Source: Cognatiluteimonas sedimenti (GTDB lineage: Bacteria; Pseudomonadota; Gammaproteobacteria; Xanthomonadales; Xanthomonadaceae). Taken from it: a DNA stretch of 64,000 nt. Below are positions 1 through 64,000 of the stretch, one piece after another; positions within the stretch are counted from its first letter, which is position 1, and every line of letters begins with the position of its first letter. A model generated the notes under the pieces. That model did no database searches. It was not told where the DNA came from and saw nothing but the letters and a program-made list of their open reading frames with translations. A program made the translations under genes and the position numbers. The stretch lies in NCBI RefSeq assembly GCF_022808325.1, contig NZ_JALGCL010000001.1, positions 167,780-231,779 of the forward strand, in the 5' to 3' direction.

Positions 1-332
1 ACGGTGACGCCAGGTTCCACCGGCCGCGCCTCTTCCTTGCCCATGCCGCGGGAGGCGTCGAGCGCGCGGGCGACCTTGCCGAGCAGGGCGCGCTCGTCGA
101 AGCCGCCGATGTCGTGCATGGCGTTGGCCTCGAAGCGGAGGGTGCGCGAGTAGTCCTGGGTGCTTTCGAGCACCAGGTACACGACCACGTCCGGCCGGTG
201 CGACTGCGCGACGAAGATCGCGTTCATCAGCGTGTGCGCCAGGATCTCCGGATGGGCCTCCTGGCCGATGGCCGCCAGCAGCTTCTGGCTGTCGGTGGGC
301 GCGGCGCGCGCTCTCAGTACGAAGGTCCGCAT
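1..332 (-). CDS. trmY: TrmY-like tRNA pseudouridine N1-methyltransferase (partial)
   Basis: The protein begins MRTFVLRARAAPTDSQ and continues with AHTLMNAIFVAQSHR and a VVVYLVLESTQDYSRT segment. These are the hallmarks of the TrmY/UPF0217 family of SPOUT methyltransferases, which in archaea methylate pseudouridine 54 of tRNA using S-adenosylmethionine. Only the first 110 residues are present; the C-terminal part with the SAM-binding knot lies beyond the window edge. The ATG at 332 sits 13 bases after the stop of the upstream histidine kinase gene on the same strand, so the two may share a transcript. Bacterial members exist (for example in Vibrio), but their substrate is less well established, so the exact RNA target is inferred. 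Confidence 0.85.
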   Translation of the reverse strand, partial: MRTFVLRARAAPTDSQKLLAAIGQEAHPEILAHTLMNAIFVAQSHRPDVVVYLVLESTQDYSRTLRFEANAMHDIGGFDERALLGKVARALDASRGMGKEEARPVEPGVT

Positions 333-345
333 TCCCGTTGCGACT

Positions 346-1539
346 TCAACAGCCGACGTCGAACGTGAACACCGCGCCCCGGCCAGGTTCGCCTTCCGCC
401 TCGATCTGCCCGCCGTGCCGCTCGATGATCCGCTGCACCACCGCCAGGCCGACGCCGGTGCCGGTGAACTCGGACGCCTTGTGCAGGCGCTCGAACGGGC
501 GGAACAGGCGGCTGGCGTCGGCGGACTCGAAGCCGGCGCCGTTGTCGCGCACGAAGAAGCGCGTGCGGCCATCCACCGTGTTGGCGCCGACCTCGATCCG
601 CGCGTGCGCAACGCGCGAGGAGTATTTCCACGCGTTGCCCAGCAGGTTCTCCAGCACCGAGCGCAGCAGCCCGCGATCGGCGCGGCAGGCCAGGCCGGGG
701 GCGATGTCCACCGTGGCCTCGCGTTCGGGCGCCAGGCGGCGCAGGTCGGCCATGATCTCCGCCGCCATCGCGGACAGGTCCACCTCGGTGCGCTCGAGCG
801 CGGCGCCGCCGACGTGGGCGAGCGCGAGCAGGTCGTTGACCAGCTCCGTCATGTGGCCGACGGAGCGCTGCAGGCGTTCCAGGTGCCCGCTGAACTGCGG
901 CGGCAGAGGCGCGCTCTTGTCCATCGCCATCACCTGGCAGGTCATGGCGATCACCTGCAGGGGCGCGCGCAGGTCGTGGCTGACCATCGCGTTGAACGCT
1001 TCGACGTCGCGCAGCGTGTTCTCGATGGTGCGCGTGCGCTCGGCGACGCGGCGCTCGAGTTCGCGGTTGAGCTCCAGCACCTGCGCTTCGGCGCGCTTCT
1101 GCTCGGTGATGTCCTGGCACACGCCGAGCAGCCGTACCAGCTTGCCGTCGTCGTCCAGCACCGGTTGCGCCCAGGTGTGCAGGTAACGCAGCGAGCCGTC
1201 CGGCAGCAGGATGCGCTCGTCGTGCGAGTAGGGCACGTGCTCGTGGAAGACGCGGTTGGTGGCGTCCATCACGCGCTGGCGGTCCTCGGGATGGACCATC
1301 GCCAGGTAGTTCTCGTAACTGGGCGTATAGCTGTCGGGGCTCAGGCCGTAGATGCGGTAGAGCTCGGCCGACCAGGTGGCCGTCGGCTCGCTGATGTCCC
1401 ACTCCCAGGTGCCCAGGTGCGCCACGCCCTGGGTGTCCACCATGAGCTGCTCGAGGCGCCGCAGGCGCTGTTCCAGACGCTTGAGCTCGCTGGCGTCCGA
1501 CGGGGTCGTGGTGGGGTCGAGCGGAGCCGGGCTGTCCAT
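346..1539 (-). CDS. PAS-domain sensor histidine kinase
   Basis: This 397-residue protein has no membrane segment and should be cytoplasmic. A short coiled coil (about residues 18-35) leads into a PAS/PAC domain (about 36-150), then a linker helix, a HisKA helix with SHDLRAPL (phosphoacceptor His188) and a HATPase domain with the N box NLLGNAWKYS and a GTGVGLAVV G box. The fold resembles bacteriophytochrome-type kinases. I took the ATG at 1539 because the longer upstream frame is low-complexity and runs under the divergent ABC gene. No response regulator is adjacent, so its partner is unknown. A tRNA-modification gene follows 13 bases downstream. Confidence 0.88.
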   Translation of the reverse strand: MDSPAPLDPTTTPSDASELKRLEQRLRRLEQLMVDTQGVAHLGTWEWDISEPTATWSAELYRIYGLSPDSYTPSYENYLAMVHPEDRQRVMDATNRVFHEHVPYSHDERILLPDGSLRYLHTWAQPVLDDDGKLVRLLGVCQDITEQKRAEAQVLELNRELERRVAERTRTIENTLRDVEAFNAMVSHDLRAPLQVIAMTCQVMAMDKSAPLPPQFSGHLERLQRSVGHMTELVNDLLALAHVGGAALERTEVDLSAMAAEIMADLRRLAPEREATVDIAPGLACRADRGLLRSVLENLLGNAWKYSSRVAHARIEVGANTVDGRTRFFVRDNGAGFESADASRLFRPFERLHKASEFTGTGVGLAVVQRIIERHGGQIEAEGEPGRGAVFTFDVGC

Positions 1540-1615
1540 GCCCGGAATGATAAGTCCTTGCCACTGCGGCCCTCGGCGCGGCGCCGCCGACCCTGCCGGA
1601 TGGCCTATTGTTTTG

Positions 1616-1627
1616 GTGTTATACATC
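1616..1627 (-). promoter_or_regulatory. Candidate -10 element upstream of the histidine kinase
   Basis: Read toward the kinase the sequence is TGTATAACACC, containing a TATAAC -10-like hexamer about 80 bases before the start codon. The same 12-base word (GGTGTTATACA plus one base on the + strand) recurs at 52467-52478 before another minus-strand gene. It lies in the only spacer between the divergent kinase and ABC genes, so it could also be an operator for either. No good -35 is evident. Confidence 0.3.
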
Positions 1628-1667
1628 ACTACACTACCAACCCATCTAGGCAGGCGCGGCGGACGGA

Positions 1668-2555
1668 ATGGCTCTCGAATTGGCACTGGAATCAGTCGGT
1701 TACCGCTACCGCAGTGGCCATGAGGCGGTCGCCGGCGTCGATCTGGCGCTAACGCCGGGCATCGTCGGGCTTCTGGGGCCGAACGGGGCCGGAAAGTCCA
1801 CGCTGATGCGGGTCCTGTCCACCTTGGCGAAGGCCACCGCCGGCCGGGTGACCTGGCGCGGCGAGGACATCGCCCGCAAGCCCGACGCGCTACGCCGTGA
1901 GCTGGGCTACCTGCCGCAGGACTTCGGCGTGTACGAGGCGCTGTCGGCGCGCGAGTTCCTCGCTTTTCTCGCGGCGGTGAAAGGCCTGCCGGCGCGCTCG
2001 GTCGCGGCGCGCGTGGACGCATGCCTGGCGATGGTGGGCCTCGACGACGTCGCCGACCAGCGCCTGGGCGGCTATTCGGGCGGCATGCGCCAGCGCGTCG
2101 GCATCGCCCAGGCGTTGCTCAACGACCCGAAGCTGCTGATCGTGGACGAGCCGACGGTCGGACTGGATCCCGAGGAGCGCGTGCGCTTCCGCCACCTGCT
2201 GGCGGAACTGGCCGGCGAACGGCTGGTGATCCTGTCCACGCACATCGTGTCCGACATCGAGGCCAGCGCCGCCACCCTGGCGGTGATGGCGCGCGGCAAG
2301 CTGCGCTTCCACGGCGCCCCCGAGGCGCTGATGGCCGCGGCCGAGGGACAGGTGTGGCAGTGGACGCTGCCGGCCGACCAACTGGCGGAAGCGCGCACGC
2401 GGCTGAAGATCAGCCGCGCGCAGCGGCGCGCGCATGGCGTGGAAGTGCGCGTGGTGGGCGAGCAGCCCTCGGACGACGCGGTGCGCGTGGCGCCCGACCT
2501 TGAGGACGGCTACCTGTGGCTGCTGCATCGCAGTGGCGAGGCGGTCGACGCATGA
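1668..2555 (+). CDS. ABC transporter ATP-binding protein
   Basis: This is the nucleotide-binding subunit of an ABC exporter, 295 residues. Walker A is GPNGAGKST (about residue 38), the Q-loop lies in YLPQDF, the signature is YSGGMRQRVGIAQAL, Walker B is LLIVDEP and the H-loop is STHIVSDIE. The C-terminal 80 residues form the extra domain common in CcmA/NatA-like subunits. The stop codon overlaps the start of the permease gene by four bases (ATGA), so the two subunits are translationally coupled. The cargo cannot be told from the sequence; relatives move drugs, lipids or sodium or regulate copper-related genes. Confidence 0.92.
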   Translation: MALELALESVGYRYRSGHEAVAGVDLALTPGIVGLLGPNGAGKSTLMRVLSTLAKATAGRVTWRGEDIARKPDALRRELGYLPQDFGVYEALSAREFLAFLAAVKGLPARSVAARVDACLAMVGLDDVADQRLGGYSGGMRQRVGIAQALLNDPKLLIVDEPTVGLDPEERVRFRHLLAELAGERLVILSTHIVSDIEASAATLAVMARGKLRFHGAPEALMAAAEGQVWQWTLPADQLAEARTRLKISRAQRRAHGVEVRVVGEQPSDDAVRVAPDLEDGYLWLLHRSGEAVDA

Positions 2556-4120
2556 GCCTTGCATCCGCGGGCCTGTGGCGCTCGGTCGCGGCCGTGCTGG
2601 TGGCGGACCTGCGCCAGCGCCTGCGTGCGCCGCGCACCTGGGTGGTGATCGTCGGCCTGGGCGCGCTGATGTGGTGGTGCTTCCCGGCGACGGAGGCGCA
2701 GTACCTCACCGTCTCCATCGACGGCATGCGCGGGCGCTACTCCAGCGCCTGGATCGGCATGATCGAGGCGCTGATCTACAGTTCGATGCTGTCGCTGTTC
2801 GGCTTCTTCCTGGTGCGCGGCACGCTGGTGCGCGATTTCGAGACGCGCGCCTGGCAGCTGCTGGTCGCCACCACCATGCGCCGCGGCGCCTACCTGTTCG
2901 CGAAGTGGCTGAGCCACATGCTGCTGTTCGGGCTGGTGGTGGCGGCAGGGATGGTAGTCGGCCTGTTCCTGCAGTGGCTGCGCGCGGAGGACCGGCACAT
3001 CGACCTGGTCGAGTTGCTCAAGCCGACCGTGCTGCTCACGCTGCCGACGCTGGCGCTGACCGCCGCGGTGGCGGTGTGGTTCGACATGGTGCCGTGGCTG
3101 CGGCGCAGCGTCGGCAACGTGCTGTTCTTCGTGCTGTGGGTGACGTTGCTGAGCGTGGGGACGTCGCAGGCCTCGCGCATCGCGGACATGCCGACGCCGT
3201 TCCCCGGCGATCCCCACGGCGTGCTGCTGGCCGAGCACGACCTCGGCCGCGACTGGCCGGTCCCGCCGACGCCGGGCGTGGAGCGCGGGCTGAACGTCGG
3301 CGTGCAGGTGCTGAAGGAGGGCGAGTCGGCCGTGCTCGTGGACTGGACGCACTGGGACATCGACGCCGCCACCCTGCGCGCCCGCGGGTTCTGGCTGGCC
3401 TGGGCGTTCGTGCTGCTGGCGCTGGCGGTGCCGCTGCTCGATCGCTGCGCCGCGCACGTCTGTAAGGCGGGGCGCGCGGCCCGGGCGGGCGCGCGCCTGC
3501 GCTGGCTCGACTTCATCCTGCGGCCGCTGGAGCGCGGGCCGTCCGGTGCGCTGGTGGCGGCCGAACTGCGGCTGGTGCTGCGCCAGCGCCGCTGGTGGTG
3601 GTGGCTGGCCCTGCTGGTGCTGCTGGGCATGCAGGCGTTCGCGGAACCGGCGGTGGTGGCGATCTGCATCCTCCTGGCCTGGGTGCTGCTGCTGGACGTG
3701 TTCGCGCGGCTGGTGCTGCGCGAGCAGGAGACCGGCACCGGCGCGCTGGTGTTCACCGCGCCGGCGGCACGACGGCGACTGGCCGTCGCGCGTGTGCTGG
3801 TTTCCGTCGGCCTCGCATGGGCGCTGGCGCTGCCTGCCGTGCTGCGTCTGGCCTCGTCGCAGCCCACGGCCGCGGCTGCGGCGCTGGCCGTGGGCGCGTC
3901 ATTTGCGCTATGGGGCATGGCCGTCGGCGCGCTGGCGCGCAATGGCCGGCTGTTCGAACTGCTGGGGCTGGCGGTGGCCTACGCGGGCCTGCAGCACGGC
4001 GCCATCTCTTACGTCCTCGCCACGCCGGCGACGACCCTGCGCTGGCATCTCCTCGCCTTGCCCGTTGCGCTGGTCCTGCTCGGGGTGTCGCACCGCAGGA
4101 CACCCTCGATCCCGACCTAG
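2552..4120 (+). CDS. ABC transporter permease (ABC-2 type, two membrane halves)
   Basis: This 522-residue integral membrane protein is the partner of the preceding ATPase. The start is the ATG of the ATGA overlap. It has an N-terminal hydrophobic helix (about residues 28-48), four or five more helices to about residue 300, a soluble stretch of about 70 residues with charged segments, and a second hydrophobic block from about 350 to the end rich in Leu/Ala/Val/Trp. The two-block architecture resembles ABC-2 permeases such as NatB or GldF-type proteins with a large extracytoplasmic insertion (about residues 210-290). The gene ends in a short inverted repeat facing a convergent operon. Substrate unknown. 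Confidence 0.8.
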   Translation: MSLASAGLWRSVAAVLVADLRQRLRAPRTWVVIVGLGALMWWCFPATEAQYLTVSIDGMRGRYSSAWIGMIEALIYSSMLSLFGFFLVRGTLVRDFETRAWQLLVATTMRRGAYLFAKWLSHMLLFGLVVAAGMVVGLFLQWLRAEDRHIDLVELLKPTVLLTLPTLALTAAVAVWFDMVPWLRRSVGNVLFFVLWVTLLSVGTSQASRIADMPTPFPGDPHGVLLAEHDLGRDWPVPPTPGVERGLNVGVQVLKEGESAVLVDWTHWDIDAATLRARGFWLAWAFVLLALAVPLLDRCAAHVCKAGRAARAGARLRWLDFILRPLERGPSGALVAAELRLVLRQRRWWWWLALLVLLGMQAFAEPAVVAICILLAWVLLLDVFARLVLREQETGTGALVFTAPAARRRLAVARVLVSVGLAWALALPAVLRLASSQPTAAAAALAVGASFALWGMAVGALARNGRLFELLGLAVAYAGLQHGAISYVLATPATTLRWHLLALPVALVLLGVSHRRTPSIPT

Positions 4121-4133
4121 CGCAGGGTCCGCG

Positions 4134-4583
4134 CTACCTCCCGCGAGGCGGCGCCACGAACTCGCGCCACACATACCCCCACGGCACCACCAGCGCCAGC
4201 ACTGGCGTGAACCCGAACACATGGGCCATCTGCTCCGCGTCCGAGCCGGCCAGGGTGCCCGCGCGCCACAGCGGCCATGCCACGAAGAGCCACCAGAGGG
4301 ACTTGTAGCCGATGGTGAACACCATCAGCGGCAGCCAGCGCAGCGGCCGCAGCAGGCCGAAGATGGCGAGGGTGGGGTAGGTGGCCCAGACGCACCATGC
4401 AACGGCGCGGGTGTGGTCCCACGGTCCCTGGTGGCGCAGGAGCACGCCCCAGGCCTCGGTCGCCACCATCAGCGCCATCAGCAGGTAGAACAGGCGCAGG
4501 CCCCAGACCTGCACGGGGCGGACGCCTTCGTACCGTTCCCGGTCTTGTGCGAAAAAGCGGCGTAAAGCGGCACTGGCGTTCAT
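4134..4583 (-). CDS. Hypothetical four-helix membrane protein
   Basis: The product (149 residues) has about four hydrophobic segments (roughly residues 28-48, 60-78, 85-105 and 124-142) rich in Trp and Leu, and a charged N terminus. I do not recognise the family. It is the last gene of a three-gene operon: its ATG lies two bases after the stop of a small HTH regulator, which itself overlaps a DUF2975 membrane protein gene. The context suggests a membrane protein controlled by, or working with, that regulator pair. Confidence 0.65.
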   Translation of the reverse strand: MNASAALRRFFAQDRERYEGVRPVQVWGLRLFYLLMALMVATEAWGVLLRHQGPWDHTRAVAWCVWATYPTLAIFGLLRPLRWLPLMVFTIGYKSLWWLFVAWPLWRAGTLAGSDAEQMAHVFGFTPVLALVVPWGYVWREFVAPPRGR

Positions 4584-4585
4584 GG

Positions 4586-4807
4586 TCAGTCCTCGGAAGG
4601 CGCGGACGGGTCGTAGGCGAGCAGGTCGCCGGGTTGGCACTCGAGCACCGCGCAGATCGCCTCGAGCGTGGAGAAGCGGATCGCCCGGGCCTTGCCGGTC
4701 TTGAGGATCGACAGGTTGGCGACGGTGATGCCGATGCGCGCGGACAACTCGGTCAGGGTCATGCGCCGCTGGTGGAGCATCTCGTCGAGCTGGACGGCGA
4801 TAGCCAT
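4586..4807 (-). CDS. Cro/CI-type HTH regulator (YozG-like)
   Basis: A 73-residue single-domain DNA-binding protein. The helix-turn-helix spans about residues 16-45 (LTELSARIGITVANLSILKT), followed by the AIRFSTLEAICAVLECQPGDLL segment typical of the YozG/XRE subgroup. Proteins of this group usually stand next to a DUF2975 membrane protein, as here, where the ATG shares one base with the upstream stop. It likely represses its own operon through the inverted repeats upstream of the first gene. The effector is not known; the membrane partner may sequester or signal to it. Confidence 0.88.
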   Translation of the reverse strand: MAIAVQLDEMLHQRRMTLTELSARIGITVANLSILKTGKARAIRFSTLEAICAVLECQPGDLLAYDPSAPSED

Positions 4808-5346
4808 CAGACCGTCCCTTCCAGGTCGCTGCGCATGCGCGTGCCCTCGGCGAATACGCGCGCGAGCACGAACAGCAGCAGCACCGCCAGCCAGGGCGCG
4901 AGCGAGAAGCCGATGTCCACGTCCAGCGACTGCGCCGGACTGCTCGCGGCCCAGGCGATCGCGCCGATCGCAAGCCGCAGGACCTCACCGGCAAGCACCC
5001 ACCAGGCGATGATCTCCAGGCGACGCGCGTTGTCGCCGACAAAGGGATCGCCGGCGCGGACGGTGTCGACGATGGCCAGCAACTGCCGCAGAACCCGGTC
5101 GGCCACGCCGGCGGCCAGCATGCCGACCACCATCATCGTGCGCATGCCCAACACCATCTGCGGCCGATGCGGACCCTGGCGTACCCCCAAGGCATCGAAC
5201 AGCGCATCTCCCGCCAGCAGGCTGGCGACGAACAGCAGCCCGATGCCCGCGAGGTACAGCAGGTTGAGCACCACCAACCAGCGGATCAAGGGGCGCGACC
5301 AGGCCAAGGCGGTAGACGGGACGGGCGAGGGGGCCGGGGTCGCCAT
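4807..5346 (-). CDS. DUF2975 family membrane protein
   Basis: A 179-residue protein with four membrane helices (about residues 18-42, 62-82, 108-132 and 145-165). The spacing of helices, the VRAGDPFVGDNARRLE loop between helices 2 and 3 and the partnership with a YozG-type HTH regulator identify DUF2975. The loop motif (GxPF...N..RL) is the most conserved part of the family. It is the first gene of the operon and starts 16 bases downstream of the operator-like repeats. The molecular role is unknown; a membrane sensor or anti-repressor role is inferred from gene pairing. Confidence 0.85.
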   Translation of the reverse strand: MATPAPSPVPSTALAWSRPLIRWLVVLNLLYLAGIGLLFVASLLAGDALFDALGVRQGPHRPQMVLGMRTMMVVGMLAAGVADRVLRQLLAIVDTVRAGDPFVGDNARRLEIIAWWVLAGEVLRLAIGAIAWAASSPAQSLDVDIGFSLAPWLAVLLLFVLARVFAEGTRMRSDLEGTV

Positions 5347-5361
5347 GGGTGCACTCCGCTT

Positions 5362-5388
5362 TATCGTTTAACGATATTAAACATATCG
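5362..5388 (-). promoter_or_regulatory. Interlocking inverted repeats, probable HTH operator
   Basis: An AT-rich island in otherwise GC-rich DNA. It contains TATCG-TTTAA-CGATA (5362-5376), GTTTAA-CGATA-TTAAAC (5366-5382) and CGATAT-TAAAC-ATATCG (5372-5388), three overlapping perfect dyads. It lies just before the DUF2975/HTH operon, where a Cro/CI-type dimer would be expected to bind. Confidence 0.7.
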
Positions 5389-5439
5389 AAAAACAATAAG
5401 CAAGCGAGATGCTCCACGCCGCCCGCAGCCCGCTTGGGG

Positions 5440-5460
5440 AAAAGGTTTCGGGGACCATTT
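5440..5460 (+). repeat. GGGGTCAGGGAC-type short repeat, copy 1
   Basis: Reads AAAAGGTTTCGGGGACCATTT. It matches 15 of 21 positions of the reverse complement of the copy at 5522-5542, so the two form a roughly 100-base inverted-repeat unit in the spacer between divergently spaced genes. Confidence 0.5.
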
Positions 5461-5521
5461 CCGGGTGCAAATGCGCCCCGCTTTGCAACGGCGCGCCCGC
5501 CCGGAGGCCGCCGCGACCCTC

Positions 5522-5542
5522 AAATTGTCCCTGACCCCATTT
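5522..5542 (-). repeat. GGGGTCAGGGAC-type short repeat, copy 2
   Basis: On the minus strand it reads AAATGGGGTCAGGGACAATT plus one base. It abuts the stop codon of the metallo-hydrolase gene and is inverted relative to copy 1. Similar words occur at 7100-7120 and 12457-12474, all between genes. Confidence 0.55.
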
Positions 5543-6507
5543 CAGTCCGCCCGTATCCGGACCTGCTCCCCGATCTCGATCACCATCCCGTCCCGGCCGA
5601 CTTCCACCCGGCCCGGGTAATGCCGCCGGACCAGCGGCAGGAGGTCGTCGCCGGCCCTGGCGTAGTGCGAAAACACCGCGAGCTTCGGCCGTGCCTCCGC
5701 GAAGATCACGCCCGCTTCCACCGGGTCGGTGTGGTGCTCGGCGATCCCCCGCATCTGCCCGCGCGTCAGCGCGTTGGGCATCGGTGCGGCCGGATCGCCC
5801 GCAAGGGCGGGATCGCCCTTCCAGCGCCCGACTTCATGGATGAGGAGGTCCGCGCCCTTGGCGAACGCGGCGAGGTTGGGCGAAGGCCGCGTGTCGCCGG
5901 AGAGCACGACGGAACGGCCGCGGTAGTCGACGCGGAACCCGTACGCCGGCTCGACGGGTGCATGGTCCACCAGGAAGGCCGTCACCTTGACGCCGTTGGT
6001 GTCGTAGACCACGCCGGGCTGGATGTCCGTGGCGTCCACGGCAATGCCTTCGCCCGGAAAGTGCTCGTCGATGTCGCGACGCACGTGGATGTCGAAAGCG
6101 AAGGCCGCCTGCAGATGCGCCATCATGGCGCGGGTGCCCGCCGGGCCCAGGATGCGGAACGGCGTGCGGCGCCCTTGCGATGCCCACGGGAACAGGTAGA
6201 GCTCCGGCAGGCCGACCAGGTGGTCGGAATGCAGGTGGGTGAGGAAGGTCGCGGTGACGATGCCGGGATCCTCCGGCATGGCGCGCAGCGCGGTCGGCAC
6301 GCCCCTGCCGACATCGAACAGCAGCACCTGGTCGCCGGCAAGCACCAGGGTGCCGATGCCCACGCGGTCGGGGCGGACGACCGGGCCGCCGGCGGTGCCC
6401 AGCAGGACGACGCGGACGTCGGGTTCGGCAGGCGGAGCCTGCGCGTGCCCCGCGATGGGCAGCAGCAGCGACAGCAGGAGCATCCACGGGGTCAGGGCGC
6501 GATGCAT
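5542..6507 (-). CDS. Secreted metallo-beta-lactamase-fold hydrolase
   Basis: A 321-residue protein with a signal peptide (MHRALTPWMLLLSLLLPIAGHAQ, cleaved near residue 23). The metal-binding motif THLHSDHL (about residues 91-98), a later SGDT containing the bridging aspartate, and HSH-type ligands near FSHYAR place it in the metallo-beta-lactamase superfamily, subgroup of arylsulfatase/RNase Z-like hydrolases (the AAMLYPF-like insert and LPELYLFPW segment resemble that group). It should act in the periplasm. Substrate unknown. The ATG at 6507 was chosen because it begins the signal peptide. A short repeat abuts its stop codon. Confidence 0.85.
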   Translation of the reverse strand: MHRALTPWMLLLSLLLPIAGHAQAPPAEPDVRVVLLGTAGGPVVRPDRVGIGTLVLAGDQVLLFDVGRGVPTALRAMPEDPGIVTATFLTHLHSDHLVGLPELYLFPWASQGRRTPFRILGPAGTRAMMAHLQAAFAFDIHVRRDIDEHFPGEGIAVDATDIQPGVVYDTNGVKVTAFLVDHAPVEPAYGFRVDYRGRSVVLSGDTRPSPNLAAFAKGADLLIHEVGRWKGDPALAGDPAAPMPNALTRGQMRGIAEHHTDPVEAGVIFAEARPKLAVFSHYARAGDDLLPLVRRHYPGRVEVGRDGMVIEIGEQVRIRAD

Positions 6508-6604
6508 GGCGTCAGTCCTGCGCAGGGCGATCCTCGGGCGGGGACAGGGCATGGTACGCCGGCCTTGACCCCGCATTGCGGTGCGACCCGCTAGGCTGCC
6601 CCTC

Positions 6605-7087
6605 ATGACGATCCGGATGACCCTGTCGTTGCTGGTGCTGGTCGCGTTCGGCAGCGCTTGCGCACCGACGGCGACCCAGGCCGATGCGCCGGCCGTTCCA
6701 GACGCCCTTTCCGCTGTGGGCCGCTGGAAATTGCAGGGCGCCACGGACAGCCAGGGCCAGCCCATTGCAGCCGTGCTGCCCGACGGCACGCCGAAGCACG
6801 GCATCGCCTTCAACGATGGCTCGCTCGCGATCCGGGGCGGCTGCAACCAGATGGGCGGTCGCTACACCATGGACGCGCAGGGCCGGCTGGTGGTGTCGGA
6901 GCTCCAGTCCACCCTCATGGCGTGCGCCAACAAGGCGCTGATGGACGCGGATAGCGCGGTGGCGGGGCTGTTGCAGGGGGCGTCGGCATGGCGCATTGCC
7001 GAAAGCTACCCGGAGCAGCTCTTCCTGGAGCACGCGGACGGGCGGCGCAGCCACTGGGTGGCCGAGCGCCTGCCACCATCCCCGTAG
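6605..7087 (+). CDS. META-domain (HslJ-like) envelope protein
   Basis: A 160-residue protein with an N-terminal hydrophobic stretch ending FGSAC, a plausible though imperfect lipobox (Cys19). The body has the META/HslJ signature: GRWKLQGATDSQGQPI at the start of the domain, a central RGGCNQMGGRY (the conserved GCN segment) and LMACANKALMDAD. HslJ-type domains occur in outer-membrane and stress-related proteins; no catalytic activity is established. A second ATG at 6617 is possible. It is divergent from the metallo-hydrolase and stands alone. Confidence 0.8.
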   Translation: MTIRMTLSLLVLVAFGSACAPTATQADAPAVPDALSAVGRWKLQGATDSQGQPIAAVLPDGTPKHGIAFNDGSLAIRGGCNQMGGRYTMDAQGRLVVSELQSTLMACANKALMDADSAVAGLLQGASAWRIAESYPEQLFLEHADGRRSHWVAERLPPSP

Positions 7088-7099
7088 CCGCGTATCGGG

Positions 7100-7120
7100 A
7101 AAAGGTGTCAGGGACCATTG
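7100..7120 (+). repeat. GGGGTCAGGGAC-type short repeat, copy 3
   Basis: Reads AAAAGGTGTCAGGGACCATT plus one base, followed by CGCAGGGACGATTTCCGG. It lies 12 bases after the META-domain gene. It shares GTCAGGGACCATT with the repeat family seen at 5.4 kb. The rest of the 169-base spacer shows nothing recognisable. Confidence 0.5.
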
Positions 7121-7256
7121 CGCAGGGACGATTTCCGGTGGCGTTGCCGTGCCAGCGCTTGCGCTGGTGATCATCGGCGCATCAATCGGGGCCTGGTCGG
7201 GGCGCTGAAGCAGCAAAGCGGTTCCACGAGCGCAAGCGAACCTGCGACGACGGCGC

Positions 7257-8039
7257 CTAGGCCGTGGGCCTGCGCTGGCCGATGACGGGACCGGCCGGCG
7301 CTCCGCGACGGCGATGCCAAGGCCGCGGCACGATCATCGGAACCTCGCGCTGGTAGGCCCGGTACGCGTCGCCATGCTGCGCCAGCAGGTCGCGCTCCTC
7401 GAGGAATTTCACCGCCACCAGGATGTACGCCGTGGTGACCGCGGCGAACAGCAGGTGCCCGACGGTCATGTGCGGCGTCGCCCAGAACGCGATCAGGAAT
7501 CCCAGCATCAACGGGTGGCGCACCATGCGGTAGAAGGCGCGGGCGACGAAGGGCTGGTCGGCCAGCGTGCATTCGCGCGCGTAGGCCCACACCTGGCGCA
7601 GGCCGAACAGGTCGAAGTGGTTGATCAGGAAGGTGCTGGCCAGCACCAGCAGCCAGCCCAGCGCCGAGATCGCGATCAGCGCCCAGTAGCCGGGCCCGTG
7701 CACGTCCCAGACCACCGTTGGCAACGGTCGCCACTGCCAGTACAGCAGCACCAGGACGAGGCTGCTGACGAGCACGTAGGTGCTGCGTTCGATCGCGGGC
7801 GGGACGATCCGCGTCCACCAGCGCTTGAAGGCCGGTCGCGCCATGCCGCTGTGCTGCATCGCGAACAGGCTGAGCAGCGCGAGGTCGATGGCGAGCGCGA
7901 CCGGCCAGGCGACGAGCGGCCCGTTGTCGACATGCCGGGGGACGCCGACACCGGCGACGAATGCGATGGCGTACAGGAAGGTCGCCAGGAAGACCGCATA
8001 CGCGGCCGCGCCATACATCAGTGCAAGCAAGCGGGACAT
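7257..8039 (-). CDS. mddA: MddA-like methanethiol S-methyltransferase (NnrU/ICMT family)
   Basis: A 260-residue protein with five or six membrane helices. The C-terminal half carries the isoprenylcysteine-methyltransferase-like signature: FLINHFDLFGLRQVW, FYRMVRHPLMLGFLIAFW, ATPHMTVGHLLFA, then VKFLEERDLLAQHGDAYRAY. These match MddA, the membrane enzyme that methylates methanethiol to dimethyl sulfide with SAM. I prefer the ATG at 8039, which has GGAGG eight bases upstream, over a GTG 15 bases earlier. The gene lies 124 bases downstream of a hydrolase-LuxR regulator on the same strand, which may control it. Function rests on motif recall; a generic NnrU-type role is the alternative. Confidence 0.75.
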   Translation of the reverse strand: MSRLLALMYGAAAYAVFLATFLYAIAFVAGVGVPRHVDNGPLVAWPVALAIDLALLSLFAMQHSGMARPAFKRWWTRIVPPAIERSTYVLVSSLVLVLLYWQWRPLPTVVWDVHGPGYWALIAISALGWLLVLASTFLINHFDLFGLRQVWAYARECTLADQPFVARAFYRMVRHPLMLGFLIAFWATPHMTVGHLLFAAVTTAYILVAVKFLEERDLLAQHGDAYRAYQREVPMIVPRPWHRRRGAPAGPVIGQRRPTA

Positions 8040-8163
8040 GGTCGTGACCTCCACGGGCGCCGATCGGCAGAGGGAGATCGTGCGCGTCCGCGCGCGCGGG
8101 AGACATGGGAAGGTTGTCCCGGTCGCCGGGCCGGGCCGGCGGATCCCGGGACAAATGTCCCGA

Positions 8164-9222
8164 TCAGGACGTTGGGCGTTGCGCGCGGACCATCGCTTCA
8201 GCGCGGCTGCGCACGCCGAGCTTGCGGTAGAGGTTGGACAGGTGGTTGCGCACGGTCTTTTCGGACACGCCCAGTTCCCAGGCGATCTGCGCGTTGCTGC
8301 GGCCCTCGCACAGCAGCCCTAGTGCGGCGCGTTCGCGCGCGGTCAAACGCGACTGCGACGGCTCGGCGGGCTGCGCACCCGTCGACATGCCGGTGAACTC
8401 CAGCACTGCCTGCTGGAACAGCAGCCAGGCCGGCTCGTCTTCCAGCAGCACGTGGTTGTCCGAGTTGAGCTGGACGAAGGTCGCCCCGGGGATATGGCTG
8501 GCCAGGTAGCGTCCCTGCGACGGCGGTGCGATCTGGTCGCGGCTGGCATGCAGCACCAGCGTCGGCGTGGTGACCTGCGCCAGGCAGTCGCGGACATCGA
8601 CGTTGCCTCGCGCCTGCATCAGGGCGCCGGCATTGTCCACCGAGGTCGTGCGCCGGCAGAGTTCGTTGAACCAGTCCAGTTGCGCCTGCGTGCCGCGTGG
8701 CACGAAGCGCGACGTGAACAGTTGCCGGAATGCCGGGTTGTCGCTGCCCCAGCCAAGCCGCACGACGTCCATCACCGCCTTGTAGAGCGCGAGCCGTTGC
8801 GGATCCCCCGAGCGCAGTCCGCCCACGGCGTAGCCGCCGTAGAGGATCAGGTGCGACACGCGCTCCGGGTGGCGGATCGCGTAGCGGATGGCCGTCGCCG
8901 CGCCCTGGCTGATGCCCAGCAGGACCACGGGCTGCGTGACCCGGGCCGCCTCGATGACCGTTTCCAGGTCGTCCACCCACTGGGGCAGATCCAGGTCGCG
9001 CACCACGCGGTCCGACATGCCGCAGCCACGTTCGTCGTAGCGGATGTAGCGGAAGTGTTCGCCCAGGAACCGCACCCAGTGCGACCAGACGGGGCTCTCC
9101 AGATCGTATTGCAGGTGCGTGAGCCAGGTCGCGGCCTTGACCAGCGGCACGCCCCGCCCGAGCGAGGCCCACGCCAGGCTGACGTCGTCCGCCGTGGATA
9201 CGTAATGGACGCCTTGCTTCAT
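8164..9222 (-). CDS. Alpha/beta-hydrolase fused to a LuxR-type HTH regulator
   Basis: A 352-residue two-domain protein. Residues 1-275 form an alpha/beta-hydrolase with a GISQGAA nucleophile elbow (Ser about 105), an acid in HASRDQI (Asp about 228) and a candidate histidine in NSDNHVLL (about 256), so the catalytic triad looks intact. After a short linker (about 276-290), residues 291-350 are a LuxR/FixJ HTH: LTARERAALGLLCEGRSN, IAWELGVSEKTVRNHLSNLY. Such fusions are probable one-component regulators in which the hydrolase pocket binds or cleaves the effector. It may regulate the downstream methyltransferase gene or itself; both are inference. Confidence 0.88.
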   Translation of the reverse strand: MKQGVHYVSTADDVSLAWASLGRGVPLVKAATWLTHLQYDLESPVWSHWVRFLGEHFRYIRYDERGCGMSDRVVRDLDLPQWVDDLETVIEAARVTQPVVLLGISQGAATAIRYAIRHPERVSHLILYGGYAVGGLRSGDPQRLALYKAVMDVVRLGWGSDNPAFRQLFTSRFVPRGTQAQLDWFNELCRRTTSVDNAGALMQARGNVDVRDCLAQVTTPTLVLHASRDQIAPPSQGRYLASHIPGATFVQLNSDNHVLLEDEPAWLLFQQAVLEFTGMSTGAQPAEPSQSRLTARERAALGLLCEGRSNAQIAWELGVSEKTVRNHLSNLYRKLGVRSRAEAMVRAQRPTS

Positions 9223-9329
9223 CGGCAGCCCGTCCGGGGTGGCACGTCGAGGATAGCGCCATCGCCACAACGGGGCACGACGGGGTTAGGTTCAATTGGC
9301 CGCGCTTCGTGGATGTTCCCGCAGGCGGT

Positions 9330-9806
9330 CTACTTCTTCGTTGGTCGCTTCCCCGCGCCCGGCAACGCGGCAACCTGTTTCATCCACGCCACGACCTGGG
9401 TTTCGTCGATCTCGTCCAGGGAGGCGATCTCGACGCCGCGCGTCGACTTGCCCATGGCGACGGGCGTCACCGGCGGCACCGGAGCCAGCGCGGTGCCGTT
9501 GATGAACATCAATTTGACGTGGCTGGCGAAGGCGCCGGAGGAGAAGCACCAGCCATCGCCGACGCCGTAGTACGCCATGCCCCACTTCACACTGCGCTGC
9601 AGGCCGGGCAGGGCGTCCGCCGCCAGCCGGTCGATGCGTTCGGCGATGCGGCGCTGCGGTTGCGGCAGGCTGGCGATGTAGGCGAAGACCGGCTTGTCGC
9701 CGACGGCGGCCCTGGCCGGGCTGGCCTTGCCCGTGGTCATGGACTCCGGCAATGGCGTGGCCGTGGCGGCATGCGTTGCGGCTGTTTTTGCTGGTTTCCG
9801 GTTCAT
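9330..9806 (-). CDS. DUF1801 domain protein (YdhG-like)
   Basis: A 158-residue cytoplasmic protein. After a 35-residue Ala/Thr/Lys-rich leader it has the DUF1801 pattern: VFAYIASLPQPQRRIAERID, LPGLQRSVKWGMAYYGVGDGWCF, VKLMFINGTAL. Members of this family resemble the iron-binding frataxin-like fold YdhG; their role is not settled. The C terminus is basic (GKRPTKK). It stands alone with a 107-base spacer to the regulator gene downstream. Confidence 0.82.
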   Translation of the reverse strand: MNRKPAKTAATHAATATPLPESMTTGKASPARAAVGDKPVFAYIASLPQPQRRIAERIDRLAADALPGLQRSVKWGMAYYGVGDGWCFSSGAFASHVKLMFINGTALAPVPPVTPVAMGKSTRGVEIASLDEIDETQVVAWMKQVAALPGAGKRPTKK

Positions 9807-10117
9807 CGTGGGTCACTCCCTTTCGTCACCAGCCTGGTTGGCCGGGTCTCGATGGTGCGACGAACAAGGGTAATCCGGATCGACCATGCACCCCTGACGC
9901 TCGGTCGCAAAAAAAAGAGGCGGCGGACATGAGTTCCTCGCCGGTACATCCAGGTGCTCCGGCCGCTTTACCCACCGGCCGTTGCTGCGGGGAGGGATCC
10001 GCACGGCCTTGCATTTCGTCCGAATTCGCGGGGTTGCACGGTGCGGCCAGGGTCGCGTTGCGGCGGCCAGCCGGAATGCTATAACCCGCATGCTGTCCAA
10101 CCAACAGGGGAAGGGGA
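9807..10117. other. Intergenic region without a recognised gene
   Basis: This 311-base spacer separates the divergent DUF1801 and MORN-repeat genes. It holds an eight-A run at 9909-9916 and the purine-rich ribosome site of the MORN gene (AGGGGAAGGGG) at its right end. Short open frames on both strands have no family signature or convincing start. Confidence 0.5.
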
Positions 10118-10924
10118 ATGATGGATTTGCATTGCATGCGTGCGTTGCTGTTGCTGGCGATGGTCGGCCTGGCGCCGCAGGTGTCGGCGCAGGAAACGCC
10201 GCACGCGGCTTTGGCCGTGGACGAGGCGCAGGGCTACAGCTTCGGGTTCGCGCACGATCATCCGGGACAAGCCACCGCCGAGAAGCGCGCGATGGACGAG
10301 TGCGCGTCGCACGGCGGCCAGGGCTGCCGCGTGGTGCTGTCGTGGGCGGGGACCGGCTGTGGCGCGTACCGCTCGGTGACCAGCAACGGCTTCGCCTACG
10401 GCTGGGGCGTGTCCGGAACCCGCGCCGAGGCGGAGGCTGTCGCCGACCGCGAGTTGTCAGAGCGCAGCAACGGCCGCCTGGCCGACAACCGCGCCTGGGC
10501 GTGCAATGCCGGCACCACTGCGCTGGCGGTCCTGGTGCAGGAGACTCCCCGGGCGACGGCCACCGGGCCGAAGACCTTCTTCGATAGCGCCGGTGATCCG
10601 TACCAGTACACCGGCCCGGAGCGCGACGGCAAGCCGCACGGCACGGGGATCGCGCTCTACGAGAATGGTGACCGCTACGAGGGTGGTTTCGTCGACGGCA
10701 AGATGCAGGGCCGCGGCATCTACAGCTGGACCAGTGGCGCGCGATACGAGGGCGACTGGTTCGACGACCAGATGCAGGGGCAGGGCAACTACCGGTTCCG
10801 CAACGGCAAGGTCTACATCGGCGAACTGCGCGCCAGCAAGATGCACGGCTACGGGCGCTACTATGAAGCCGACGGGACCCTTTCCTACGAGGGCCAGTGG
10901 CGCGACGGCGAGCGGGTCGAATGA
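10118..10924 (+). CDS. Exported DUF4189 / MORN-repeat protein
   Basis: A 268-residue protein with a signal peptide cleaved near ALAPQVSA-Q (residue 24). Residues 30-130 resemble DUF4189: an AKRxAMDECxxxGGxxC pattern with Cys-rich ends and a final WACNAGTTA. Residues 160-265 contain four MORN-type repeats (YTGPERDGKPHGTG, YEGGFVDGKMQGRG, YEGDWFDDQMQGQG, YIGELRASKMHGYG) and a partial fifth. MORN repeats form beta-hairpin platforms; an envelope scaffolding role is inferred. The start has a strong AGGGGAAGGGG site immediately upstream, and a strong terminator follows the gene. Confidence 0.85.
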   Translation: MMDLHCMRALLLLAMVGLAPQVSAQETPHAALAVDEAQGYSFGFAHDHPGQATAEKRAMDECASHGGQGCRVVLSWAGTGCGAYRSVTSNGFAYGWGVSGTRAEAEAVADRELSERSNGRLADNRAWACNAGTTALAVLVQETPRATATGPKTFFDSAGDPYQYTGPERDGKPHGTGIALYENGDRYEGGFVDGKMQGRGIYSWTSGARYEGDWFDDQMQGQGNYRFRNGKVYIGELRASKMHGYGRYYEADGTLSYEGQWRDGERVE

Positions 10925-10951
10925 CCTTTCCGCGCCGATGAGTTGTCGATG

Positions 10952-10974
10952 GAGGCCCCGCACCGCGGGGCCTC
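10952..10974 (+). terminator. Intrinsic terminator after the MORN-repeat gene
   Basis: A perfect 10-base stem (GAGGCCCCGC / GCGGGGCCTC) with a 3-base loop ACC, followed by TTTCGTT. It starts 28 bases after the stop codon and also lies between convergent genes. Confidence 0.88.
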
Positions 10975-11043
10975 TTTCGTTGGAGGGGCACGGAAGGGGC
11001 GCGACGGAACGCGTCGGGTGCGTGGCCGCGGTGGCAAAGTGCT

Positions 11044-11901
11044 TCAGGTGCCGGCGGGCGATCCGCTTGAGGTCGTCTTGCCGAATGCGGCACAGGGATC
11101 CGGCCGCTCGACCTCGGGAATGGACACCACTTCGTCGAAAGCCTCGGCGGAGCCGCCGGGCTCGAGGAAGCCCACCGCGAACGGCGCCAGGCCGGCCTGG
11201 CGCAACCAGTAGGGCACGCCGATGTCGCGACGCACGTGGCCGTTGCCGGCGAGCAGCACGGCGCCCGTCGACGCATGCTCGGCAAGCGCCTGCGCCATGA
11301 CCACGTCGCGCGCGATCTGCGCCCGCGCCATCGGCCCGACCATCGTTTCGGGCAACTGCCCGCAATGGCTGTCGCGCACTTCGGTTTCCTGCGCGGCGAC
11401 CAGCGCCGGGGGCAGGGTGTCGAGGTGGTATCGGGCGATCATCGCGGGCGACAGCGCCGCCCCGAAGCCGTCCCGCACGACCTTGGCGGCGTCGGCGCGG
11501 GAGAGATTGGCGGCGTACAGCGGCAGGTCGTAGTCGAGCGCCAGCGCGATCACCGGCGCGTAATGGTCCCAGTGCCAGCCGGACTTGCCGGGCGCCACGC
11601 GCGCGATGACGCAGGCGGCGTCGGCGCAATCGCGCATGGCCGCGTCCAGCGCGCCCTGCTGCTCGCGGTCGAACTGCTCCATCGCGATCGCCGGCCGCCA
11701 GTCCGCCGCCAGGCGCGCCTGCAGTCGTTCCAGCCGCGCCGCGTGGCCCGGCGCGCTGTCGTGCACTTCACCCAGCAGCAGCACTTCGGGCGGATCCACG
11801 GCGCCCTGCGGCGCTGGCGCCGGCGCGGGGGCATGTACGCACGAGGTGAGCGCGCCAGCGGCGAGCACCGGCAGGAGCAGCAAGGCCGCACGACTGGGCA
11901 T
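11044..11901 (-). CDS. ChaN-family lipoprotein
   Basis: A 285-residue lipoprotein: the signal peptide ends GALTSC (lipobox LTSC, Cys21) and is followed by an Ala/Pro linker. The domain begins VLLLGEVHDSAPGH, the signature of ChaN/DUF399, with AIAMEQFDREQQGALD and a conserved ALLAGNGHVRRDIGVP segment. ChaN of Campylobacter binds stacked haem at the outer membrane; bacterial homologues are often linked to iron uptake. No TonB receptor or haem genes lie nearby, so the iron link is family knowledge only. Confidence 0.86.
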   Translation of the reverse strand: MPSRAALLLLPVLAAGALTSCVHAPAPAPAPQGAVDPPEVLLLGEVHDSAPGHAARLERLQARLAADWRPAIAMEQFDREQQGALDAAMRDCADAACVIARVAPGKSGWHWDHYAPVIALALDYDLPLYAANLSRADAAKVVRDGFGAALSPAMIARYHLDTLPPALVAAQETEVRDSHCGQLPETMVGPMARAQIARDVVMAQALAEHASTGAVLLAGNGHVRRDIGVPYWLRQAGLAPFAVGFLEPGGSAEAFDEVVSIPEVERPDPCAAFGKTTSSGSPAGT

Positions 11902-12068
11902 GGCGAGGGTTCCGGGCGACGACCGGCGCAGCTTGCCATGCCTGCGCGGAAACAGGGGAACCAGGCCGCGTGCATTCCGCGCCGCCGGAGCGCCGCCTGC
12001 TGCAAAAGGATGACGATCCCAATCGTCCCCACGCTATGCTCCCGGCTCGTGGACACCAGGTCGATCCC

Positions 12069-12350
12069 ATGAAGGCTACCGTCGCCGGTCTCATTACACC
12101 GCACGTGCTGGCGATCGCCGATCTCGCCGCGCAGGCCGAGAAGGGCGCGATCGTCGACTGGCACGTGCGCGATGCCGTGGCCAGGACCATCGGCGAACTC
12201 GGCCTCCAGTACAACGCCGGTGACCTGATCGCGTCCTACATCCAGTGGCTGGAAACCGCCGCGCGCGAGGCAGGGCAGGCGCGCGAGGCCTATGCCCGCG
12301 TGTTGCAGGCCGCGGTGACCGCCGCCCGGGCGCTCGGGGAACGCGCGTAG
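12069..12350 (+). CDS. Small hypothetical helical protein
   Basis: A 93-residue, Ala-rich, probably all-helical cytoplasmic protein (ITPHVLAIADLAAQAEKGAI, WHVRDAVARTIGEL, WLETAAREAGQAREAYARVL). I recognise no family. The ATG at 12069 was chosen because codons upstream lose coding character. It is divergent from the ChaN gene and separate from the signalling operon 356 bases downstream. Codon use is typical of its neighbours. Confidence 0.6.
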   Translation: MKATVAGLITPHVLAIADLAAQAEKGAIVDWHVRDAVARTIGELGLQYNAGDLIASYIQWLETAAREAGQAREAYARVLQAAVTAARALGERA

Positions 12351-12706
12351 GGTCCGCGACCCGTTACCCGAGGGGGGCTGCTTTCCCGCGCCGCTGCGGC
12401 GCGTCGCGTGACCCGGCCGTGCCCGGTTCAATGATGGCAGCGTGCCTCGAACCGTGAACCTGACCCCATTCCCCGGCCCGTGGCATCATCCGTCCCATGA
12501 ACCCCGTGGAACGCCTCGACCAGCCAGCCATCGGCAACGGGACGGGCGAGCTTCCAGCCGGGCGCAACGACCTTGTCGCAAGCCGGCGCACCGCATGGGG
12601 ATGGCCGCGGCGACGGCCTGTGCGCATGCGTGGCCCCCGGCTGCGCCCGGGCCGGAAACAGGCGGTTCCCTTGGCACAGAAACCGACAGCACGCGCCCGG
12701 TGACCC
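12351..12706. other. Intergenic region with a repeat fragment
   Basis: This 356-base stretch precedes the signalling operon. It holds a partial copy of the GGGGTCAGG repeat near 12457-12474. Open frames of up to 90 codons exist on both strands but are Arg/Pro-rich and lack family signatures. The ribosome site for the downstream TTG start is poor, so regulation there may be unusual. Confidence 0.45.
12457..12474 (-). repeat. GGGGTCAGG-type short repeat, partial copy 4
   Basis: On the minus strand it reads GGGGAATGGGGTCAGGTT, matching the AATGGGGTCAGG part of the copy at 5522-5542. The remainder of the element is not recognisable here. Confidence 0.4.
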
Positions 12707-13708
12707 TTGGAAAATAACAGCATCATCCTGTGCGTGGACGATGATTCCACGGTATTGAACGCGCTGCGCACCCTGATGACGAATCATTTCGGGCCGGAGG
12801 TGCAGTTGGAATTCGCCGAAAGCGGCGACGAGGCGTTGGAGATCGAAGCCGAGCTGCGCGCGCAGGGCATCGAGCTGAGCCTGGTGCTGTCGGATTTCAT
12901 GATGCCCGGCCTGCGCGGCGACGAGCTGCTGGTCCAGCTGCACGAGAAATCGCCGAGTACCGTCAAGATACTGCTGACCGGTCAGAGCGACATGTCCGGC
13001 GTGAAGCGCGCCATCAACGAGGCCAACCTCTACCGCTTCCTCGAGAAACCGTTCCTCAACGAGGACATCCTGCTGACCGTGCGCGCGGCCATCCGCGCCT
13101 ACTGGCAGGACCGCGACCTGGTCCGCCAGAACGAAGCGCTGCGGCGGATCAACGCCGAGCTCGAGGACATCGTGGCGGCCCGCACCGAGGAACTGGTGGA
13201 AAAGAACCGGTTGCTGGAAGTGCTGGCGGTGACCGACAAGCTGACCGGGCTGTTCAACCGGCGCAAGCTCGACGAAGCGCTGGAGGAGGAAGTGGCGCGG
13301 GCGCGGCGCTACGAGTTCGACCTCTCGATCATCATGCTCGACATCGACCACTTCAAGCAGGTGAACGACAACTTCGGCCATGGCGCCGGCGATGCGGTCC
13401 TGGTCTCGGTGGCGGACCTGCTGCGCGAGCACACGCGCGATACCGACGCGCTGGGGCGGCTGGGCGGCGAGGAATTCCTGGTGGTGTGCCCGCACACCAG
13501 CGCCGAAGAGTGCCTGGTGCTGGCAACGGCACTGCGCGAGGCGATCGCCGCGTACCATTTCCGCGGCATCGGTTCGGTGACATCGAGCCTTGGCGTGGCT
13601 TCCCTGCGCCCCGACGACACCGCCGACACCCTGCTGGCGCGCGCCGACGCGGCGCTGTACCGGGCCAAGCACGCCGGCCGCAACCGGGTGGAGGCCGAGG
13701 ATGGCTGA
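12707..13708 (+). CDS. Response regulator with GGDEF domain (diguanylate cyclase)
   Basis: A 333-residue cytoplasmic protein that should make cyclic di-GMP under phosphorelay control. Residues 1-125 are a receiver domain (acidic pocket at Asp11/Asp12, phosphoacceptor Asp63 in LVLSDFMMPG, Lys in FLEKPF). A coiled coil (about 130-170) leads to a GGDEF domain with ADxLTGLxNRR-type DKLTGLFNRRKLDE, DIDHFKQVNDNFGH and an active GGEEF (about 253-257). The start is TTG: an in-frame TGA lies two codons upstream, so no other start precedes the receiver core. Its end overlaps the kinase gene by eight bases. Confidence 0.93.
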   Translation: MENNSIILCVDDDSTVLNALRTLMTNHFGPEVQLEFAESGDEALEIEAELRAQGIELSLVLSDFMMPGLRGDELLVQLHEKSPSTVKILLTGQSDMSGVKRAINEANLYRFLEKPFLNEDILLTVRAAIRAYWQDRDLVRQNEALRRINAELEDIVAARTEELVEKNRLLEVLAVTDKLTGLFNRRKLDEALEEEVARARRYEFDLSIIMLDIDHFKQVNDNFGHGAGDAVLVSVADLLREHTRDTDALGRLGGEEFLVVCPHTSAEECLVLATALREAIAAYHFRGIGSVTSSLGVASLRPDDTADTLLARADAALYRAKHAGRNRVEAEDG

Positions 13709-15836
13709 TGACGCCGTGCTGATGGCGCAGCGCATCGAGCGGCTCGAGGCCGAGCTGGCCGAACGCCGGCGCGCGGAGGAACTGCAGCGGGCCCTCTACG
13801 AGATCGCCGCGCTGTCCACGGCCGACAGCCCCGAGCGCGAGCACTACGTGCAGCTGCACGAGATCGTCGGCCGGCTGATGTACGCGAAGAACTTCATCAT
13901 CGCCTCCTACGATGCCCAGGAAGGCATGATCCGCCAGCAGTACCTGGTGGACGAGGACCCGAACGAAGTGCCGGAAAGCTTCCCCTTCGGGGAGGGCATT
14001 TCGTCGCTGGTGATCCGTACCCGCCTGCCGTGGCTGCTCGACGACCCGACGTTCCAGTCGCTGGTGGCCGCCGGCGAGATCCGAGCGCCGCGCGGCCTGG
14101 TGGATTTCAACAGCTGGATGGGCGCGCCGCTGGTCGCGCAGGACAAGGTCCACGGCCTGATCATCGTGCAGAGCTACAGCGCGGACGTGACCTACACCCA
14201 GTCCGACCTCGAACTGCTGAACTACGTCGCCAGCCACGTGGCGACCATCGTCGCGCGCTGGCAGTCGAACAGCGCCCTGAAGCGGGCCAACGATGAACTC
14301 GCCGCGTCGGCGGAGACGCTGCGCCTGCTGGGCGACATCGGCAAGGACCTCACCGCGTCCCTGGACACGCTGGCGATCTGCCGCACGATGGAAAGCCACA
14401 TCGCCGAGCTGCTGCCGATGGATGCGTTCGGCGTCGCGCTGCTGTCGCCCGCCGGCGACTCGCTGGACTACGTCTATTACATCGAGGACGGCGTGGTGGA
14501 TTCGACCACCTCGTATCCACTCGACCACCCCACGTCGCTGGCGGTGCTGACCTTCCGCGAAGACCGCGAGCTGACCTTGTTCAACGATACCCAGCTGGAC
14601 AACGCGCCCAGCGCGACCGACATCCAGGAGTCCGCGCCGATCCTTTCGGCCGTGTTCCGCCCGCTGATCGCCAACGGACGCCGCATCGGCGTGGTCACGG
14701 TGCAAAGCCACCAGGCCGACGCCTACGGCGAACGCGAACTGGAGGTGTTCCGCTCGGCGACGGCCTACGCGGCGATCGCGCTGGCCAACGCCGATGCGTA
14801 CGCCGTGGCGGAGGCGGCGCGGCGCGATGCCGCGCAGGCGCTCGAGGACCTGCACCAGGCCGAAGCACACCTGGTGCACTCGGAGAAGATGGCCGCGCTC
14901 GGGCAGTTGATCGCCGGCGTGGCGCACGAGATCAACACCCCCATCGGTGCGATCAAGTCCAGCGGCCGCAATATTTCCGAGGCGCTCGACAGCGCCCTGC
15001 TGGACCTGCCGGGCCTGCTCCACGAGCTCGACGCCGGGCATCGCGTGCTTTTCAGCGACCTGCTCAGGCGCGCGAGCCAGCCTTCGGTGGTGTTGAGCAC
15101 GCGCGAGGAACGACGCATCGTGCGCGAGGTCACCGAGCAGCTCGAGCAGCTTGGGCTGGAGCAGGCGCGCCATCGCGCCGGCCTGCTGGTGCAGCTGCAG
15201 TCGCACGCGGACCTGGACGCGGTGCTGCCGCTGCTGCGCCATCCGGCCGCGGATCGCATCCTGGACACCGCGCACGGCATCGCCACCATCACCACCAACG
15301 CCGACAACATCAATACCGCGGTCGACCGGGTCGCCAAGATCATCTTCGCGCTGAAGTCGTTCTCGCGCTTCGGCGGCGTGCAGGTATGGATGGAGTCCGA
15401 CCTGCGCGAAGGGCTGGAGACGGTGCTCACGATCTACCAGAACCAGATCAAGCACGGCATCGAGCTGGTGCGGCAGTTCGAAGACCTGCCGCCGGTGCGG
15501 TGCCTGCCCGACGAGATCAACCAGGTCTGGACCAACCTGGTGCACAACGCTCTGCAGGCGATGGATTACAAGGGCAGCCTGACCGTTGGTCTACGCCGGG
15601 ACGGCGACAATGCGCTGGTGTCGATCACCGACAGCGGCTGCGGCATGGCGCCGGAGGTGCGCGAACGGATCTTCGATCCCTTCTTCACCACCAAGCCGGC
15701 CGGCGAAGGCACCGGCCTGGGGCTGGACATCGTCCGCAAGATCATCGAGAAGCATCGCGGCACGATCGTCGTGGAGAGCGAGGTCGGCCGCGGCAGCACG
15801 TTCACCGTCAGTTTGCCAATCGCAGGAGCCGGATGA
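13701..15836 (+). CDS. GAF-GAF sensor histidine kinase with long dimerisation insert
   Basis: A 711-residue cytoplasmic kinase. A short N-terminal coiled coil leads to a first GAF domain (about residues 35-190), then a second GAF (about 205-365), a helix, and a HisKA-type segment with EKMAALGQLIAGVAHEINTP (phosphoacceptor His409). About 100 residues of mostly helical, charged sequence separate this helix from a second conserved stretch (AVDRVAKIIFALKSFSRF). The HATPase domain follows with NLVHNALQAM, DSGCGM, IFDPFFTTK and GTGLGLDIV. The long dimerisation insert is unusual. The gene overlaps both response regulator genes, so all three are one unit; it likely phosphorylates one or both. Confidence 0.92.
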   Translation: MADDAVLMAQRIERLEAELAERRRAEELQRALYEIAALSTADSPEREHYVQLHEIVGRLMYAKNFIIASYDAQEGMIRQQYLVDEDPNEVPESFPFGEGISSLVIRTRLPWLLDDPTFQSLVAAGEIRAPRGLVDFNSWMGAPLVAQDKVHGLIIVQSYSADVTYTQSDLELLNYVASHVATIVARWQSNSALKRANDELAASAETLRLLGDIGKDLTASLDTLAICRTMESHIAELLPMDAFGVALLSPAGDSLDYVYYIEDGVVDSTTSYPLDHPTSLAVLTFREDRELTLFNDTQLDNAPSATDIQESAPILSAVFRPLIANGRRIGVVTVQSHQADAYGERELEVFRSATAYAAIALANADAYAVAEAARRDAAQALEDLHQAEAHLVHSEKMAALGQLIAGVAHEINTPIGAIKSSGRNISEALDSALLDLPGLLHELDAGHRVLFSDLLRRASQPSVVLSTREERRIVREVTEQLEQLGLEQARHRAGLLVQLQSHADLDAVLPLLRHPAADRILDTAHGIATITTNADNINTAVDRVAKIIFALKSFSRFGGVQVWMESDLREGLETVLTIYQNQIKHGIELVRQFEDLPPVRCLPDEINQVWTNLVHNALQAMDYKGSLTVGLRRDGDNALVSITDSGCGMAPEVRERIFDPFFTTKPAGEGTGLGLDIVRKIIEKHRGTIVVESEVGRGSTFTVSLPIAGAG

Positions 15837-16237
15837 TGGAAAAGGGCGTGTTGTTGTGCGTCGACGACGAGATCATCGTGTTGACGGCCTTGAAGGACCA
15901 GTTGCGGCGCGCGTTCGGCAGCGACTTCCACATCGACGTGGCCGAAAGCGCGGAGGAAGCGCTGGAGTTGCTGGACGAACTGGCGCAGGAGGGCCACAAG
16001 CTCCTGGTCATCGTGTCGGACTGGCTGATGCCGGGCATGAAGGGCGACGAGTTCCTGATCAAGGCCCACGAACGCTTCCCGACGGTGGTCAAGATCATGC
16101 TTTCGGGACAGGCCGAGACCGCAGCGGTGGATCGTGCCCGGCGCGAGGCAGGGCTGCACCACTTCCTGGCCAAGCCGTGGAACGCAGAGGCGCTGGTGCA
16201 ATCGATCATGCAGGGACTGAGCGCCCGCAAGGACTGA
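15833..16237 (+). CDS. Single-domain response regulator
   Basis: A 134-residue lone receiver domain with no output domain. Acidic pocket Asp11/Asp12, phosphoacceptor Asp63 in IVSDWLMPGMKGDE, Ser in MLSGQAE, and Lys in FLAKPWNAEALV. It closely parallels the receiver domain of the first gene of the operon, including the extra residues before the phosphorylation site. The start ATG (two tandem ATGs at 15833 and 15836) has AGGAG upstream and overlaps the kinase stop by four bases. It may be a phosphate sink or relay between the kinase and the cyclase. Confidence 0.92.
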   Translation: MMEKGVLLCVDDEIIVLTALKDQLRRAFGSDFHIDVAESAEEALELLDELAQEGHKLLVIVSDWLMPGMKGDEFLIKAHERFPTVVKIMLSGQAETAAVDRARREAGLHHFLAKPWNAEALVQSIMQGLSARKD

Positions 16238-16299
16238 CGCGCGAGCCGCGTGCAGCTCTTCGCGGGGCCCCCGGTTGCGGCGTGGCTGGCAGCCGGGAC

Positions 16300-17942
16300 C
16301 TAGCGCAGCAACGCCACCGCCGCATCCAGCACCGTATCGCGCCCGGCGAGGAAGTCGGCGGCTTTCGGTGCCACCACCACCTGCGGCTGCACGCCCACGC
16401 CGACGAACTCGCGGCCGTCCGGGTAACGGTCGCGCTTGGTGCAGATGCGGGCGTTGCCGCCGCCCGGCAAGTCGAACAACAGCGGCTGGCCGGTGCTGCC
16501 GCCGGTGGGTTCGCCGACGATGCGGCCGCGCTGCATGGCGTCGAAGGCGACGACGAAATCTTCCGCGGCCGAATAGGTGCGGGCGCTCGTCAGCACCAGC
16601 ACCGGGCCGGCGTAATGACGTTCTCCATCGGGCTGCATCCGCGAGGCCGCTTCCGCGATGGTGCCTTCCGGACGCCCCCAGGCGCGCCAGGCGGGCACGT
16701 ATTCGCGGGTCTGCCAGCTGGAGCCGGCGAATGGCTTGTCGGTGAGCATCGCCAGCAACTTGTAGCCGTTGCTGCTGTCGCCGCCGCCGTTCTCGCGCAC
16801 GTCGATGACCAGCCCGTCGGCCTTCGCGATCTCGTCGAAGTGTTCGCGGAAGCCGGCCGCGGCGCTGTCGTCGCCGAAATGCAGCACGCGCGCGTAGGCG
16901 ATATTGCCCGGCAGCATCCGCCACTGGAACACGGGACCAGCCCAGACCGCGGCCTCGAAGTCGCGCGCCGGCATGCGCGGCAGCGACAGCTCGCGCGACC
17001 GGCCGGCGGCGTCGCGCACGGTCAGCCGCGCCGGCTGCCCGAGTGGACCGGACAGCAGCGCCCGCTCGTAGGTGCGCGCGGCCAGGTCCTGCGGCGTGGA
17101 AGCCGGCTGGTAGGCGCGATGTGCGCCTGCGCCCAGGCCTGCACGGGCTGGCCTTCGATCGCGGTGATCTCCAGGCCCGGCGCCGCGCCTGATTCGGCCA
17201 GCTTCGGATCCAGCAGCTCGACGATGAACACGCGGCCTTCCACCAGCGCCGTGCGCACGCCGGGCTGCGAGTCGAGCTGGTTGGCGACTTCCACCGGCGG
17301 GCGCACGCTGCTGTGGCCATCGCGCAACTGCGCGACGAAGCGGCGCAGCACCTGGTAGTAGTCGGCGGTGCTGGCGGCGGCGCGCACGTCGGGCAGGGTC
17401 GCAAGGTACAGCGCGTCCCAGTCCAGTTCGGGCACCAGGTCGAAACTGGCGAAGTTGAACCGGGCCTCCGACCACAGTCGCGACAGCCCGGCGACGCGCT
17501 GGTCCTCGCCGAGTTGGGGCTGGTAGGGCGTATCGAACGCGGGGCTGTTCCACATCCGCTGGCGGCGCTGCTCGGCTTTTTCGGTCCGCGCCAGCAACGC
17601 CTCGAAGCGCGGATCCGCGCGCAGGGAGGCCAGGTCGGTGTCCGCACGGATCGCATCCACCCTGGTGTAGCCGGCGGCGGCGGCCTTGGCGAGCAGGTCG
17701 AACGCGGCCTCCTTGCGCCCGGCCAGGGCGGAGGCGCAGGCGGCGTTGTAGTACAGCGCGGGGTCGTCGCCTCCGGCCGCGATGGCGGCGACGAACGCAT
17801 CGGCGCTGGCCGCGTAGTCCTTGGCCTGGTAGGCGGCCGTGGCTTGCTGCGCCAGGGATTGCACGTCGTCCTGGGCCGCGAACGCACGCGCGCAGCAAAG
17901 GGCAAGGGCAAGGGCAAGCGGGAAACGCAGGCGGGATGGCAT
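16300..17942 (-). pseudogene. S41-family peptidase interrupted by a frameshift
   Basis: Residues from the ATG at 17942 give a signal peptide (LALALALCCARAFAAQ), TPR-like helices (about 25-110), and an S41-type N domain with QLRDGHSSVRPP, up to AWAQAHIAP. The frame then continues in the next register from YQPASTPQDLAARTYERA through the protease domain: ENGGGDSSNGYKLLAML and TSARTYSAAEDF, where the Ser is the likely nucleophile, to the stop at 16300. The break is within 17112-17120; adding one C to the GCGCC run there restores an unbroken 547-residue reading. It is either a recent inactivation or a sequencing error. Intact relatives are periplasmic C-terminal-processing-type peptidases. Confidence 0.85.
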
Positions 17943-18142
17943 GGGGTTTCCGGACGGGCTTCGGACAATGGCCGCCGATTCTATGGGCAGGCGCCGAATC
18001 GCGTCACGGGCCAACCGGCATGGCGCAACCGGCATGACGCAACCAGCTTGGGCAAGCCCCGGCCCCGATGACCGCAACCGTTCGGGATCGGCGTTGGCCC
18101 TGCGAAGGCCGCCGCTGGCGCGCCACCCTGGGAGAATCCGGC

Positions 18143-18604
18143 ATGCACGTGCAAAACCGATTGGCTGCGGGAGTGTTGCTGGCCGTACTTGCCCTGGCCG
18201 GCGGGGTGGCGGGTGCGGCGGAGCCGCAGTCGGCCGGCGACTGCTTCCTGGCGGCATTCAAGGCCAGCGATGCCGACGCCGTGGCAGCGTGCTATGCCGA
18301 AGACGGGATCATCTGGTTTCCGGGCGGACCGATGGCCCAGGGCCGCGAGGCGATCCGCGACGGGTTCGCCGGCTTTTTCGCCCACGCGACAGTCAAGGAC
18401 GGCGTCCTCACGCAGCTCGGCCAGACGGCCGCCGGCGACACCCGGACGACCTGGGGCACCTACGCGTTCACCATGGTCGACCCGGACACGCAGGCCGAGA
18501 CGACGGAACGCGGACGCTACGTCGACGTGCAGAAACTGATCGACGGCAAGTGGCTGTACATCGTCGACCATCCCTCCGACGATCCGCCGCCTGCCGCCGA
18601 CTAG
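18143..18604 (+). CDS. Exported NTF2-like (SnoaL/DUF4440-type) protein
   Basis: A 153-residue protein with a signal peptide (RLAAGVLLAVLALAGGVAGAA, cleaved near residue 26). The rest is one NTF2-like cone domain: FLAAFKASDADAVAACYAEDGIIWFPGGPMAQGREAIRDGFAGFF, then THE C-terminal strand pattern WLYIVDHPSDDPPP. Such domains bind small ligands or form subunits of enzymes; no catalytic dyad is clear. GGGAG lies nine bases before the ATG. It is divergent from the damaged peptidase gene and not obviously linked to a neighbour. Confidence 0.8.
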   Translation: MHVQNRLAAGVLLAVLALAGGVAGAAEPQSAGDCFLAAFKASDADAVAACYAEDGIIWFPGGPMAQGREAIRDGFAGFFAHATVKDGVLTQLGQTAAGDTRTTWGTYAFTMVDPDTQAETTERGRYVDVQKLIDGKWLYIVDHPSDDPPPAAD

Positions 18605-18844
18605 GCGAGCGGGACGCTGCGTCGGCTGGCGGGCTCGTTCGAGGCGCAGGATTGCACATCCGCGCACGCCGGCGTGGGCTCGGCTTGCGGCGCGATCTGC
18701 CGGCATCGCCTCGGTGATCCCAGGCGCGCGCAGGACATCCGGATCGGCGCATTGCAGCGGTGGCGTGTCGTGATGAAGCCACCAGATCGACTTGTCGTAG
18801 GCTTGGTCGATGAAGTCCACGCCTTTGCCCGGCGCCGCTCGCGC

Positions 18845-20146
18845 ATGAGCGGCGTGTTCCATTCCCTCCGGAGCTACAACTACCGCTTGTGGGCCGGCGG
18901 CGCGCTGGTGTCCAACGTCGGCACCTGGATGCAGCGCATCGGCCAGGACTGGCTGGTGTTGACGGTGCTCACCGACCACAACGCCACCGCGGTGGGGACG
19001 GTGATGGCGCTGCAGTTCGGGCCGCCGCTGCTGTTGCTGCCCTTGACCGGCTTCGCCGCCGACCACCTGGACCGCCGCAAGCTGCTGTTGTGCACGCAGG
19101 GTGCCGCCGGGCTGCTGGCGCTGGGGCTGGGCCTGCTTACCGTCAGCGGCTCGGTGCAGCTCTGGCACGTGCACGGCTTCGCGTTGTTGCTGGGCTGCGT
19201 GACCGCGTTCGACGCGCCGGCACGGCAGGCGTTCGTGTCGGACCTAGTCGATGACGCCAGCCTTGCCAATGCGGTCGCCCTCAACTCGACCTCCTTCAAC
19301 GCCGCGCGCATGCTCGGCCCCGCGGTGGCGGGCGCGTTGATTGCGGCGATCGGCGAGGGCTGGCTGTTCCTGGTCAACGCCGGGTCGTACGCCGCGGTAC
19401 TGGCCTCGTTGCTGTGCCTGCGATTGGGCGAGTTGCACACGGAAGCGCCACCCGAACGTGCCCGCGGCAGCCTGCTGGCCGGGTTCCGCTACGCGTGGGA
19501 CCGTCCGGACCTGATGGCGGTGCTGGTGATGCTGGCGCTGATCGGCACGTTCGGTTTCAACTTCGCGATTTTCATCTCGACGATGTCGGTCACCGTGTTC
19601 GACGGCGACGCCAGCCAGTACGGGCTGCTGACCTCGGCGATGGCGGTGGGCACGATGAGCGGGGCGCTGCTGTCGGCGCGCCGGCCGTTCCCCGGAATGG
19701 TCCTGATGGGTGGCGCAGCGGCGGCCTTCGGCATCAGCCTGGCCGTGGCAGCGGTGATGCCGACCCCGTGGTCGTTCGCGGCGGCGCTGTTCGTCGTCGG
19801 CCTGGCCGCGCTGACCTTCATGACCGCCAGCAACTCGATGATGCAGCTCACCACCGAGCGCGGCATGCGCGGCCGGGTGCTGGCGTTGCGCATCGCGGTG
19901 GTGATGGGCGGCACGCCGATTGGCGCGCCGCTGGTGGGCTGGGTGGTCGACCGCTTCGGCGCGCGCTGGGCACTTGGGGTGGGTGCGCTCTCCGGCCTGG
20001 CGGCCGCCGCGGTGGCGGTCGCCTACCTGGTCAGGCATCGGGAGCTGCGCCTGCGCCGGCATCGCGGGCGCCTGCGCCTGGCCATCCGTCCCGCGGCCGG
20101 GGATGCGATTGCCGCCAGCATGGCGGCCGGGGAACGCGTGACGTGA
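18845..20146 (+). CDS. MFS exporter (EntS/DHA3-like)
   Basis: A 433-residue major facilitator protein with about eleven or twelve helices. It begins FHSLRSYNYRLWAGGALVSNVGTWMQRIGQDWLVL, the start of the MFS_3/EntS group, with the A-loop motif GFAADHLDRRKLLL between helices 2 and 3 and TERGMRGRVLALRIAV between helices 10 and 11. The C terminus is basic (RHRELRLRRHRGRLRL). Relatives export enterobactin, macrolides or other drugs; the substrate here is unknown. I start at the ATG at 18845 because the upstream frame lacks membrane or coding character. Confidence 0.88.
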   Translation: MSGVFHSLRSYNYRLWAGGALVSNVGTWMQRIGQDWLVLTVLTDHNATAVGTVMALQFGPPLLLLPLTGFAADHLDRRKLLLCTQGAAGLLALGLGLLTVSGSVQLWHVHGFALLLGCVTAFDAPARQAFVSDLVDDASLANAVALNSTSFNAARMLGPAVAGALIAAIGEGWLFLVNAGSYAAVLASLLCLRLGELHTEAPPERARGSLLAGFRYAWDRPDLMAVLVMLALIGTFGFNFAIFISTMSVTVFDGDASQYGLLTSAMAVGTMSGALLSARRPFPGMVLMGGAAAAFGISLAVAAVMPTPWSFAAALFVVGLAALTFMTASNSMMQLTTERGMRGRVLALRIAVVMGGTPIGAPLVGWVVDRFGARWALGVGALSGLAAAAVAVAYLVRHRELRLRRHRGRLRLAIRPAAGDAIAASMAAGERVT

Positions 20147-20173
20147 GGTGCGCGGGGTTCCGGCCGCATGCCC

Positions 20174-20653
20174 TCAACCGCGGACCGCGGCTTCGATCGC
20201 GCCGACGTCGATCTTCTGCATCGTCAGCATGGCCTCGAATGCGCGCCTGGCCGCGGCGCGGTCCTTGCCGGTGAATGCCTCGGTGAGCACGCGCGGCGTG
20301 ATCTGCCAGGACACGCCCCACCTGTCCTTGCACCAGCCACAGTCGCTTTCCTGGCCGCCGTTGCCGACGATCGCGTTCCAGTAACGGTCGGTTTCGGCCT
20401 GGTCGTCGGTCGCGACCTGGAACGAGAATGCTTCATCCTGCTTGAACACCGGACCGCCGTTCAGGCCGATGCAGGGAATGCCCATCACGGTGAACTCGAC
20501 GGTCAGCACGTCGCCCTGCTTGCCCCCGGGGAAATCGCCGGGCGCGCGGTGGACGGCTCCGACCGTGGTGTCCGGGAAGATGCTGGCGTAGAAGGTCGCG
20601 GCCTCGAGCGCGTCGTGGTCGTACCACAGGCAGATCGTGTTCTTCGGGATCAT
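20174..20653 (-). CDS. VOC-family protein (PhnB/3-demethylubiquinone methyltransferase-like)
   Basis: A 159-residue cytoplasmic protein of the glyoxalase/VOC fold. It contains NTICLWYDHDALEAATFYASIFPDT, GDVLTVEFTVMGIPCIGLNGGP and DRYWNAIVGNGGQESDCGWCKDRWGVSWQITP, the exact pattern of the PhnB-like group annotated as 3-demethylubiquinone-9 3-methyltransferase. No SAM-binding motif is present, so methyltransferase activity is unlikely. It faces the MFS gene tail to tail. Enzymatic role unknown. Confidence 0.88.
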   Translation of the reverse strand: MIPKNTICLWYDHDALEAATFYASIFPDTTVGAVHRAPGDFPGGKQGDVLTVEFTVMGIPCIGLNGGPVFKQDEAFSFQVATDDQAETDRYWNAIVGNGGQESDCGWCKDRWGVSWQITPRVLTEAFTGKDRAAARRAFEAMLTMQKIDVGAIEAAVRG

Positions 20654-20672
20654 CTGTTGTCTCCTTTACAGG

Positions 20673-21338
20673 TCAGGGTCGGGCGGGCGGGGTGCGTCCC
20701 ATTCTTCCGCGACGAACATCGGGGCGGAAGCTCGACAACCGGCGGCCTCCATCCTCCGCCTGGCTGAGCGGTTCGCCGGCTCGGCGGATGATGAACCGGC
20801 ATTCCCCAGTTCTGGCCTCAGCCGCGGTTGCCTGCCGTTGCCGCGGGCGTGGTCCCTCGCGGCTTGCGGTGCATGACCGTAGCCTGCCTGCGGTCGCCCC
20901 CGCGTTGCGCTGCACGGCGAGCGGGTTGCGGATCGACGCGAAGTAGCCGCCGATGAAGCTCATCCAGATCACGACCAGCGCTGGGAACCGCAGTGCTTCC
21001 ATCAGCCAGGCGTGCCGGGTGGCGCCGCTGTCGGCCAACTCCCACGTCACCAGCGCGGCGTAGCCCGCCGCGATGCAGATGGTCAGGGCCAGGTAGCGGC
21101 GGGTGTCGAGCCCGAGCAGGCCGAAGAAGATCGCCACGAACAGCAGCAGCACGCTGCGGGCATCGCCCTGGAAGTGGTGGATCATGCCCAGCGCCAGCGC
21201 GGTCGCGGCCACCAGTTGCGGAACCAGCAGGCTGGGGTCGGCGAAGAATTGTCCCGGGTACTCTGCAGCACGACGCTCGCAGCCGGCCGGACGGTCGGGC
21301 ATCTGCCTGCAGGAGTCCAACGCGGCAACCCAGTGCAT
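20673..21338 (-). pseudogene. Decayed membrane diguanylate cyclase, GGDEF part lost
   Basis: The frame from about 21290 to 20880 encodes a hydrophobic block of five or six helices (FADPSLLVPQLVAATAL, SVLLLFVAIFFGLLGLDTRR, ALTICIAAGYAAL, FPALVVIWMSFIGGYFASIR) that parallels the membrane part of the intact cyclase immediately upstream: both have F-x-DP before helix 2, equal loop lengths, and a charged coil after the last helix. After SIRNPLAVQRN the sequence turns into Arg-rich non-coding-like frames with no GGDEF domain. The N terminus is also degraded. It is probably a relic of a tandem duplication. Confidence 0.55.
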
Positions 21339-21351
21339 CCGGATGCCGGGG

Positions 21352-22449
21352 TCAGGCTGGCGTGCGATCCAGCGACGATTCGATCCGGTCGCGCCCGGCA
21401 TGCTTGGCCAGGTACAGGCTGTCGTCGGCGCGCGCGAGCAGCGCTTCGACCGGCTCGGCGTCGCGATATGCGGCCAGTCCGGCCGAGAAGGTGATCGTGA
21501 GGCCGGGCAGCAGGGCTTCGCGAATGGCGGACTGCATGCGCGAAAGCACCGGCTTCGCCGAGGCGAGCGTGGCGCCAGGCAACACAAGCAGGAATTCCTC
21601 ACCGCCCCAGCGCCCCAACACGTCGCCTTCGCGCAGGGTGCGTGACGCCACCTCCGCGAAGCGCTGCAGGACCGCGTCCCCGGCGGCGTGCCCCTGGGTG
21701 TCGTTGACCTGCTTGAAATGCTCCAGGTCCACCATCGCCACGCAGAACGGCAGCATCCCGCGCCGCGCGTGGATCGCGCTGCGGGCCAGGGTGTCCATCA
21801 TCGCGCGACGATTGGGGAGACCGGTCAGTTCATCGCGCACCGCCATCCGTTCGACGTCCGCAAGGACCTTCGCGAGCGCGGCGCGCTGGTCCCGCAGTTT
21901 GGAGCGCAGTTCGGAAAGGCGCGCCGCAACCAGTGCCAGTGCCGGCAGCACGACCAGGATCATCAGCAGGTTGTTGATGTCCACTTGCAACGGCCTGACG
22001 GCCTCCGCGACCGGGAGCCAGTGCGGAAAGACCTGGCGGATGGCGACCGCTCCCACCAGGCAAGCCACGGCGAACAGCGTGAGCCAGGCGATCTGCCTGT
22101 ACCGCATCGAGTAGGCCGCGAAGGCGAAGATCACCATCAGCGGGAACAGTGCCGAGGTGCGCATGGGGCCGCAGATCACATAGCCCCAGTTCACCGCGAT
22201 CACGCCCATCGACAGCTGCCACATGGTCATGGCGGGATCGGTGAAACGCTCGCTCCACCCGCTGCGCAACGCACAGTAGCCGGCGACCACGACCAGTCCG
22301 ACGAAGCCCGACCATGCGGCGACTGCGCTCGCGCTGATCCACCCCTGGCGGGCGCCAGCCAGCAGCAGCAGGGCGATGCCCAGGTACACCAGGCCGGCGA
22401 TGAGCCAGTGCACGAGGCGCAAGCGACGCTGCGGAGACCGGCTGCACAA
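21352..22449 (-). CDS. Membrane-bound diguanylate cyclase
   Basis: A 365-residue protein with about six membrane helices (residues 12-185) followed by a charged coil and a GGDEF domain: MAVRDELTGLPNRRAMMD, VDLEHFKQVNDTQGHAAGD, and an active GGEEF in GRWGGEEFLL. A possible product-inhibition RxxD is not clearly visible. It should synthesise cyclic di-GMP in response to a membrane signal. The first in-frame start is TTG at 22449 with a weak ribosome site; a GTG at 22413 is an alternative. A degraded paralogue follows 14 bases downstream. Confidence 0.88.
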   Translation of the reverse strand: MCSRSPQRRLRLVHWLIAGLVYLGIALLLLAGARQGWISASAVAAWSGFVGLVVVAGYCALRSGWSERFTDPAMTMWQLSMGVIAVNWGYVICGPMRTSALFPLMVIFAFAAYSMRYRQIAWLTLFAVACLVGAVAIRQVFPHWLPVAEAVRPLQVDINNLLMILVVLPALALVAARLSELRSKLRDQRAALAKVLADVERMAVRDELTGLPNRRAMMDTLARSAIHARRGMLPFCVAMVDLEHFKQVNDTQGHAAGDAVLQRFAEVASRTLREGDVLGRWGGEEFLLVLPGATLASAKPVLSRMQSAIREALLPGLTITFSAGLAAYRDAEPVEALLARADDSLYLAKHAGRDRIESSLDRTPA

Positions 22450-22622
22450 CAGTCCCGCAGTGGCGTGGCGCGGAGGGATGGCGGCTCCCGGCCCGAAGCG
22501 GGCGTCCCCATCAGTGGCTGTCTGCCAGGTATCCCATGAGCGGTCAATTTACACGAGGCAGCCGGGTCGTTCCGTATACGCCGGACTTGCGAGCGCTTGC
22601 ATGTCAACGGCGGATGAAGGGT

Positions 22623-23105
22623 TCAGCCCAGATCCACTTCGCCAGCCTTGTCCCGATGGCTTTCCTTGGGGTCGCGACCGAGCAGCAGCTTGATGCCGGC
22701 AAGCATGCTGTTCTCATTGAGCCAGACGTGCGCGTCGGCGACATCCATGCGCAACAGGCGCAGCTTGGGATCGTCCTTGCCCTCGAACCAGGCGGCGATG
22801 AATGGATTCCAAAGGCGGTCGACGGCCGCGCGGTCCTTGTCGGCCACGAGCGCGCCGGTGATCGTGGCGAACAGCGCATGGTCCCTTGCCGCAAAGGTGG
22901 CCACTGCGTCCAGCGGCGCGTGTGACCCTTCGAGTACTTCGCCAACGTCGGTGTCCGCGGCGGTGAAGAACCAGAGCGGCGCGTGATCGTCCTCGGCGAT
23001 GGCCGTCATCGGCCGCGGAACGACTCCCGCGGCTCCCAGCAACAGGGTGCGGTCATCGTTGAGGTGCTTCCAGAACCGGGCTTCGAGGTCCTCGCGGTTG
23101 GGCAT
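22623..23105 (-). CDS. Pyridoxamine 5-phosphate oxidase-like stress protein
   Basis: A 160-residue split-barrel flavin-binding protein. The pattern LEARFWKHLNDDRTLLLGAAG, RPMTAIAEDDHAPLWFFTAADTD and HALFATITGALVADKDRAAVDRLWNPFIAAWF matches the general stress protein 26 group of the PNPOx family, which bind FMN or F420-like cofactors. It is probably cytoplasmic. No partner gene is adjacent; the gene shares a 142-base spacer with the divergent GGDEF-EAL gene. Confidence 0.87.
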   Translation of the reverse strand: MPNREDLEARFWKHLNDDRTLLLGAAGVVPRPMTAIAEDDHAPLWFFTAADTDVGEVLEGSHAPLDAVATFAARDHALFATITGALVADKDRAAVDRLWNPFIAAWFEGKDDPKLRLLRMDVADAHVWLNENSMLAGIKLLLGRDPKESHRDKAGEVDLG

Positions 23106-23247
23106 GGCAGTGGCGCAGTTGATTCGGAACCTTGTTCTAGCGCCGGGCCGGTGAGCGCCCGGTGAGCCAGCGTGCCGCGCTTGTGCCATGCTCCGGCGCG
23201 GGGCGGCGGTTCATCGCCATCCGCAATGAAACCTTTCGGAGCCGTTG

Positions 23248-25845
23248 ATGCGGGCGCAAGCAGTCTGGATCACCGCCCTCGCGGCGCTGCTGGCCACGGC
23301 GGCCGCGGCCCTGCCGGGCTGCGGCAACGATGCGGCGCGGGCCGGCCACGGACCGGTGCTGCGGGTCGGCGTATACGAGAACCCGCCCAAGATCTACACC
23401 GATGGGCAAGGCCGGCCCGCGGGCCTGTTCGTCGAACTGCTCGACGCGATAGCCCGCGAAGAGGGCTGGCAGCTCGCGTACCGGCAATGCGAGTGGAACG
23501 ACTGCCTGCACCAGCTGCAGGCGGGGCAGCTGGACCTGATGCCGGACGTGGCGTACTCGGCCGAGCGCAGCCGGCAATTCGATTTCCATGCCATCCCCGT
23601 CACCTATTCGTGGTCGCAGGTGTTCGCGCACAGCGGCATAGAGCTGCAGGGGATGGCGGACCTGTCGCGGCTGCGCGTGGCGCTCCTGCAAGGCAGCGTG
23701 CAGGAGCAAGAACTCCACGACGTGCTCGCCGGACTGCAGGTGCCGTGGACGCCGGTGGAAACCGCCACCTACGCGGCCGCGTTCGACGCGGTACGCACCG
23801 GCAAGGCGGATGTCGCGGTCGCCAACAGCTTCTTCGGACGGCGTTCGGCGCGGGCCTACGGGCTGGTGGAGACGCCGGTGGTGTTCAGTCCGGCGACGCT
23901 CTACTACGCCACGCCCAAGGGCACGCACGCGCGCGAACTGGCGCGGATCGATGCCTGGATCGCACGCTGGCACGACGATTCACGCTCGGTCTACTTCAAG
24001 GCGATGGGTCGCGCGCTGGCACCGATCCCCACGACCGTCGTGCCGCAATGGCTCGGGCCGGCGCTGGTCGCTGTCGCCGGGCTGTTCCTGGCGTTGATCG
24101 GATTCGCGATCGCGCTGCGCTGGCGCGTGCGACTGGCGTCATCGGAGGCGGAAGGCGCGCGCGCGCGCCTGGAGCAGGTGCTGGATGCCAGTCCGGTCGT
24201 CCTGTTCCTGGCGCAGCAACAGGGCGAGCGCCTGGTGGCCCAGTGGGTGAGTTCCAACACCGAGCGGCTGTACGGGTTCCAGGCGCGGGACATGATGCAG
24301 CCGGGTTGGTGGGCCAGCCGCGTGCATCCCGACGACCTGCCGACGCTGGAGCCGGCGGCCAACCACCTGCGCCACCACGCTTCGCTCACGCGCGAGTACC
24401 GGCTGGTCGATGGTCGCGGCACGACCCGTTACATCCACGAGGAAGTGAACGCCATCCCGGGAGCGGCAGGCGAACCGTTGCGCGCGATCGTCACGTGGTC
24501 CGACCTGTCCGAAGCCAGGGCGCACGCGGCCGAGCTGACGTTCGTTGCCCACCATGATGCCCTGACCGGTCTGCCCAACCGGCGCCTGTTGCAGATGTAC
24601 CTGGGCGACGTGGTCGCAGCAGGAGCACCTGCCGCGGTGCTGGTGGTGGACCTGGATCGCCTGCGCGGCATCAACGACACCCTCGGCCACACGGTCGGCG
24701 ACCAGGCCTTGCGGGCCGCGGCCCAGCGCCTGCAGAGCGTGCTCCCCGCCGGCAACTTCCTGGCACGGCTCGGCGGCGACGAGTTCACGATGGTGCTGCG
24801 GGGGACGGCGCACGGCGCCGCGATCGATGCCCTGGCGCAGGAGGTCCTGGATGCCTTCGCCCGGCCATTGCTGGGGCCCGAGCATCCGGCGGTGATCACC
24901 GCCAGCGTCGGCATCGCCTTGTTCCCGCGCGATGGCGCCGACGCCGACGCCCTGCTCAAGCACGCGGAACTTGCGCTGTACGAAGCCAAGCGCAAGGGTC
25001 CCGGCCGGCGCCAGGTGTTCGAGTCGGCATTGTCGGCCGACGCCGCGCAGCGCCTTGCGGTGGAAAGCGGCCTGCGCGTGGCGATGGCGCAGCGACAGTT
25101 CCGCCTGCATTACCAGCCGCAGCTGGACCTGCGCGACGGCAGCCTGATCGGCGTCGAGGCGCTGGTGCGCTGGCAGCATCCCGAGTGGGGCCTGGTGCCG
25201 CCCGGCCAGTTCATCCCGATCGCCGAGGAAACCGGGTTGATCGACGAAATCGGCCTGTGGGTGCTGATGGAAGCCTGCCGCCAGCTGCACGCGTGGGATG
25301 CCCAGGGCCTGCGCATCCCCGGCGTGGCCGTGAACTGCTCGGTGCAGCAGCTCGACGCCGACCGCCTGCCGGCGCAGGTCGCCGCGGTGCTGGCGGCCAC
25401 CGGCGTCGCCGCCGAGCGGCTCGAGTTGGAGATCACCGAGTCGATGCTGATGCGCGACCCGGAGCGCGCGATCGCCGTGCTCGCGGCGCTGAAGGCGCAG
25501 GGCGTATGCCTGTCGATCGACGACTTCGGCACCGGGCATTCCAGCCTGGCCTACCTCAAGCATTGCCCGGTCACGCGCCTGAAGATCGACCGCAGCTTCG
25601 TCAGCGGCATCGGCAACGACGCCAACGACGAGGAAATCTGCCGCACGGTCATCGCCCTGGCGCGCAACCTGCATCTGCAGACCGTGGCCGAGGGCGTCGA
25701 ACACTCGCACGAGGCCAGTTTCCTGCGCGCCGAAGGCTGCGACCTGGCCCAGGGTTTCCATTATTCGCGGCCATTGCCGCCGGATGCACTGGAAGCCTGG
25801 CTGGCCGCGCGCCAGGCCGGGGTCGTCCCGGACAGTGTCGCCTGA
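23248..25845 (+). CDS. Periplasmic-binding / PAS / GGDEF / EAL membrane signalling protein
   Basis: An 865-residue protein. After a signal segment ending near GCGN it has a solute-binding (SBP_bac_3) domain (about residues 38-255: LRVGVYENPPKIYTDGQGRPAG), one membrane helix (about 268-290), a PAS domain (about 305-425), a GGDEF domain with the intact signature LGGDEF, and an EAL domain with GVEALVRW, LEITESM, DDFGTGHSSLAYL and KIDRSFV. Both catalytic motifs look active, so it could make or break cyclic di-GMP according to a bound periplasmic ligand, likely an amino acid or similar. Residue C26 could be a lipobox cysteine, but the downstream helix makes lipidation uncertain. Confidence 0.93.
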   Translation: MRAQAVWITALAALLATAAAALPGCGNDAARAGHGPVLRVGVYENPPKIYTDGQGRPAGLFVELLDAIAREEGWQLAYRQCEWNDCLHQLQAGQLDLMPDVAYSAERSRQFDFHAIPVTYSWSQVFAHSGIELQGMADLSRLRVALLQGSVQEQELHDVLAGLQVPWTPVETATYAAAFDAVRTGKADVAVANSFFGRRSARAYGLVETPVVFSPATLYYATPKGTHARELARIDAWIARWHDDSRSVYFKAMGRALAPIPTTVVPQWLGPALVAVAGLFLALIGFAIALRWRVRLASSEAEGARARLEQVLDASPVVLFLAQQQGERLVAQWVSSNTERLYGFQARDMMQPGWWASRVHPDDLPTLEPAANHLRHHASLTREYRLVDGRGTTRYIHEEVNAIPGAAGEPLRAIVTWSDLSEARAHAAELTFVAHHDALTGLPNRRLLQMYLGDVVAAGAPAAVLVVDLDRLRGINDTLGHTVGDQALRAAAQRLQSVLPAGNFLARLGGDEFTMVLRGTAHGAAIDALAQEVLDAFARPLLGPEHPAVITASVGIALFPRDGADADALLKHAELALYEAKRKGPGRRQVFESALSADAAQRLAVESGLRVAMAQRQFRLHYQPQLDLRDGSLIGVEALVRWQHPEWGLVPPGQFIPIAEETGLIDEIGLWVLMEACRQLHAWDAQGLRIPGVAVNCSVQQLDADRLPAQVAAVLAATGVAAERLELEITESMLMRDPERAIAVLAALKAQGVCLSIDDFGTGHSSLAYLKHCPVTRLKIDRSFVSGIGNDANDEEICRTVIALARNLHLQTVAEGVEHSHEASFLRAEGCDLAQGFHYSRPLPPDALEAWLAARQAGVVPDSVA

Positions 25846-25905
25846 CGCGGGGAACGGTGGCCGGCGTCGGCGTTTTTCACCGGATCCACCGATCCGCGCG
25901 CACGC

Positions 25906-28584
25906 TCATCCCCGATCCCGGGTTCCCCCGTCGACGAGGGTCGCCCGATCCTGCGCCTGCTTCAACGCCGCGCACTGCTGGATCGCCTCCCGGGCCTGCA
26001 GGAGGCTGGGCGCCAGTTCCGGGCGTTGCGCAAGCAGCGGTCCGAAAAACGCCTGCAGGCGATCAACCTCGGCCACCGAGCAACCCTCCGCGCCCAGCAG
26101 CACGGGCAAGGTCGCGACGCGGCTGGGCGGGATGTGCTCGAGCAACCTTGCATGGGGGCGGGCAAGCCAGGCCCAGGACGCGTCGCGCGCCGCGGGGGTA
26201 TCTCGCCGGCCGAGCGCGAGGGCGATGCGTTCGCCGCCCGCGATGCGTGGATCCAGCGCAAGGTCGCGTATGCGCGTGCCCAGGCCCGGATCGTCGGCGT
26301 AGCCCAGCGCGGCGACGATGGCGCGCCGCAGCGCCACGTCGTTCGTGGCCGCCAGCGCGCCTGCCAGGACCTGCACCGCCGGCGCGCCACGTTCCTGGAC
26401 GGCGACGCCCAGGACCGCGGGCAGGAGGTCGCTGGCCCCCGGCACGAAGCCGGGGTTGCGCCCCGCGGCCAGCGCCGAGAGCGCGGCATCCCCCTGCGGC
26501 AGCAACGCCGCGCGGACCTCCGGCAGGCGGTAGGTCAGTGCCAGGGCTTCGGCCAGCAACGCGCGCAGGCCGCGATCAGCTTCGGGTTCGCCCGCGCGTG
26601 CGCGGATTCCGAGTGACTCCAGCCGCGGCGACCAGGCGGCGCGCGCCCACGCCACCAGGCGCGCGCGGGCCCGATCGCCGGTTGCGGCATGACGCCAGAG
26701 CCAACTGGCCTGGTCGAGCGTCGCGACCGCCAGGTCCTTGCCGCCGAAGGCGGCCAGGGGCTGCAGTGCGGCAAGCAGGTCGCCGGCATCGATGTCGCCC
26801 ATGCGGAAGCTTGCGTCCACTGCATCGGCGTAGGCGAGCCGTTCTGCGTCGTCGAGTGCGTCCAGATGGCGGCCCAGCCTGGCCATTGCGACGCCATCCA
26901 GGCCGAAACGGTAGTAGCCACGCGCGCCCGCGTTCGGCATGACCCATGCGTCGGGCGCGGCATCGAGCAGGTCCATGCGTGCGTCCGCCTGGTCCATCAG
27001 GGTGCAGCGCGAACGTGCGCGGCCGTCCCTCCCGGCGTAGCGCACGCACGCCGGAATGCCCCAGCGCAGCGCCGGCTGCGCGCTGCTACCAATGGGACGA
27101 TAGCGGTCCTGGTGCAGGTGCAGGGCCAGGCCTTGCGCCGCCGGCTGTACGGTGATGCGCAGGTAAGGCACGCCAGGCTGTTCGATGTAGCTCCGGAAGG
27201 CCGCGCGCAGGCGGCCGTCGTCCCCCGCGGCGTGCGCGACTGCCTCCACCAGGTCCGTCGCGCTGGCCGACTCCATGGCGTGCGCGTGCACGTAGTCGCG
27301 CAGTCCGCGGCGGAAAGCCGCCGCGCCCACGTATTGCTCGAACATGGCGACCACCGCGGCGCCCTTGCCGTAGCTCACGCCGTCGAACACACCGTCGATG
27401 TCCGCGTGCGACACCACTGGTTGACGTACCTGCCTGGCGCTTGCCAGTGCGTCGGCAGCCATTGCCCGCTGCGCTTCGCGCACCTGCTGCAGGTCCGCCC
27501 GGTATTCGGGATGCAACCGCAGCGACAGCTTGTGCTGCATCCAGATCGTCAATGCCTCGCTCAGCCAGAGATCGTCCCACCAGGCCATGGTCACGATGTT
27601 GCCGGTCCACTGGTGCGCGAGTTCATGCGCCGCCAGGTCGAACGCGCCCTGCAGGGCGCCAAGCGGCGCGTCGGGCGCGGCGGAGCCGAGGCTGCCGAGG
27701 GCGACCAGGCCCGGGTTTTCCATGCCGCCGTCGACGTCCAGCAGGTCGAGCTTGGCCCACGGGTAGGGCTGGTCGTAGTAGTCCTCGAGGGCCTCGACGA
27801 TCGCGGGAGCCTGCGCGAGCACCCACTGCATGTCTCCCGCGCGGGCGGCCAGCGCGATCGCGCGCAGCGGCACCGGCCGATCGCGGCCGTGGCGCGATGG
27901 CAGGGTGGGTGCCGCGCGCATGCCCCAGGGGCCGACCGCGAACGCGACCAGGTAGGTCGGGAGCGGTTGAGTTGGCGCGAACGACACGGTCTTCCAGCCC
28001 TTGCCATCGAGAGCCTCGGTCGTCGCCGCGGAATTGGCCAGCGCGACCAGGTCGTCCGGAACGGTCAGGCTGAGCTTGAACGGCGTCTTGTGGCCAGGCT
28101 CGTCGAAGCCGGGGAACATCCTGCGGGCTCCCAGTGGTTGCGTCGCCGTTGCGATGTACCTGCGGCCGTCCATCTGGATGCGGTAGGCGCCATCACCATC
28201 GCTGTATTGCGCGCGATAGTCGATGGCCACAACCAGTCGTTGGGGCGCCAGCATGCGGCCGAAGTCGAGGCGGGCAATGCCTCGCTCGTCGTCGACGAAG
28301 CCAAGCGTTCCGGTTGAGGCCTGGCCCGCGGCATCGGTGACGATGATCCGCTGCGCCTGCAGCCCTTGTGCGTTGAGCCAGACATGGTCGGCGGCCCGTT
28401 CCAGCCGCATGGTGATTTCGGCGTGGCCTCCGAACCCGGTTGCAGCGGGATCCACGCGCAGGTCCAGCCGATAGCCGAGCGGCACGGCCCAGGCCGGAAG
28501 TCGAACGCCGGGAACGGACTCGGCTGCCGACAGGGCCGCAAAAGGGATGCATGTCAGCGCGGCACACATGACGGCGCGAATCAT
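25906..28584 (-). CDS. M1-family aminopeptidase
   Basis: An 892-residue zinc aminopeptidase with a signal peptide (MIRAVMCAALTCIPFAALSAAE), so probably periplasmic. The M1 N domain is followed by the exopeptidase motif GGMEN (a GAMEN variant), the zinc site HELAHQW (His320, Glu321, His324) and LWLSEALTIW with the third ligand Glu343, and a Tyr in the YGKGAAV segment. A C-terminal ERAP1-like helical domain spans about 540-880. The ATG at 28584 has AAGGAGA seven bases upstream. It removes N-terminal residues from peptides; it is a single-gene unit. Confidence 0.93.
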   Translation of the reverse strand: MIRAVMCAALTCIPFAALSAAESVPGVRLPAWAVPLGYRLDLRVDPAATGFGGHAEITMRLERAADHVWLNAQGLQAQRIIVTDAAGQASTGTLGFVDDERGIARLDFGRMLAPQRLVVAIDYRAQYSDGDGAYRIQMDGRRYIATATQPLGARRMFPGFDEPGHKTPFKLSLTVPDDLVALANSAATTEALDGKGWKTVSFAPTQPLPTYLVAFAVGPWGMRAAPTLPSRHGRDRPVPLRAIALAARAGDMQWVLAQAPAIVEALEDYYDQPYPWAKLDLLDVDGGMENPGLVALGSLGSAAPDAPLGALQGAFDLAAHELAHQWTGNIVTMAWWDDLWLSEALTIWMQHKLSLRLHPEYRADLQQVREAQRAMAADALASARQVRQPVVSHADIDGVFDGVSYGKGAAVVAMFEQYVGAAAFRRGLRDYVHAHAMESASATDLVEAVAHAAGDDGRLRAAFRSYIEQPGVPYLRITVQPAAQGLALHLHQDRYRPIGSSAQPALRWGIPACVRYAGRDGRARSRCTLMDQADARMDLLDAAPDAWVMPNAGARGYYRFGLDGVAMARLGRHLDALDDAERLAYADAVDASFRMGDIDAGDLLAALQPLAAFGGKDLAVATLDQASWLWRHAATGDRARARLVAWARAAWSPRLESLGIRARAGEPEADRGLRALLAEALALTYRLPEVRAALLPQGDAALSALAAGRNPGFVPGASDLLPAVLGVAVQERGAPAVQVLAGALAATNDVALRRAIVAALGYADDPGLGTRIRDLALDPRIAGGERIALALGRRDTPAARDASWAWLARPHARLLEHIPPSRVATLPVLLGAEGCSVAEVDRLQAFFGPLLAQRPELAPSLLQAREAIQQCAALKQAQDRATLVDGGTRDRG

Positions 28585-28858
28585 CTGTCTTCTCCTTTGC
28601 GCGCGCACCGCGCGGCCATGGGCACTATCGCATCGACGGGTCGGGGGCAGGGCTCCAGCTTTCGCGCCCCCGCACATCGTGTTCCGGGTCAAAGTCCGCA
28701 ATGCGCAGGCGATTGGCGCCGCGGCGGCGCCGCCTGCGTGGAATGGAAGCGTGTAACAAGGCATCCGGGATGAACCGGCTTGACCCGCGGTGTGTTTGGC
28801 GATGCCGGCTTCACGCATCGCGGGGTATTGGTGCGTGGCCTTCCATCACACCGAGCCG

Positions 28859-29887
28859 ATGGCCAAGCGTCCGTCTTCCCGCAAACCCGCCGTGAGCGCC
28901 GCCGCGCGGACCGCAAAGCCGGCAGCCGGCCGCGCCGGCAAGTCGGCGGGGCAGGCGGTCGCCAAGGCCGCGGCGAAGCTGGACCCGACCAAGCCGACCG
29001 CCTCGCGCGCGCAGAGCGGGAAGTCGACGCGGCGGCCGGCGATCGAAGCGCTGGTCCGCAGCGCGCGCGGCAGCCTGCCGGCCGCGCTCTTGCGCCGCGT
29101 CATCGACGTCGACCTCCTGGCCCAGGCTGCGGCGCTCGCGCTGTACGCATTGCTGTCGCTGGCGCCGTTGCTGCTGATCCTGGTGTGGCTGACCAATGCG
29201 ATCGTGCCGGGCGCGCAGGAGGCGCTGATGCAGCAGATCGCCCTGCTTGCAGGCACCGAGGCCGAGCATGTGGCCCGCACCATCGTCAGCAACGCTCGCC
29301 AGCGGCCGGACACCGATTCCATCGCCGGATGGTGGAGCCTGGCGTTGCTGTTCGTCGGCGCCACCGCGGTGTTCGCGCAACTGCAGGACGTGCTCAACAA
29401 GATCTTCCGCACCGATGCGACCGCGCTGCCAGGGCTGCTGGCGTGGCTGCGCAAGCGCGTGTTTTCGCTGGGGCTGGTGTTCGCGCTGGGCTTCCTGCTG
29501 GTGGTGTCGATGACCTTGAACACGGTGCTGCAGCTGCTGTTCGAGCGGGTGGAGTGGATGCTGCCGCTGGTCGCGATCGCGGCCTCGTGGCTGGTCTATG
29601 CGCTGGGCTTCGCGCTGATGTACCACTACCTGCCCGACCGCTCGGTCGGCTGGCGGCGGGCGCTGGGCGGCGGGGCCGCGACCGCGCTGCTGTTCCTGCT
29701 CGGGCGCGCGGCGATCGGCTGGTACCTGGGGCGCGCCGATCCCGGCTCGGCCTACGGCTCGATGGGCACGATCGTGCTGGCGCTGGTGTGGATCTATTAC
29801 GCGGCGCTGATCGTATTCGCCGGCGCGCTGCTCACGGCGGTGGTGGACGAGCGGGCCAAGGCGCGCGCACGTGCTCGCAAGCGCTGA
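28859..29887 (+). CDS. YihY/BrkB-type membrane protein
   Basis: A 342-residue inner-membrane protein. A 60-residue Ala/Lys/Arg-rich, disordered leader (possibly DNA- or ribosome-interacting) precedes six helices with the BrkB signature: AAALALYALLSLAPLLLILVWL, ALLFVGATAVFAQLQDVLNKIFR, RKRVFSLGLVFALGFLLVVSM and YGSMGTIVLALVWIYYAALI VFAG. The family was once annotated as RNase BN, wrongly; its transport or anchoring role is unresolved. The lysine-rich leader is longer than usual. A bidirectional hairpin terminator follows, shared with azurin. Confidence 0.9.
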   Translation: MAKRPSSRKPAVSAAARTAKPAAGRAGKSAGQAVAKAAAKLDPTKPTASRAQSGKSTRRPAIEALVRSARGSLPAALLRRVIDVDLLAQAAALALYALLSLAPLLLILVWLTNAIVPGAQEALMQQIALLAGTEAEHVARTIVSNARQRPDTDSIAGWWSLALLFVGATAVFAQLQDVLNKIFRTDATALPGLLAWLRKRVFSLGLVFALGFLLVVSMTLNTVLQLLFERVEWMLPLVAIAASWLVYALGFALMYHYLPDRSVGWRRALGGGAATALLFLLGRAAIGWYLGRADPGSAYGSMGTIVLALVWIYYAALIVFAGALLTAVVDERAKARARARKR

Positions 29888-29943
29888 TCCCGCGGGGCTG
29901 ATCCCGCTGGGCTGCTCCTGCTGGCGGGCCCGGTGCCCGGATG

Positions 29944-29979
29944 CCCGGCGGCCCGCCACGAAAGCTGCGGGCCGCCGGG
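29944..29979. terminator. Bidirectional hairpin between convergent genes
   Basis: A perfect 13-base stem, CCCGGCGGCCCGC (29944-29956) and GCGGGCCGCCGGG (29967-29979), with a 10-base loop. On the + strand it is followed by GTTTCGG. It separates the BrkB-like gene from the convergent azurin gene. Confidence 0.75.
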
Positions 29980-29987
29980 GTTTCGGC

Positions 29988-30596
29988 TCACCCGACCGCG
30001 ATGGTGCCCTTCATGATCGCGGAGTGGCCCGGGAAGCTGCAGAAGAATTCGTACGGGCCGCCGTCCTTGATCCTGGCGACGTCGAAGCTCACCGACGTGC
30101 TCTGGCCACCGCCGACGACATCGGAGTGGGCGATGACGCGGGTATCGCCCGGCTTGACGTACATCGCCGCGGCACCGGCGCCCATGCCGTCGGCGGCCAC
30201 CGCCTGCATGTCCGCCGCCTTGCTGATCACGACGTTGTGGCCCATTGCCGCCGCCGGCATGGTCCCGGTGTGCTTCAGGGTGATGGTGAAGCTCGTGCAC
30301 GACGCCGGCACCGTGATCGAACCGACGTTGTACTGCATCGCGTCGCTGCCTTCGATCTCGGTCTTGCAGTCGGTCACCACGGCGGCGGGCTTGTCGCCGG
30401 CGGCGGGCGTCGTGGCTGCGGGCGCAGTCGCAGCCGGGGCTTCCGTTGCCGGCGCTGTCGTTTCGACCGGCGGTGTTTCCGTGGCGGGCGTGGCTGCCGG
30501 CGTGGCCGCGGTATCGGTCGCAGGTGGCTGGTTGCAGGCCGCCAGGCCGAACAGGCATGCGGCCACAAGCAGGGAAATGCGGGTCTGTGCGTTCAT
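29988..30596 (-). CDS. Lipid-modified azurin (type 1 copper protein)
   Basis: A 202-residue lipoprotein: lipobox LAAC (Cys21), then a 50-residue low-complexity Thr/Pro/Ala linker, then an azurin domain. Copper ligands are visible: His in GHNVVI, and the C-terminal loop CSFPGHSAIM supplies Cys, His and Met. It should shuttle electrons in the periplasm while tethered to the outer membrane, typically between cytochromes and reductases of denitrification or oxidative-stress pathways. The disulfide Cys in TDCKTEI is also present. It is divergent from the formate/nitrite-type channel gene, a plausible but unproven functional partner. Confidence 0.93.
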   Translation of the reverse strand: MNAQTRISLLVAACLFGLAACNQPPATDTAATPAATPATETPPVETTAPATEAPAATAPAATTPAAGDKPAAVVTDCKTEIEGSDAMQYNVGSITVPASCTSFTITLKHTGTMPAAAMGHNVVISKAADMQAVAADGMGAGAAAMYVKPGDTRVIAHSDVVGGGQSTSVSFDVARIKDGGPYEFFCSFPGHSAIMKGTIAVG

Positions 30597-30741
30597 CCTC
30601 GGATCTCCGGTTGGGAAAAGGCCTGCGCATGATTGTCCCTCGAACACTCAGCATGCGTGAAGACGCGGTGCACGAGACGTTCGCATCGTGACGGGGCCAT
30701 CGCGGGCGCGCGCCTAGGCTCGTGGTTCCGCAGGAAAACGC

Positions 30742-31620
30742 ATGGCATCGCACGTGGGCGAAGTCCGCCAGGACAACCAGGAAGCCGTGCGCTCGGGAAA
30801 CGGACGCGGGGAGGGCGTCACGCTGTCGCCGTCCGAAGAACGCGAGGTCGAAGGCAAGCTGCCGCCCAGCGTGCAGGTGCTGCACGAAGCGGTGCGGATC
30901 CAGGGCGAGATGGAAATGGCGCGCAGCGCGTCGGCGCTTGCGTGGTCGTCGCTGGCCGCGGGGCTGTCGATGGGATTCTCGATGCTGGTGCCTGCGCTGC
31001 TGCAGGCACGGCTGCCGCATGCACCGGCATGGCAACTGGTGGTGGCGGCGGGCTATACCGTGGGCTTCCTGATCGTGATCCTGGCGCGGCAGCAGCTGTT
31101 CACCGAGAACACGACCACCGCGGTGCTGCCGCTGATGACGAAGCCCGGCCTGCGTCCGTTGCTGCGGCTGCTGCGGCTGTGGGGCATCGTACTGCTCGGA
31201 AACATCGTCGGTGGCGCGGTATTCGCATTCGCCGTCGTCCACATGCCGATCATCGATACGGCCACCGCGGCCGCGCTGCACGGTACGGCCACGGAGATGC
31301 TGCGGCAGGCGCCCTGGGTCCTGTTCAGCAAGGGCATCGTGGCTGGCTGGCTGATCGCCACCATGGTCTGGCTGCTTGCCGCGGCGGACCATTCCAGGGC
31401 GCTGGTGATCGTCCTGCTGACCTGGCTGGTCGGCATCGGCGGCTTCGCGCACGTGGTCGTCGGTTCGATCGAAGCGCTCTACCTGGTGTTCGAAGACGGT
31501 ACCGGCGGCGCCGGGTTCGTGGCGTTCCTGCTGCCGACGCTGGCCGGCAACGTGGTCGGCGGCAGCGTGATCTTCGCCCTCATCAGCCACGCCCAGGTGC
31601 GCAGCGACGAACCTGGTTGA
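30742..31620 (+). CDS. Formate/nitrite transporter family channel (FNT)
   Basis: A 292-residue membrane protein with six helices after a polar 55-residue N terminus. It has the FNT pattern: ALAWSSLAAGLSMGFSMLVPALL, ARQQLFTENTTTAVLPLM (the LFTEN loop), LLGNIVGGAVFAF, FSKGIVAGWLIATMVWL and LPTLAGNVVGGSVIFAL. The long N terminus and YfdC-like features place it nearer the YfdC subgroup than FocA or NirC. Channels of this family pass formate, nitrite, lactate or other small anions, so this could carry fermentation acids. The upstream spacer is shared with azurin. Confidence 0.9.
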   Translation: MASHVGEVRQDNQEAVRSGNGRGEGVTLSPSEEREVEGKLPPSVQVLHEAVRIQGEMEMARSASALAWSSLAAGLSMGFSMLVPALLQARLPHAPAWQLVVAAGYTVGFLIVILARQQLFTENTTTAVLPLMTKPGLRPLLRLLRLWGIVLLGNIVGGAVFAFAVVHMPIIDTATAAALHGTATEMLRQAPWVLFSKGIVAGWLIATMVWLLAAADHSRALVIVLLTWLVGIGGFAHVVVGSIEALYLVFEDGTGGAGFVAFLLPTLAGNVVGGSVIFALISHAQVRSDEPG

Positions 31621-31706
31621 ACGCGGTTGCCCCCGACGCGTGCCTTCTCACGTCCCGGTGACCGCCCTTCTGCAACGCTGGCGCCATTGGCATGAGGGAC
31701 AGCTGC

Positions 31707-32243
31707 ATGACCACCGCGACCACGCCGATCACCGCCGAATTGTCGAACAGCAAGGTCGCTGCCGTGTTCGCGGGCGAAGCGGCCGCGCGCGAGGCGGCGA
31801 AGGCCGTCGCCACGGAACTGGCGCTGGGCGCGTCGCAGGTACAGGTGATCGCGCCGGACGACCCGCATCCGGGCCGCAAACTGGAGCCCGAGAGCCGCGG
31901 CATCTGGCGCACGATCGTCGTCGCCCACGTCCGGCTGGGCATCGCCGGTGCGGTGCTGGGAGTGCTGGTGTTCGCCGCGTTGTACGCGCTGGGGCTGCAT
32001 CCGGTCGTCAGCTCGCCGTTGGCGGCTGGCCTGGTGCTGTTGTTCTTCGGCACGGTTGGCGGGTTGATGCTGGGCGGGCTGGTTTCGCTGCGGCCGGACC
32101 ACGACCGTTACGTCGAAGCCACGCGCGAGGCCATGGCCAGCGGCAGGACCACGGTCGTGGTGCACGCGTTCTCCGCCGAACAGCGCGGGCAGGCCGCCGA
32201 GCTGCTGCGTGCGCGCGGCGGCGACGTGACCTCCACGTTGTAG
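31707..32243 (+). CDS. Hypothetical two-helix membrane protein
   Basis: A 178-residue protein. The first 60 residues are soluble and Ala-rich (VAAVFAGEAAAREAAKAVATEL), a pattern seen in the ferredoxin-like stress domains of DUF1269-type proteins. Two membrane helices follow (about 75-98 and 103-125), and a C-terminal tail ends VVVHAFSAEQRGQAAELLRARGGDVTSTL. The ATG at 31707 has GAGGGA upstream; an ATG at 31692 is possible. I do not know its function. It sits alone between the FNT channel and the cupin operon. Confidence 0.6.
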   Translation: MTTATTPITAELSNSKVAAVFAGEAAAREAAKAVATELALGASQVQVIAPDDPHPGRKLEPESRGIWRTIVVAHVRLGIAGAVLGVLVFAALYALGLHPVVSSPLAAGLVLLFFGTVGGLMLGGLVSLRPDHDRYVEATREAMASGRTTVVVHAFSAEQRGQAAELLRARGGDVTSTL

Positions 32244-32508
32244 GGCACGGTGGCCCCGGGCCGGGCGCGCGGCGAAGCGCCGGGTTCACCGCGATCGATG
32301 CCACCGATGCGGTACTTCGCACCGCCGCGACCTCGCTGCCGATGCCGTCGCATCCGCCGGTCATCGATGATGCCAACCTTGTCCGGCGCCCCTTTGCCAT
32401 GCCTCACGCCCCCGGGTAGGCCTCGATCGTGGAAGCCCCGGCGGCTGGCCGCCACGGCCGCGGAACGGGCTGTCCCGGCGCGGCCGCGGCAATCCGCGGG
32501 CGGGCGGC

Positions 32509-32522
32509 TTGATACCGGTCAA
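32509..32522 (+). promoter_or_regulatory. FNR/ANR-like box before the cupin operon
   Basis: TTGATACCGGTCAA matches 9 of 10 defined positions of the FNR/ANR consensus TTGAT-N4-ATCAA. Its centre lies 61 bases before the cupin start, suiting class II activation from about -41.5. The region 32244-32576 holds no gene; this site is its only clear feature. The predicted -10 at 32544-32549 (CATGGT) is weak. Confidence 0.6.
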
Positions 32523-32576
32523 TGCGGCCCGTTCCCGTTGTGCCATGGTGTCCATGTTCCCGACAGGAGATGCTCC

Positions 32577-32960
32577 ATGACGGCATTCAATGGCTCAATC
32601 CGCAAGCTGGCCAAGGGCAACAAGGATTTCCGGCGCGAGGTCGCCACCGGCAGCCATTCGCAGGTGCTGCTGATGTGCCTGCGCCAAGGCGAGGAGATCG
32701 GCGACGAGGTCCACCACGACACCGACCAGATCTTCCTCGTGGCCAAGGGCGGTGGCGAAGCGGTGCTGGACGGAGTGAGCCAGGTCCTGGACAAGGGCGC
32801 GCTGCTGCTGGTGCCCGCCGGGATGCGCCACAACATCCGCAACACCGGCGCCAAACGCCTGCGGCTGGTAACGATCTACTCGCCGCCCCACCACGCGCCC
32901 GGCACCGTGCATGCGACCCGGGAGGAGGCGATGCGCGCGGAGGGCGACCACCATGCATGA
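32577..32960 (+). CDS. Cupin-domain protein
   Basis: A 127-residue single cupin. The first motif lies in EEIGDEVHHDTDQIFLVAKGGGEAVLDG (metal-ligand His pair and Glu-like positions) and the second in LLLVPAGMRHNIRNTG. It closely resembles short stand-alone cupins such as those annotated as mannose-6-phosphate isomerase-like, but no enzyme activity can be inferred. It is the first gene of a unit with a STAS-like protein (8-base overlap) and a CoA-transferase. An FNR-like box stands upstream, so it may be induced at low oxygen. Confidence 0.88.
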   Translation: MTAFNGSIRKLAKGNKDFRREVATGSHSQVLLMCLRQGEEIGDEVHHDTDQIFLVAKGGGEAVLDGVSQVLDKGALLLVPAGMRHNIRNTGAKRLRLVTIYSPPHHAPGTVHATREEAMRAEGDHHA

Positions 32961-33321
32961 GTTCATCGACGGTGCCGACGACGTCATCGCGGTGACCGTG
33001 TCCGACCGGCTCACCGGGGTCGATCTTGCGGCGATGATGGATCGCATCGAGCAGGCCATGGCCACGCACGAGGTGATCCACGTGTTCGTGGAGACGCGAT
33101 CGCTGGACGCGATCGAGGTCTCCGGCCTCGGGTCGCATATCGCACGGGCGCTGCCGATGCTGGGCAAGCTCAGGCACTTCGGGCGGGTGGCGGTGGTCTC
33201 CGACCAGGCGTGGGTCAGGGCCGGGACCCGGATCGAGAGCGCATTGCTTCCGTTCGTCAGCTACCGCGTCTTCATGCCAGGGCAGCGCGAGGAAGCGTTG
33301 GTCTGGGTGCGGGGCGGGTAA
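32953..33321 (+). CDS. SpoIIAA-like STAS-domain protein
   Basis: A 122-residue cytoplasmic protein of the STAS/SEC14-like group (SpoIIAA-like). It shows the alternating strands and helices of that family: VIAVTVSDRLTGVDLAAMMDRIEQAM, EVIHVFVETRSLDAIEVSGLGSHI, HFGRVAVVSDQAWVRAG and YRVFMPGQREEALVWV. It begins in an 8-base overlap with the cupin stop. Its role is not known for this family; small-molecule binding or partner-switch regulation is possible. Both belong to the likely FNR-controlled unit. Confidence 0.85.
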   Translation: MHEFIDGADDVIAVTVSDRLTGVDLAAMMDRIEQAMATHEVIHVFVETRSLDAIEVSGLGSHIARALPMLGKLRHFGRVAVVSDQAWVRAGTRIESALLPFVSYRVFMPGQREEALVWVRGG

Positions 33322-33335
33322 GCCGGAGAACGCCG

Positions 33336-34847
33336 ATGAGCGGGCGTATCGCCCATGCCGGGCTGGCGGCATTGCGGATGGATGCGGACCATGCCGCGGC
33401 GTTGATCGCGCCCGGCATGACCGTGGGCATGAGTGGATTCACCGGCGCCGGCTATCCGAAGGCCGTGCCGCTGGCGCTGGCCACCCGCATCAGCGATGCG
33501 CACGAGCGTGGCGAGCCCTTCCGCCTGCGGGTGCTGACCGGCGCCTCCACCGCGCCGGAGCTCGACGGTGCGCTGGCGCGGGCGGGCGGCATCGATTTCC
33601 GCTTGCCCTACCAGTCCGATCCGGAACTTCGCGCGCGCATCAACCGCGGCGAGATCGAGTACATGGACCTCCACCTGGGCCACGTCGCGCAGTACGCGCT
33701 GTTCGGTTTCCTCGGCAGGATCGACGTGGCGATCATCGAGGCCACCGCGATCCTGGCCGACGGCCGCCTGTTGCCGTCCACTTCGATAGGCAACAACAAG
33801 ACCTGGCTGGACCTGGCCGACAAGGTCATCGTCGAGGTCAACCAGCGCCAGCCGCTGGGCCTGGACGGCATGCACGACATCTACTACGGCACGGCGATGC
33901 CGCCCGACCGCAAGCCGATCCCGCTGCTGCATCCGGGCGACCGCATCGGCGAACCCTACCTGCGCGTGGATCCGGCCAAGATCGTCGCGGTGGTGGAAAC
34001 CGACGCGCCCGACCGCATCGGCCGTTTCAGTCCGCCGGACGACGTGTCGAAGCGGATCGCGGCGCACCTGGTGGAATTCTTCCGCCACGAGATCAGGGTC
34101 GGCCGCCTGTCCGAGCGCCTGCTGCCGCTGCAGTCGGGCGTCGGCAATATCGCCAACGCCGTGCTGGCCGGCCTGCGCGAGGGCGGCTTCCGTGGCCTGA
34201 ACGCGTTCACCGAGGTGATCCAGGACGGCATGCTCGACCTGCTCGCCGACGGCACCCTGGAAATGGCCTCGGCGACGTCGTTCTCGCTCAGCCCGGAAGG
34301 CGTGGACGAGTTCGTGCGCAACATCGAACGCTACCGCAACCGCATCGTGCTGCGGCCGCAGGAGATGTCCAACCACGGCGAGCTGATCCGGCGCCTGGGC
34401 TGCATCGCGATGAACGGCATGGTCGAGGCCGACCTGTACGGCAACGTGAACTCCACCCACGTCGCGGGCAGCAGCATCATCAACGGCATCGGCGGCAGCG
34501 GCGACTTCGCCCGCAACGGTTTCCTGTCGTGCTTCATGACCCCGAGCACCGCCAAGGGCGGCGCAATCTCGGCGATCGTGCCGATGGTCAGCCACGTCGA
34601 CCATACCGAGCACGACGTCGCCGTGGTGGTCACCGAGCAGGGGCTGGCCGACCTGCGCGGGTTGTCGCCGAAGCAGCGTGCGCGCGCCATCATTGCCCAC
34701 TGCGTGCATCCGGATTACCGGCCGATGCTGGCCGACTACTTCGAGCGCGCCTGCCGCGACAGCTTCGGCAAGCACACCCCGCACCTGCTGCCCGAAGCGC
34801 TGTCGTGGCACCAGCGCTACCTGAATACCGGCAGCATGCGCGCCTGA
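33336..34847 (+). CDS. Succinate/acetyl-CoA transferase (Cat1/AarC-type)
   Basis: A 503-residue class I CoA-transferase of the acetyl-CoA hydrolase/transferase family, interconverting succinyl-CoA and acetate or similar acids with acyl-CoA partners. It has the GMTVGMSGFTGAGYPKAVP N-terminal domain, SGVGNIANAV and the catalytic glutamate region FTEVIQDGMLDLL, plus the GGSGDFARNGF oxyanion-site loop. It is complete (family about 500). The gene lies 15 bases after the STAS-like gene. Placed with a possible FNR box and FNT channel, a role in acetate handling during oxygen limitation is plausible. Confidence 0.92.
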   Translation: MSGRIAHAGLAALRMDADHAAALIAPGMTVGMSGFTGAGYPKAVPLALATRISDAHERGEPFRLRVLTGASTAPELDGALARAGGIDFRLPYQSDPELRARINRGEIEYMDLHLGHVAQYALFGFLGRIDVAIIEATAILADGRLLPSTSIGNNKTWLDLADKVIVEVNQRQPLGLDGMHDIYYGTAMPPDRKPIPLLHPGDRIGEPYLRVDPAKIVAVVETDAPDRIGRFSPPDDVSKRIAAHLVEFFRHEIRVGRLSERLLPLQSGVGNIANAVLAGLREGGFRGLNAFTEVIQDGMLDLLADGTLEMASATSFSLSPEGVDEFVRNIERYRNRIVLRPQEMSNHGELIRRLGCIAMNGMVEADLYGNVNSTHVAGSSIINGIGGSGDFARNGFLSCFMTPSTAKGGAISAIVPMVSHVDHTEHDVAVVVTEQGLADLRGLSPKQRARAIIAHCVHPDYRPMLADYFERACRDSFGKHTPHLLPEALSWHQRYLNTGSMRA

Positions 34848-34887
34848 CGCGGCGCCGCGTACGAGAGCTGCGGGTTGCCGCACCCGT

Positions 34888-37350
34888 TCATCCCGCGCGC
34901 CGCCGGGCGCGAAGCCGCTGCCAGGTATCGAGGACGACGACCGCGGCCAACGGCAACCCGATCGCCCAGACCAGCAGCGCCGTCGGCGGGGGCGCGAATC
35001 CGAACAGGCTGGCGACGGCGGGATGCAGGACCGCCAGCGCCAGCACCGCGCTGGCGACGATGGTGACGGTCCAGAACGCTGGATTTGGCGTGCGCAGCGC
35101 CTGCCACAGCGAATCGCCCGAGCGGTGCAGCAGGATCAGGAACAGGTTGCCGGCGACGATCGCGACGAAGGCCAGCGCCGACAGTTGCGCGTGCGGCAGG
35201 CCCGTGCGCAGCGCGATCGCGAAGGTCAGGGCCACGGTGGCGAACATCACCGCGCCTTGCCCGAGCGCACCCAGCATGGTCCAGCGATCCAGCAGTCTTC
35301 GTCCGGGCGCGCGGGGCGGCCGGCGCATGATGTCGGCGGGCGGCGGTTCGCGTTCGAGCACGATCGAACACGCCGGATCGATGATGAGTTCCAGGAACAC
35401 CACGTGCAGCGGCAGCAGCACCGGCGGCGTGCCCACCAGCAGCGGCAGCAGCGCCAGCCCGGTGATCGGCACGTGCACGGCGAGGATGTAGCGCACCGCC
35501 TTGGCGATGTTCTCGTAGATGCCGCGCCCGAGGCGGATGGCGCGCACCACGCTGACGAAGTTGTCGTCGAGCAGGACGATGGACGCGGCCTCGCGTGCCA
35601 CGTCGGTGCCACGGCCACCCATCGCGATGCCGACGTGCGAAGCGACCAGGGCGGGGGCGTCGTTGACCCCGTCGCCGGTCATGGCCACGATTTCGCCGCG
35701 TCGCTTCAGCGCCTGCACCAGCCGCAGCTTGTGCTCCGGGCGCACGCGGGCGAAGACGCTGGCGGACTCGATTTGCCGTGCCAGCGTCGCCTCGTCCCAG
35801 CCTTCCACGTCCGTGCCGCCCACCACGCCGGCGCCGATCGCGATACCGGCCTGCGTGGCGATCGCACGCGCGGTGCCCGCGTGGTCGCCGGTCATCATCA
35901 GCACGCGCACGCCCGCAGCGCGAGCGTCGGCGACGGCTTCGGGTACTGCCGGCCGCAGCGGGTCGGCGAAGCCGATCAGGCCCAGCCATTGCAGCTGGAA
36001 CGCGGCGACATCGTCGGGCAGTGCCGACCCCATCGCGGCGGGCAGGTTGCCGGCGCCGGCGCCGAGCACGCGCAACCCGCGTTGCGTCATCGCCTCCACC
36101 CGCGCGAGCAGTGCCGCGCGCTCGTCCTCCGGCAGCCCGCACAGCGCGAGGATCGTTTCCGGCGCGCCCTTGGCGGCGACGCGCAGCTGGCCATCGTCGC
36201 TGCGCCAGACCTCGACGTGCGCCGGCAACCGGCTCGAGAGCGGGTATTCGCGCAGGCGTTGCCAGCCCTCCGGTTCGGGGGCCAGGCCGGTGCCCGCGGC
36301 GGCCTCCACCACGGCGCGGTCCATCGGATCGTGCGACAGCGGCGGGCACGCGAGCCTGGCCATCGCGATCAGTTCGCCGGTATCGTGGCCATCGAGCTCG
36401 GCGACCGCCATGCGGTTCTCGGTCAGGGTGCCGGTCTTGTCGGTGCACAGCACCGTGATCGAGCCCAGCGCTTCGATCGCCGGCGCATGCCGCACCAGCA
36501 CGTTGTGCCGGGCCATGCGCCACGCACCCAGCGCCAGGAACACCGTCAGCACCACCGGGAACTCCTCCGGGATGTTGGACATCGCCAGGGTGATGCCCGC
36601 CAGGACCGCGTCCAGCCAGCCGCCACGCAGCCAACGGTAGAGCAGCACCATCGCCACGCAGGTGGCGATGCCCAGGGTGGCGAACAGGGCCACCGTCCGC
36701 CGCATTTCGCGCTGCAACGGCGTGCGCTCGACGTCGATGGACGCCAGCGTGTCGCCGATCCTGCCGACCGCCGTGGCGGCGCCGGTCGCGACGACCTCCG
36801 CGCTGCCGCGCCCCCGCACCACCAGGGTGCTGGCGTGCAGTAGCTGGTCGTCGCCGACGCCACCGGCGGCGCGGGCGACCGCAACCGACTCGCCGGTCAA
36901 CAGGGATTCGTCGACATGCAGGTCGGCGCCCTCCAGCACCCGCGCATCGGCGGGGATGCGATCGCCCTCACCGACCAGCAGCACGTCGCCGACCACCACT
37001 TCGCGCGCCGGCACCACCGTGGCCGCGCCGTCGCGCAGGACCCGCGCGCGCGGGCTGCTGAGGTCGCGGAGCGCCTGCAGCGCACGCTCGGACTTGTATT
37101 CCTGGTACAGCGTCAGGCCGATCACCAGCAGCACCGAGGCCAGCAGCAGGGACGCTTCGCGCGGGTCGCCCAACAGCATGTAGATCGCGGCGGCCGCAAC
37201 GAGCAGCAGCAACATGGGCTCGCGCAGCACTTCGGCAACGAGCGTCCATCCGCGCTTGCGCGGCGGTTCCGGGAGCACGTTGGCGCCGTCGCGCCGGAGG
37301 CGGGCGGCGGCTTCGTCAGTGCTCAGTCCCGTCCTGGCTGTGGCCGGCAT
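34888..37350 (-). CDS. P-type cation-transporting ATPase (P2-like)
   Basis: An 820-residue ATP-driven ion pump with about ten helices. Actuator motif LTGES, M4 PEEFP in [16 protein letters not shown], phosphorylation motif [11 protein letters not shown], nucleotide-binding KGAPE, and hinge [12 protein letters not shown] are all present. The PEEFP core differs from calcium PEGLP pumps, so the ion (calcium, sodium/potassium-like, or manganese) is uncertain. The C terminus ends at membrane helices without an extra domain. It is convergent with the CoA-transferase gene and stands as a single gene in a block with likely oxygen-linked functions. Confidence 0.93.
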
Positions 37351-37515
37351 CGTTAGGTGTCCGGTGCGGATCGCTCTGCCTGCATTGGACCACGTGGCCT
37401 GCCGCAACGGCATCCGCCAACGCGAGCCGTGCCGGTGCCGCAGGCGGCTTTCGCCGGGACGAGCGGATGCCAGCGGCGGCGAATCGGCAAGCCCCGGTGC
37501 CGTCGAACCACGGCG

Positions 37516-37788
37516 TTACCGGGCGGACGCGGGCTGCTGCTCGATTTCGCCGAGAATCCGGCCTGCCTCGTCGACCACCAGCCGCGCGCGCCTGCCTTCA
37601 TGGTAGAAGCTGGCGCGATATTGACCGGCATCCTCGTCGAGTCCGCGCTCGCACAGCACGGTGATCTTGCGGTCTTCCAGCAACTGCCGGAACCTGGCGA
37701 CTTCCAGCCCCAGGGCCTCCGCCACCAGCGCGCCATCGATCTCGATCTGGTGGGCCGGGTTGAGTTCGACCGGAATGGGCTTGCCCAT
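37516..37788 (-). CDS. Small DUF6522-like protein
   Basis: A 90-residue cytoplasmic protein. VELNPAHQIEIDGALVAEALGLEVARFRQLLEDRKITVLCERGLDEDAGQYRASFYHEGRRARLVVDE follows the pattern I recall for DUF6522, with a single Cys in LCERG and a basic strand-rich tail. Its function is unknown; relatives are small proteins often near oxygen- or stress-regulated genes. A TGACCTGGGTCA dyad lies 57-68 bases upstream of the start. The next gene upstream is a P-type ATPase on the same strand, 165 bases away. Confidence 0.7.
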   Translation of the reverse strand: MGKPIPVELNPAHQIEIDGALVAEALGLEVARFRQLLEDRKITVLCERGLDEDAGQYRASFYHEGRRARLVVDEAGRILGEIEQQPASAR

Positions 37789-37844
37789 GGCGCAGTTCCC
37801 TTGGCGTGGAATCCCAGCTTCCCGCACGGGAACGTCTCCTGCCC

Positions 37845-37856
37845 TGACCTGGGTCA
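37845..37856 (-). promoter_or_regulatory. TGACC-N2-GGTCA dyad, weak FNR/CRP-like site
   Basis: TGACCTGGGTCA is a perfect 5-base inverted repeat with TGA-N6-TCA core spacing, as in FNR/CRP-family sites, but the outer bases fit poorly (6 of 10). It lies 57-68 bases before the DUF6522-like gene, about the same distance as the better box before the cupin operon. Confidence 0.35.
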
Positions 37857-37947
37857 TCCAGGCGCGCGGCCAGCGCGCGGGGACGACGCGCGCTCGCTTC
37901 CGCGCGTCCAGCCCGCGGGCGGCTTCCGTCGTCCGAGCGACAGCCGC

Positions 37948-39630
<1,683 letters not shown>

Positions 39631-39676
39631 GCTTTTCCTCCTGGATGGATAGTGGCTGCGGCGTACGCCAGCGGCC

Positions 39677-39690
39677 TTGACCTGCGGCAA
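39677..39690. promoter_or_regulatory. Weak FNR-like box between divergent genes
   Basis: TTGACCTGCGGCAA matches 7 of 10 positions of TTGAT-N4-ATCAA. It lies 47 bases before the start of the secretion ATPase and 109 before the divergent PLP decarboxylase. On its own the match is near chance for this GC content. Confidence 0.25.
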
Positions 39691-39798
39691 GCGATGGCGG
39701 CTCGCCCGATCCAGGCGCCAGGAGTGCGGGGTGGCACGGCCTGCTCCTGCAAGCCCGCGGGGCTACGATACCCGCGCCACCGCAGCCGGGAACATCGC

Positions 39799-41196
39799 AT
39801 GAGCAGCCCGTTCGATCCACTCCTCGACCGCGCCCACCGGCACGCCAGTGCCTTCCTCGACGATCTGCCGCAACGTTTCGTCGGCGCACGCGCCGGGCGT
39901 GGGGAAATGATGGCGGCGCTGGACGCGCCATTGCCGCAGCAGGGCGAGGATCCTGCGGCGGTGCTCGACCTCCTCGCCGTGCAGAGCGGGCGTGGCGCTT
40001 CGGGTTGCGCCGCGCCGCGCTATTTCGGCTTCGTCATCGGCGGGTCGCTGCCGGTTGCGCTGGCGGCGGACTGGCTGGTGTCGACCTGGGACCAGAACGC
40101 CGGGATCCACGTCATCTCGCCGCTCGCCGCCGCGCTGGAGGAAATCGCGGCGCGCTGGCTGCTGGAGCTGTTCGACCTGCCGCGCGAAAGCGGCGTCGGC
40201 TTCGTCACCGGCTGCCAGATGGCGCACTTCACCTGCCTAGCCGCAGCGCGCCATGGCGTGCTGCGCAGGGCAGGGTGGGACGTGGAGGCCGATGGCCTCA
40301 ATGGCGCGCCGCGCATCCACGTCGTGGCCTCGCGCGAGGCGCATGTCACCGTCGAGGTCGCGCTGCGCTACCTGGGCCTTGGCATGCGCGCGCTGGTGCA
40401 GGTGGAGTCCGACGACCAGGGGCGGATGCAGGACCAGCGCCTGCGCGAGCTGCTTCCGACCCTGCAGGGCCCGGTCATCGTCTGCGCCCAGGCGGGCAAC
40501 GTGAACACCGGCGCCTTCGATCGGCTGCGCGGGATCGCCGCCGCCGCGCATGCGCATGGCGCGTGGCTGCATGTCGATGGCGCCTTCGGCCTGTGGGCGC
40601 GCGCCAGCGGCGAGGAAGCCGTGCGCGGGCTTGCCGACGGCATCGAGCTCGCCGATTCCTGGGCCACCGACGCGCACAAGTGGCTCAACGTGCCCTACGA
40701 CAGCGGCGTGGCGATCGTGCGCGACGCCGGCGACCACCGCGATGCGATGACCTCCAGCGCCGCCTACCTGATCCAGACCGGGGGCGCCGAGCGCGACGCC
40801 GTCGATTGGGTCCCCGAGTTCTCGCGCCGCGCGCGCGGCATCCCGGTGTACGCGGCGTTGCGCGCCCTCGGTCGCGATGGCGTCGCCGACCTCGTCGACC
40901 GCTGCTGTGCGCGTGCCCGCCAGTTCGCCGGACTGCTGTCTGCCGAAGCAGGCGTCACCATCCTGGCTGACGTCGTCCTCAACCAGGTGCTGGTGCGTTT
41001 CGGCGACGACGACGAGCTCACGCGTGCGGTGGTCGCGGGGATCCAGGCAGACGGCACCTGCTGGGCCAGCGGCACCACCTGGCACGGCCTCGCGGCCATG
41101 CGCATCTCGGTCTCCAACTGGGCGACGAGCGAGGACGACGTCGCCGTCAGCGCCGATGCGATGCTGCGCGTGTTCCGCAGCCTGCGCGAGGCCTAG
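39799..41196 (+). CDS. PLP-dependent aspartate/glutamate-type decarboxylase
   Basis: A 465-residue group II pyridoxal-phosphate decarboxylase. Fold markers: PRYFGFVIGGSLP, ALEEIAARWLLELF, GVGFVTGCQMAHFTCLAAAR, HVDGAFGLWA, and the PLP lysine in TDAHKWLNVPYDSG. It resembles aromatic-L-amino-acid and cysteine-sulfinate decarboxylases, but the substrate cannot be assigned. A very long open frame continues upstream antisense to the secretion ATPase; I chose the ATG at 39799 because coding features begin there. It is divergent from the ATPase. Confidence 0.9.
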   Translation: MSSPFDPLLDRAHRHASAFLDDLPQRFVGARAGRGEMMAALDAPLPQQGEDPAAVLDLLAVQSGRGASGCAAPRYFGFVIGGSLPVALAADWLVSTWDQNAGIHVISPLAAALEEIAARWLLELFDLPRESGVGFVTGCQMAHFTCLAAARHGVLRRAGWDVEADGLNGAPRIHVVASREAHVTVEVALRYLGLGMRALVQVESDDQGRMQDQRLRELLPTLQGPVIVCAQAGNVNTGAFDRLRGIAAAAHAHGAWLHVDGAFGLWARASGEEAVRGLADGIELADSWATDAHKWLNVPYDSGVAIVRDAGDHRDAMTSSAAYLIQTGGAERDAVDWVPEFSRRARGIPVYAALRALGRDGVADLVDRCCARARQFAGLLSAEAGVTILADVVLNQVLVRFGDDDELTRAVVAGIQADGTCWASGTTWHGLAAMRISVSNWATSEDDVAVSADAMLRVFRSLREA

Positions 41197-41360
41197 CAGC
41201 CCCGGCCTGGCAGCACAAAGGACCGCAAGCCCCATCCCGGGCGTGGAGTCAGCGGACGGTGGTGCTTCGTGGCCGACCGCCCCCCGCTGGCCGCGCCCGA
41301 GCCGGCGGCCCGCGGGCCCCGGCCCGGCTGGACGTTACCGGGACCGTGCTTCCTCCGCGC

Positions 41361-42413
41361 CTACATGACCGCCAGCGCGGAGTTGACGAAGTGGCCGGGG
41401 TATTCGTCTCGGATCTGCAGCTTGCGCTCGATCGAGGCGATGATGTGCGAGGCGAAGTTGACCCCGGCCATTTCGCTGCAGGTGAACAGGTTGCCCGGGG
41501 TGAACACGTTCACTTCCAGGATGGTGTCGCCGATGATGTCGATGCCCACCAGAAACATGCCGTCGGCCTGCAGCTTGGGCCGGATCAGTTCCGCCAGGCG
41601 AAGTTCGCGCTCCGTGATCTTCACCGGCTTTGCAGTACCACCGGCATGGATGTTGCTGCGAACGTCGTCCTCGGCGCCTACCCGGCGCATCGCCGCGAAC
41701 TTGCCGTCCACCTGCAACGGGACGCCGTTCATCATGAACAGGCGGATGTCGCCCTTGTCGGCGCCCGGGACCACGGCCTGGGCGATGATGTAGCCGTCGC
41801 GCGAGATCGCCTCCGCCATCTGGTTGAGGTTGCCCGAAGATTTCGAGTTCACCACGAACACGCCCTGTCCGCCGGAGCCCTGCAACGGCTTGAGCACGAC
41901 CTTGCCGCCATTGGCCTTGGCGAAGGCCTTGATGTCGCTGGTGTTGCGGGTGATCAGCGTCTTGGCGCGCACCTCGCGAGGGAACGACTGGAAGTACAGC
42001 TTGTTGATCGCCAGCGAGAGTGATTCCGGGTCGTTGAGTACCAGGACGCCCGCATCGGCGGCCCGGCGCCCGAACTGGATGCCGATGGTCTCCGCCCAGG
42101 GCCGCTCGCTCGCCTCGCGGGACGGATCGCTGCGCAGCATCAGGACATCCAGTTCCTCCACGTCGATCAACCTGCTCTTCCTGCCGGCGTTCTTCAGCGC
42201 CTTGAAGAACTCGTCGCGGCTGCGCGACCTGCCCTTGCCGGGGGGGATCATGCGTGCGTGCACCTGCAGGGTGTCGTCGGGGCTCAGGACGAAATCGCCC
42301 GGGGTGAGGTAGCACACGTCGTGGCCCCGGCGCGAGGCTTCGTGCGCGAGCACCGTCGTGGTGTAGCGCGGGTATTCGGAGTCGATCGAGTTGACGAAGA
42401 AGGCGATCACCAT
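41361..42413 (-). CDS. GshB-like ATP-grasp ligase
   Basis: A 350-residue ATP-grasp enzyme of the glutathione-synthetase-like group, which forms amide bonds between a carboxylate and an amine at the cost of ATP. N-terminal pre-ATP-grasp domain IAFFVNSIDSEYPRYTTTVLAHEASRRGHDVCYLTPGDF; ATP-grasp KPLQGSGGQGVFVV and metal-binding DIIGDTILEVNVFTPGNLF. It lacks the ENV-SPT signature of true GshB, so the product is likely a different peptide or conjugate. It is the last gene of a three-gene operon and starts in a 7-base overlap with the QEGLP gene. Confidence 0.85.
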   Translation of the reverse strand: MVIAFFVNSIDSEYPRYTTTVLAHEASRRGHDVCYLTPGDFVLSPDDTLQVHARMIPPGKGRSRSRDEFFKALKNAGRKSRLIDVEELDVLMLRSDPSREASERPWAETIGIQFGRRAADAGVLVLNDPESLSLAINKLYFQSFPREVRAKTLITRNTSDIKAFAKANGGKVVLKPLQGSGGQGVFVVNSKSSGNLNQMAEAISRDGYIIAQAVVPGADKGDIRLFMMNGVPLQVDGKFAAMRRVGAEDDVRSNIHAGGTAKPVKITERELRLAELIRPKLQADGMFLVGIDIIGDTILEVNVFTPGNLFTCSEMAGVNFASHIIASIERKLQIRDEYPGHFVNSALAVM

Positions 42414-44317
42414 GGCGGGTCTTCCCTGAGCATGTCGATGAAGGATTGGCCCTGGCGCAGACGCGACAGCATCGCGCGCGCGCCGGGGCGTTCGAGGAAT
42501 TCAGGCGTGGCCACCGGTGCCCGCAGCATGCCGCGCGACTCCAGCTCTTCCACCACCGGCACGTGGCGCTCGGCGATCTTGCCGTACCAGAACGGATCGA
42601 GCGGGCGGCCTTCGGCGACCCAGCGCAGTGCCTGCTGGAAGCCACGCAGGTAGATCGCATCCTTGGTCAGGCCGCCGGATCGGAAAACCCGGGTCACGAT
42701 GTTGAATGCCCCATGGGCGGAAAAGCCGTGCTCGCGGTGCAGCAGGCGGTGGCAGGCGATGAAGTCGGCCCCGTCCAGCATCGCCTCGACCACGAGCACG
42801 CGCGCAGCCAGCAGGCGCAAGCGTGCCACCGTCAGGCCCCCGACCAGGAATTCGGCCAGGACGCCCAGCCCTTCCTGCAGGCCTTCATAGCCGGCCAGGC
42901 CGGCGCCAAAGATGCCAAGCCCTTGCTGGTTGCCGTTGACGAAGGTGAGGACGTGCACGCTGATCTCGTGCTGCAGCAGCGGGTCCAGGCGTGGCTTGGG
43001 CACGCTGGTGGCGGTGGAAATCAACAGCGAGCGGCCCGACACCATCAGCCCCGGCCCGATGTCCGCGCGCAGGCAGGTCTCCGCGATGGCGAAAGCGGGG
43101 GCGCGTTGCGCATAGCGCCCAAGCATGCGCTGCGCTTCGGCCTGGACCACGGAGGCATCCACGCGCGGCGCGGTGCCCCGGGTCCCGGGCGGGAACGCCT
43201 CCAGGATCACGCGCGCCAGTTCGAGCAGCGAGCGTTCCACTGCGCCGTATTGCAGCAGGGACACGTAGCGGAAGGCGCTGGTATTTCGTCGCTGCAGCAT
43301 CATCAGCTGCTGGTCCAGCTCGATTCGCTTTTCGCCGAACAGCTGCTCCAGCACCGGGTCCTCGACCGCGCGCAGGTCGATGGCATAGAGACGGCGCTTG
43401 GCGGCATCCGGGTTGATCGGCAGCGGGCGGTAGCGGAATTCCGGCGGCCGGCGTCGCTTGCCGGCTTCGAACTCCTCCCAGGCCTGCAAGGTGTTGATCG
43501 GGGACACGCCCAGGAGGAAATCGAACGAGGCGCTGATCCGGGCGAGCGCGCGGTCGGCGCGGGTGGCGGCCTGGACGAAGCGCCGACGCCCGAAGGAACG
43601 ATGCTGCGGGCGTCCGCCGCGGTCGCGGTCGCGATCGCCGGCGGCGACCCGTTCGACGAAGTGGGCCACCGCCTGCAGCAACGCGTCGGAAACGGCGACT
43701 TCCAGCTGGTGGTAGATCTGCGGGTAGATGCGCCGCCCATCACCCGGGATGCGATGGATCTGCGGGATGCCGAGCGACAGCCGCGAAATCCCCTCGCGGC
43801 CCTCGAGGGCAGCCTGGATCCCGGGCGATGCGGGCAGCAGGCCGGATCTGCGGACTTCGGGTTTTCGCAGGTCGATCTCGATGTCCGCCAAGGCCCGCTC
43901 CAGGGCCTTCGCCACTTCCCGTGCGGCCGGGTCGTCGCTGGCGCCCAGAACGAAGTCGAACGGCTCCAGGCGCGGGCTCTGCTCTTGCACGCTGGCGTCG
44001 CGCGGCAGGTCGTGCAGGTCGACCAGCAGGAAACGCGGGTAATCGGCTTGCAGCTGGTCCAGCAACCCCCCGACCTGGATGCCGGCCGATGCATCGGCCG
44101 GCTCGTCGCCGGCCTCGGGCCAGATCACGCTGGCCGCGCCGATCGAGGCAATCCGCCGCGCGAGGCTGAACGGCGCGTCGGGGTAGCGGGCCAGCAGCAG
44201 GAACGGCAACGGTCGGTCCAGGTACACGCGACCGCCATCGGGCAGGCGGCGGCGATAGGCATGCTCGCCGTCCAGGTGCGGTGCTGGCGGCTTCCGGGCA
44301 GGCGCCCCTGCGCTCAC
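42407..44317 (-). CDS. DUF1704 / QEGLP-motif zincin-like peptidase (MATCAP homologue)
   Basis: A 636-residue protein of the DUF1704 family (flavohemoglobin expression-modulating QEGLP motif). The C-terminal half has the zincin motif HEISVH (His450, Glu451, His455) and LQEGLG (Gln481, Glu482), where Glu482 is the probable third metal ligand. This matches the animal DUF1704 enzyme MATCAP, a metallocarboxypeptidase that trims a C-terminal tyrosine. The N-terminal 270 residues are less conserved and contain Arg-rich segments. It begins with GTG in a GTGA overlap with the upstream gene stop, and its end overlaps the ligase gene, so all three are coupled. Native substrate unknown. Confidence 0.85.
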   Translation of the reverse strand: MSAGAPARKPPAPHLDGEHAYRRRLPDGGRVYLDRPLPFLLLARYPDAPFSLARRIASIGAASVIWPEAGDEPADASAGIQVGGLLDQLQADYPRFLLVDLHDLPRDASVQEQSPRLEPFDFVLGASDDPAAREVAKALERALADIEIDLRKPEVRRSGLLPASPGIQAALEGREGISRLSLGIPQIHRIPGDGRRIYPQIYHQLEVAVSDALLQAVAHFVERVAAGDRDRDRGGRPQHRSFGRRRFVQAATRADRALARISASFDFLLGVSPINTLQAWEEFEAGKRRRPPEFRYRPLPINPDAAKRRLYAIDLRAVEDPVLEQLFGEKRIELDQQLMMLQRRNTSAFRYVSLLQYGAVERSLLELARVILEAFPPGTRGTAPRVDASVVQAEAQRMLGRYAQRAPAFAIAETCLRADIGPGLMVSGRSLLISTATSVPKPRLDPLLQHEISVHVLTFVNGNQQGLGIFGAGLAGYEGLQEGLGVLAEFLVGGLTVARLRLLAARVLVVEAMLDGADFIACHRLLHREHGFSAHGAFNIVTRVFRSGGLTKDAIYLRGFQQALRWVAEGRPLDPFWYGKIAERHVPVVEELESRGMLRAPVATPEFLERPGARAMLSRLRQGQSFIDMLREDPPW

Positions 44318-45120
44318 GCCGGTTGGCCCAGCAGGACTCGTGCCTGCGCGGCGACGTGGCGGATGAAATACCGCATCGCCGCAAGCTCCCCCGGGTCGGG
44401 GGTTCCGGTCCACTCGTCCATGTAGAACTTCTTGAACTCCAGCGCGATCGCGCAGCCGGTCCGGGGATAGCGTTCGTGCACGAACCGCGCCAGCTCGCCC
44501 TTGCCCTGGAAGGCCACGTTCTCGCGCACGTCCAGCCGGCGGCCGTTGAAGTCGAATGCGCGCATCGCCTCCATCAGCGGATCGAGCAGGAAAGCCCAGT
44601 GTTCGCGCGGCATCGAAAACGTGCCGATGTTGATGTCGGGGGCGGACGCCTGCGGCATCGGCGCGGCGTCGGCACCCTTGCGCCGGTGGTTGTAGCTGTG
44701 CACGTCGAGCAGCACGAAGCGGCCGTGCCGCGCCACGATGCCGTCGAGCAGCGCGGCGAGCATGTGGTAAAAGCCGCGGTGGTAATCCTGCAGTCGCCGC
44801 AACAGCGCGCCGGAGGGCGGCGCGCGCCAGACCTGCAGTCCCCAGCATTGCGCGGGATCCAGGTAGATCGCGTCGCCAAGGCCGCGGTTGAGGTCGGCTT
44901 CGAATCGCGATCGCAGCGCGACCACATGGTTGGGCACGTCCATGATCGCCTGGCCGGTATGGGGATCTTCCTCGCGCAGGCGCGCGTCCTCGGGCAGCAC
45001 CATCGCGGCGCAGGTGCTTGCGTCGAGGTCGTGTCCATCATGGATCGCGGTGGCGATGACTGGGTCGTCGCCGCACTGGACGATCCACCAGGGCGGCGGA
45101 GCGGGGCGGGCTGCGGTCAT
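44314..45120 (-). CDS. N-formylglutamate amidohydrolase-like protein
   Basis: A 268-residue protein of the N-formylglutamate amidohydrolase (FGase/HutG) family, a zinc-peptidase-like fold that cleaves N-acyl amide bonds. Motifs seen: DGHDLDASTC near the N terminus, RFEADLNRGLGDAIYLD, GRFVLLDVHSYNHRR (metal-binding HSYNH region) and NVAFQGKGELARFVHE, then ALEFKKFYMDEWTG. It is not in a histidine-degradation context; instead it leads an operon with a DUF1704 peptidase and an ATP-grasp ligase. Its role is thus likely deacylation or hydrolysis of a novel conjugate. Confidence 0.88.
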   Translation of the reverse strand: MTAARPAPPPWWIVQCGDDPVIATAIHDGHDLDASTCAAMVLPEDARLREEDPHTGQAIMDVPNHVVALRSRFEADLNRGLGDAIYLDPAQCWGLQVWRAPPSGALLRRLQDYHRGFYHMLAALLDGIVARHGRFVLLDVHSYNHRRKGADAAPMPQASAPDINIGTFSMPREHWAFLLDPLMEAMRAFDFNGRRLDVRENVAFQGKGELARFVHERYPRTGCAIALEFKKFYMDEWTGTPDPGELAAMRYFIRHVAAQARVLLGQPA

Positions 45121-45317
45121 GGCGATACGATTGCCGATGCTGTGTGGCCGATGCGTGTAGGAATCGGCGGAATGCCGCTGCCCGACGGCGTCGCGAAACG
45201 GCATTCGACGCCAGTGGAAGGGCTGTTCTCCAGTATCCGAGGCTTGTCCAGCCCTTGCGCTTGCGTTCAGCGACCGCGCGCCTTTCCCTGCGTGATGCGT
45301 GATCGACTGTCGTCGGG

Positions 45318-45331
45318 TTGACCCCGATCAA
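45318..45331 (+). promoter_or_regulatory. FNR/ANR-like box before the small Cys-tailed protein
   Basis: TTGACCCCGATCAA matches 9 of 10 positions of TTGAT-N4-ATCAA. A CATCAT -10-like hexamer lies at 45354-45359, 29.5 bases from the box centre, exactly the spacing of class II FNR promoters. The downstream start is at 45401. The rest of the spacer 45121-45400 shows nothing else. Confidence 0.65.
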
Positions 45332-45400
45332 GGTCGCCGCATTCCGGCTCTTCCATCATTGCGCGGCCGGGAAACCCCGGTTTCCCATGGAGAAATCGCA

Positions 45401-45640
45401 ATGCAGTTCGAACTGTCCACCCCCAACCTCGATGCCGCGAAACTCGCTGCCGCACTGCGACCGCTGGATCCCGATGCGCGCGTCGTCTTCGATGCCGGGC
45501 GCGGCCGCCTCGAGGTGATTTCCGTGGCCACCGCTGCACAGGTGCTGGGCGTTCTGGACGGAATCGGCTGCCCGGCGACGCCGCTGGAGAAGGAAGTCCA
45601 CATCAGCGGCGGCAGCACCTGTTGCGGGCACTGCAGCTAG
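45401..45640 (+). CDS. Small Cys-tailed protein, likely oxygen-regulated
   Basis: A 79-residue protein with a heavy-metal-associated-like or ferredoxin-like pattern of two beta-alpha-beta units (LDAAKLAAALRPLDPDARVVFDAGRGRLEVI and AAQVLGVLDGIGCPATPLE) and a tail ISGGSTCCGHCS. The closing CCGHC could bind metal or a cluster, but it is not the CxxC of true HMA domains. GGAGA lies upstream of the ATG. An FNR-like box and matched -10 precede the gene. I do not recognise a named family. Confidence 0.72.
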   Translation: MQFELSTPNLDAAKLAAALRPLDPDARVVFDAGRGRLEVISVATAAQVLGVLDGIGCPATPLEKEVHISGGSTCCGHCS

Positions 45641-45808
45641 AACTGGAGAGACGTTCCCCGGGGTCGCGACCGGCAGGCGCGGCCGTTGCCGGGGGCGGAT
45701 GTGGCCCGGCAACCCTGGATTGGCCCTTCCGTCCCCCTGCCTCGCTTTGTGCCGACGGGACCCCTGCGTCGTGATCCCGGCGCCAGCTTTGGCTGCTGGC
45801 TTCCGGCC

Positions 45809-46930
45809 TCAATTCCTGCGCTTGTGGAAGTACACCTGTTCGGCCGCCCAGCGCAGTGGCGGCGAGTGCAGCAGCAGGTCGAACGGCCAGTCGAACTGCA
45901 GGCGGTCGTAGGCCCAGCGCAGCGCGCGCTTGGCACGGAATCGCGGCGCCGCGGCAATCGCGACCTGTTCCGGCGCTGCGTCGCCGTCGCGCAGGTGCGC
46001 CGCGACTGCGCGGCCCACCGCCCAGCCGTGTTCCCAGGCCGCATGGATGCCGCCGGCGGTCACCGGCGAGACGATGCCGGCGGCGTCGCCGGTGAGGATG
46101 GCGCGGTCGCGCGCCATGTCGAACACCGGGCCGCTGCACGGGATCAGCCCGGCGCGGGTGTGGCCGGGTTTCAGGTAGCGCGGAAGCCCACCCGCGATGC
46201 CAACGCGCAGCAGGAAGCCGTCGATGTCGGGCACGCGTGCGTTGGCCGGGTCGTGGCGCAGTGCCAGTCCGGCCTGCACGCCGGTGGGGTTCTGCGCCAG
46301 CCAGCCGATGTAGCCGGGCGCGTAGCGCTTGCTGATGAAGCAGTGCAGGGCGTCGGGACTGGCCAGTTGCGCGCCGGGGAATTCGTATTCGATGCCGTAA
46401 AGGAACTGGCGCACCTCGCCGAGGCCGCAGCGGCGCGCGACGCGAGAGCGCGCGCCGTCGGCGCCCACCAGGTACCGCGCGTGGCCGGCCCCCTGCACCT
46501 GCCAGCCATGGTCGCAGCGTTGGGCATCGGTGAAGGCGCATCCCAGGCGCAGGTCGACGCCATGCGCACGCAGCTGTCCGGCGAGCCAGCGCATCACCGC
46601 CGGCGTGTCCGTGGCGAGGAAATAGTAGCCCGGCGCGGCCAGCGCCACCTGCCTGAGGCTGGGCGCGTACAGGCGCACCTGCTCGATCCGCCGCGTCAGT
46701 GGCGCGGGGACCTGGTTGAGCAGGGTGCGTTCGGCGGCTTCCTTGACGATGATGCCGGTGGTGCGCAGCTTGTCGCCAGGGTCGCGCTTTCGTTCCAGCA
46801 CGCACACGCGCAGCCCGCGCTGCGCGGCGGCAATGGCGCACGCGGCGCCGGCGAAGCTGGCGCCGACCACGACCAGGTCGAAGCCGCTGGACGTCGTCGC
46901 GTCGTGGGTGTCGCTTCCGTTCGATCGCAT
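45809..46930 (-). CDS. FAD-dependent oxidoreductase (geranylgeranyl-reductase-like)
   Basis: A 373-residue flavoprotein of the PHBH/geranylgeranyl reductase superfamily. The FAD fingerprint is DLVVVGASFAGAACAIAAAQRG (GxGxxG variant GASFAG), the ADP-binding end ERKRDPGDK, a mid-domain DG motif LVGADGARSRVARRCG and the FAD-ribityl GDAAGIVSPVTAGGIHAAWEHG. Relatives reduce isoprenoid double bonds or hydroxylate lipids and aromatics. The gene is single; no isoprenoid or phenolic cluster is adjacent. Substrate unknown. Confidence 0.88.
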   Translation of the reverse strand: MRSNGSDTHDATTSSGFDLVVVGASFAGAACAIAAAQRGLRVCVLERKRDPGDKLRTTGIIVKEAAERTLLNQVPAPLTRRIEQVRLYAPSLRQVALAAPGYYFLATDTPAVMRWLAGQLRAHGVDLRLGCAFTDAQRCDHGWQVQGAGHARYLVGADGARSRVARRCGLGEVRQFLYGIEYEFPGAQLASPDALHCFISKRYAPGYIGWLAQNPTGVQAGLALRHDPANARVPDIDGFLLRVGIAGGLPRYLKPGHTRAGLIPCSGPVFDMARDRAILTGDAAGIVSPVTAGGIHAAWEHGWAVGRAVAAHLRDGDAAPEQVAIAAAPRFRAKRALRWAYDRLQFDWPFDLLLHSPPLRWAAEQVYFHKRRN

Positions 46931-47035
46931 GGCCGCAACGATGCCGCAGTGGTGCGAGGCGGCGATGGCGGCGGCGTGAAGCGGATCTGAAGTGGCGCGC
47001 GGCTCGCCCGATTGGGGCGACCGCCCGTGGCAGGC

Positions 47036-47917
47036 CTACACCGCGACCGCGCTCCCGCGCCGCGGTGCCTGCCGCCGCGCCGCATACATCGCGCGGTCGG
47101 CGTGGGCAAGCAGGGATTCGGGATCGTCGCCATCAGCCGGGAAACAGGCGATGCCGATGCTGGCATCCACGTGCACCGGCTCGCCTGCCGATACGCAGGG
47201 CGCCTGCAGGCGAGCGCGAAGTTCACGCGCGATCGCGCGCGCGGCGCCTTCATCGTTGCAGCCCGGCAACAGCACCACGAACTCGTCGCCACCCACGCGG
47301 GCCACCAGATCGCCGTGGCGCAAACCCTGCTGCAGTCGCTGCGCGACTTCCTGCAGGATCCGGTCGCCAGCGTCGTGGCCGCCGCGATCGTTGACCGCCT
47401 TGAAGCCGTCGAGGTCAACATAGAGCAGGGCCAGGCCGCCGTCGCCGTCGGCGGCATTCGCGATCGCGCGTTGCAGTTCGTGCTGCAGGCGATGGCGGTT
47501 GGGCAGGCCCGTCAGCGGATCGTGGCTGGCGCGGTGCTCGAGTTCCAGCTCGATGCGGCGCAACTCGGTCACCTCGCGGGCCACGCCGATGCGCACGCCC
47601 AACTCGGGCAGCCACTGCGCCGACCACTGGATGTCGATGCTGTGTCCATTCTTGTGGACGTAGCGGTTTCGGAAGTGGCGCTGGACTTCGCCGCGCATCA
47701 CCTGTTCCGCCTGCCGCGCGGTCTGGGCGCGGTCGTCGGGGTGGACCAGCTCGAAGATGGGCCGGCCGATCACCTCGGCAGGCGCATAGCCGAAGATACG
47801 TTCGAAACTGGCGCTGGCGAACAGGAAACGGCCGTCGGCATCGACCACGCAGACCGCATCGGGCAGCAGGTCCAGCACGGTGGCGAGCGGGGGCAGCTTC
47901 GGGGTCATCGCTTCCAT
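47036..47917 (-). CDS. PAS-GGDEF diguanylate cyclase
   Basis: A 293-residue cytoplasmic protein. A PAS/PAC domain (about residues 12-130: LLPDAVCVVDADGRFLFASASFERIFGY) is followed by a GGDEF domain: HRASHDPLTGLPNRHRLQHE, DLDGFKAVNDRGGHDAGD and the active VGGDEFVVLLPG. It should make cyclic di-GMP in response to a small ligand, redox state or light via PAS. Two close ATGs (47917 and 47908) are possible. It is divergent from a small lipoprotein gene. Confidence 0.9.
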   Translation of the reverse strand: MEAMTPKLPPLATVLDLLPDAVCVVDADGRFLFASASFERIFGYAPAEVIGRPIFELVHPDDRAQTARQAEQVMRGEVQRHFRNRYVHKNGHSIDIQWSAQWLPELGVRIGVAREVTELRRIELELEHRASHDPLTGLPNRHRLQHELQRAIANAADGDGGLALLYVDLDGFKAVNDRGGHDAGDRILQEVAQRLQQGLRHGDLVARVGGDEFVVLLPGCNDEGAARAIARELRARLQAPCVSAGEPVHVDASIGIACFPADGDDPESLLAHADRAMYAARRQAPRRGSAVAV

Positions 47918-48055
47918 TGCGCGCCCGACTCGGTGGGCACATCCACCTTCATTATCGCAGCACTGCGTGAAAGGGCCCGGCTCATCCCCGGCGGCCGGAA
48001 CCCGCGCTACCATGGGCATCGCAACCGGCCTGGTACCGGTTCCGGGAACTGCTGC

Positions 48056-48274
48056 ATGCACAAGGCAACGATACTGGTACTGGCGGTGGGCCTGGGTGGC
48101 TGCGCCTCGATGTCGGATGCCGGTTGGCAGGGGCGCGATGCCGAGCCGTTCGATGCGGCGAAAGCGCAGTGCGATGACCAGGCCGCGGCGCAGGCAACGG
48201 ATGGCGACGCCAGGACGGCCGCCTTCGAGGCCTGCATGCAGGCAAAAGGCTGGACCCGCCCCACGGAACGATAA
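48056..48274 (+). CDS. Small putative lipoprotein
   Basis: A 72-residue protein with a signal peptide and lipobox LGGC (Cys16), then DAGWQGRDAEPFDAAKAQCDDQAAAQATDGDARTAAFEACMQAKGWTRP. Two further Cys could pair. The C-terminal ACMxAKGW motif is common to small proteobacterial lipoproteins of unknown function. The start at 48056 is the only sensible one, although an open frame runs upstream. Confidence 0.72.
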   Translation: MHKATILVLAVGLGGCASMSDAGWQGRDAEPFDAAKAQCDDQAAAQATDGDARTAAFEACMQAKGWTRPTER

Positions 48275-48298
48275 GTCCGCGCGGGGCAGCGCGGGCGA

Positions 48299-49072
48299 TC
48301 AGGCGTTGGGTGCGCGGGGCTCCGGCAGGTCGCGCCCACGCCCCAGGGCCAGTACCACCACCGTCAATGCCAGGTTCGCCGCGATCGACAGCAGCGGTGC
48401 ATGCGCCGGCAGCGCGATGTCCATCGGGACCAGTGCATCGACCAGGCCATTGGCGAGGTTCCATCCCCAGTGCAGGCCGACCGCCGCCCAAAGAGAGCCT
48501 GTGCGCCACAGGGCCGTGGCGCAGGCGATGCCCATGCTGGCGAGTGACAGCCACTCCAGCGGGCCGTTGCCGATCCGGTAGACGTGGTTGAGCACGTACA
48601 TCGTTGCGGAAAAGCCCACGAATGCCGCACCTCGGCGCCACGCGATGCCTGCGGCGCGATACCAGAAGCCACGGGTCAGGATGTCCTCGGCCAGCGACGG
48701 GACGAAGGTCGAAAGCAGCATCATCGGCAGCGCGGCCAGCAACACCGGCGACGGCATCGCGGAGCCCGCGGGGCTGGGGACCAGAATGCCGCTGCGCAGT
48801 CCGAGCCACGCTGCCGCCGCCTTCGCGGCGATGGCGAGCAACAGGCCGCCTGCCAGCCAGGACCACCCGCGCCGCGCGCGACCCAGCGCCCACGCACCGT
48901 AACCCCGGAACCCGAGCCAGTGCGACAGCGGCCAGGCGGCCAGCACGCAGGCCGTCATCAGCCCGGCCTGGATCGGAAAGCTGTGCAGCAGGCGCGCGCC
49001 CACGCCCTCGGCGGACTGGTACAGCACGAACAGGACGACGAAGGAGACGACGATGCGCGACCGTTGATTCAT
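48299..49072 (-). CDS. CPBP-type intramembrane protease-like protein
   Basis: A 257-residue membrane protein with about eight helices. The CPBP/Abi motifs are visible: SLAEDILTRGFWYRAAG (EExxxR-type with ED), a conserved His in NHVYRIGNG, and GLHWGWNL. These match the CAAX-protease-like fold of bacterial CPBP proteins, some of which act in bacteriocin maturation or immunity. The first acidic pair is ED rather than EE. It is convergent with the small lipoprotein gene. Substrate unknown. Confidence 0.82.
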   Translation of the reverse strand: MNQRSRIVVSFVVLFVLYQSAEGVGARLLHSFPIQAGLMTACVLAAWPLSHWLGFRGYGAWALGRARRGWSWLAGGLLLAIAAKAAAAWLGLRSGILVPSPAGSAMPSPVLLAALPMMLLSTFVPSLAEDILTRGFWYRAAGIAWRRGAAFVGFSATMYVLNHVYRIGNGPLEWLSLASMGIACATALWRTGSLWAAVGLHWGWNLANGLVDALVPMDIALPAHAPLLSIAANLALTVVVLALGRGRDLPEPRAPNA

Positions 49073-49410
49073 GCTGCCCCCAGGTGCTGGTCGGAGTCTA
49101 TCGTGGAGCGCGGCCCGCGTGCCTGGACGTGCGGGAGCCGGGCACACCGGGCCCCCTGCCTTCCGGAGCGGCGTGGGAATCGACCGAAGCGGCCTCGTCG
49201 GAAGCGGGACCCGATGGGCTGTAGCAGCAGGCGCGGCGGGTGTTCGAGGTAACCGAACTGGTCCACCGGACCCTGCCGGTGGTCGGCATCAACCGCTGCA
49301 ACCACATCGACGTCGCGGCGCGCACCATCGGCGGCCCTGACCGGACAGGATCGCCCTGGCCCTCGCCGACGGCCTATCCTAGTTCCGACCCCCCGCTGCC
49401 CTCCAAGACC
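49073..49410. other. Intergenic region without a recognised gene
   Basis: This 338-base spacer lies between divergent CPBP and DUF1993 genes. Open frames on both strands (the + frame runs into the DUF1993 gene) are Arg/Pro/Gly-rich and have no signature. I see no hairpin or operator worth naming. Confidence 0.45.
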
Positions 49411-49941
49411 ATGGCAAACCAGAAGATCATCGAACTCCAGCGCGTCTTCGCCTCGCGACTGGCCGTGCTCGGGCATTTGCTCGACGTTGGCGAACAGCAC
49501 TTTGCGGACCCCGATGTCTTCCTCGGCAAGCGGCTTGCCGCGGACATGTTGCCGTTCTCGGCCCAGGTCGCCTTCGCCTGCAACGCCCCGCGCGGATTCT
49601 CGCAGTGGTGCGCCGGGGAGCCCATCGAGAACCTGAGGCCGGACGACATCCGTTCGCTTCCCGAGGCGCGCGCAGCGATCGCGCAGACGCAGGAGCTGGT
49701 CGCAGGCATCGCGATCGACGACGCCAAGCTCGATGAGGCCAAGCGCATTGGCCTGGGGCCCGGACGCTATTGCGAACTGCCGGGGCACCAATACGTCGCC
49801 GATTACCTTTTGCCCAACCTGTATTTCCACGTCACCACGGCATACGCGATCCTTAGGCTGCTCGGCGCGCCGCTCGGCAAGGCCGACTACCTGGGTTTCC
49901 TCGCGCCGCTCATCAGGCACGAGGGCGGGGCAGGGGCATGA
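49411..49941 (+). CDS. DUF1993 family protein
   Basis: A 176-residue cytoplasmic protein that is mostly helical: IIELQRVFASRLAVLGHLLDVGEQH, LAADMLPFSAQVAFACNAPRGF, and a C-terminal HQYVADYLLPNLYFHVTTAYAILRLLGAPLGKADYLG. This matches DUF1993, a DinB-like helical fold with unknown function, often near metallo-hydrolases. The start at 49411 follows clear loss of coding character upstream. Its stop overlaps the start of the M14-like gene by four bases, so both are co-translated. Confidence 0.82.
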   Translation: MANQKIIELQRVFASRLAVLGHLLDVGEQHFADPDVFLGKRLAADMLPFSAQVAFACNAPRGFSQWCAGEPIENLRPDDIRSLPEARAAIAQTQELVAGIAIDDAKLDEAKRIGLGPGRYCELPGHQYVADYLLPNLYFHVTTAYAILRLLGAPLGKADYLGFLAPLIRHEGGAGA

Positions 49942-50870
49942 CCACCGACACCTACCCGATCGGCACGCCCGGTGTTCCCTGGGGCGTCGAGGAGCGCGTC
50001 CAGTGGCGCGACGGCCAGATGCGCAAGCGCAGTTACGCCGAAGAGGTCGTGGCAGCCGTCGATCGACTGCGCGTTCGCTACGACGTCCAGCAGTACGGGC
50101 AACTCGATTATGGGGATGACCGCTACCCGCTGCTGGCGATCCGCAGCCGCGACTGGGACGACGCGTTGCCGGTGTTACTGGTCACGGGCGGCGTCCATGG
50201 CTACGAGACCAGCGGCGTGCATGGCGCGTTGCGCTTCATCCAGCGACATGGCGGCGATTACGCGGGCCGGGCCAACCTGCTGGTGGCGCCCTGCGTCAGT
50301 CCCTGGGGCTACGAACGCATCCATCGCTGGAATCCCGACGCCCTCGACCCGAACCGCTCGTTCCATGCCGACAGCCCGGCGAGGGAGTCGGCGGGGCTGT
50401 TGCGCCTGGTGGCGCCGCTGCGCGGGCGCGTGCTGATGCACATCGACCTGCACGAGACCACCGACAGCGACGAATCCGAATTCCGACCGGCGTTGGCCGC
50501 GCGGGACGGCAAACCGTTCGAACCGGGCGAAATCCCCGACGGCTTCTACCTGGTCGACGACACCCGGAACCCCCAGCCCGCGTTCCAGCAGGCGATCATC
50601 GACGCGGTGGCGGAAGTGACCCACATCGCCCCGGCCGACGGCAACGGCGAGATCATCGGCTCGCCGGTGGTCGCGCCTGGGGTCATTCGTTATGCGCTGG
50701 AGGAACTCGGCCTTTGCGCGGGCATCACTGGCGCCCGCTTCACGACCACCACCGAGGTGTATCCCGACAGCCCGCGCGCGACGCCCGAACAGTGCAACGC
50801 CGCGCAGGTGGCGGCGGTGCGCGCCGGGATCGATTTCGCGCTGGCGCAGGTCCCGGCGCGCACGCCTTGA
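49938..50870 (+). CDS. M14-family metallocarboxypeptidase/aspartoacylase-like
   Basis: A 310-residue cytoplasmic zinc enzyme. The zinc site is formed by GGVHGYETSG (His and Glu) and MHIDLHETTD (His), with the substrate-binding DPNRSFH. This matches the M14 succinylglutamate-desuccinylase/aspartoacylase-like group that cleaves C-terminal residues or N-acyl amino acids. The start ATG overlaps the DUF1993 stop. A shared pathway with the DUF1993 protein is inferred from the coupling alone. Confidence 0.88.
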   Translation: MTTDTYPIGTPGVPWGVEERVQWRDGQMRKRSYAEEVVAAVDRLRVRYDVQQYGQLDYGDDRYPLLAIRSRDWDDALPVLLVTGGVHGYETSGVHGALRFIQRHGGDYAGRANLLVAPCVSPWGYERIHRWNPDALDPNRSFHADSPARESAGLLRLVAPLRGRVLMHIDLHETTDSDESEFRPALAARDGKPFEPGEIPDGFYLVDDTRNPQPAFQQAIIDAVAEVTHIAPADGNGEIIGSPVVAPGVIRYALEELGLCAGITGARFTTTTEVYPDSPRATPEQCNAAQVAAVRAGIDFALAQVPARTP

Positions 50871-50961
50871 TCGCAGCCGTGATTCCGGTCGGCAAGGGGG
50901 CGCGGATTGAACGCGTCGTCGTCGGATGCGCCCTCTCCTGGCTGCCCCTTTGAGGATTTCG

Positions 50962-51849
50962 ATGGCACGCGCCCCGTCCTCCGGCATCGGCCTGTTCCTG
51001 CTGCTGACCCTGCTGCTGAGCTGCGTGTTCTACCTGCCGATCATCGGCACCGGGCACCTCGCGGCGGGCAAGGGCATGTACGTCGGCGGGGTGATGTGGT
51101 GCCCCGGGATCGCGGCGCTGCTGACCTGTTACCTGCGTGGTGAATCCGCGGCGCGCCTGGGTTGGCGCTGGGGCGCGTGGCGCTGGCAGTGGCTGGCATA
51201 CCTGTTGCCACTGGGGTACGCGGCCGCCGCCTACGCCATCGTATGGAGCACGGGTCTTGGCGGCTTCGGCAACCCGGAATTCGTCGCTGGCCTCGGCCCG
51301 ATGCTGGGTTGGAGCGGCGCGCCCGGCTGGGTCAACGCGTCCGCCTATTTCCTGCTGCTTGGCAGCGTCGGGCTGGCGCGCAGCATGGCCAATGCGCTGG
51401 GCGAGGAGATTGGCTGGCGCGGGTTCCTGGCGCCGGCGCTGGTGGAACGACTCGGCTTCACCGGTGGCGCGCTGGTGACCGGCGCGATCTGGGGGGCGTG
51501 GCACCTGCCGGGTCTGCTGTTTGCCGACTACAACGCCGGCACGCAGTGGTGGTTCGCGTTCGCCTGCTTCCTGGTGCTGGTGCTGTCGAGCAGCGTGATC
51601 ATGACCTGGCTGCGACTGCGCTCGGGCAGCCTGTGGACCGCCGCGCTGATGCATGCCAGCCACAATCTCTTCATCCAGGGCTTCTTTACGCCGATGACGG
51701 CGCCGAGCGGCGCGATCACTCCCTACGCCATCGACGAGTTCGGCTTCGTGCTGCCGCTGGTGATGGCGGCGGTGGCGTTGTGGTTCTGGCGGCGACGCCA
51801 CGAGGTGCAGGCGGACGCCTACGGTGGCGCGGTCGCGCAAGCCACGTAG
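50962..51849 (+). CDS. CPBP-type intramembrane protease-like protein
   Basis: A 295-residue membrane protein with about eight helices. The CPBP motifs are textbook: NALGEEIGWRGFLAPAL (EExxxR), GAIWGAWHLPGLL (His in motif 2) and ALMHASHNLF (motif 3 His). Members cleave or modify prenylated or other membrane proteins, or confer bacteriocin immunity. The start ATG at 50962 has GAGGAT upstream. It is a second CPBP gene in this window and lacks close neighbours in the same unit. Confidence 0.9.
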   Translation: MARAPSSGIGLFLLLTLLLSCVFYLPIIGTGHLAAGKGMYVGGVMWCPGIAALLTCYLRGESAARLGWRWGAWRWQWLAYLLPLGYAAAAYAIVWSTGLGGFGNPEFVAGLGPMLGWSGAPGWVNASAYFLLLGSVGLARSMANALGEEIGWRGFLAPALVERLGFTGGALVTGAIWGAWHLPGLLFADYNAGTQWWFAFACFLVLVLSSSVIMTWLRLRSGSLWTAALMHASHNLFIQGFFTPMTAPSGAITPYAIDEFGFVLPLVMAAVALWFWRRRHEVQADAYGGAVAQAT

Positions 51850-51894
51850 GCGGGCCGCACTCCGCTCGCGGGGTTTTCCGCGTTCGGACGGGCC

Positions 51895-52443
51895 CTACTT
51901 TTCGAGCGCGGTCACCGCATCCAGCATGGCCTTCACGTGCAGGTTCGGATTGAGGTCCGAATGTGCGGCGGCGATCGTGCTGGAAGGCGAGATCACGTAG
52001 GAAGTGCGGTCCGACCACCCGGGCTTGAGCTTCAGCAGCGCGTCGTATTGCCTTGCGATCTTCGCGCCGGGGTCGGCGGCGACCGGGAACTTGCCGCCGC
52101 AGTGTTCGGTTTCCTTCGAAAACGCGGCGAGCTGGTCGACATTGCCGGCGGTGATTCCGATCACGGTGGCGTGCTGCGCCTTGAACTTGTCGATCGCCTC
52201 GGAGAACAGGTGCGCTTCCAGGTTGCAGCCGGGGGTGTGCGCGGCCGGGAAGAAATAGAGCACCACAGGGCCCTGCTCCAGGGCATCGGCGAGCCTGAAG
52301 GTGAACGGCTCGCCGGCGAGGTAGGCCGGGGCGCTGAAATCGGGCGCCGGCGCGCCGACCTTCAATGCTGCGAACGCCGGCAATGCAAGCGCAAGCGCGC
52401 CGGCGGCGGCAAGGACGGCGAGATGGGGAAGTTCGCGTGCCAT
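51895..52443 (-). CDS. Exported peroxiredoxin (PrxQ/BCP-like)
   Basis: A 182-residue thioredoxin-fold peroxidase with an N-terminal signal peptide (AVLAAAGALALALPAFAAL), so periplasmic. The active-site motif is YFFPAAHTPGCNLEAHLF with peroxidatic Cys in TPGCN; the resolving Cys may be in KETEHCGGK. It should reduce peroxides. Loop VGAPAPDFSAPAYLAGEPF is the usual BCP N-terminal strand. A TATAAC -10-like element precedes the gene. The gene is convergent with the CPBP gene. Confidence 0.88.
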   Translation of the reverse strand: MARELPHLAVLAAAGALALALPAFAALKVGAPAPDFSAPAYLAGEPFTFRLADALEQGPVVLYFFPAAHTPGCNLEAHLFSEAIDKFKAQHATVIGITAGNVDQLAAFSKETEHCGGKFPVAADPGAKIARQYDALLKLKPGWSDRTSYVISPSSTIAAAHSDLNPNLHVKAMLDAVTALEK

Positions 52444-52796
52444 CGGGCGCTCCCGGGAGAGGTGATGGTGTTATACACCCGCGCCGTCGCCCGCGGATCC
52501 CGGCATGCCACAACCCGCTGCTTGCCGATCCTCCGGCGCCTTGGGATCGAATGCCGCCTGTCGCACGCGCCGTCACGTCGGGAAGGGCTGCGTCGAGCGC
52601 ATCGACCATCGTGGTGGCCGGCTCCGATTGCCGCAACGGCGGATGTATCCTCGACGGGCGCTATTCACTGCCCGTCCCGAATGCACCCGACCACTTCCCT
52701 GCCGGTCCGCCGCACCGGTTCCTGCACGATCGCCGAATACCATGCCCCGTACGCGCCTGCAGCCGGCACCGGCGTGCGGCCGCGGGGGCATGCATC
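52444..52796. other. Intergenic region between peroxiredoxin and TPR genes
   Basis: This 353-base stretch holds the peroxiredoxin promoter element near its left end and the GGGGG ribosome site of the TPR gene at its right. The open frame upstream of the TPR start has Pro/Arg/Cys-rich, non-family sequence and is rejected as coding. Confidence 0.45.
52467..52478 (-). promoter_or_regulatory. Candidate -10 element of the peroxiredoxin gene
   Basis: Read toward the gene: GTGTATAACACC, containing TATAAC, 24-35 bases before the start codon. The same word occurs at 1616-1627. No clear -35 is visible. Confidence 0.4.
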
Positions 52797-54869
52797 GTGA
52801 CGACTGCCGAGACCCTGGAGCAAGCCTTGTCGCTGTTGCGCGCGGGCCAGCCCGGGCCTGCGGAACGGATCTGCCGGCAGCTGCTGCTGGTACGGCCGGA
52901 TGACTTTGGCGCCCACCACCTGCTGGGCATCCTGCTGATGCTGCGCGGCGAACCGGCGTTGGCCGAGCAGCAGATCGCGCACGCGGTCAGGGTCAATCCC
53001 GGCGTGCCGGGCGCCTGGTACAACCATGGCAACGCCTTGCTGGCGACCGACCGTGCCGGCGAGTCGATCGCCAGCTATGACCAGGCATTGCGCCTGAAGC
53101 CGGACATGGCCGAGGCGCTGTGCAACCGCGGCGCCGCGTTGGTCGCGCTGGGGCGCGCGGAGGCTGCCGTTGCCAGCCTGCAGGCCGCGCTCGCGCTGCG
53201 GCCGGACCTGCGCGACGCGCACGACAAGCTGGGTGAAGCGCTGCTCGCGCTGGGCGACCCGATCCAGGCGCTGGCGAGTTTCGACCGCGCCGTCGAACTG
53301 GCGCCGGCGCACGCCGGCGCGCTCAACAACCGCGGCCGCGCGCTGTTCGAAATGGGCCGCCACGAAGAGGCGCTGGCGGCCTTTCGCCAGGCAATCGATG
53401 CTGCCCCGGGACTCGCGGAACCGCACGACAACCAGGGGCTCGCGCTGCAGGAGCTTGGCCGTTTCGAGGAGGCCGTGGCCAGCCACGATGCCGCGATCGC
53501 GCGCAATCCCGGGTTCGCCACGGCCTGGATCCGGCGCGCCATGGCGCAGCGCCGGCTGAGGCGTTTCGAGCTGGCGTTGCGCGACTGCGACCAGGCCATC
53601 GCCCTGCAGCCAGGTTCGGCGCAGGCGTTCGATGGCCGCGGCATCGTCCTCAACGACATGGGCCGTTACGAGGAGGCGGTGCTCGCCTATCGCCAGGCGA
53701 TCGCGCTGGATCCGGGCTTCGCGCATGCGCACAACAACCTCGGCAACGTCCTCTACGACCTCGGCCGGATGGAGGAAGCGCTGCTGGAATTGCAGGCGGC
53801 GATCGAACTGATGCCGGCGTTTCCGGAGGCGTACAGCAACCGCGGCCTGGTCCTGCAGGACACCCGGCGCTTCGAGCAGGCGCTTGAAGCCTACGACGCC
53901 GCCATCGCGCTCCGGCCGGCCTATGCGGAAGCCTACAAGCGGCGCGCGACCCTGCATCTGCTGCAGGGCGACTACGGTCGCGGCTGGGAGGACTACGAAA
54001 CCAGCCTGTTGCACGCGCGCCGCCACGCCGATGGCCCGCTGCGCGACATACCGTACTGGGCCGGGGAACCGCTGCGCGGCAAGTCGATCCTGCTGTCGGA
54101 ACCCAATGGCCTCGGCGACACGATCCAGTTCTGGCGCTTCCTGCCGCTGCTCGACGCGATGGGCGCACGGATCAGTTTCCTCGGGCTCGAGCGCATGTTC
54201 CGGTTGTTGCGCAGCAGCCCGTGGCCGGTGCGGCTGCTGTCGGAGCGGCCGGCGGGCGAGCTGTTCGACTACCGTTGCGAGCTGTGGAGCCTGCCGCGCC
54301 TGCTTCGGACCGGGCTCGACGACATCCCTGGCGGCATTCCATACCTGGCTGCCGATGCCGGGGCGGCGGCCCGCTGGTCGCAGTGGCTCGGCACGGGACA
54401 TTTCAACGTCGGCGTCTGCTGGCAGGGCAATCCCGGGCGCAAGATCGACGCCGGGCGTTCGATCCCGCTCGCCTCGTTCCACCCGCTGGCGCGCGTTCCC
54501 GGCGTTCGACTGGTCAGCCTGCAGAAGAACTTCGGCCTGGACCAGTTGGCTGGCCTTCCGCGGGGCATGGAAGTGCGCAACCCCGGACCGGACTTCGATG
54601 CCGGGGCCGATGCCTTCATCGACACCGCCGGATTGATGCAGGCGCTGGACCTGGTGGTGACCTCCGACACTTCGCTCGCGCACCTGGCCGGCGCGCTCGG
54701 GCGGCCCACCTGGGTGGGGATCAAGTACGCCCCGGAATGGCGCTGGATGCTCGACCGAGCGGATAGTCCGTGGTACCCGACGCTGCGCCTGTTCCGGCAA
54801 CCGGAGCAGGGCGACTGGGCGGCCGTGTTCGAGGCGATGGCGGGGGAGTTGAAGAAGATCGTCGGCTGA
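52797..54869 (+). CDS. TPR-repeat glycosyltransferase-like protein
   Basis: A 690-residue protein. The first 410 residues are about eleven TPR repeats of 34 residues (for example AWYNHGNALLATDRAGESIASYDQALRLKP). A linker leads to a C-terminal GT9/GT41-like domain (about 430-690): LLSEPNGLGDTIQFWRFLPLL, FNVGVCWQGNPGRKIDAGRSIPL, SLQKNFG and VTSDTSLAHLAGALGRPTWVGIKY, resembling ADP-heptose transferases and O-GlcNAc-transferase-like proteins. The start is GTG (52797) with GGGGG upstream; an ATG seven bases earlier is out of frame. A protein or lipid glycosyl transfer role is inferred. Confidence 0.9.
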   Translation: MTTAETLEQALSLLRAGQPGPAERICRQLLLVRPDDFGAHHLLGILLMLRGEPALAEQQIAHAVRVNPGVPGAWYNHGNALLATDRAGESIASYDQALRLKPDMAEALCNRGAALVALGRAEAAVASLQAALALRPDLRDAHDKLGEALLALGDPIQALASFDRAVELAPAHAGALNNRGRALFEMGRHEEALAAFRQAIDAAPGLAEPHDNQGLALQELGRFEEAVASHDAAIARNPGFATAWIRRAMAQRRLRRFELALRDCDQAIALQPGSAQAFDGRGIVLNDMGRYEEAVLAYRQAIALDPGFAHAHNNLGNVLYDLGRMEEALLELQAAIELMPAFPEAYSNRGLVLQDTRRFEQALEAYDAAIALRPAYAEAYKRRATLHLLQGDYGRGWEDYETSLLHARRHADGPLRDIPYWAGEPLRGKSILLSEPNGLGDTIQFWRFLPLLDAMGARISFLGLERMFRLLRSSPWPVRLLSERPAGELFDYRCELWSLPRLLRTGLDDIPGGIPYLAADAGAAARWSQWLGTGHFNVGVCWQGNPGRKIDAGRSIPLASFHPLARVPGVRLVSLQKNFGLDQLAGLPRGMEVRNPGPDFDAGADAFIDTAGLMQALDLVVTSDTSLAHLAGALGRPTWVGIKYAPEWRWMLDRADSPWYPTLRLFRQPEQGDWAAVFEAMAGELKKIVG

Positions 54870-54899
54870 CCGCCATCGCGGTCGCCAACCAGGCGCGCA

Positions 54900-55562
54900 T
54901 CAATCCCGATCCGGTGCACCGAGCGGGAAATATCCGCGGAACGGCCGCGCCTCGTCGACCGCGCGCGCGAACGACGGGCGCGCAAGCAATCGCTGCCGAT
55001 AGGCGATGACGTGTGCGAACGACGCGTCGATGCGATGGGTCCAGTCGGCGTAGAAGAGGAATGGCGCCGCCGCGCAGTCGGCGAGGCTGAATTCCCCGCT
55101 CGCGGCCCACTCGCGGCCGGCCATGTGCCGGTCGAGCCAGGCATACGACGTGTCGAGCATCGCCCGCGCCAGGCCGACGCCGTGCGGATCGCGCGCCGCC
55201 TCCGGCTGGAGGCGGTCGAACACCACCTTCTGCTGCGGCGTGGACACGTAGTTGTCGAAGAACCTGTCGAGCATGCGCACTTCCAGCGCGGCGTCGGCGT
55301 CCTTGGGGATGAGGCGGGCAGGGCCGGGATGGTGCACGTCCAGGTACTCGATGATGCAACTGGCCTCCAGCACCGTGCGGCCGCCATCGACAAGGACCGG
55401 GAAGCGCTTCATCGGCCACAGCGCCTCCAACTCCTCCGCGGCGCCGGGATCCTCGAGCATTCGGTACTCGAATGGCGTGCCGAGCTCGTACAGCGCGACC
55501 AGCGCCTTTTGGCAGTAGGAGGAGAAGGGGTGGGCGTAGAGGCGGGGCAGGGGCGTGGTCAT
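54900..55562 (-). CDS. Glutathione S-transferase
   Basis: A 220-residue cytoplasmic protein. The thioredoxin-like N domain reads RLYAHPFSSYCQKALVALYELGTPFEYR with the catalytic Ser/Cys region SSYC, a Pro in FPVLVDGGRTVLEASCIIEYLD that binds the glutathione backbone, and a helical C-terminal domain ending FRGYFPLG. It conjugates or reduces substrates with glutathione. It is convergent with the TPR glycosyltransferase gene. The start at 55562 fits the N-terminal strand. Confidence 0.88.
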   Translation of the reverse strand: MTTPLPRLYAHPFSSYCQKALVALYELGTPFEYRMLEDPGAAEELEALWPMKRFPVLVDGGRTVLEASCIIEYLDVHHPGPARLIPKDADAALEVRMLDRFFDNYVSTPQQKVVFDRLQPEAARDPHGVGLARAMLDTSYAWLDRHMAGREWAASGEFSLADCAAAPFLFYADWTHRIDASFAHVIAYRQRLLARPSFARAVDEARPFRGYFPLGAPDRD

Positions 55563-55839
55563 GGCAGTTCCTGGCGTATGTCCGGGTCGACGAACGGGCC
55601 AGCGGCGGATCGACAACATCGCGCGGTGCCAGCGTGGCGAAGCCGGTTCCGTATTGCTCACGCACAAATCCGTCTCGGAGCGTTGAGGCGCAAGTCTTCC
55701 AGCAGGGCGCAGTCCCCTAGCTTGGCACAGTCGAGCATGGCTGCCCTGTCGACGGAAAACCAGCTCCCGCCGTGATGGCGGCAATTCACCTTTGCGGGCT
55801 TATGCTTGCCGCGATTGGAAGAACGGGCAGGAGACGGTG

Positions 55840-56106
55840 ATGGCAACCGGCTGGGCAGGCGACAACGCCGTGCAGGACCAGATCGACGCGACCGTGGAGG
55901 ACGCGATCAAGCGCGCCCGCAGCCAACTGCCGCAAGGGCCGGGACTGACGCATTGCGAAGAGTGCGGCGCATCGATTCCCGAGGCGCGGCGCAAGGCGAT
56001 GCCGGGCGTACGCCTTTGCGTTTCCTGCCAGGAAGCGCTTGATCGCGAACAGGGCGCTGCTGCCGGTTACAACCGACGCGGCAGCAAGGACAGCCAGTTG
56101 CGCTGA
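55840..56106 (+). CDS. DksA/TraR-type zinc-finger protein
   Basis: An 88-residue cytoplasmic protein of the YbiI/DksA-like group. A helical N-terminal half (IDATVEDAIKRARSQLPQG) precedes a four-Cys finger: LTHCEECGASIPEARRKAMPGVRLCVSCQE. Relatives bind RNA polymerase secondary channel or stay uncharacterised; this version lacks the long coiled coil with the acidic DxxDxA tip, so true DksA function is doubtful. AGGAG precedes the ATG. Confidence 0.86.
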   Translation: MATGWAGDNAVQDQIDATVEDAIKRARSQLPQGPGLTHCEECGASIPEARRKAMPGVRLCVSCQEALDREQGAAAGYNRRGSKDSQLR

Positions 56107-56192
56107 GGCCATGGCACGACCAGGCCATGCCTGGCCGGTGCCCGCGATTGCACTGGCAATTCCGGCCATGTCGGCCGGCACGGAGGTGGATC

Positions 56193-56786
56193 ATGGGCGG
56201 CACCCTGCGGACCTGCGCGATCTTCGTTGGCAGCCTGGCATTGGCCGGCTGCGTGGGATACGGCTACCCCGGCTCCGGACCGGGCTACGGTGGCTATCCA
56301 CCCGGGGGCGGCTATCCCGGAGGCGGCTACTACCCGCCCGGAACCGGCGCACCGTACCCCGATGGCGCCTACGGCGCAGACGTGCGCTGCGAATCCAATG
56401 ACGGCCGCACCCGCTATTGCCCCGCGGACGTGCGCGGGGGCGTGCGCCTGACACGGCAACTGTCGCGCACCGACTGCATCCAGGGCCGCAACTGGGGTTA
56501 CGACAATCGCGGGATCTGGGTCTCCGGCGGGTGCAGGGCCGAATTCATCACCGGCACCGGTGGCTATCGGCCCGGCTACGGCCAGCCCGGCCCGGGCGCC
56601 GGCCAGGTCGTGCGCTGCGAGTCCAACGACGGCCACGAACGGTATTGCCGGGTGCCGATCCGCCAACGGGCCGACCTCAGCAAGCAGCTGTCGCGGACGC
56701 GTTGCGTGCAGGGGCAGAACTGGCGCTGGGATCGGGGCGGGATCTGGGTGACAGGCGGCTGCCGCGCGGAATTCCGCGTCTACTGA
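56193..56786 (+). CDS. DUF3011 repeat lipoprotein
   Basis: A 197-residue lipoprotein: lipobox LAGC (Cys21), a Gly/Tyr/Pro-rich linker, then two DUF3011 repeats (about residues 60-120 and 140-197). Each repeat has the pattern VRCESNDGxxRYC ... QLSRTxCxQGxNWGxDxxGIWVxGGCRAEF. The repeats are near copies. Family function is unknown. GGAGG lies 8 bases upstream of the ATG. It is transcribed with no obvious partner. Confidence 0.88.
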   Translation: MGGTLRTCAIFVGSLALAGCVGYGYPGSGPGYGGYPPGGGYPGGGYYPPGTGAPYPDGAYGADVRCESNDGRTRYCPADVRGGVRLTRQLSRTDCIQGRNWGYDNRGIWVSGGCRAEFITGTGGYRPGYGQPGPGAGQVVRCESNDGHERYCRVPIRQRADLSKQLSRTRCVQGQNWRWDRGGIWVTGGCRAEFRVY

Positions 56787-56821
56787 GGCGCCGGGCTGCG
56801 TTGCCCCGCGCCGCCGCGGCG

Positions 56822-57301
56822 TCATTCGCAACGCCGGCGCACCATGCCCATGCCGCTGCTGGTATCGGTCAGCGTCTTGCCGTCTTCGGACAGGCGAAAA
56901 CGATAGGTCGCCTCACGGGTTTCGCCTTCGCCGGTCAGCTTCGCGACGATGGTGAGTCCGGAACCGCTGCCGGCAACCGACAGGATCTCGCCGCTGCTTT
57001 CGTGGAAGGCGATGCGGTCGCCGTCGATGCGCAACTGCGATTCATGTCCCGGGCTGGTGCAGGCGGCGACGTCGGCCGCCCATTCGCCCCGGAACCGGAC
57101 CGGAACGGTGGTGCCGTTCGCCGCCACGTCGTCGACAACCGGCGTGGGTGCAGGGTGCGTGGTCGCGGGAACATCCGTTCCCGCCGGCGGCGACGGCGTG
57201 TCGGCCGCGGTATCGGCCGGCGCGGGGGGGGCGGAGGGCGCGGGTGGCGCGCTGCAACCGGCAGTAGCGATGACCAGGGCGAGGATGAGCTGTCGTTTCA
57301 T
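56822..57301 (-). CDS. Putative lipoprotein of unknown family
   Basis: A 159-residue lipoprotein: lipobox ATAGC (Cys18), a long Ala/Pro/Thr linker to about residue 58, then a domain with FRGEWAADVAACTSPGHESQLRIDGDRIAFHESSGEILSVAG and a basic C-terminal GMVRRRCE. The later strands resemble small META/lipocalin-like folds, but I cannot assign a family. It is convergent with the DUF3011 gene. Possible disulfide between Cys in VAACTS and the terminal Cys. Confidence 0.65.
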   Translation of the reverse strand: MKRQLILALVIATAGCSAPPAPSAPPAPADTAADTPSPPAGTDVPATTHPAPTPVVDDVAANGTTVPVRFRGEWAADVAACTSPGHESQLRIDGDRIAFHESSGEILSVAGSGSGLTIVAKLTGEGETREATYRFRLSEDGKTLTDTSSGMGMVRRRCE

Positions 57302-57385
57302 CGGGGCGTCCGCAGTGGGGTTCCGGAGCGGAGCATCGCAGGCGGGCCGTGACCATGGAGTGGCCGGGAGTTTCCACCCATTGCC

Positions 57386-57391
57386 TATAAT
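57386..57391 (+). promoter_or_regulatory. TATAAT -10 before the YjdM gene
   Basis: A perfect consensus -10, TATAAT, 29 bases before the yjdM start codon, in otherwise GC-rich DNA. No matching TTGACA is present about 17 bases further upstream, so it may depend on an activator or use an imperfect -35. Confidence 0.55.
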
Positions 57392-57419
57392 CCGTGGTTC
57401 CACGCAACAAGCAGAAGCC

Positions 57420-57758
57420 ATGCCCACGATCCCCGCCTGCCCGCAATGCGGCATGGAAAACACCTATCTCGACGGCGGCAACCCCGTCTGCGCCGACTGC
57501 GGGCATGAGTGGTCGCTTTCCGCCGCGATCGCCGAAACCGACGTGGTCGCCAGGGATGCCAATGGCAACCCGCTGGCCGCCGGCGACACCGTGGTCGTGA
57601 TCAAGGACCTGAAGGTAAAGGGTTCCTCGATCGCGCTGAAGCAGGGCAGCGTGATCCGCAACATCCGCCTGGTCGACGGCGATCCCGAGCACATCGAAGG
57701 GCATTCCGAGAAGATCAAGGGCCTGGTGCTGAAGACCTGTTTCCTGCGAAAGGCGTGA
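57420..57758 (+). CDS. yjdM: YjdM/PhnA-type zinc-ribbon protein
   Basis: A 112-residue cytoplasmic protein. The N-terminal zinc ribbon CPQCGMENTYLDGGNPVCADCGHEW is followed by the PhnA domain: DANGNPLAAGDTVVVIKDLKVKGSSIALKQGSVIRNIRLVDGDPEHIEGH and IKGLVLKTCFLRKA. This is the family once named phosphonoacetate hydrolase or alkylphosphonate utilisation protein; the E. coli member YjdM is not required for phosphonate use, so function is unknown. A consensus -10 lies upstream. Confidence 0.92.
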   Translation: MPTIPACPQCGMENTYLDGGNPVCADCGHEWSLSAAIAETDVVARDANGNPLAAGDTVVVIKDLKVKGSSIALKQGSVIRNIRLVDGDPEHIEGHSEKIKGLVLKTCFLRKA

Positions 57759-57871
57759 GACCGGCGCGCGAGGCGGCGGAGGCTGGGCGCCGCTGCCGCG
57801 CCGGTGCGCAGCGGACGCCGATCGGCGATGCTCCATAATGGTCGGCTATTCGCGGCTGGTCCCGGACAACG

Positions 57872-58729
57872 ATGAAAGCCCCTGACGGCCTGCAGCCGCT
57901 GATCGATGACGGCGTGATCGACCAGGTCATGCGCCCGCTCAAGAGCGGCAAGGAAGCTTCGGTGTACGTGGTCCGCTCGGGCGACGACGTGCGCTGCGCC
58001 AAGGTGTACAAGGACCTGGGGCAGCGCAGTTTCCAGCAACGCGTGCAGTACCAGGAAGGTCGCAAGGTGCGTGGCAGCCGCGACGCGCGCGCGATCGCCA
58101 AGGCCAGCAAGTACGGGCGCAAGCAGCAGGAGACCGCCTGGAAGAACACCGAGGTCGAGGCGCTGTACCAGTTGCGCGACGCCGGCGTGCGCGTGCCGAA
58201 ACCGCATGGCTACCACCATGGCGTGCTGGTGATGGAGCTGGTGGTCGATGCCGACGGACATTCGGCGCCACGACTGGGCGAAGTCGAGCTGTCGCCAGGC
58301 CAGGCGCGGGGCTTCCATCGATTCCTGGTGCGGCAGGTGGTGAAGATGCTGTGCGTCGGCCTGATCCACGGCGACCTGTCGGAATACAACGTGCTGGTGG
58401 CTCCCGATGGCCCGGTGATCATCGACCTGCCGCAAGTGGTCAGCGCCGCCGGCAACAACGCCGCGCGCACGATGCTGCTGCGCGACGTCAACAACCTCAC
58501 CGCCAGCCTCGGCCGCTGGGCGCCGGAGCTGCTGGACACCTGGTATGGCGAGGAGATGTGGGCGCTCTACGAGGCCGGCCGGTTGCGGCCGGACAGCGAG
58601 CTGACCGGCGTGTTCGCGCACGACGATTCGAACATCGACCTGGACGCGGTGCGCCACGCGATCAACGATGCGCGCGAGGAAGCACTGATTCGCCAGCAGG
58701 GGCGGGAGGCGGCAGCGTCCGCGGACTAG
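57872..58729 (+). CDS. RIO1-type serine/threonine kinase
   Basis: A 285-residue atypical protein kinase. RIO motifs are visible: the P-loop-like SGKEASVYVVRSGD, Lys in CAKVYK, HRD-like GLIHGDLSEYNVLV (catalytic Asp) and the metal-binding IIDLPQVV. Eukaryotic and archaeal RIO kinases mature ribosomes; the bacterial ones are of unknown target. The gene starts about 110 bases after yjdM on the same strand but shares no overlap, so co-transcription is possible but not certain. Confidence 0.9.
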   Translation: MKAPDGLQPLIDDGVIDQVMRPLKSGKEASVYVVRSGDDVRCAKVYKDLGQRSFQQRVQYQEGRKVRGSRDARAIAKASKYGRKQQETAWKNTEVEALYQLRDAGVRVPKPHGYHHGVLVMELVVDADGHSAPRLGEVELSPGQARGFHRFLVRQVVKMLCVGLIHGDLSEYNVLVAPDGPVIIDLPQVVSAAGNNAARTMLLRDVNNLTASLGRWAPELLDTWYGEEMWALYEAGRLRPDSELTGVFAHDDSNIDLDAVRHAINDAREEALIRQQGREAAASAD

Positions 58730-58742
58730 CAGCGTCGCCTGC

Positions 58743-59522
58743 CTACGGCACGATCCCGGTCCATCCCGGCGTTGCGAACTTGTCGCGCGCAAGCGCCTGC
58801 GCGCGCGCCAGTTCCTCGTGGCCGAGCGCGCCGGATTCCAGGCCGCCATGGCGCTGGCGGAAACTCTCGACCAGGCGCGCGATCACCGCTTCGCGCGCCA
58901 GCCCGGTCTGGCTGCGCAGCGGGTCGACCCGCTTCTGCGCGCTGGTCGTGCCCTTGTCCGACAGCTTTTCACGGCCGATGCGCAGAACTTCCAGCATCTT
59001 GGCCGCATCGATGTCGTAGGCCATGGTGACGTGGTGCAGCACGGCCTTGCCACGACGCGCCTGCGCGGCGCCAGCGATCTTGCCGGCGGGCGAGGTGATG
59101 TCGTTCAGCGGCTGGTACCAGGCCTGGATCCCGAGATCGCCGAGCGCCGCGATCACCCAGGCGTCCATCAGCGCGTAGGCCTGCTCGAAACTCATGCCCT
59201 CGACCATCGAGACCGGTGCGACGATCGAATAGGTGATGGTGTTTCCGGGCTCGATGAACATCGCCCCGCCGCCGCTGATGCGGCGCACCACCTCGATGCC
59301 GTGGCGCCGCGCGCCGTCGGCATCGACCTCATTGCGCAGCGACTGGAAGCGGCCCATCACCACCGCCGCGCTGGCCCATTCCCAGATCCGCAGGGTCGGC
59401 GCGCGCCGACCGGCCGACACTTCGTCGAGCAGGACGTCGTCCAGGGCCATGTGCAGGGTTGGAGCCTGCGGGGCCTCATGCACCAGTTGCCAAGCATGGT
59501 CGTGCCAGCTGCTGCGGCTCAC
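58743..59522 (-). CDS. lplA: Lipoate-protein ligase, catalytic domain subunit
   Basis: A 259-residue biotin/lipoate A/B ligase-fold protein. The active-site signatures are intact: [22 protein letters not shown] and [24 protein letters not shown], with the catalytic Lys in GKIAGAAQ. It activates lipoate with ATP and transfers it to lipoyl domains. A classical LplA has a further 70-90-residue C-terminal domain, missing here but encoded by the upstream gene (59519-59818), which overlaps it by four bases. This is the two-protein LplA/LplB form known from archaea. Confidence 0.85.
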
Positions 59523-59818
59523 GCGGTTTGCCCCACGGCATCGATCGCGCGGCGGGCGGCGACGGCGACTCCCTCGGGCGTGATCCCGAACAGCCTCGCC
59601 CCCGGGCCGAGCGCGACCCGCACCGCCGCTGCCAGCAGCGCCTCGTTGGCGTCCGCGGGCAAACCGTGCAGCGCGGAATCGATCGCGTCCAGCGCGCTGT
59701 CGGGCTCGAGGAAGAAGTCGCCACTCACCCGGACCTGCGCCAGGTGCCCATCGACGACCGCCAGGTCGACGACCACCAGCTTGCCGCCGGGAACCTTGTA
59801 TTCGCCGTGCATGGCCAT
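59519..59818 (-). CDS. Lipoate-protein ligase, C-terminal subunit
   Basis: A 99-residue protein beginning [53 protein letters not shown], the exact pattern of the LplA C-terminal accessory domain that is fused in E. coli. GAAGG precedes the ATG at 59818; an alternative ATG lies at 59812. Its end overlaps the catalytic subunit start (ATGA), so the order is accessory subunit first, then the catalytic subunit, opposite to the order of domains in fused LplA. Confidence 0.82.
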
Positions 59819-59941
59819 CCTTCGTGCCTTCCCGCGCACAGTCTAGCGGGATGCCGGGCCGGCGGCCGGAAGATGCCCGGCGGACGTGGAATTCGCGGCC
59901 CGCGCCCCCATCCTGGAGGAACCGGACCCGCAGGATTGCCG

Positions 59942-60952
59942 ATGATCCCGTTCTCCATCCTCGACCTGGCGCCGATCACCGAAGGCGGCGACGCGGCGCA
60001 GGCGTTCGCCAATACCCTGGACCTGGCGCGGCGTGCCGAGCGCCTGGGCTACCGCCGCTACTGGCTGGCCGAACACCACAACATGCCCGGGATCGCCAGC
60101 GCCGCGACCGCGGTGCTGATCGGCCATGTCGCCGGCGGCACCACGACCATCCGCGTCGGCGCCGGCGGCATCATGCTGCCCAACCACGCGCCGCTGCAGG
60201 TGGCCGAACAGTTCGGCACGCTGGCGTCGCTGCATCCGGGCCGGATCGACCTTGGGCTGGGCCGCGCGCCGGGCACCGACCAGGCGGCCGCACGCGCGTT
60301 GCGCCGCTACTACCAGAACGCCGACGAGTTTCCCGCCGACGTGGTCGAACTCCTGCGCTACTTCGAGCCGGCGCAGGAGGGGCAAGCGGTGCGCGCCGTG
60401 CCCGGCGCCGGGGTCGACGTCCAGGTCTGGATCCTGGGGTCGAGCCTGTTCGGCGCGCAACTGGCGGCGGCGCTGGGCTTGCCGTACGCGTTCGCCTCGC
60501 ACTTCGCGCCGGATGCCCTGGAGGATGCGCTGGCGCTGTACCGGCGCGACTTCCGGCCATCGCCGCGGCTGGCGCGGCCGCACGTCATGCTGGCGCTGAA
60601 CGTGGTCGTCGCCGATACCGATGCGGAGGCGCAGCGGTTGTTCACCACGCAACAGCAGGCCTTCGTCAACCTGCGCCGGGGCCGCGCCGGCCTGGTGCCG
60701 CCACCGCTCGCCTCTGCCGCGGACATCGATGGGTTCTGCACGCCGGCGGAAAAGGCCGGGGTCGATCGCGCGCTGGCCTGCGCGGTGGTCGGTGCACCCG
60801 ATACCGTGCGCGCCGGCATCGCCGCCTTCGTCGAGCGCCATTGCCCGGACGAACTGCTGCTGACCGCCAACATCTTCGACCACGCCGCGCGCGTACGCTC
60901 GTTCGAACTGGCCGCGCATGCGTCCGCTTCGGATGCCACCATCCCAAGCTGA
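59942..60952 (+). CDS. LLM-class flavin-dependent oxidoreductase
   Basis: A 336-residue luciferase-like monooxygenase with a TIM barrel. The LLM signature is visible: [83 protein letters not shown]. It matches the YhbW/bacterial luciferase-like family of FMN-linked oxidoreductases whose substrates are mostly unknown. It precedes a tiny Cys-rich gene on the same strand by 26 bases. Confidence 0.9.
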
Positions 60953-60978
60953 AGGCAGGGAAGGACACGCTGGCAGAC

Positions 60979-61170
60979 ATGAACGATCCTGCTCCGACCC
61001 CGGCCGATCCGCGGCCCCGCCGGCCGGCCGAACCCGACCCCGCCGACTGCTGCGGCGGCGGTTGCGTGCGTTGCGTCTACGACCTGTACGACGACGCCAT
61101 CGCACGCTACGAAATGGCGCTCGCGGCGTGGCGCAAGCGCCATGGAGGGGCGGAACCGGGGAGCGGGTGA
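60979..61170 (+). CDS. Oxidoreductase-like domain small protein
   Basis: A 63-residue protein with a Pro/Asp-rich N-terminal half and the oxidoreductase-like signature DCCGGGCVRCVYDLYDDAIARYEMALAAWRKRHG. The CCGxGCxxCVYDxY pattern is seen at the N terminus of many small proteobacterial proteins and mitochondrial homologues; function unknown. Metal or disulfide chemistry by the four Cys is plausible. It may be co-transcribed with the preceding flavin enzyme. Confidence 0.8.
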   Translation: MNDPAPTPADPRPRRPAEPDPADCCGGGCVRCVYDLYDDAIARYEMALAAWRKRHGGAEPGSG

Positions 61171-61204
61171 GCCGAGTCCCGCCCCCAACGGCTATGATCC
61201 GGGC

Positions 61205-61573
61205 ATGTCGAAGTTGCTGCTCAACCTGCGCCACGTGCCGGACGACGAGATCGCCGATGTGCGGGCGATGCTCGAGGCCAACCGGATCGAGTTCTACGAA
61301 ACGCTGCCGAGCCGCTGGGGCATTTCCCATGGCGGGATCTGGGTCACCGATGACGGGGATATCGCCACGGCCAAGCGCCTGATGGCGGAGTACCAGGCCG
61401 AGCGCCAGGCGCGCGCGCGCGCCGAGCACGCCGCCGCGGTGCGCGACGGCACTGCCGACACTTTCGCCACCGTGCTGCGCCGCGAGCCGCTGCGCGTGGC
61501 GCTGACGGTGCTTGCGATCCTGGGAATGCTGGGGCTGGTGGCGCTGATACCGGTGCTGTTGATGCGGCACTGA
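61205..61573 (+). CDS. DUF6164-like small membrane protein
   Basis: A 122-residue protein with a soluble N-terminal part MSKLLLNLRHVPDDEIADVRAMLEANRIEFYETLPSRWGISHGGIWVTDDGDIATAKRLMAEYQ and a single C-terminal membrane helix (about residues 98-120). This is the pattern of DUF6164, common in Xanthomonadaceae-type genomes; the N-terminal part resembles PII-like DUF2007 (signal-transducing) domains. A regulatory or membrane-sensing role is unproven. It lies 34 bases downstream of the previous gene on the same strand. Confidence 0.8.
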   Translation: MSKLLLNLRHVPDDEIADVRAMLEANRIEFYETLPSRWGISHGGIWVTDDGDIATAKRLMAEYQAERQARARAEHAAAVRDGTADTFATVLRREPLRVALTVLAILGMLGLVALIPVLLMRH

Positions 61574-61743
61574 AGGCGCGATCGCGCCCGACCGTGTGGC
61601 AATTGGCGCGCTGTCGTTGCCGATTCGAGCGGGCCATGGCCGACGTTTCGTCGGCGCAGGCGAAGACCCCAGCGCGCTCCCCTGCGGCGCCCTGCACCAA
61701 AGACCGATGCCGGCGGGCGCCGTCGTCCGTTACCCTTGGCGGC

Positions 61744-63453
61744 GTGACTGCTTCCACGCCTCGCTTCGCTTGCCGCAGGGGCACGCGTGCGCGCGCTTGG
61801 CCGTGCCGCATGCTGGCACTGGCTTTCGCGCTGGTTGCGCTGGCGCCGTTGCCCGGAGCCGCCGCGGACGTGCCGTTGCGGGGCGCGTGGCGCCCGGCCG
61901 TCGCCGGTGAGGAGGCTGCCGCGGTGCGGCGCGGCGATCCGCGCCTGCGCACCTTCGATCCGGCGCGGCTGCAGGCTTTCGGCACAGGGACCGCCGGCAA
62001 CTGGGTCCTGTTGTGGCCGTCTCGGGATGCATGGCCTGCGCCGCCGTTCGTCCTCGAGGCCAAGGGCGCGGGGCTGCAGACGCTGGCGTTGCAGGTGCCG
62101 GGAGCGGCTTCTGCGCGCAGCGCGCGTGCCTCGCGGATCGATCCGCAGGCCTGGCCCGGCCATGGCCGCCTGGCGTTCGTCGTCGACGTCGCGCCCGCGC
62201 CCGGGCAGGCATTGCGCCTGCACGTGGATGCGGCCGGCGTGATCGCGGCGCCGATGACCTTCGCGTTGCAGCCGGTGGCGGCCTACCTGCGCGCGGATGC
62301 GCGCTGGCTCGCATTCGCCAGCGCTTGCCTGGCGATGATGGCGGCGATGGCGCTGATGGCGCTGTTGTTCGCGCTGCGCCTGCGCGATCGCACGTTCGTG
62401 TATTACGCGGGTTTCGTTTTGGCTTACGCGCTGATCCTGGGCCTGCAGACCGGCTATGTATTCGAACCGCTGGGCTGGGGCTGGCTGTCGGACTGGCTGC
62501 GCACGCTGGGTCGGATCGCGACCGCGGCGTCGGTGGTGTTCGCGGTCCTGTTCGCCGACCGGTTCGCCAACCTGCGGCGATACCTGCCAACGGGTCGCAG
62601 GCCGCTGCTCGGCTACGCAGGAGCGATCACGCTGCTCGCGGCGATCGGCATCGTGCCGGGGCTGGATGCGCTGGCGCGGGCGCTGATCAATCCGCTGCTG
62701 GTGCTGGGCGGACCATGGCTGTTGATCGCCAGCGTGTTTGCGACCGTGCGCGGTTCGCGCTACGCGGCCTATTTCCTCCTGGGCTGGACGCCGTTGCTGG
62801 TGGTGACGGTCATTGGCGGGCTGCAGCCCTATGGCCTGCTGTCGGGCTGGACCTGGGCCGGCGATGCCGCCCTCGCCGCCGGTGCGCTGGAGGCGCTGGT
62901 GCTGTCGCTCGGCCTGGCCGACCGCAGCCTGGCGCTGCGCCGCGACCGCGACCAGGCGCGCCGCCTGGCCGACATCGATCCGTTGACCGGCCTGCACAAT
63001 CGCCGCGCCTGGAGCGAGCGGCTGCTGGCGCTGGACGCCACGGTGCGCCGCCAGGGGCAGCCCCTGTCGTTGCTGTTCCTCGACCTGGACCGCTTCAAGC
63101 AACTCAACGACCGCCTGGGCCACGAGGCCGGCGATGCCGCGTTGCGGGCGATGGCCGTGGCGATGCGCGCCGAGTTGCGCGAGCAGGACCAAGTGGGGCG
63201 TTACGGCGGCGAGGAGTTCGTGGTTGCGCTGCCCGGCGTCGATGGCGCGCACGCATTGCAGGCCGCCGAGCGCATCCGCGCGCGCCTGGATGCCCGCGCG
63301 ATGCAGGATCCCGCGGGTGCGACGCCCACGGTCAGCATCGGCGTGGCGACGCTCGGGCCGGGCGAGGACCTGCCGTCCCTGATCAAGCGCGCGGACGCCG
63401 CGATGTACGCGGCCAAGGCGGCCGGGCGCAACCGGGTGGAACAGGCGGGCTGA
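61744..63453 (+). CDS. 7TM-DISM diguanylate cyclase
   Basis: A 569-residue membrane protein. A signal-like segment is followed by a periplasmic 7TMR-DISM-like extracellular domain (about residues 45-195), seven membrane helices (about 200-390), a short coiled coil, and a GGDEF domain: DIDPLTGLHNRRAWSERL, DLDRFKQLNDRLGHEAGD, and active GGEEF in GRYGGEEFVVALPG. It should make cyclic di-GMP after sensing a periplasmic or membrane ligand. I chose GTG at 61744 because it supplies the basic n-region (RRGTRARAW) of the signal; an ATG at 61810 is the alternative. Confidence 0.85.
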   Translation: MTASTPRFACRRGTRARAWPCRMLALAFALVALAPLPGAAADVPLRGAWRPAVAGEEAAAVRRGDPRLRTFDPARLQAFGTGTAGNWVLLWPSRDAWPAPPFVLEAKGAGLQTLALQVPGAASARSARASRIDPQAWPGHGRLAFVVDVAPAPGQALRLHVDAAGVIAAPMTFALQPVAAYLRADARWLAFASACLAMMAAMALMALLFALRLRDRTFVYYAGFVLAYALILGLQTGYVFEPLGWGWLSDWLRTLGRIATAASVVFAVLFADRFANLRRYLPTGRRPLLGYAGAITLLAAIGIVPGLDALARALINPLLVLGGPWLLIASVFATVRGSRYAAYFLLGWTPLLVVTVIGGLQPYGLLSGWTWAGDAALAAGALEALVLSLGLADRSLALRRDRDQARRLADIDPLTGLHNRRAWSERLLALDATVRRQGQPLSLLFLDLDRFKQLNDRLGHEAGDAALRAMAVAMRAELREQDQVGRYGGEEFVVALPGVDGAHALQAAERIRARLDARAMQDPAGATPTVSIGVATLGPGEDLPSLIKRADAAMYAAKAAGRNRVEQAG

Positions 63454-63654
63454 TCCCGGCGGCAGGGCGGCCCCTGATGTCGCTCCTGCGCACCGGCGCT
63501 CGTCGAATGTTCGTGACCGGCGTGCGGCGCTGCCGGGGCGCTGGCGCGGACTCACGCGACGGCGCCGATGCCAAGCGCATGTTCTTTTGTGGCTTCAAGA
63601 TGTTGGTCGAGGCGTAAGCGGCGGGGCGCGGCGCCGCGGTCGCGCGGACCGGCG

Positions 63655-63999
63655 TCATTCCGGCGCGGCGCCGCGCTCGAGATATTCCTTGCGCGTCGCG
63701 CGGCAATAGCCGCCGCCCATCTGGAATCGGCGGCAGATGCCGGGGCGCTGGTCGTAGATGCCGCAACGCATGTGCAGGGGGTCCAGCGCCACGCACCAGC
63801 CGTCCTCGCCGCGCGCCATTACCTCCAGGCCATGCGCGTCGCGCTCGACCAGGTGGCGCGGGACGTCGTCCTCCGGCATCACCAGCACGGTGAGGCGACA
63901 GCACACTGCATCGCAGCGGCTGCACGAGATCGACGGATCGATGCGGTCGTCGTCGTCCAGGATCTCGAACGAGCTGGTGCCGAATTTGTCCGGTTCCAT
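63655..63999 (-). CDS. YkgJ-type cysteine-cluster protein
   Basis: A 114-residue protein with the YkgJ (zinc- or iron-sulfur-cluster-binding) pattern: SISCSRCDAVCCRLTVLVMPEDDVPRHL, then GWCVALDPLHMRCGIYDQRPGICRRFQMGGGYCRATR. Eight or nine Cys are positioned as in YkgJ, whose metal and function are not fully known. The start ATG at 63999 touches the window edge, so I cannot exclude a longer N terminus. The ~200-base spacer to the 7TM cyclase gene has no feature. Confidence 0.85.
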   Translation of the reverse strand: MEPDKFGTSSFEILDDDDRIDPSISCSRCDAVCCRLTVLVMPEDDVPRHLVERDAHGLEVMARGEDGWCVALDPLHMRCGIYDQRPGICRRFQMGGGYCRATRKEYLERGAAPE

Positions 64000-64000
64000 G

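What the first reader, a model, noticed from the sequence alone, without database searches (positions are those of the whole stretch)
41361..45120. Coupled operon: amidohydrolase-like, MATCAP-like DUF1704 peptidase, GshB-like ATP-grasp ligase
Three genes are joined by short overlaps (GTGA and 7 bases). The DUF1704 protein has the HEISVH zincin motif (His450, Glu451, His455) plus LQEGLG, matching the animal tubulin tyrosine carboxypeptidase MATCAP. Its neighbours are an N-formylglutamate-amidohydrolase-like enzyme with an intact HSYNH region and an ATP-grasp ligase that resembles GshB but lacks its typical SPT motif. A ligase that makes amide bonds, sitting with two probable zinc enzymes that break them, suggests a cycle of tagging and detagging of a peptide, protein or small molecule not yet described. 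The animal homologue acts on C-terminal tyrosine; the bacterial substrate is open.
Basis: partly seen in the sequence, partly recalled or inferred. Interest (0 to 1): 0.8.

Follow-up and report, generated by a model that had tools for sequence, protein, structure and literature searches.

The report
Conserved three-enzyme amide ligase–hydrolase cassette
Three bacterial genes that travel together across distant phyla encode one enzyme that probably joins amide bonds and two zinc enzymes that probably cut them, one of them a relative of the animal enzyme that trims tubulin tails; public databases call the joining enzyme a glutathione synthase, which it probably is not, and its true substrate is unknown.

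The parts
44314..45120 (-). FGase-like zinc amidohydrolase (268 aa, M14-like fold), first gene
42407..44317 (-). DUF1704/MATCAP-family peptidase, 636 aa, GTG start, second gene
   Evidence: PF08014 260.7 bits; TIGR02421 309.9 bits, under its cut-off of 338.65
43637..44272 (-). N-terminal degenerate FGase-like domain of the peptidase (about residues 16-227), probably inactive
42410..43579 (-). MATCAP zincin domain (residues 247-636)
42953..42970 (-). HEISVH (HExxxH) zinc site, H450 E451 H455
   Evidence: 77 of 78 rows; aligned with HEIGTH of human MATCAP
42869..42877 (-). QEG, E482 as probable third zinc ligand
   Evidence: E482 in 77 of 78 rows; aligned with EEG of human MATCAP
41361..42413 (-). 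GshB-like (PRK12458-type) ATP-grasp ligase, 350 aa, third gene
   Evidence: NF009110 424.2 bits over 408; TIGR01380 186.2 under 299.05; E. coli GshB 1gsa E 1.6e-34
41364..41420 (-). 19-residue C-terminal tail of the ligase with fixed end (N-x-x-L-A-x-L/M)
   Evidence: 75 of 77 orthologues end exactly 19 residues after K331; all 77 end in L, M, V or I
44314..44317 (-). 4-base stop/start overlap GTGA between genes 1 and 2
   Evidence: a -4 overlap is possible in 48 of 69 measured gene 1-2 junctions (the script took the start codon nearest the preceding stop, which favours overlaps)
42407..42413 (-). 7-base overlap between genes 2 and 3
   Evidence: -4 in 54 and -7 in 6 of 77 gene 2-3 junctions, with the same choice of start codon

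Best explanation
The three genes are one transferable, probably translationally coupled enzyme cassette. The GshB-like ATP-grasp ligase activates a carboxylate as an acyl phosphate and joins it to an amine, giving an amide (inferred from conserved catalytic residues). The FGase-like enzyme, a zinc amidohydrolase of M14-like fold, and the MATCAP-like enzyme, a zinc carboxypeptidase of HExxxH type, cut amide or peptide bonds of the same or a closely related molecule, so the three make and trim one product. The most likely substrate is a short peptide or amino-acid conjugate in the cytosol, other than glutathione. The absence of any detected conserved transporter, carrier or precursor gene suggests that the starting molecules are ones that ordinary cells already have. 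In the window's protein the FGase-like domain fused to MATCAP looks inactive (its catalytic Glu position is Leu), and the separate FGase gene would supply that activity. Shown: three-gene linkage, fusion, predicted folds, conserved sites, and sequence distance from glutathione synthase. Inferred: all chemistry, and that the three act on one molecule.
For: Linkage: MATCAP in 79 of 80 and FGase in 77 of 80 ligase loci, 8 phyla. Second sample: 15 ligase loci over the NF009110 cut-off, MATCAP adjacent in 14, the other cut by the contig end. Borders: blastn of window 36,001-50,000 against L040 gives one match, 41360-45096. Fusion of FGase and MATCAP in 6 loci, FGase motifs present in 5. Pairwise distances of the three proteins over 70 rows correlate (Pearson 0.90-0.95, Spearman 0.79-0.85). 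Active sites conserved. Fold matches. 38 positions are conserved alike (90% or more) in 31 cassette ligases and 17 genuine GshBs, including K125, K160, R210, R225, R233, D273, E281 and N283 in the numbering of this genome's own GshB. The genome also has a genuine GshB (435.7 bits) and a genuine FGase (259.3 bits) elsewhere.
Against: No substrate is identified and no activity was measured. Pairwise distance correlation partly reflects shared species history. The ligase collection was reached from three sequences of the window's order, so the taxon counts are biased (44 of 80 are Lysobacteraceae). The cassette is sparse: 3 of 151 genomes of the order sample have the strong match, 14 of 398 of the phylum sample. 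L057 has the ligase divergent from the other two, and in L153 and L158 other genes sit between FGase and MATCAP, so strict co-transcription is not universal. In L163 the fused FGase site looks lost, and L157 has about 2.8 kb upstream of MATCAP without an FGase, so FGase activity may be dispensable in some. Four of 10 FGase-like places showed no partner in the DNA held, all on short contigs or near contig ends.
Confidence: 0.5

Rival explanations
1. Protein tagging and detagging: the ligase adds a residue to the C-terminus or a side chain of a protein, as RimK and tubulin tyrosine ligase do (recalled), and the MATCAP-like and FGase-like enzymes remove it.
For: The MATCAP family is known for protein tails (PMC10499314, passages). 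The cassette clade scores higher against human MATCAP than stand-alone bacterial copies do: 43.8 against 18.1 bits with 15-sequence profiles of similar length (the two sets differ in taxonomic breadth and coverage, so the comparison is rough). The ligase carries a fixed hydrophobic C-terminus that could itself be such a tail. The ligase also shows weaker similarity to RimK.
Against: The ligase is nearer to GshB, a small-molecule enzyme, than to RimK. No conserved substrate protein was found nearby. FGase relatives act on small molecules (recalled).
Confidence: 0.22
2. A second glutathione synthase, or one for a close glutathione analogue, with hydrolases for turnover.
For: NCBIfam names it glutathione synthetase, and PMC3462692 used PRK12458 as a GshB marker (passages). 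PMC3557214 counts a second glutathione synthase in PRF 81, some agrobacteria and all sinorhizobia (passages; that these are cassette ligases is my inference). Arginines R86, R225 and R233 are kept (their role at the substrate is recalled). 12 of 16 carriers outside Pseudomonadota have a PF04107 match.
Against: Under the TIGR01380 and PRK05246 cut-offs. A clean gap separates it from genuine GshB, 423.7 bits or more against 240.9 or less. The genome has a genuine GshB. Of 16 of the 17 carriers outside Pseudomonadota, 3 have a genuine GshB, none has PF04262, and 4 have neither PF04262 nor PF04107 (13 of the 16, and all 4, are draft MAGs). D9 and T288 are replaced by conserved Asn and Gly.
Confidence: 0.13
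3. Recycling or remodelling of cell-wall peptide fragments by M14-like and zincin peptidases with re-ligation by the ATP-grasp enzyme.
Confidence: 0.08
4. Defence or resistance cassette that conjugates or destroys a toxic amine or peptide.
For: Patchy distribution, presence on plasmids (124 records) and tight three-gene borders fit a mobile trait.
Against: No PADLOC match for any of the three at E 0.01. The only phage-collection matches to the ligase are 4 records at 28.8-30.9% identity.
Confidence: 0.05

Closest known systems
MATCAP / TMCP tubulin tyrosine carboxypeptidases (KIAA0895L, PF08014)
   Different: In an operon with a ligase and an FGase; carries a degenerate FGase-like N-terminal domain; bacteria have no tubulin tail substrate of that kind (recalled); activity untested
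Stand-alone bacterial DUF1704 (TIGR02421, flavohemoglobin expression-modulating QEGLA motif protein)
   Same: Same Pfam family, HExxxH and QEG
   Different: Separate side of the tree: 44 cassette and fused rows against 28 stand-alone rows, SH-aLRT 100, quick tree. The window protein is under the TIGR02421 cut-off. The window's genome has one of each
Glutathione synthase GshB (TIGR01380)
   Same: ATP-grasp fold family and catalytic residues
   Different: Fails the equivalog models; T288 to Gly, D9 to Asn; a fixed 19-residue stretch after K331
N-formylglutamate amidohydrolase HutG (TIGR02017)
   Same: PF05013, M14-like fold, zinc-site motifs
   Different: 19.7 bits against a cut-off of 278.75; a stronger FGase match (259.3 bits) sits elsewhere in the genome
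Tubulin code enzymes as a set: ATP-grasp TTL/TTLL, M14 CCPs, MATCAP (recalled)
   Same: The same three enzyme superfamilies meet: an ATP-grasp ligase, an M14-like amidase and MATCAP
   Different: Only the MATCAP link was tested here; the other two parallels are at superfamily level and recalled

Membership tests
MATCAP family PF08014 | Score over the Pfam gathering cut-off | tested here: met
   260.7 against 27 bits
MATCAP family PF08014 | HExxxH plus a downstream EG glutamate aligned with human MATCAP | tested here: met
MATCAP family PF08014 | MATCAP fold | tested here: met
MATCAP family PF08014 | Carboxypeptidase activity on tubulin tails | not testable with these tools
   needs protein
TIGR02421 QEGLA protein | Score over the NCBIfam cut-off | tested here: not met
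   309.9 against 338.65
Glutathione synthase TIGR01380 | Equivalog score | tested here: not met
   186.2 against 299.05; PRK05246 201.1 against 272
Glutathione synthase TIGR01380 | ATP-grasp catalytic residues | tested here: met
   38 positions shared at 90% or more in both groups; which are catalytic is recalled
Glutathione synthase TIGR01380 | Activity with gamma-Glu-Cys and Gly | not testable with these tools
   needs protein
PRK12458 subfamily NF009110 | Score over the cut-off | tested here: met
   424.2 against 408
FGase family PF05013 | Score over cut-off and fold | tested here: met
N-formylglutamate deformylase TIGR02017 | Equivalog score | tested here: not met
   19.7 against 278.75
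Known anti-phage defence (PADLOC-DB 2.0.0) | Any model match at E 0.01 | tested here: not met
   0 families for all three proteins

The most novel reading that the evidence does not exclude
A bacterial forerunner of the tubulin-tail cycle. The ligase's own C-terminal tail, whose end is fixed at the same residue in 75 of 77 orthologues and always ends in Leu, Met, Val or Ile, or another protein's tail, is extended by the ATP-grasp ligase and trimmed back by the MATCAP-like carboxypeptidase, with the FGase-like enzyme removing a second kind of bond. Animal MATCAP would then descend from the cassette lineage. Profiles of similar size put human MATCAP nearer to cassette copies than to stand-alone ones, which fits but does not prove this. 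The fixed tail is also explained by simple structural packing, or by docking to a partner; the six fused-type ligases, whose FGase is attached to MATCAP, lack it.
Probability: 0.1. Interest if true: 0.9.

Novelty: new variant of a known kind. Interest (0 to 1): 0.6.

Why it matters
Genomes carrying this cassette are annotated with a glutathione synthase that is probably something else, and biology may have been read from that name. PMC3557214 counts a second glutathione synthase in all sinorhizobia (passages). PMC10308900 reports a glutathione synthase GshB 38-fold and a QEGLA motif protein with the next locus tag 27-fold higher in Photobacterium damselae at 1% than at 3% NaCl, and discusses GshB under virulence (section 19 and passages; that these two genes are the fused form of this cassette is my inference from names and locus tags, not checked by sequence). 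The cassette also gives a bacterial setting in which the MATCAP fold is tied to a ligase, making the ancestral role of an animal tubulin enzyme testable.

Tried and rejected
A conserved fourth gene (transporter, carrier, regulator, precursor peptide): clustering of 4,657 flanking ORFs of at least 100 aa from the 80 loci (blastp E 1e-15, half-length coverage, up to 8 kb on each side) found families shared within Lysobacteraceae but none shared by three or more loci outside it. The cut-off would miss peptides under 100 aa. A receiver-domain protein (my reading of the sequence) lies between FGase and MATCAP in both L153 and L158, but this was not seen elsewhere.

Viral origin: a scan of viral contigs with P0004 found no relative. 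It used P0004 alone, so it reaches close relatives only.

Recent transfer by composition: cassette G+C is 68.1%, window 69.8%, so composition gives no sign.

Solved FGase relative by sequence alone: P0001 had no match and the A3 profile only a weak 2odf match (E 0.18); the fold search settled it.

A check showed that the window and 3 of the other 19 rows keep a His at the H141 position, while the catalytic Glu position is Leu or Ile in all 20. The text now says degenerate and probably inactive.

Papers: searches for DUF1704; QEGLA; MATCAP with bacteria; FGase, ATP-grasp and gene neighbourhood; KIAA0895 with zincin, GshB and others; family accessions; gshB2 with Sinorhizobium; bacterial homologues of the tubulin enzyme; and the three annotation names together listed no paper that I could recognise as describing the cassette. 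I read passages of five (PMC10499314, PMC10308900, PMC3245289, PMC3462692, PMC3557214) and section 19 of PMC10308900; the rest I saw as listings. A 2009 survey of ATP-grasp amidoligases that I recall as possibly relevant is not held, so a prior prediction there is not excluded.

Rows dropped before counts: proteins with in-frame stops and incomplete triads were left out of the alignments. 70, 78 and 78 rows were used; 42, 39 and 34 chosen rows; 20 chosen rows. One search used 38 cassette rows (33 chosen from the 80 loci, the window and 4 genome-search loci), 6 fused and 28 stand-alone. L119, cut inside the ligase, was left out of the tail count and.
Full report
The sequence. On the minus strand lie an FGase-like gene (45120-44314, 268 aa), a DUF1704 gene (44317-42407, GTG start, 636 aa) and a GshB-like gene (42413-41361, 350 aa), overlapping by 4 and 7 bases. 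Pfam gives FGase (83.3 bits, cut-off 28.9), MATCAP (260.7, cut-off 27) and GSH-S_ATP (163, cut-off 23). NCBIfam gives PRK12458 'glutathione synthetase' for the ligase (424.2, cut-off 408), but TIGR01380 (186.2 of 299.05) and PRK05246 (201.1 of 272) fail. The peptidase is under the TIGR02421 cut-off (309.9 of 338.65) and the FGase-like protein far under HutG TIGR02017 (19.7 of 278.75). Elsewhere the same genome has a genuine GshB (435.7 bits over a cut-off of 299.05), a stronger FGase (259.3 bits) and a second, stand-alone MATCAP gene (394.5 bits). The cassette enzymes are therefore extra copies of another kind.

Linkage. In 151 genomes of the order sample only three places match the peptidase strongly, the window and two relatives (40% or more identity at E 3e-74 or better). 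A scan of GTDB contigs with the three ligases as query gave 83 confirmed matches, of which the best 80 were kept. MATCAP is present in 79 and FGase in 77; the misses L058, L090 and L111 lie at contig ends. Of the 77, all but L057 have FGase upstream of MATCAP and ligase on one strand. NCBI taxonomy puts the 80 in Pseudomonadota 63, Planctomycetota 5, Myxococcota 3, Actinomycetota 3, Verrucomicrobiota 2, Campylobacterota 2, Aquificota 1 and Bacteroidota 1; 44 are Lysobacteraceae, so the sample is skewed. The commonest junction is a 4-base overlap: 48 of 69 between genes 1 and 2, 54 of 77 between genes 2 and 3; the script took the start codon nearest the preceding stop, which favours overlaps.

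Other samples. In 398 genomes of the phylum, 14 have a ligase over the PRK12458 cut-off (16 places, window included), with a gap to all others listed: 423.7 bits or more against 240.9 or less. I fetched the 15 places other than the window (three are from one genome, G260). MATCAP is adjacent in 14; L159 begins at the contig start. FGase is separate in 5 (L150, L153, L158, L161, L162), fused in 6 (L151, L152, L155, L156, L163, L164) and not seen in 4: L154, L159 and L160 are cut by contig ends, while L157 has about 2.8 kb beyond the MATCAP gene without it. From the MATCAP side, 6 of 190 genomes in a class sample have the family: G450, the centre of the sample and already known to carry the cassette; G638 and G618, both with the full cassette; G561 and G677, with stand-alone copies and no partner in the DNA held (G561 near a contig end); and G609, with a broken copy and no partners. 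From the FGase side, 10 places in 8 of 299 genomes of the phylum (this sample overlaps that): six beside partners, four without a partner in the DNA held, all on short contigs or near contig ends. Among plasmids, 124 records match the ligase at E 1e-50 or better, all under 60% identity, mostly Sinorhizobium (79), Ensifer (20) and Rhizobium (11). Three regions were opened, two of them from S. meliloti, and all three hold the triad.

A unit with tight borders. Window 36,001-50,000 aligned to L040 (Lysobacter antarcticus) gives a single blastn match, 41360-45096 at 79%, with nothing in the flanks; L041 gives the same. L042 and L047 match in two pieces each, within 41362-45160. No flanking family shared by three or more loci outside Lysobacteraceae was found. 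In two Verrucomicrobia MAGs the array is repeated: L056 has one FGase and three MATCAP-ligase pairs; L062 has three ligases with one whole MATCAP, an N-terminal fragment and an FGase in two frames. Distances between the three proteins over 70 rows correlate (Pearson 0.90, 0.91 and 0.95; Spearman 0.79 to 0.85), as expected of genes inherited together.

Families. Cassette and fused MATCAPs (44 rows) and stand-alone ones (28 rows) are two sides of one branch, SH-aLRT 100, in a quick tree. With 15-row profiles of 234 and 248 positions, human MATCAP scores 43.8 bits with cassette sequences and 18.1 with stand-alone ones; six fused rows give 39.5. The stand-alone rows come from one order and partly cover the domain, the cassette rows from many phyla, so this suggests but does not prove that the animal enzyme is nearer to the cassette lineage.

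Glutathione. Of 16 carrier genomes outside Pseudomonadota (of 17; L119 was left out), a genuine GshB over the cut-off is found in 3, PF04262 in none, and PF04107 in 12, two of them by weak partial matches (G710, G716). Four have neither (the genomes of L056, L062, L065 and L106). Thirteen of the 16, and all four, are draft MAGs, so absence is weak evidence for each; PF04107 in most of them speaks neither way, since that family is not only glutathione-related (recalled).

The ligase tail. In 75 of 77 orthologues the protein ends exactly 19 residues after K331 (one ends at 18, one at 20), and all 77 end in Leu (41), Met (33), Val (2) or Ile (1); the C-termini of the two partners vary in length and last residue. 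The six fused-type ligases lack this tail. A fixed free carboxylate may be a structural end, a docking peptide or a substrate.

Mechanism. Most likely the ligase makes an amide bond and the two zinc enzymes prepare or trim the same small molecule or short peptide. The lack of a detected fourth gene suggests common starting molecules. A protein-tail cycle is the main rival. Published expression data that may concern the fused form show a GshB and a QEGLA gene with the next locus tag 38- and 27-fold higher at 1% than at 3% NaCl in Photobacterium damselae (PMC10308900, section 19); identity with this cassette is inferred from names and locus tags only.

Verdict. The enzymes belong to known families; the combination as a unit is a new variant, and its substrate is open.

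Noticed in passing
window 49938-50867 (+): A further zinc amidohydrolase-like gene, AstE_AspA_cat PF24827 (26.7 bits, cut-off 25), with DUF1993 (PF09351) just upstream at 49240-49938; about 5 kb from the cassette.
   Followed up: partly
window 45392-45637 (+): Divergent 82-aa frame ending in GGSTCCGHCS, no Pfam match at E 0.01; L093 carries a similar GGSTCCGGCT end.
   Followed up: partly
L001 1291-2631 (own genome, contig C4): Second, stand-alone MATCAP-family gene (394 bits), downstream of a gene that looks like ribosome GTPase RsgA (my reading of the sequence, not tested).
   Followed up: partly
L056 882-12137; L062 1084-9047: Verrucomicrobia MAGs with one FGase and repeated MATCAP-ligase genes (three pairs in L056), which might mean several substrates or several ligation steps.
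   Followed up: partly
L158 2752-4009; L153 8584-9778: Other genes between FGase and MATCAP; both gaps hold a receiver-domain-like protein (my reading of the sequence), L158 also a kinase-like gene, L153 a membrane phosphatidyltransferase-like gene.
   Followed up: partly
L045 and L091; L046 and L089: Luteimonas padinae and L. colneyensis each carry both a long-type and a short-type cassette on one contig, about 42-43 kb apart.
   Followed up: no
window 48299-49147 (-): Rce1-like CAAX endopeptidase family membrane protein (PF02517, 49.2 bits).
   Followed up: no
window 37948-39690 (-): Type II/IV secretion-type ATPase with MshEN domain (PF00437 386 bits).
   Followed up: no
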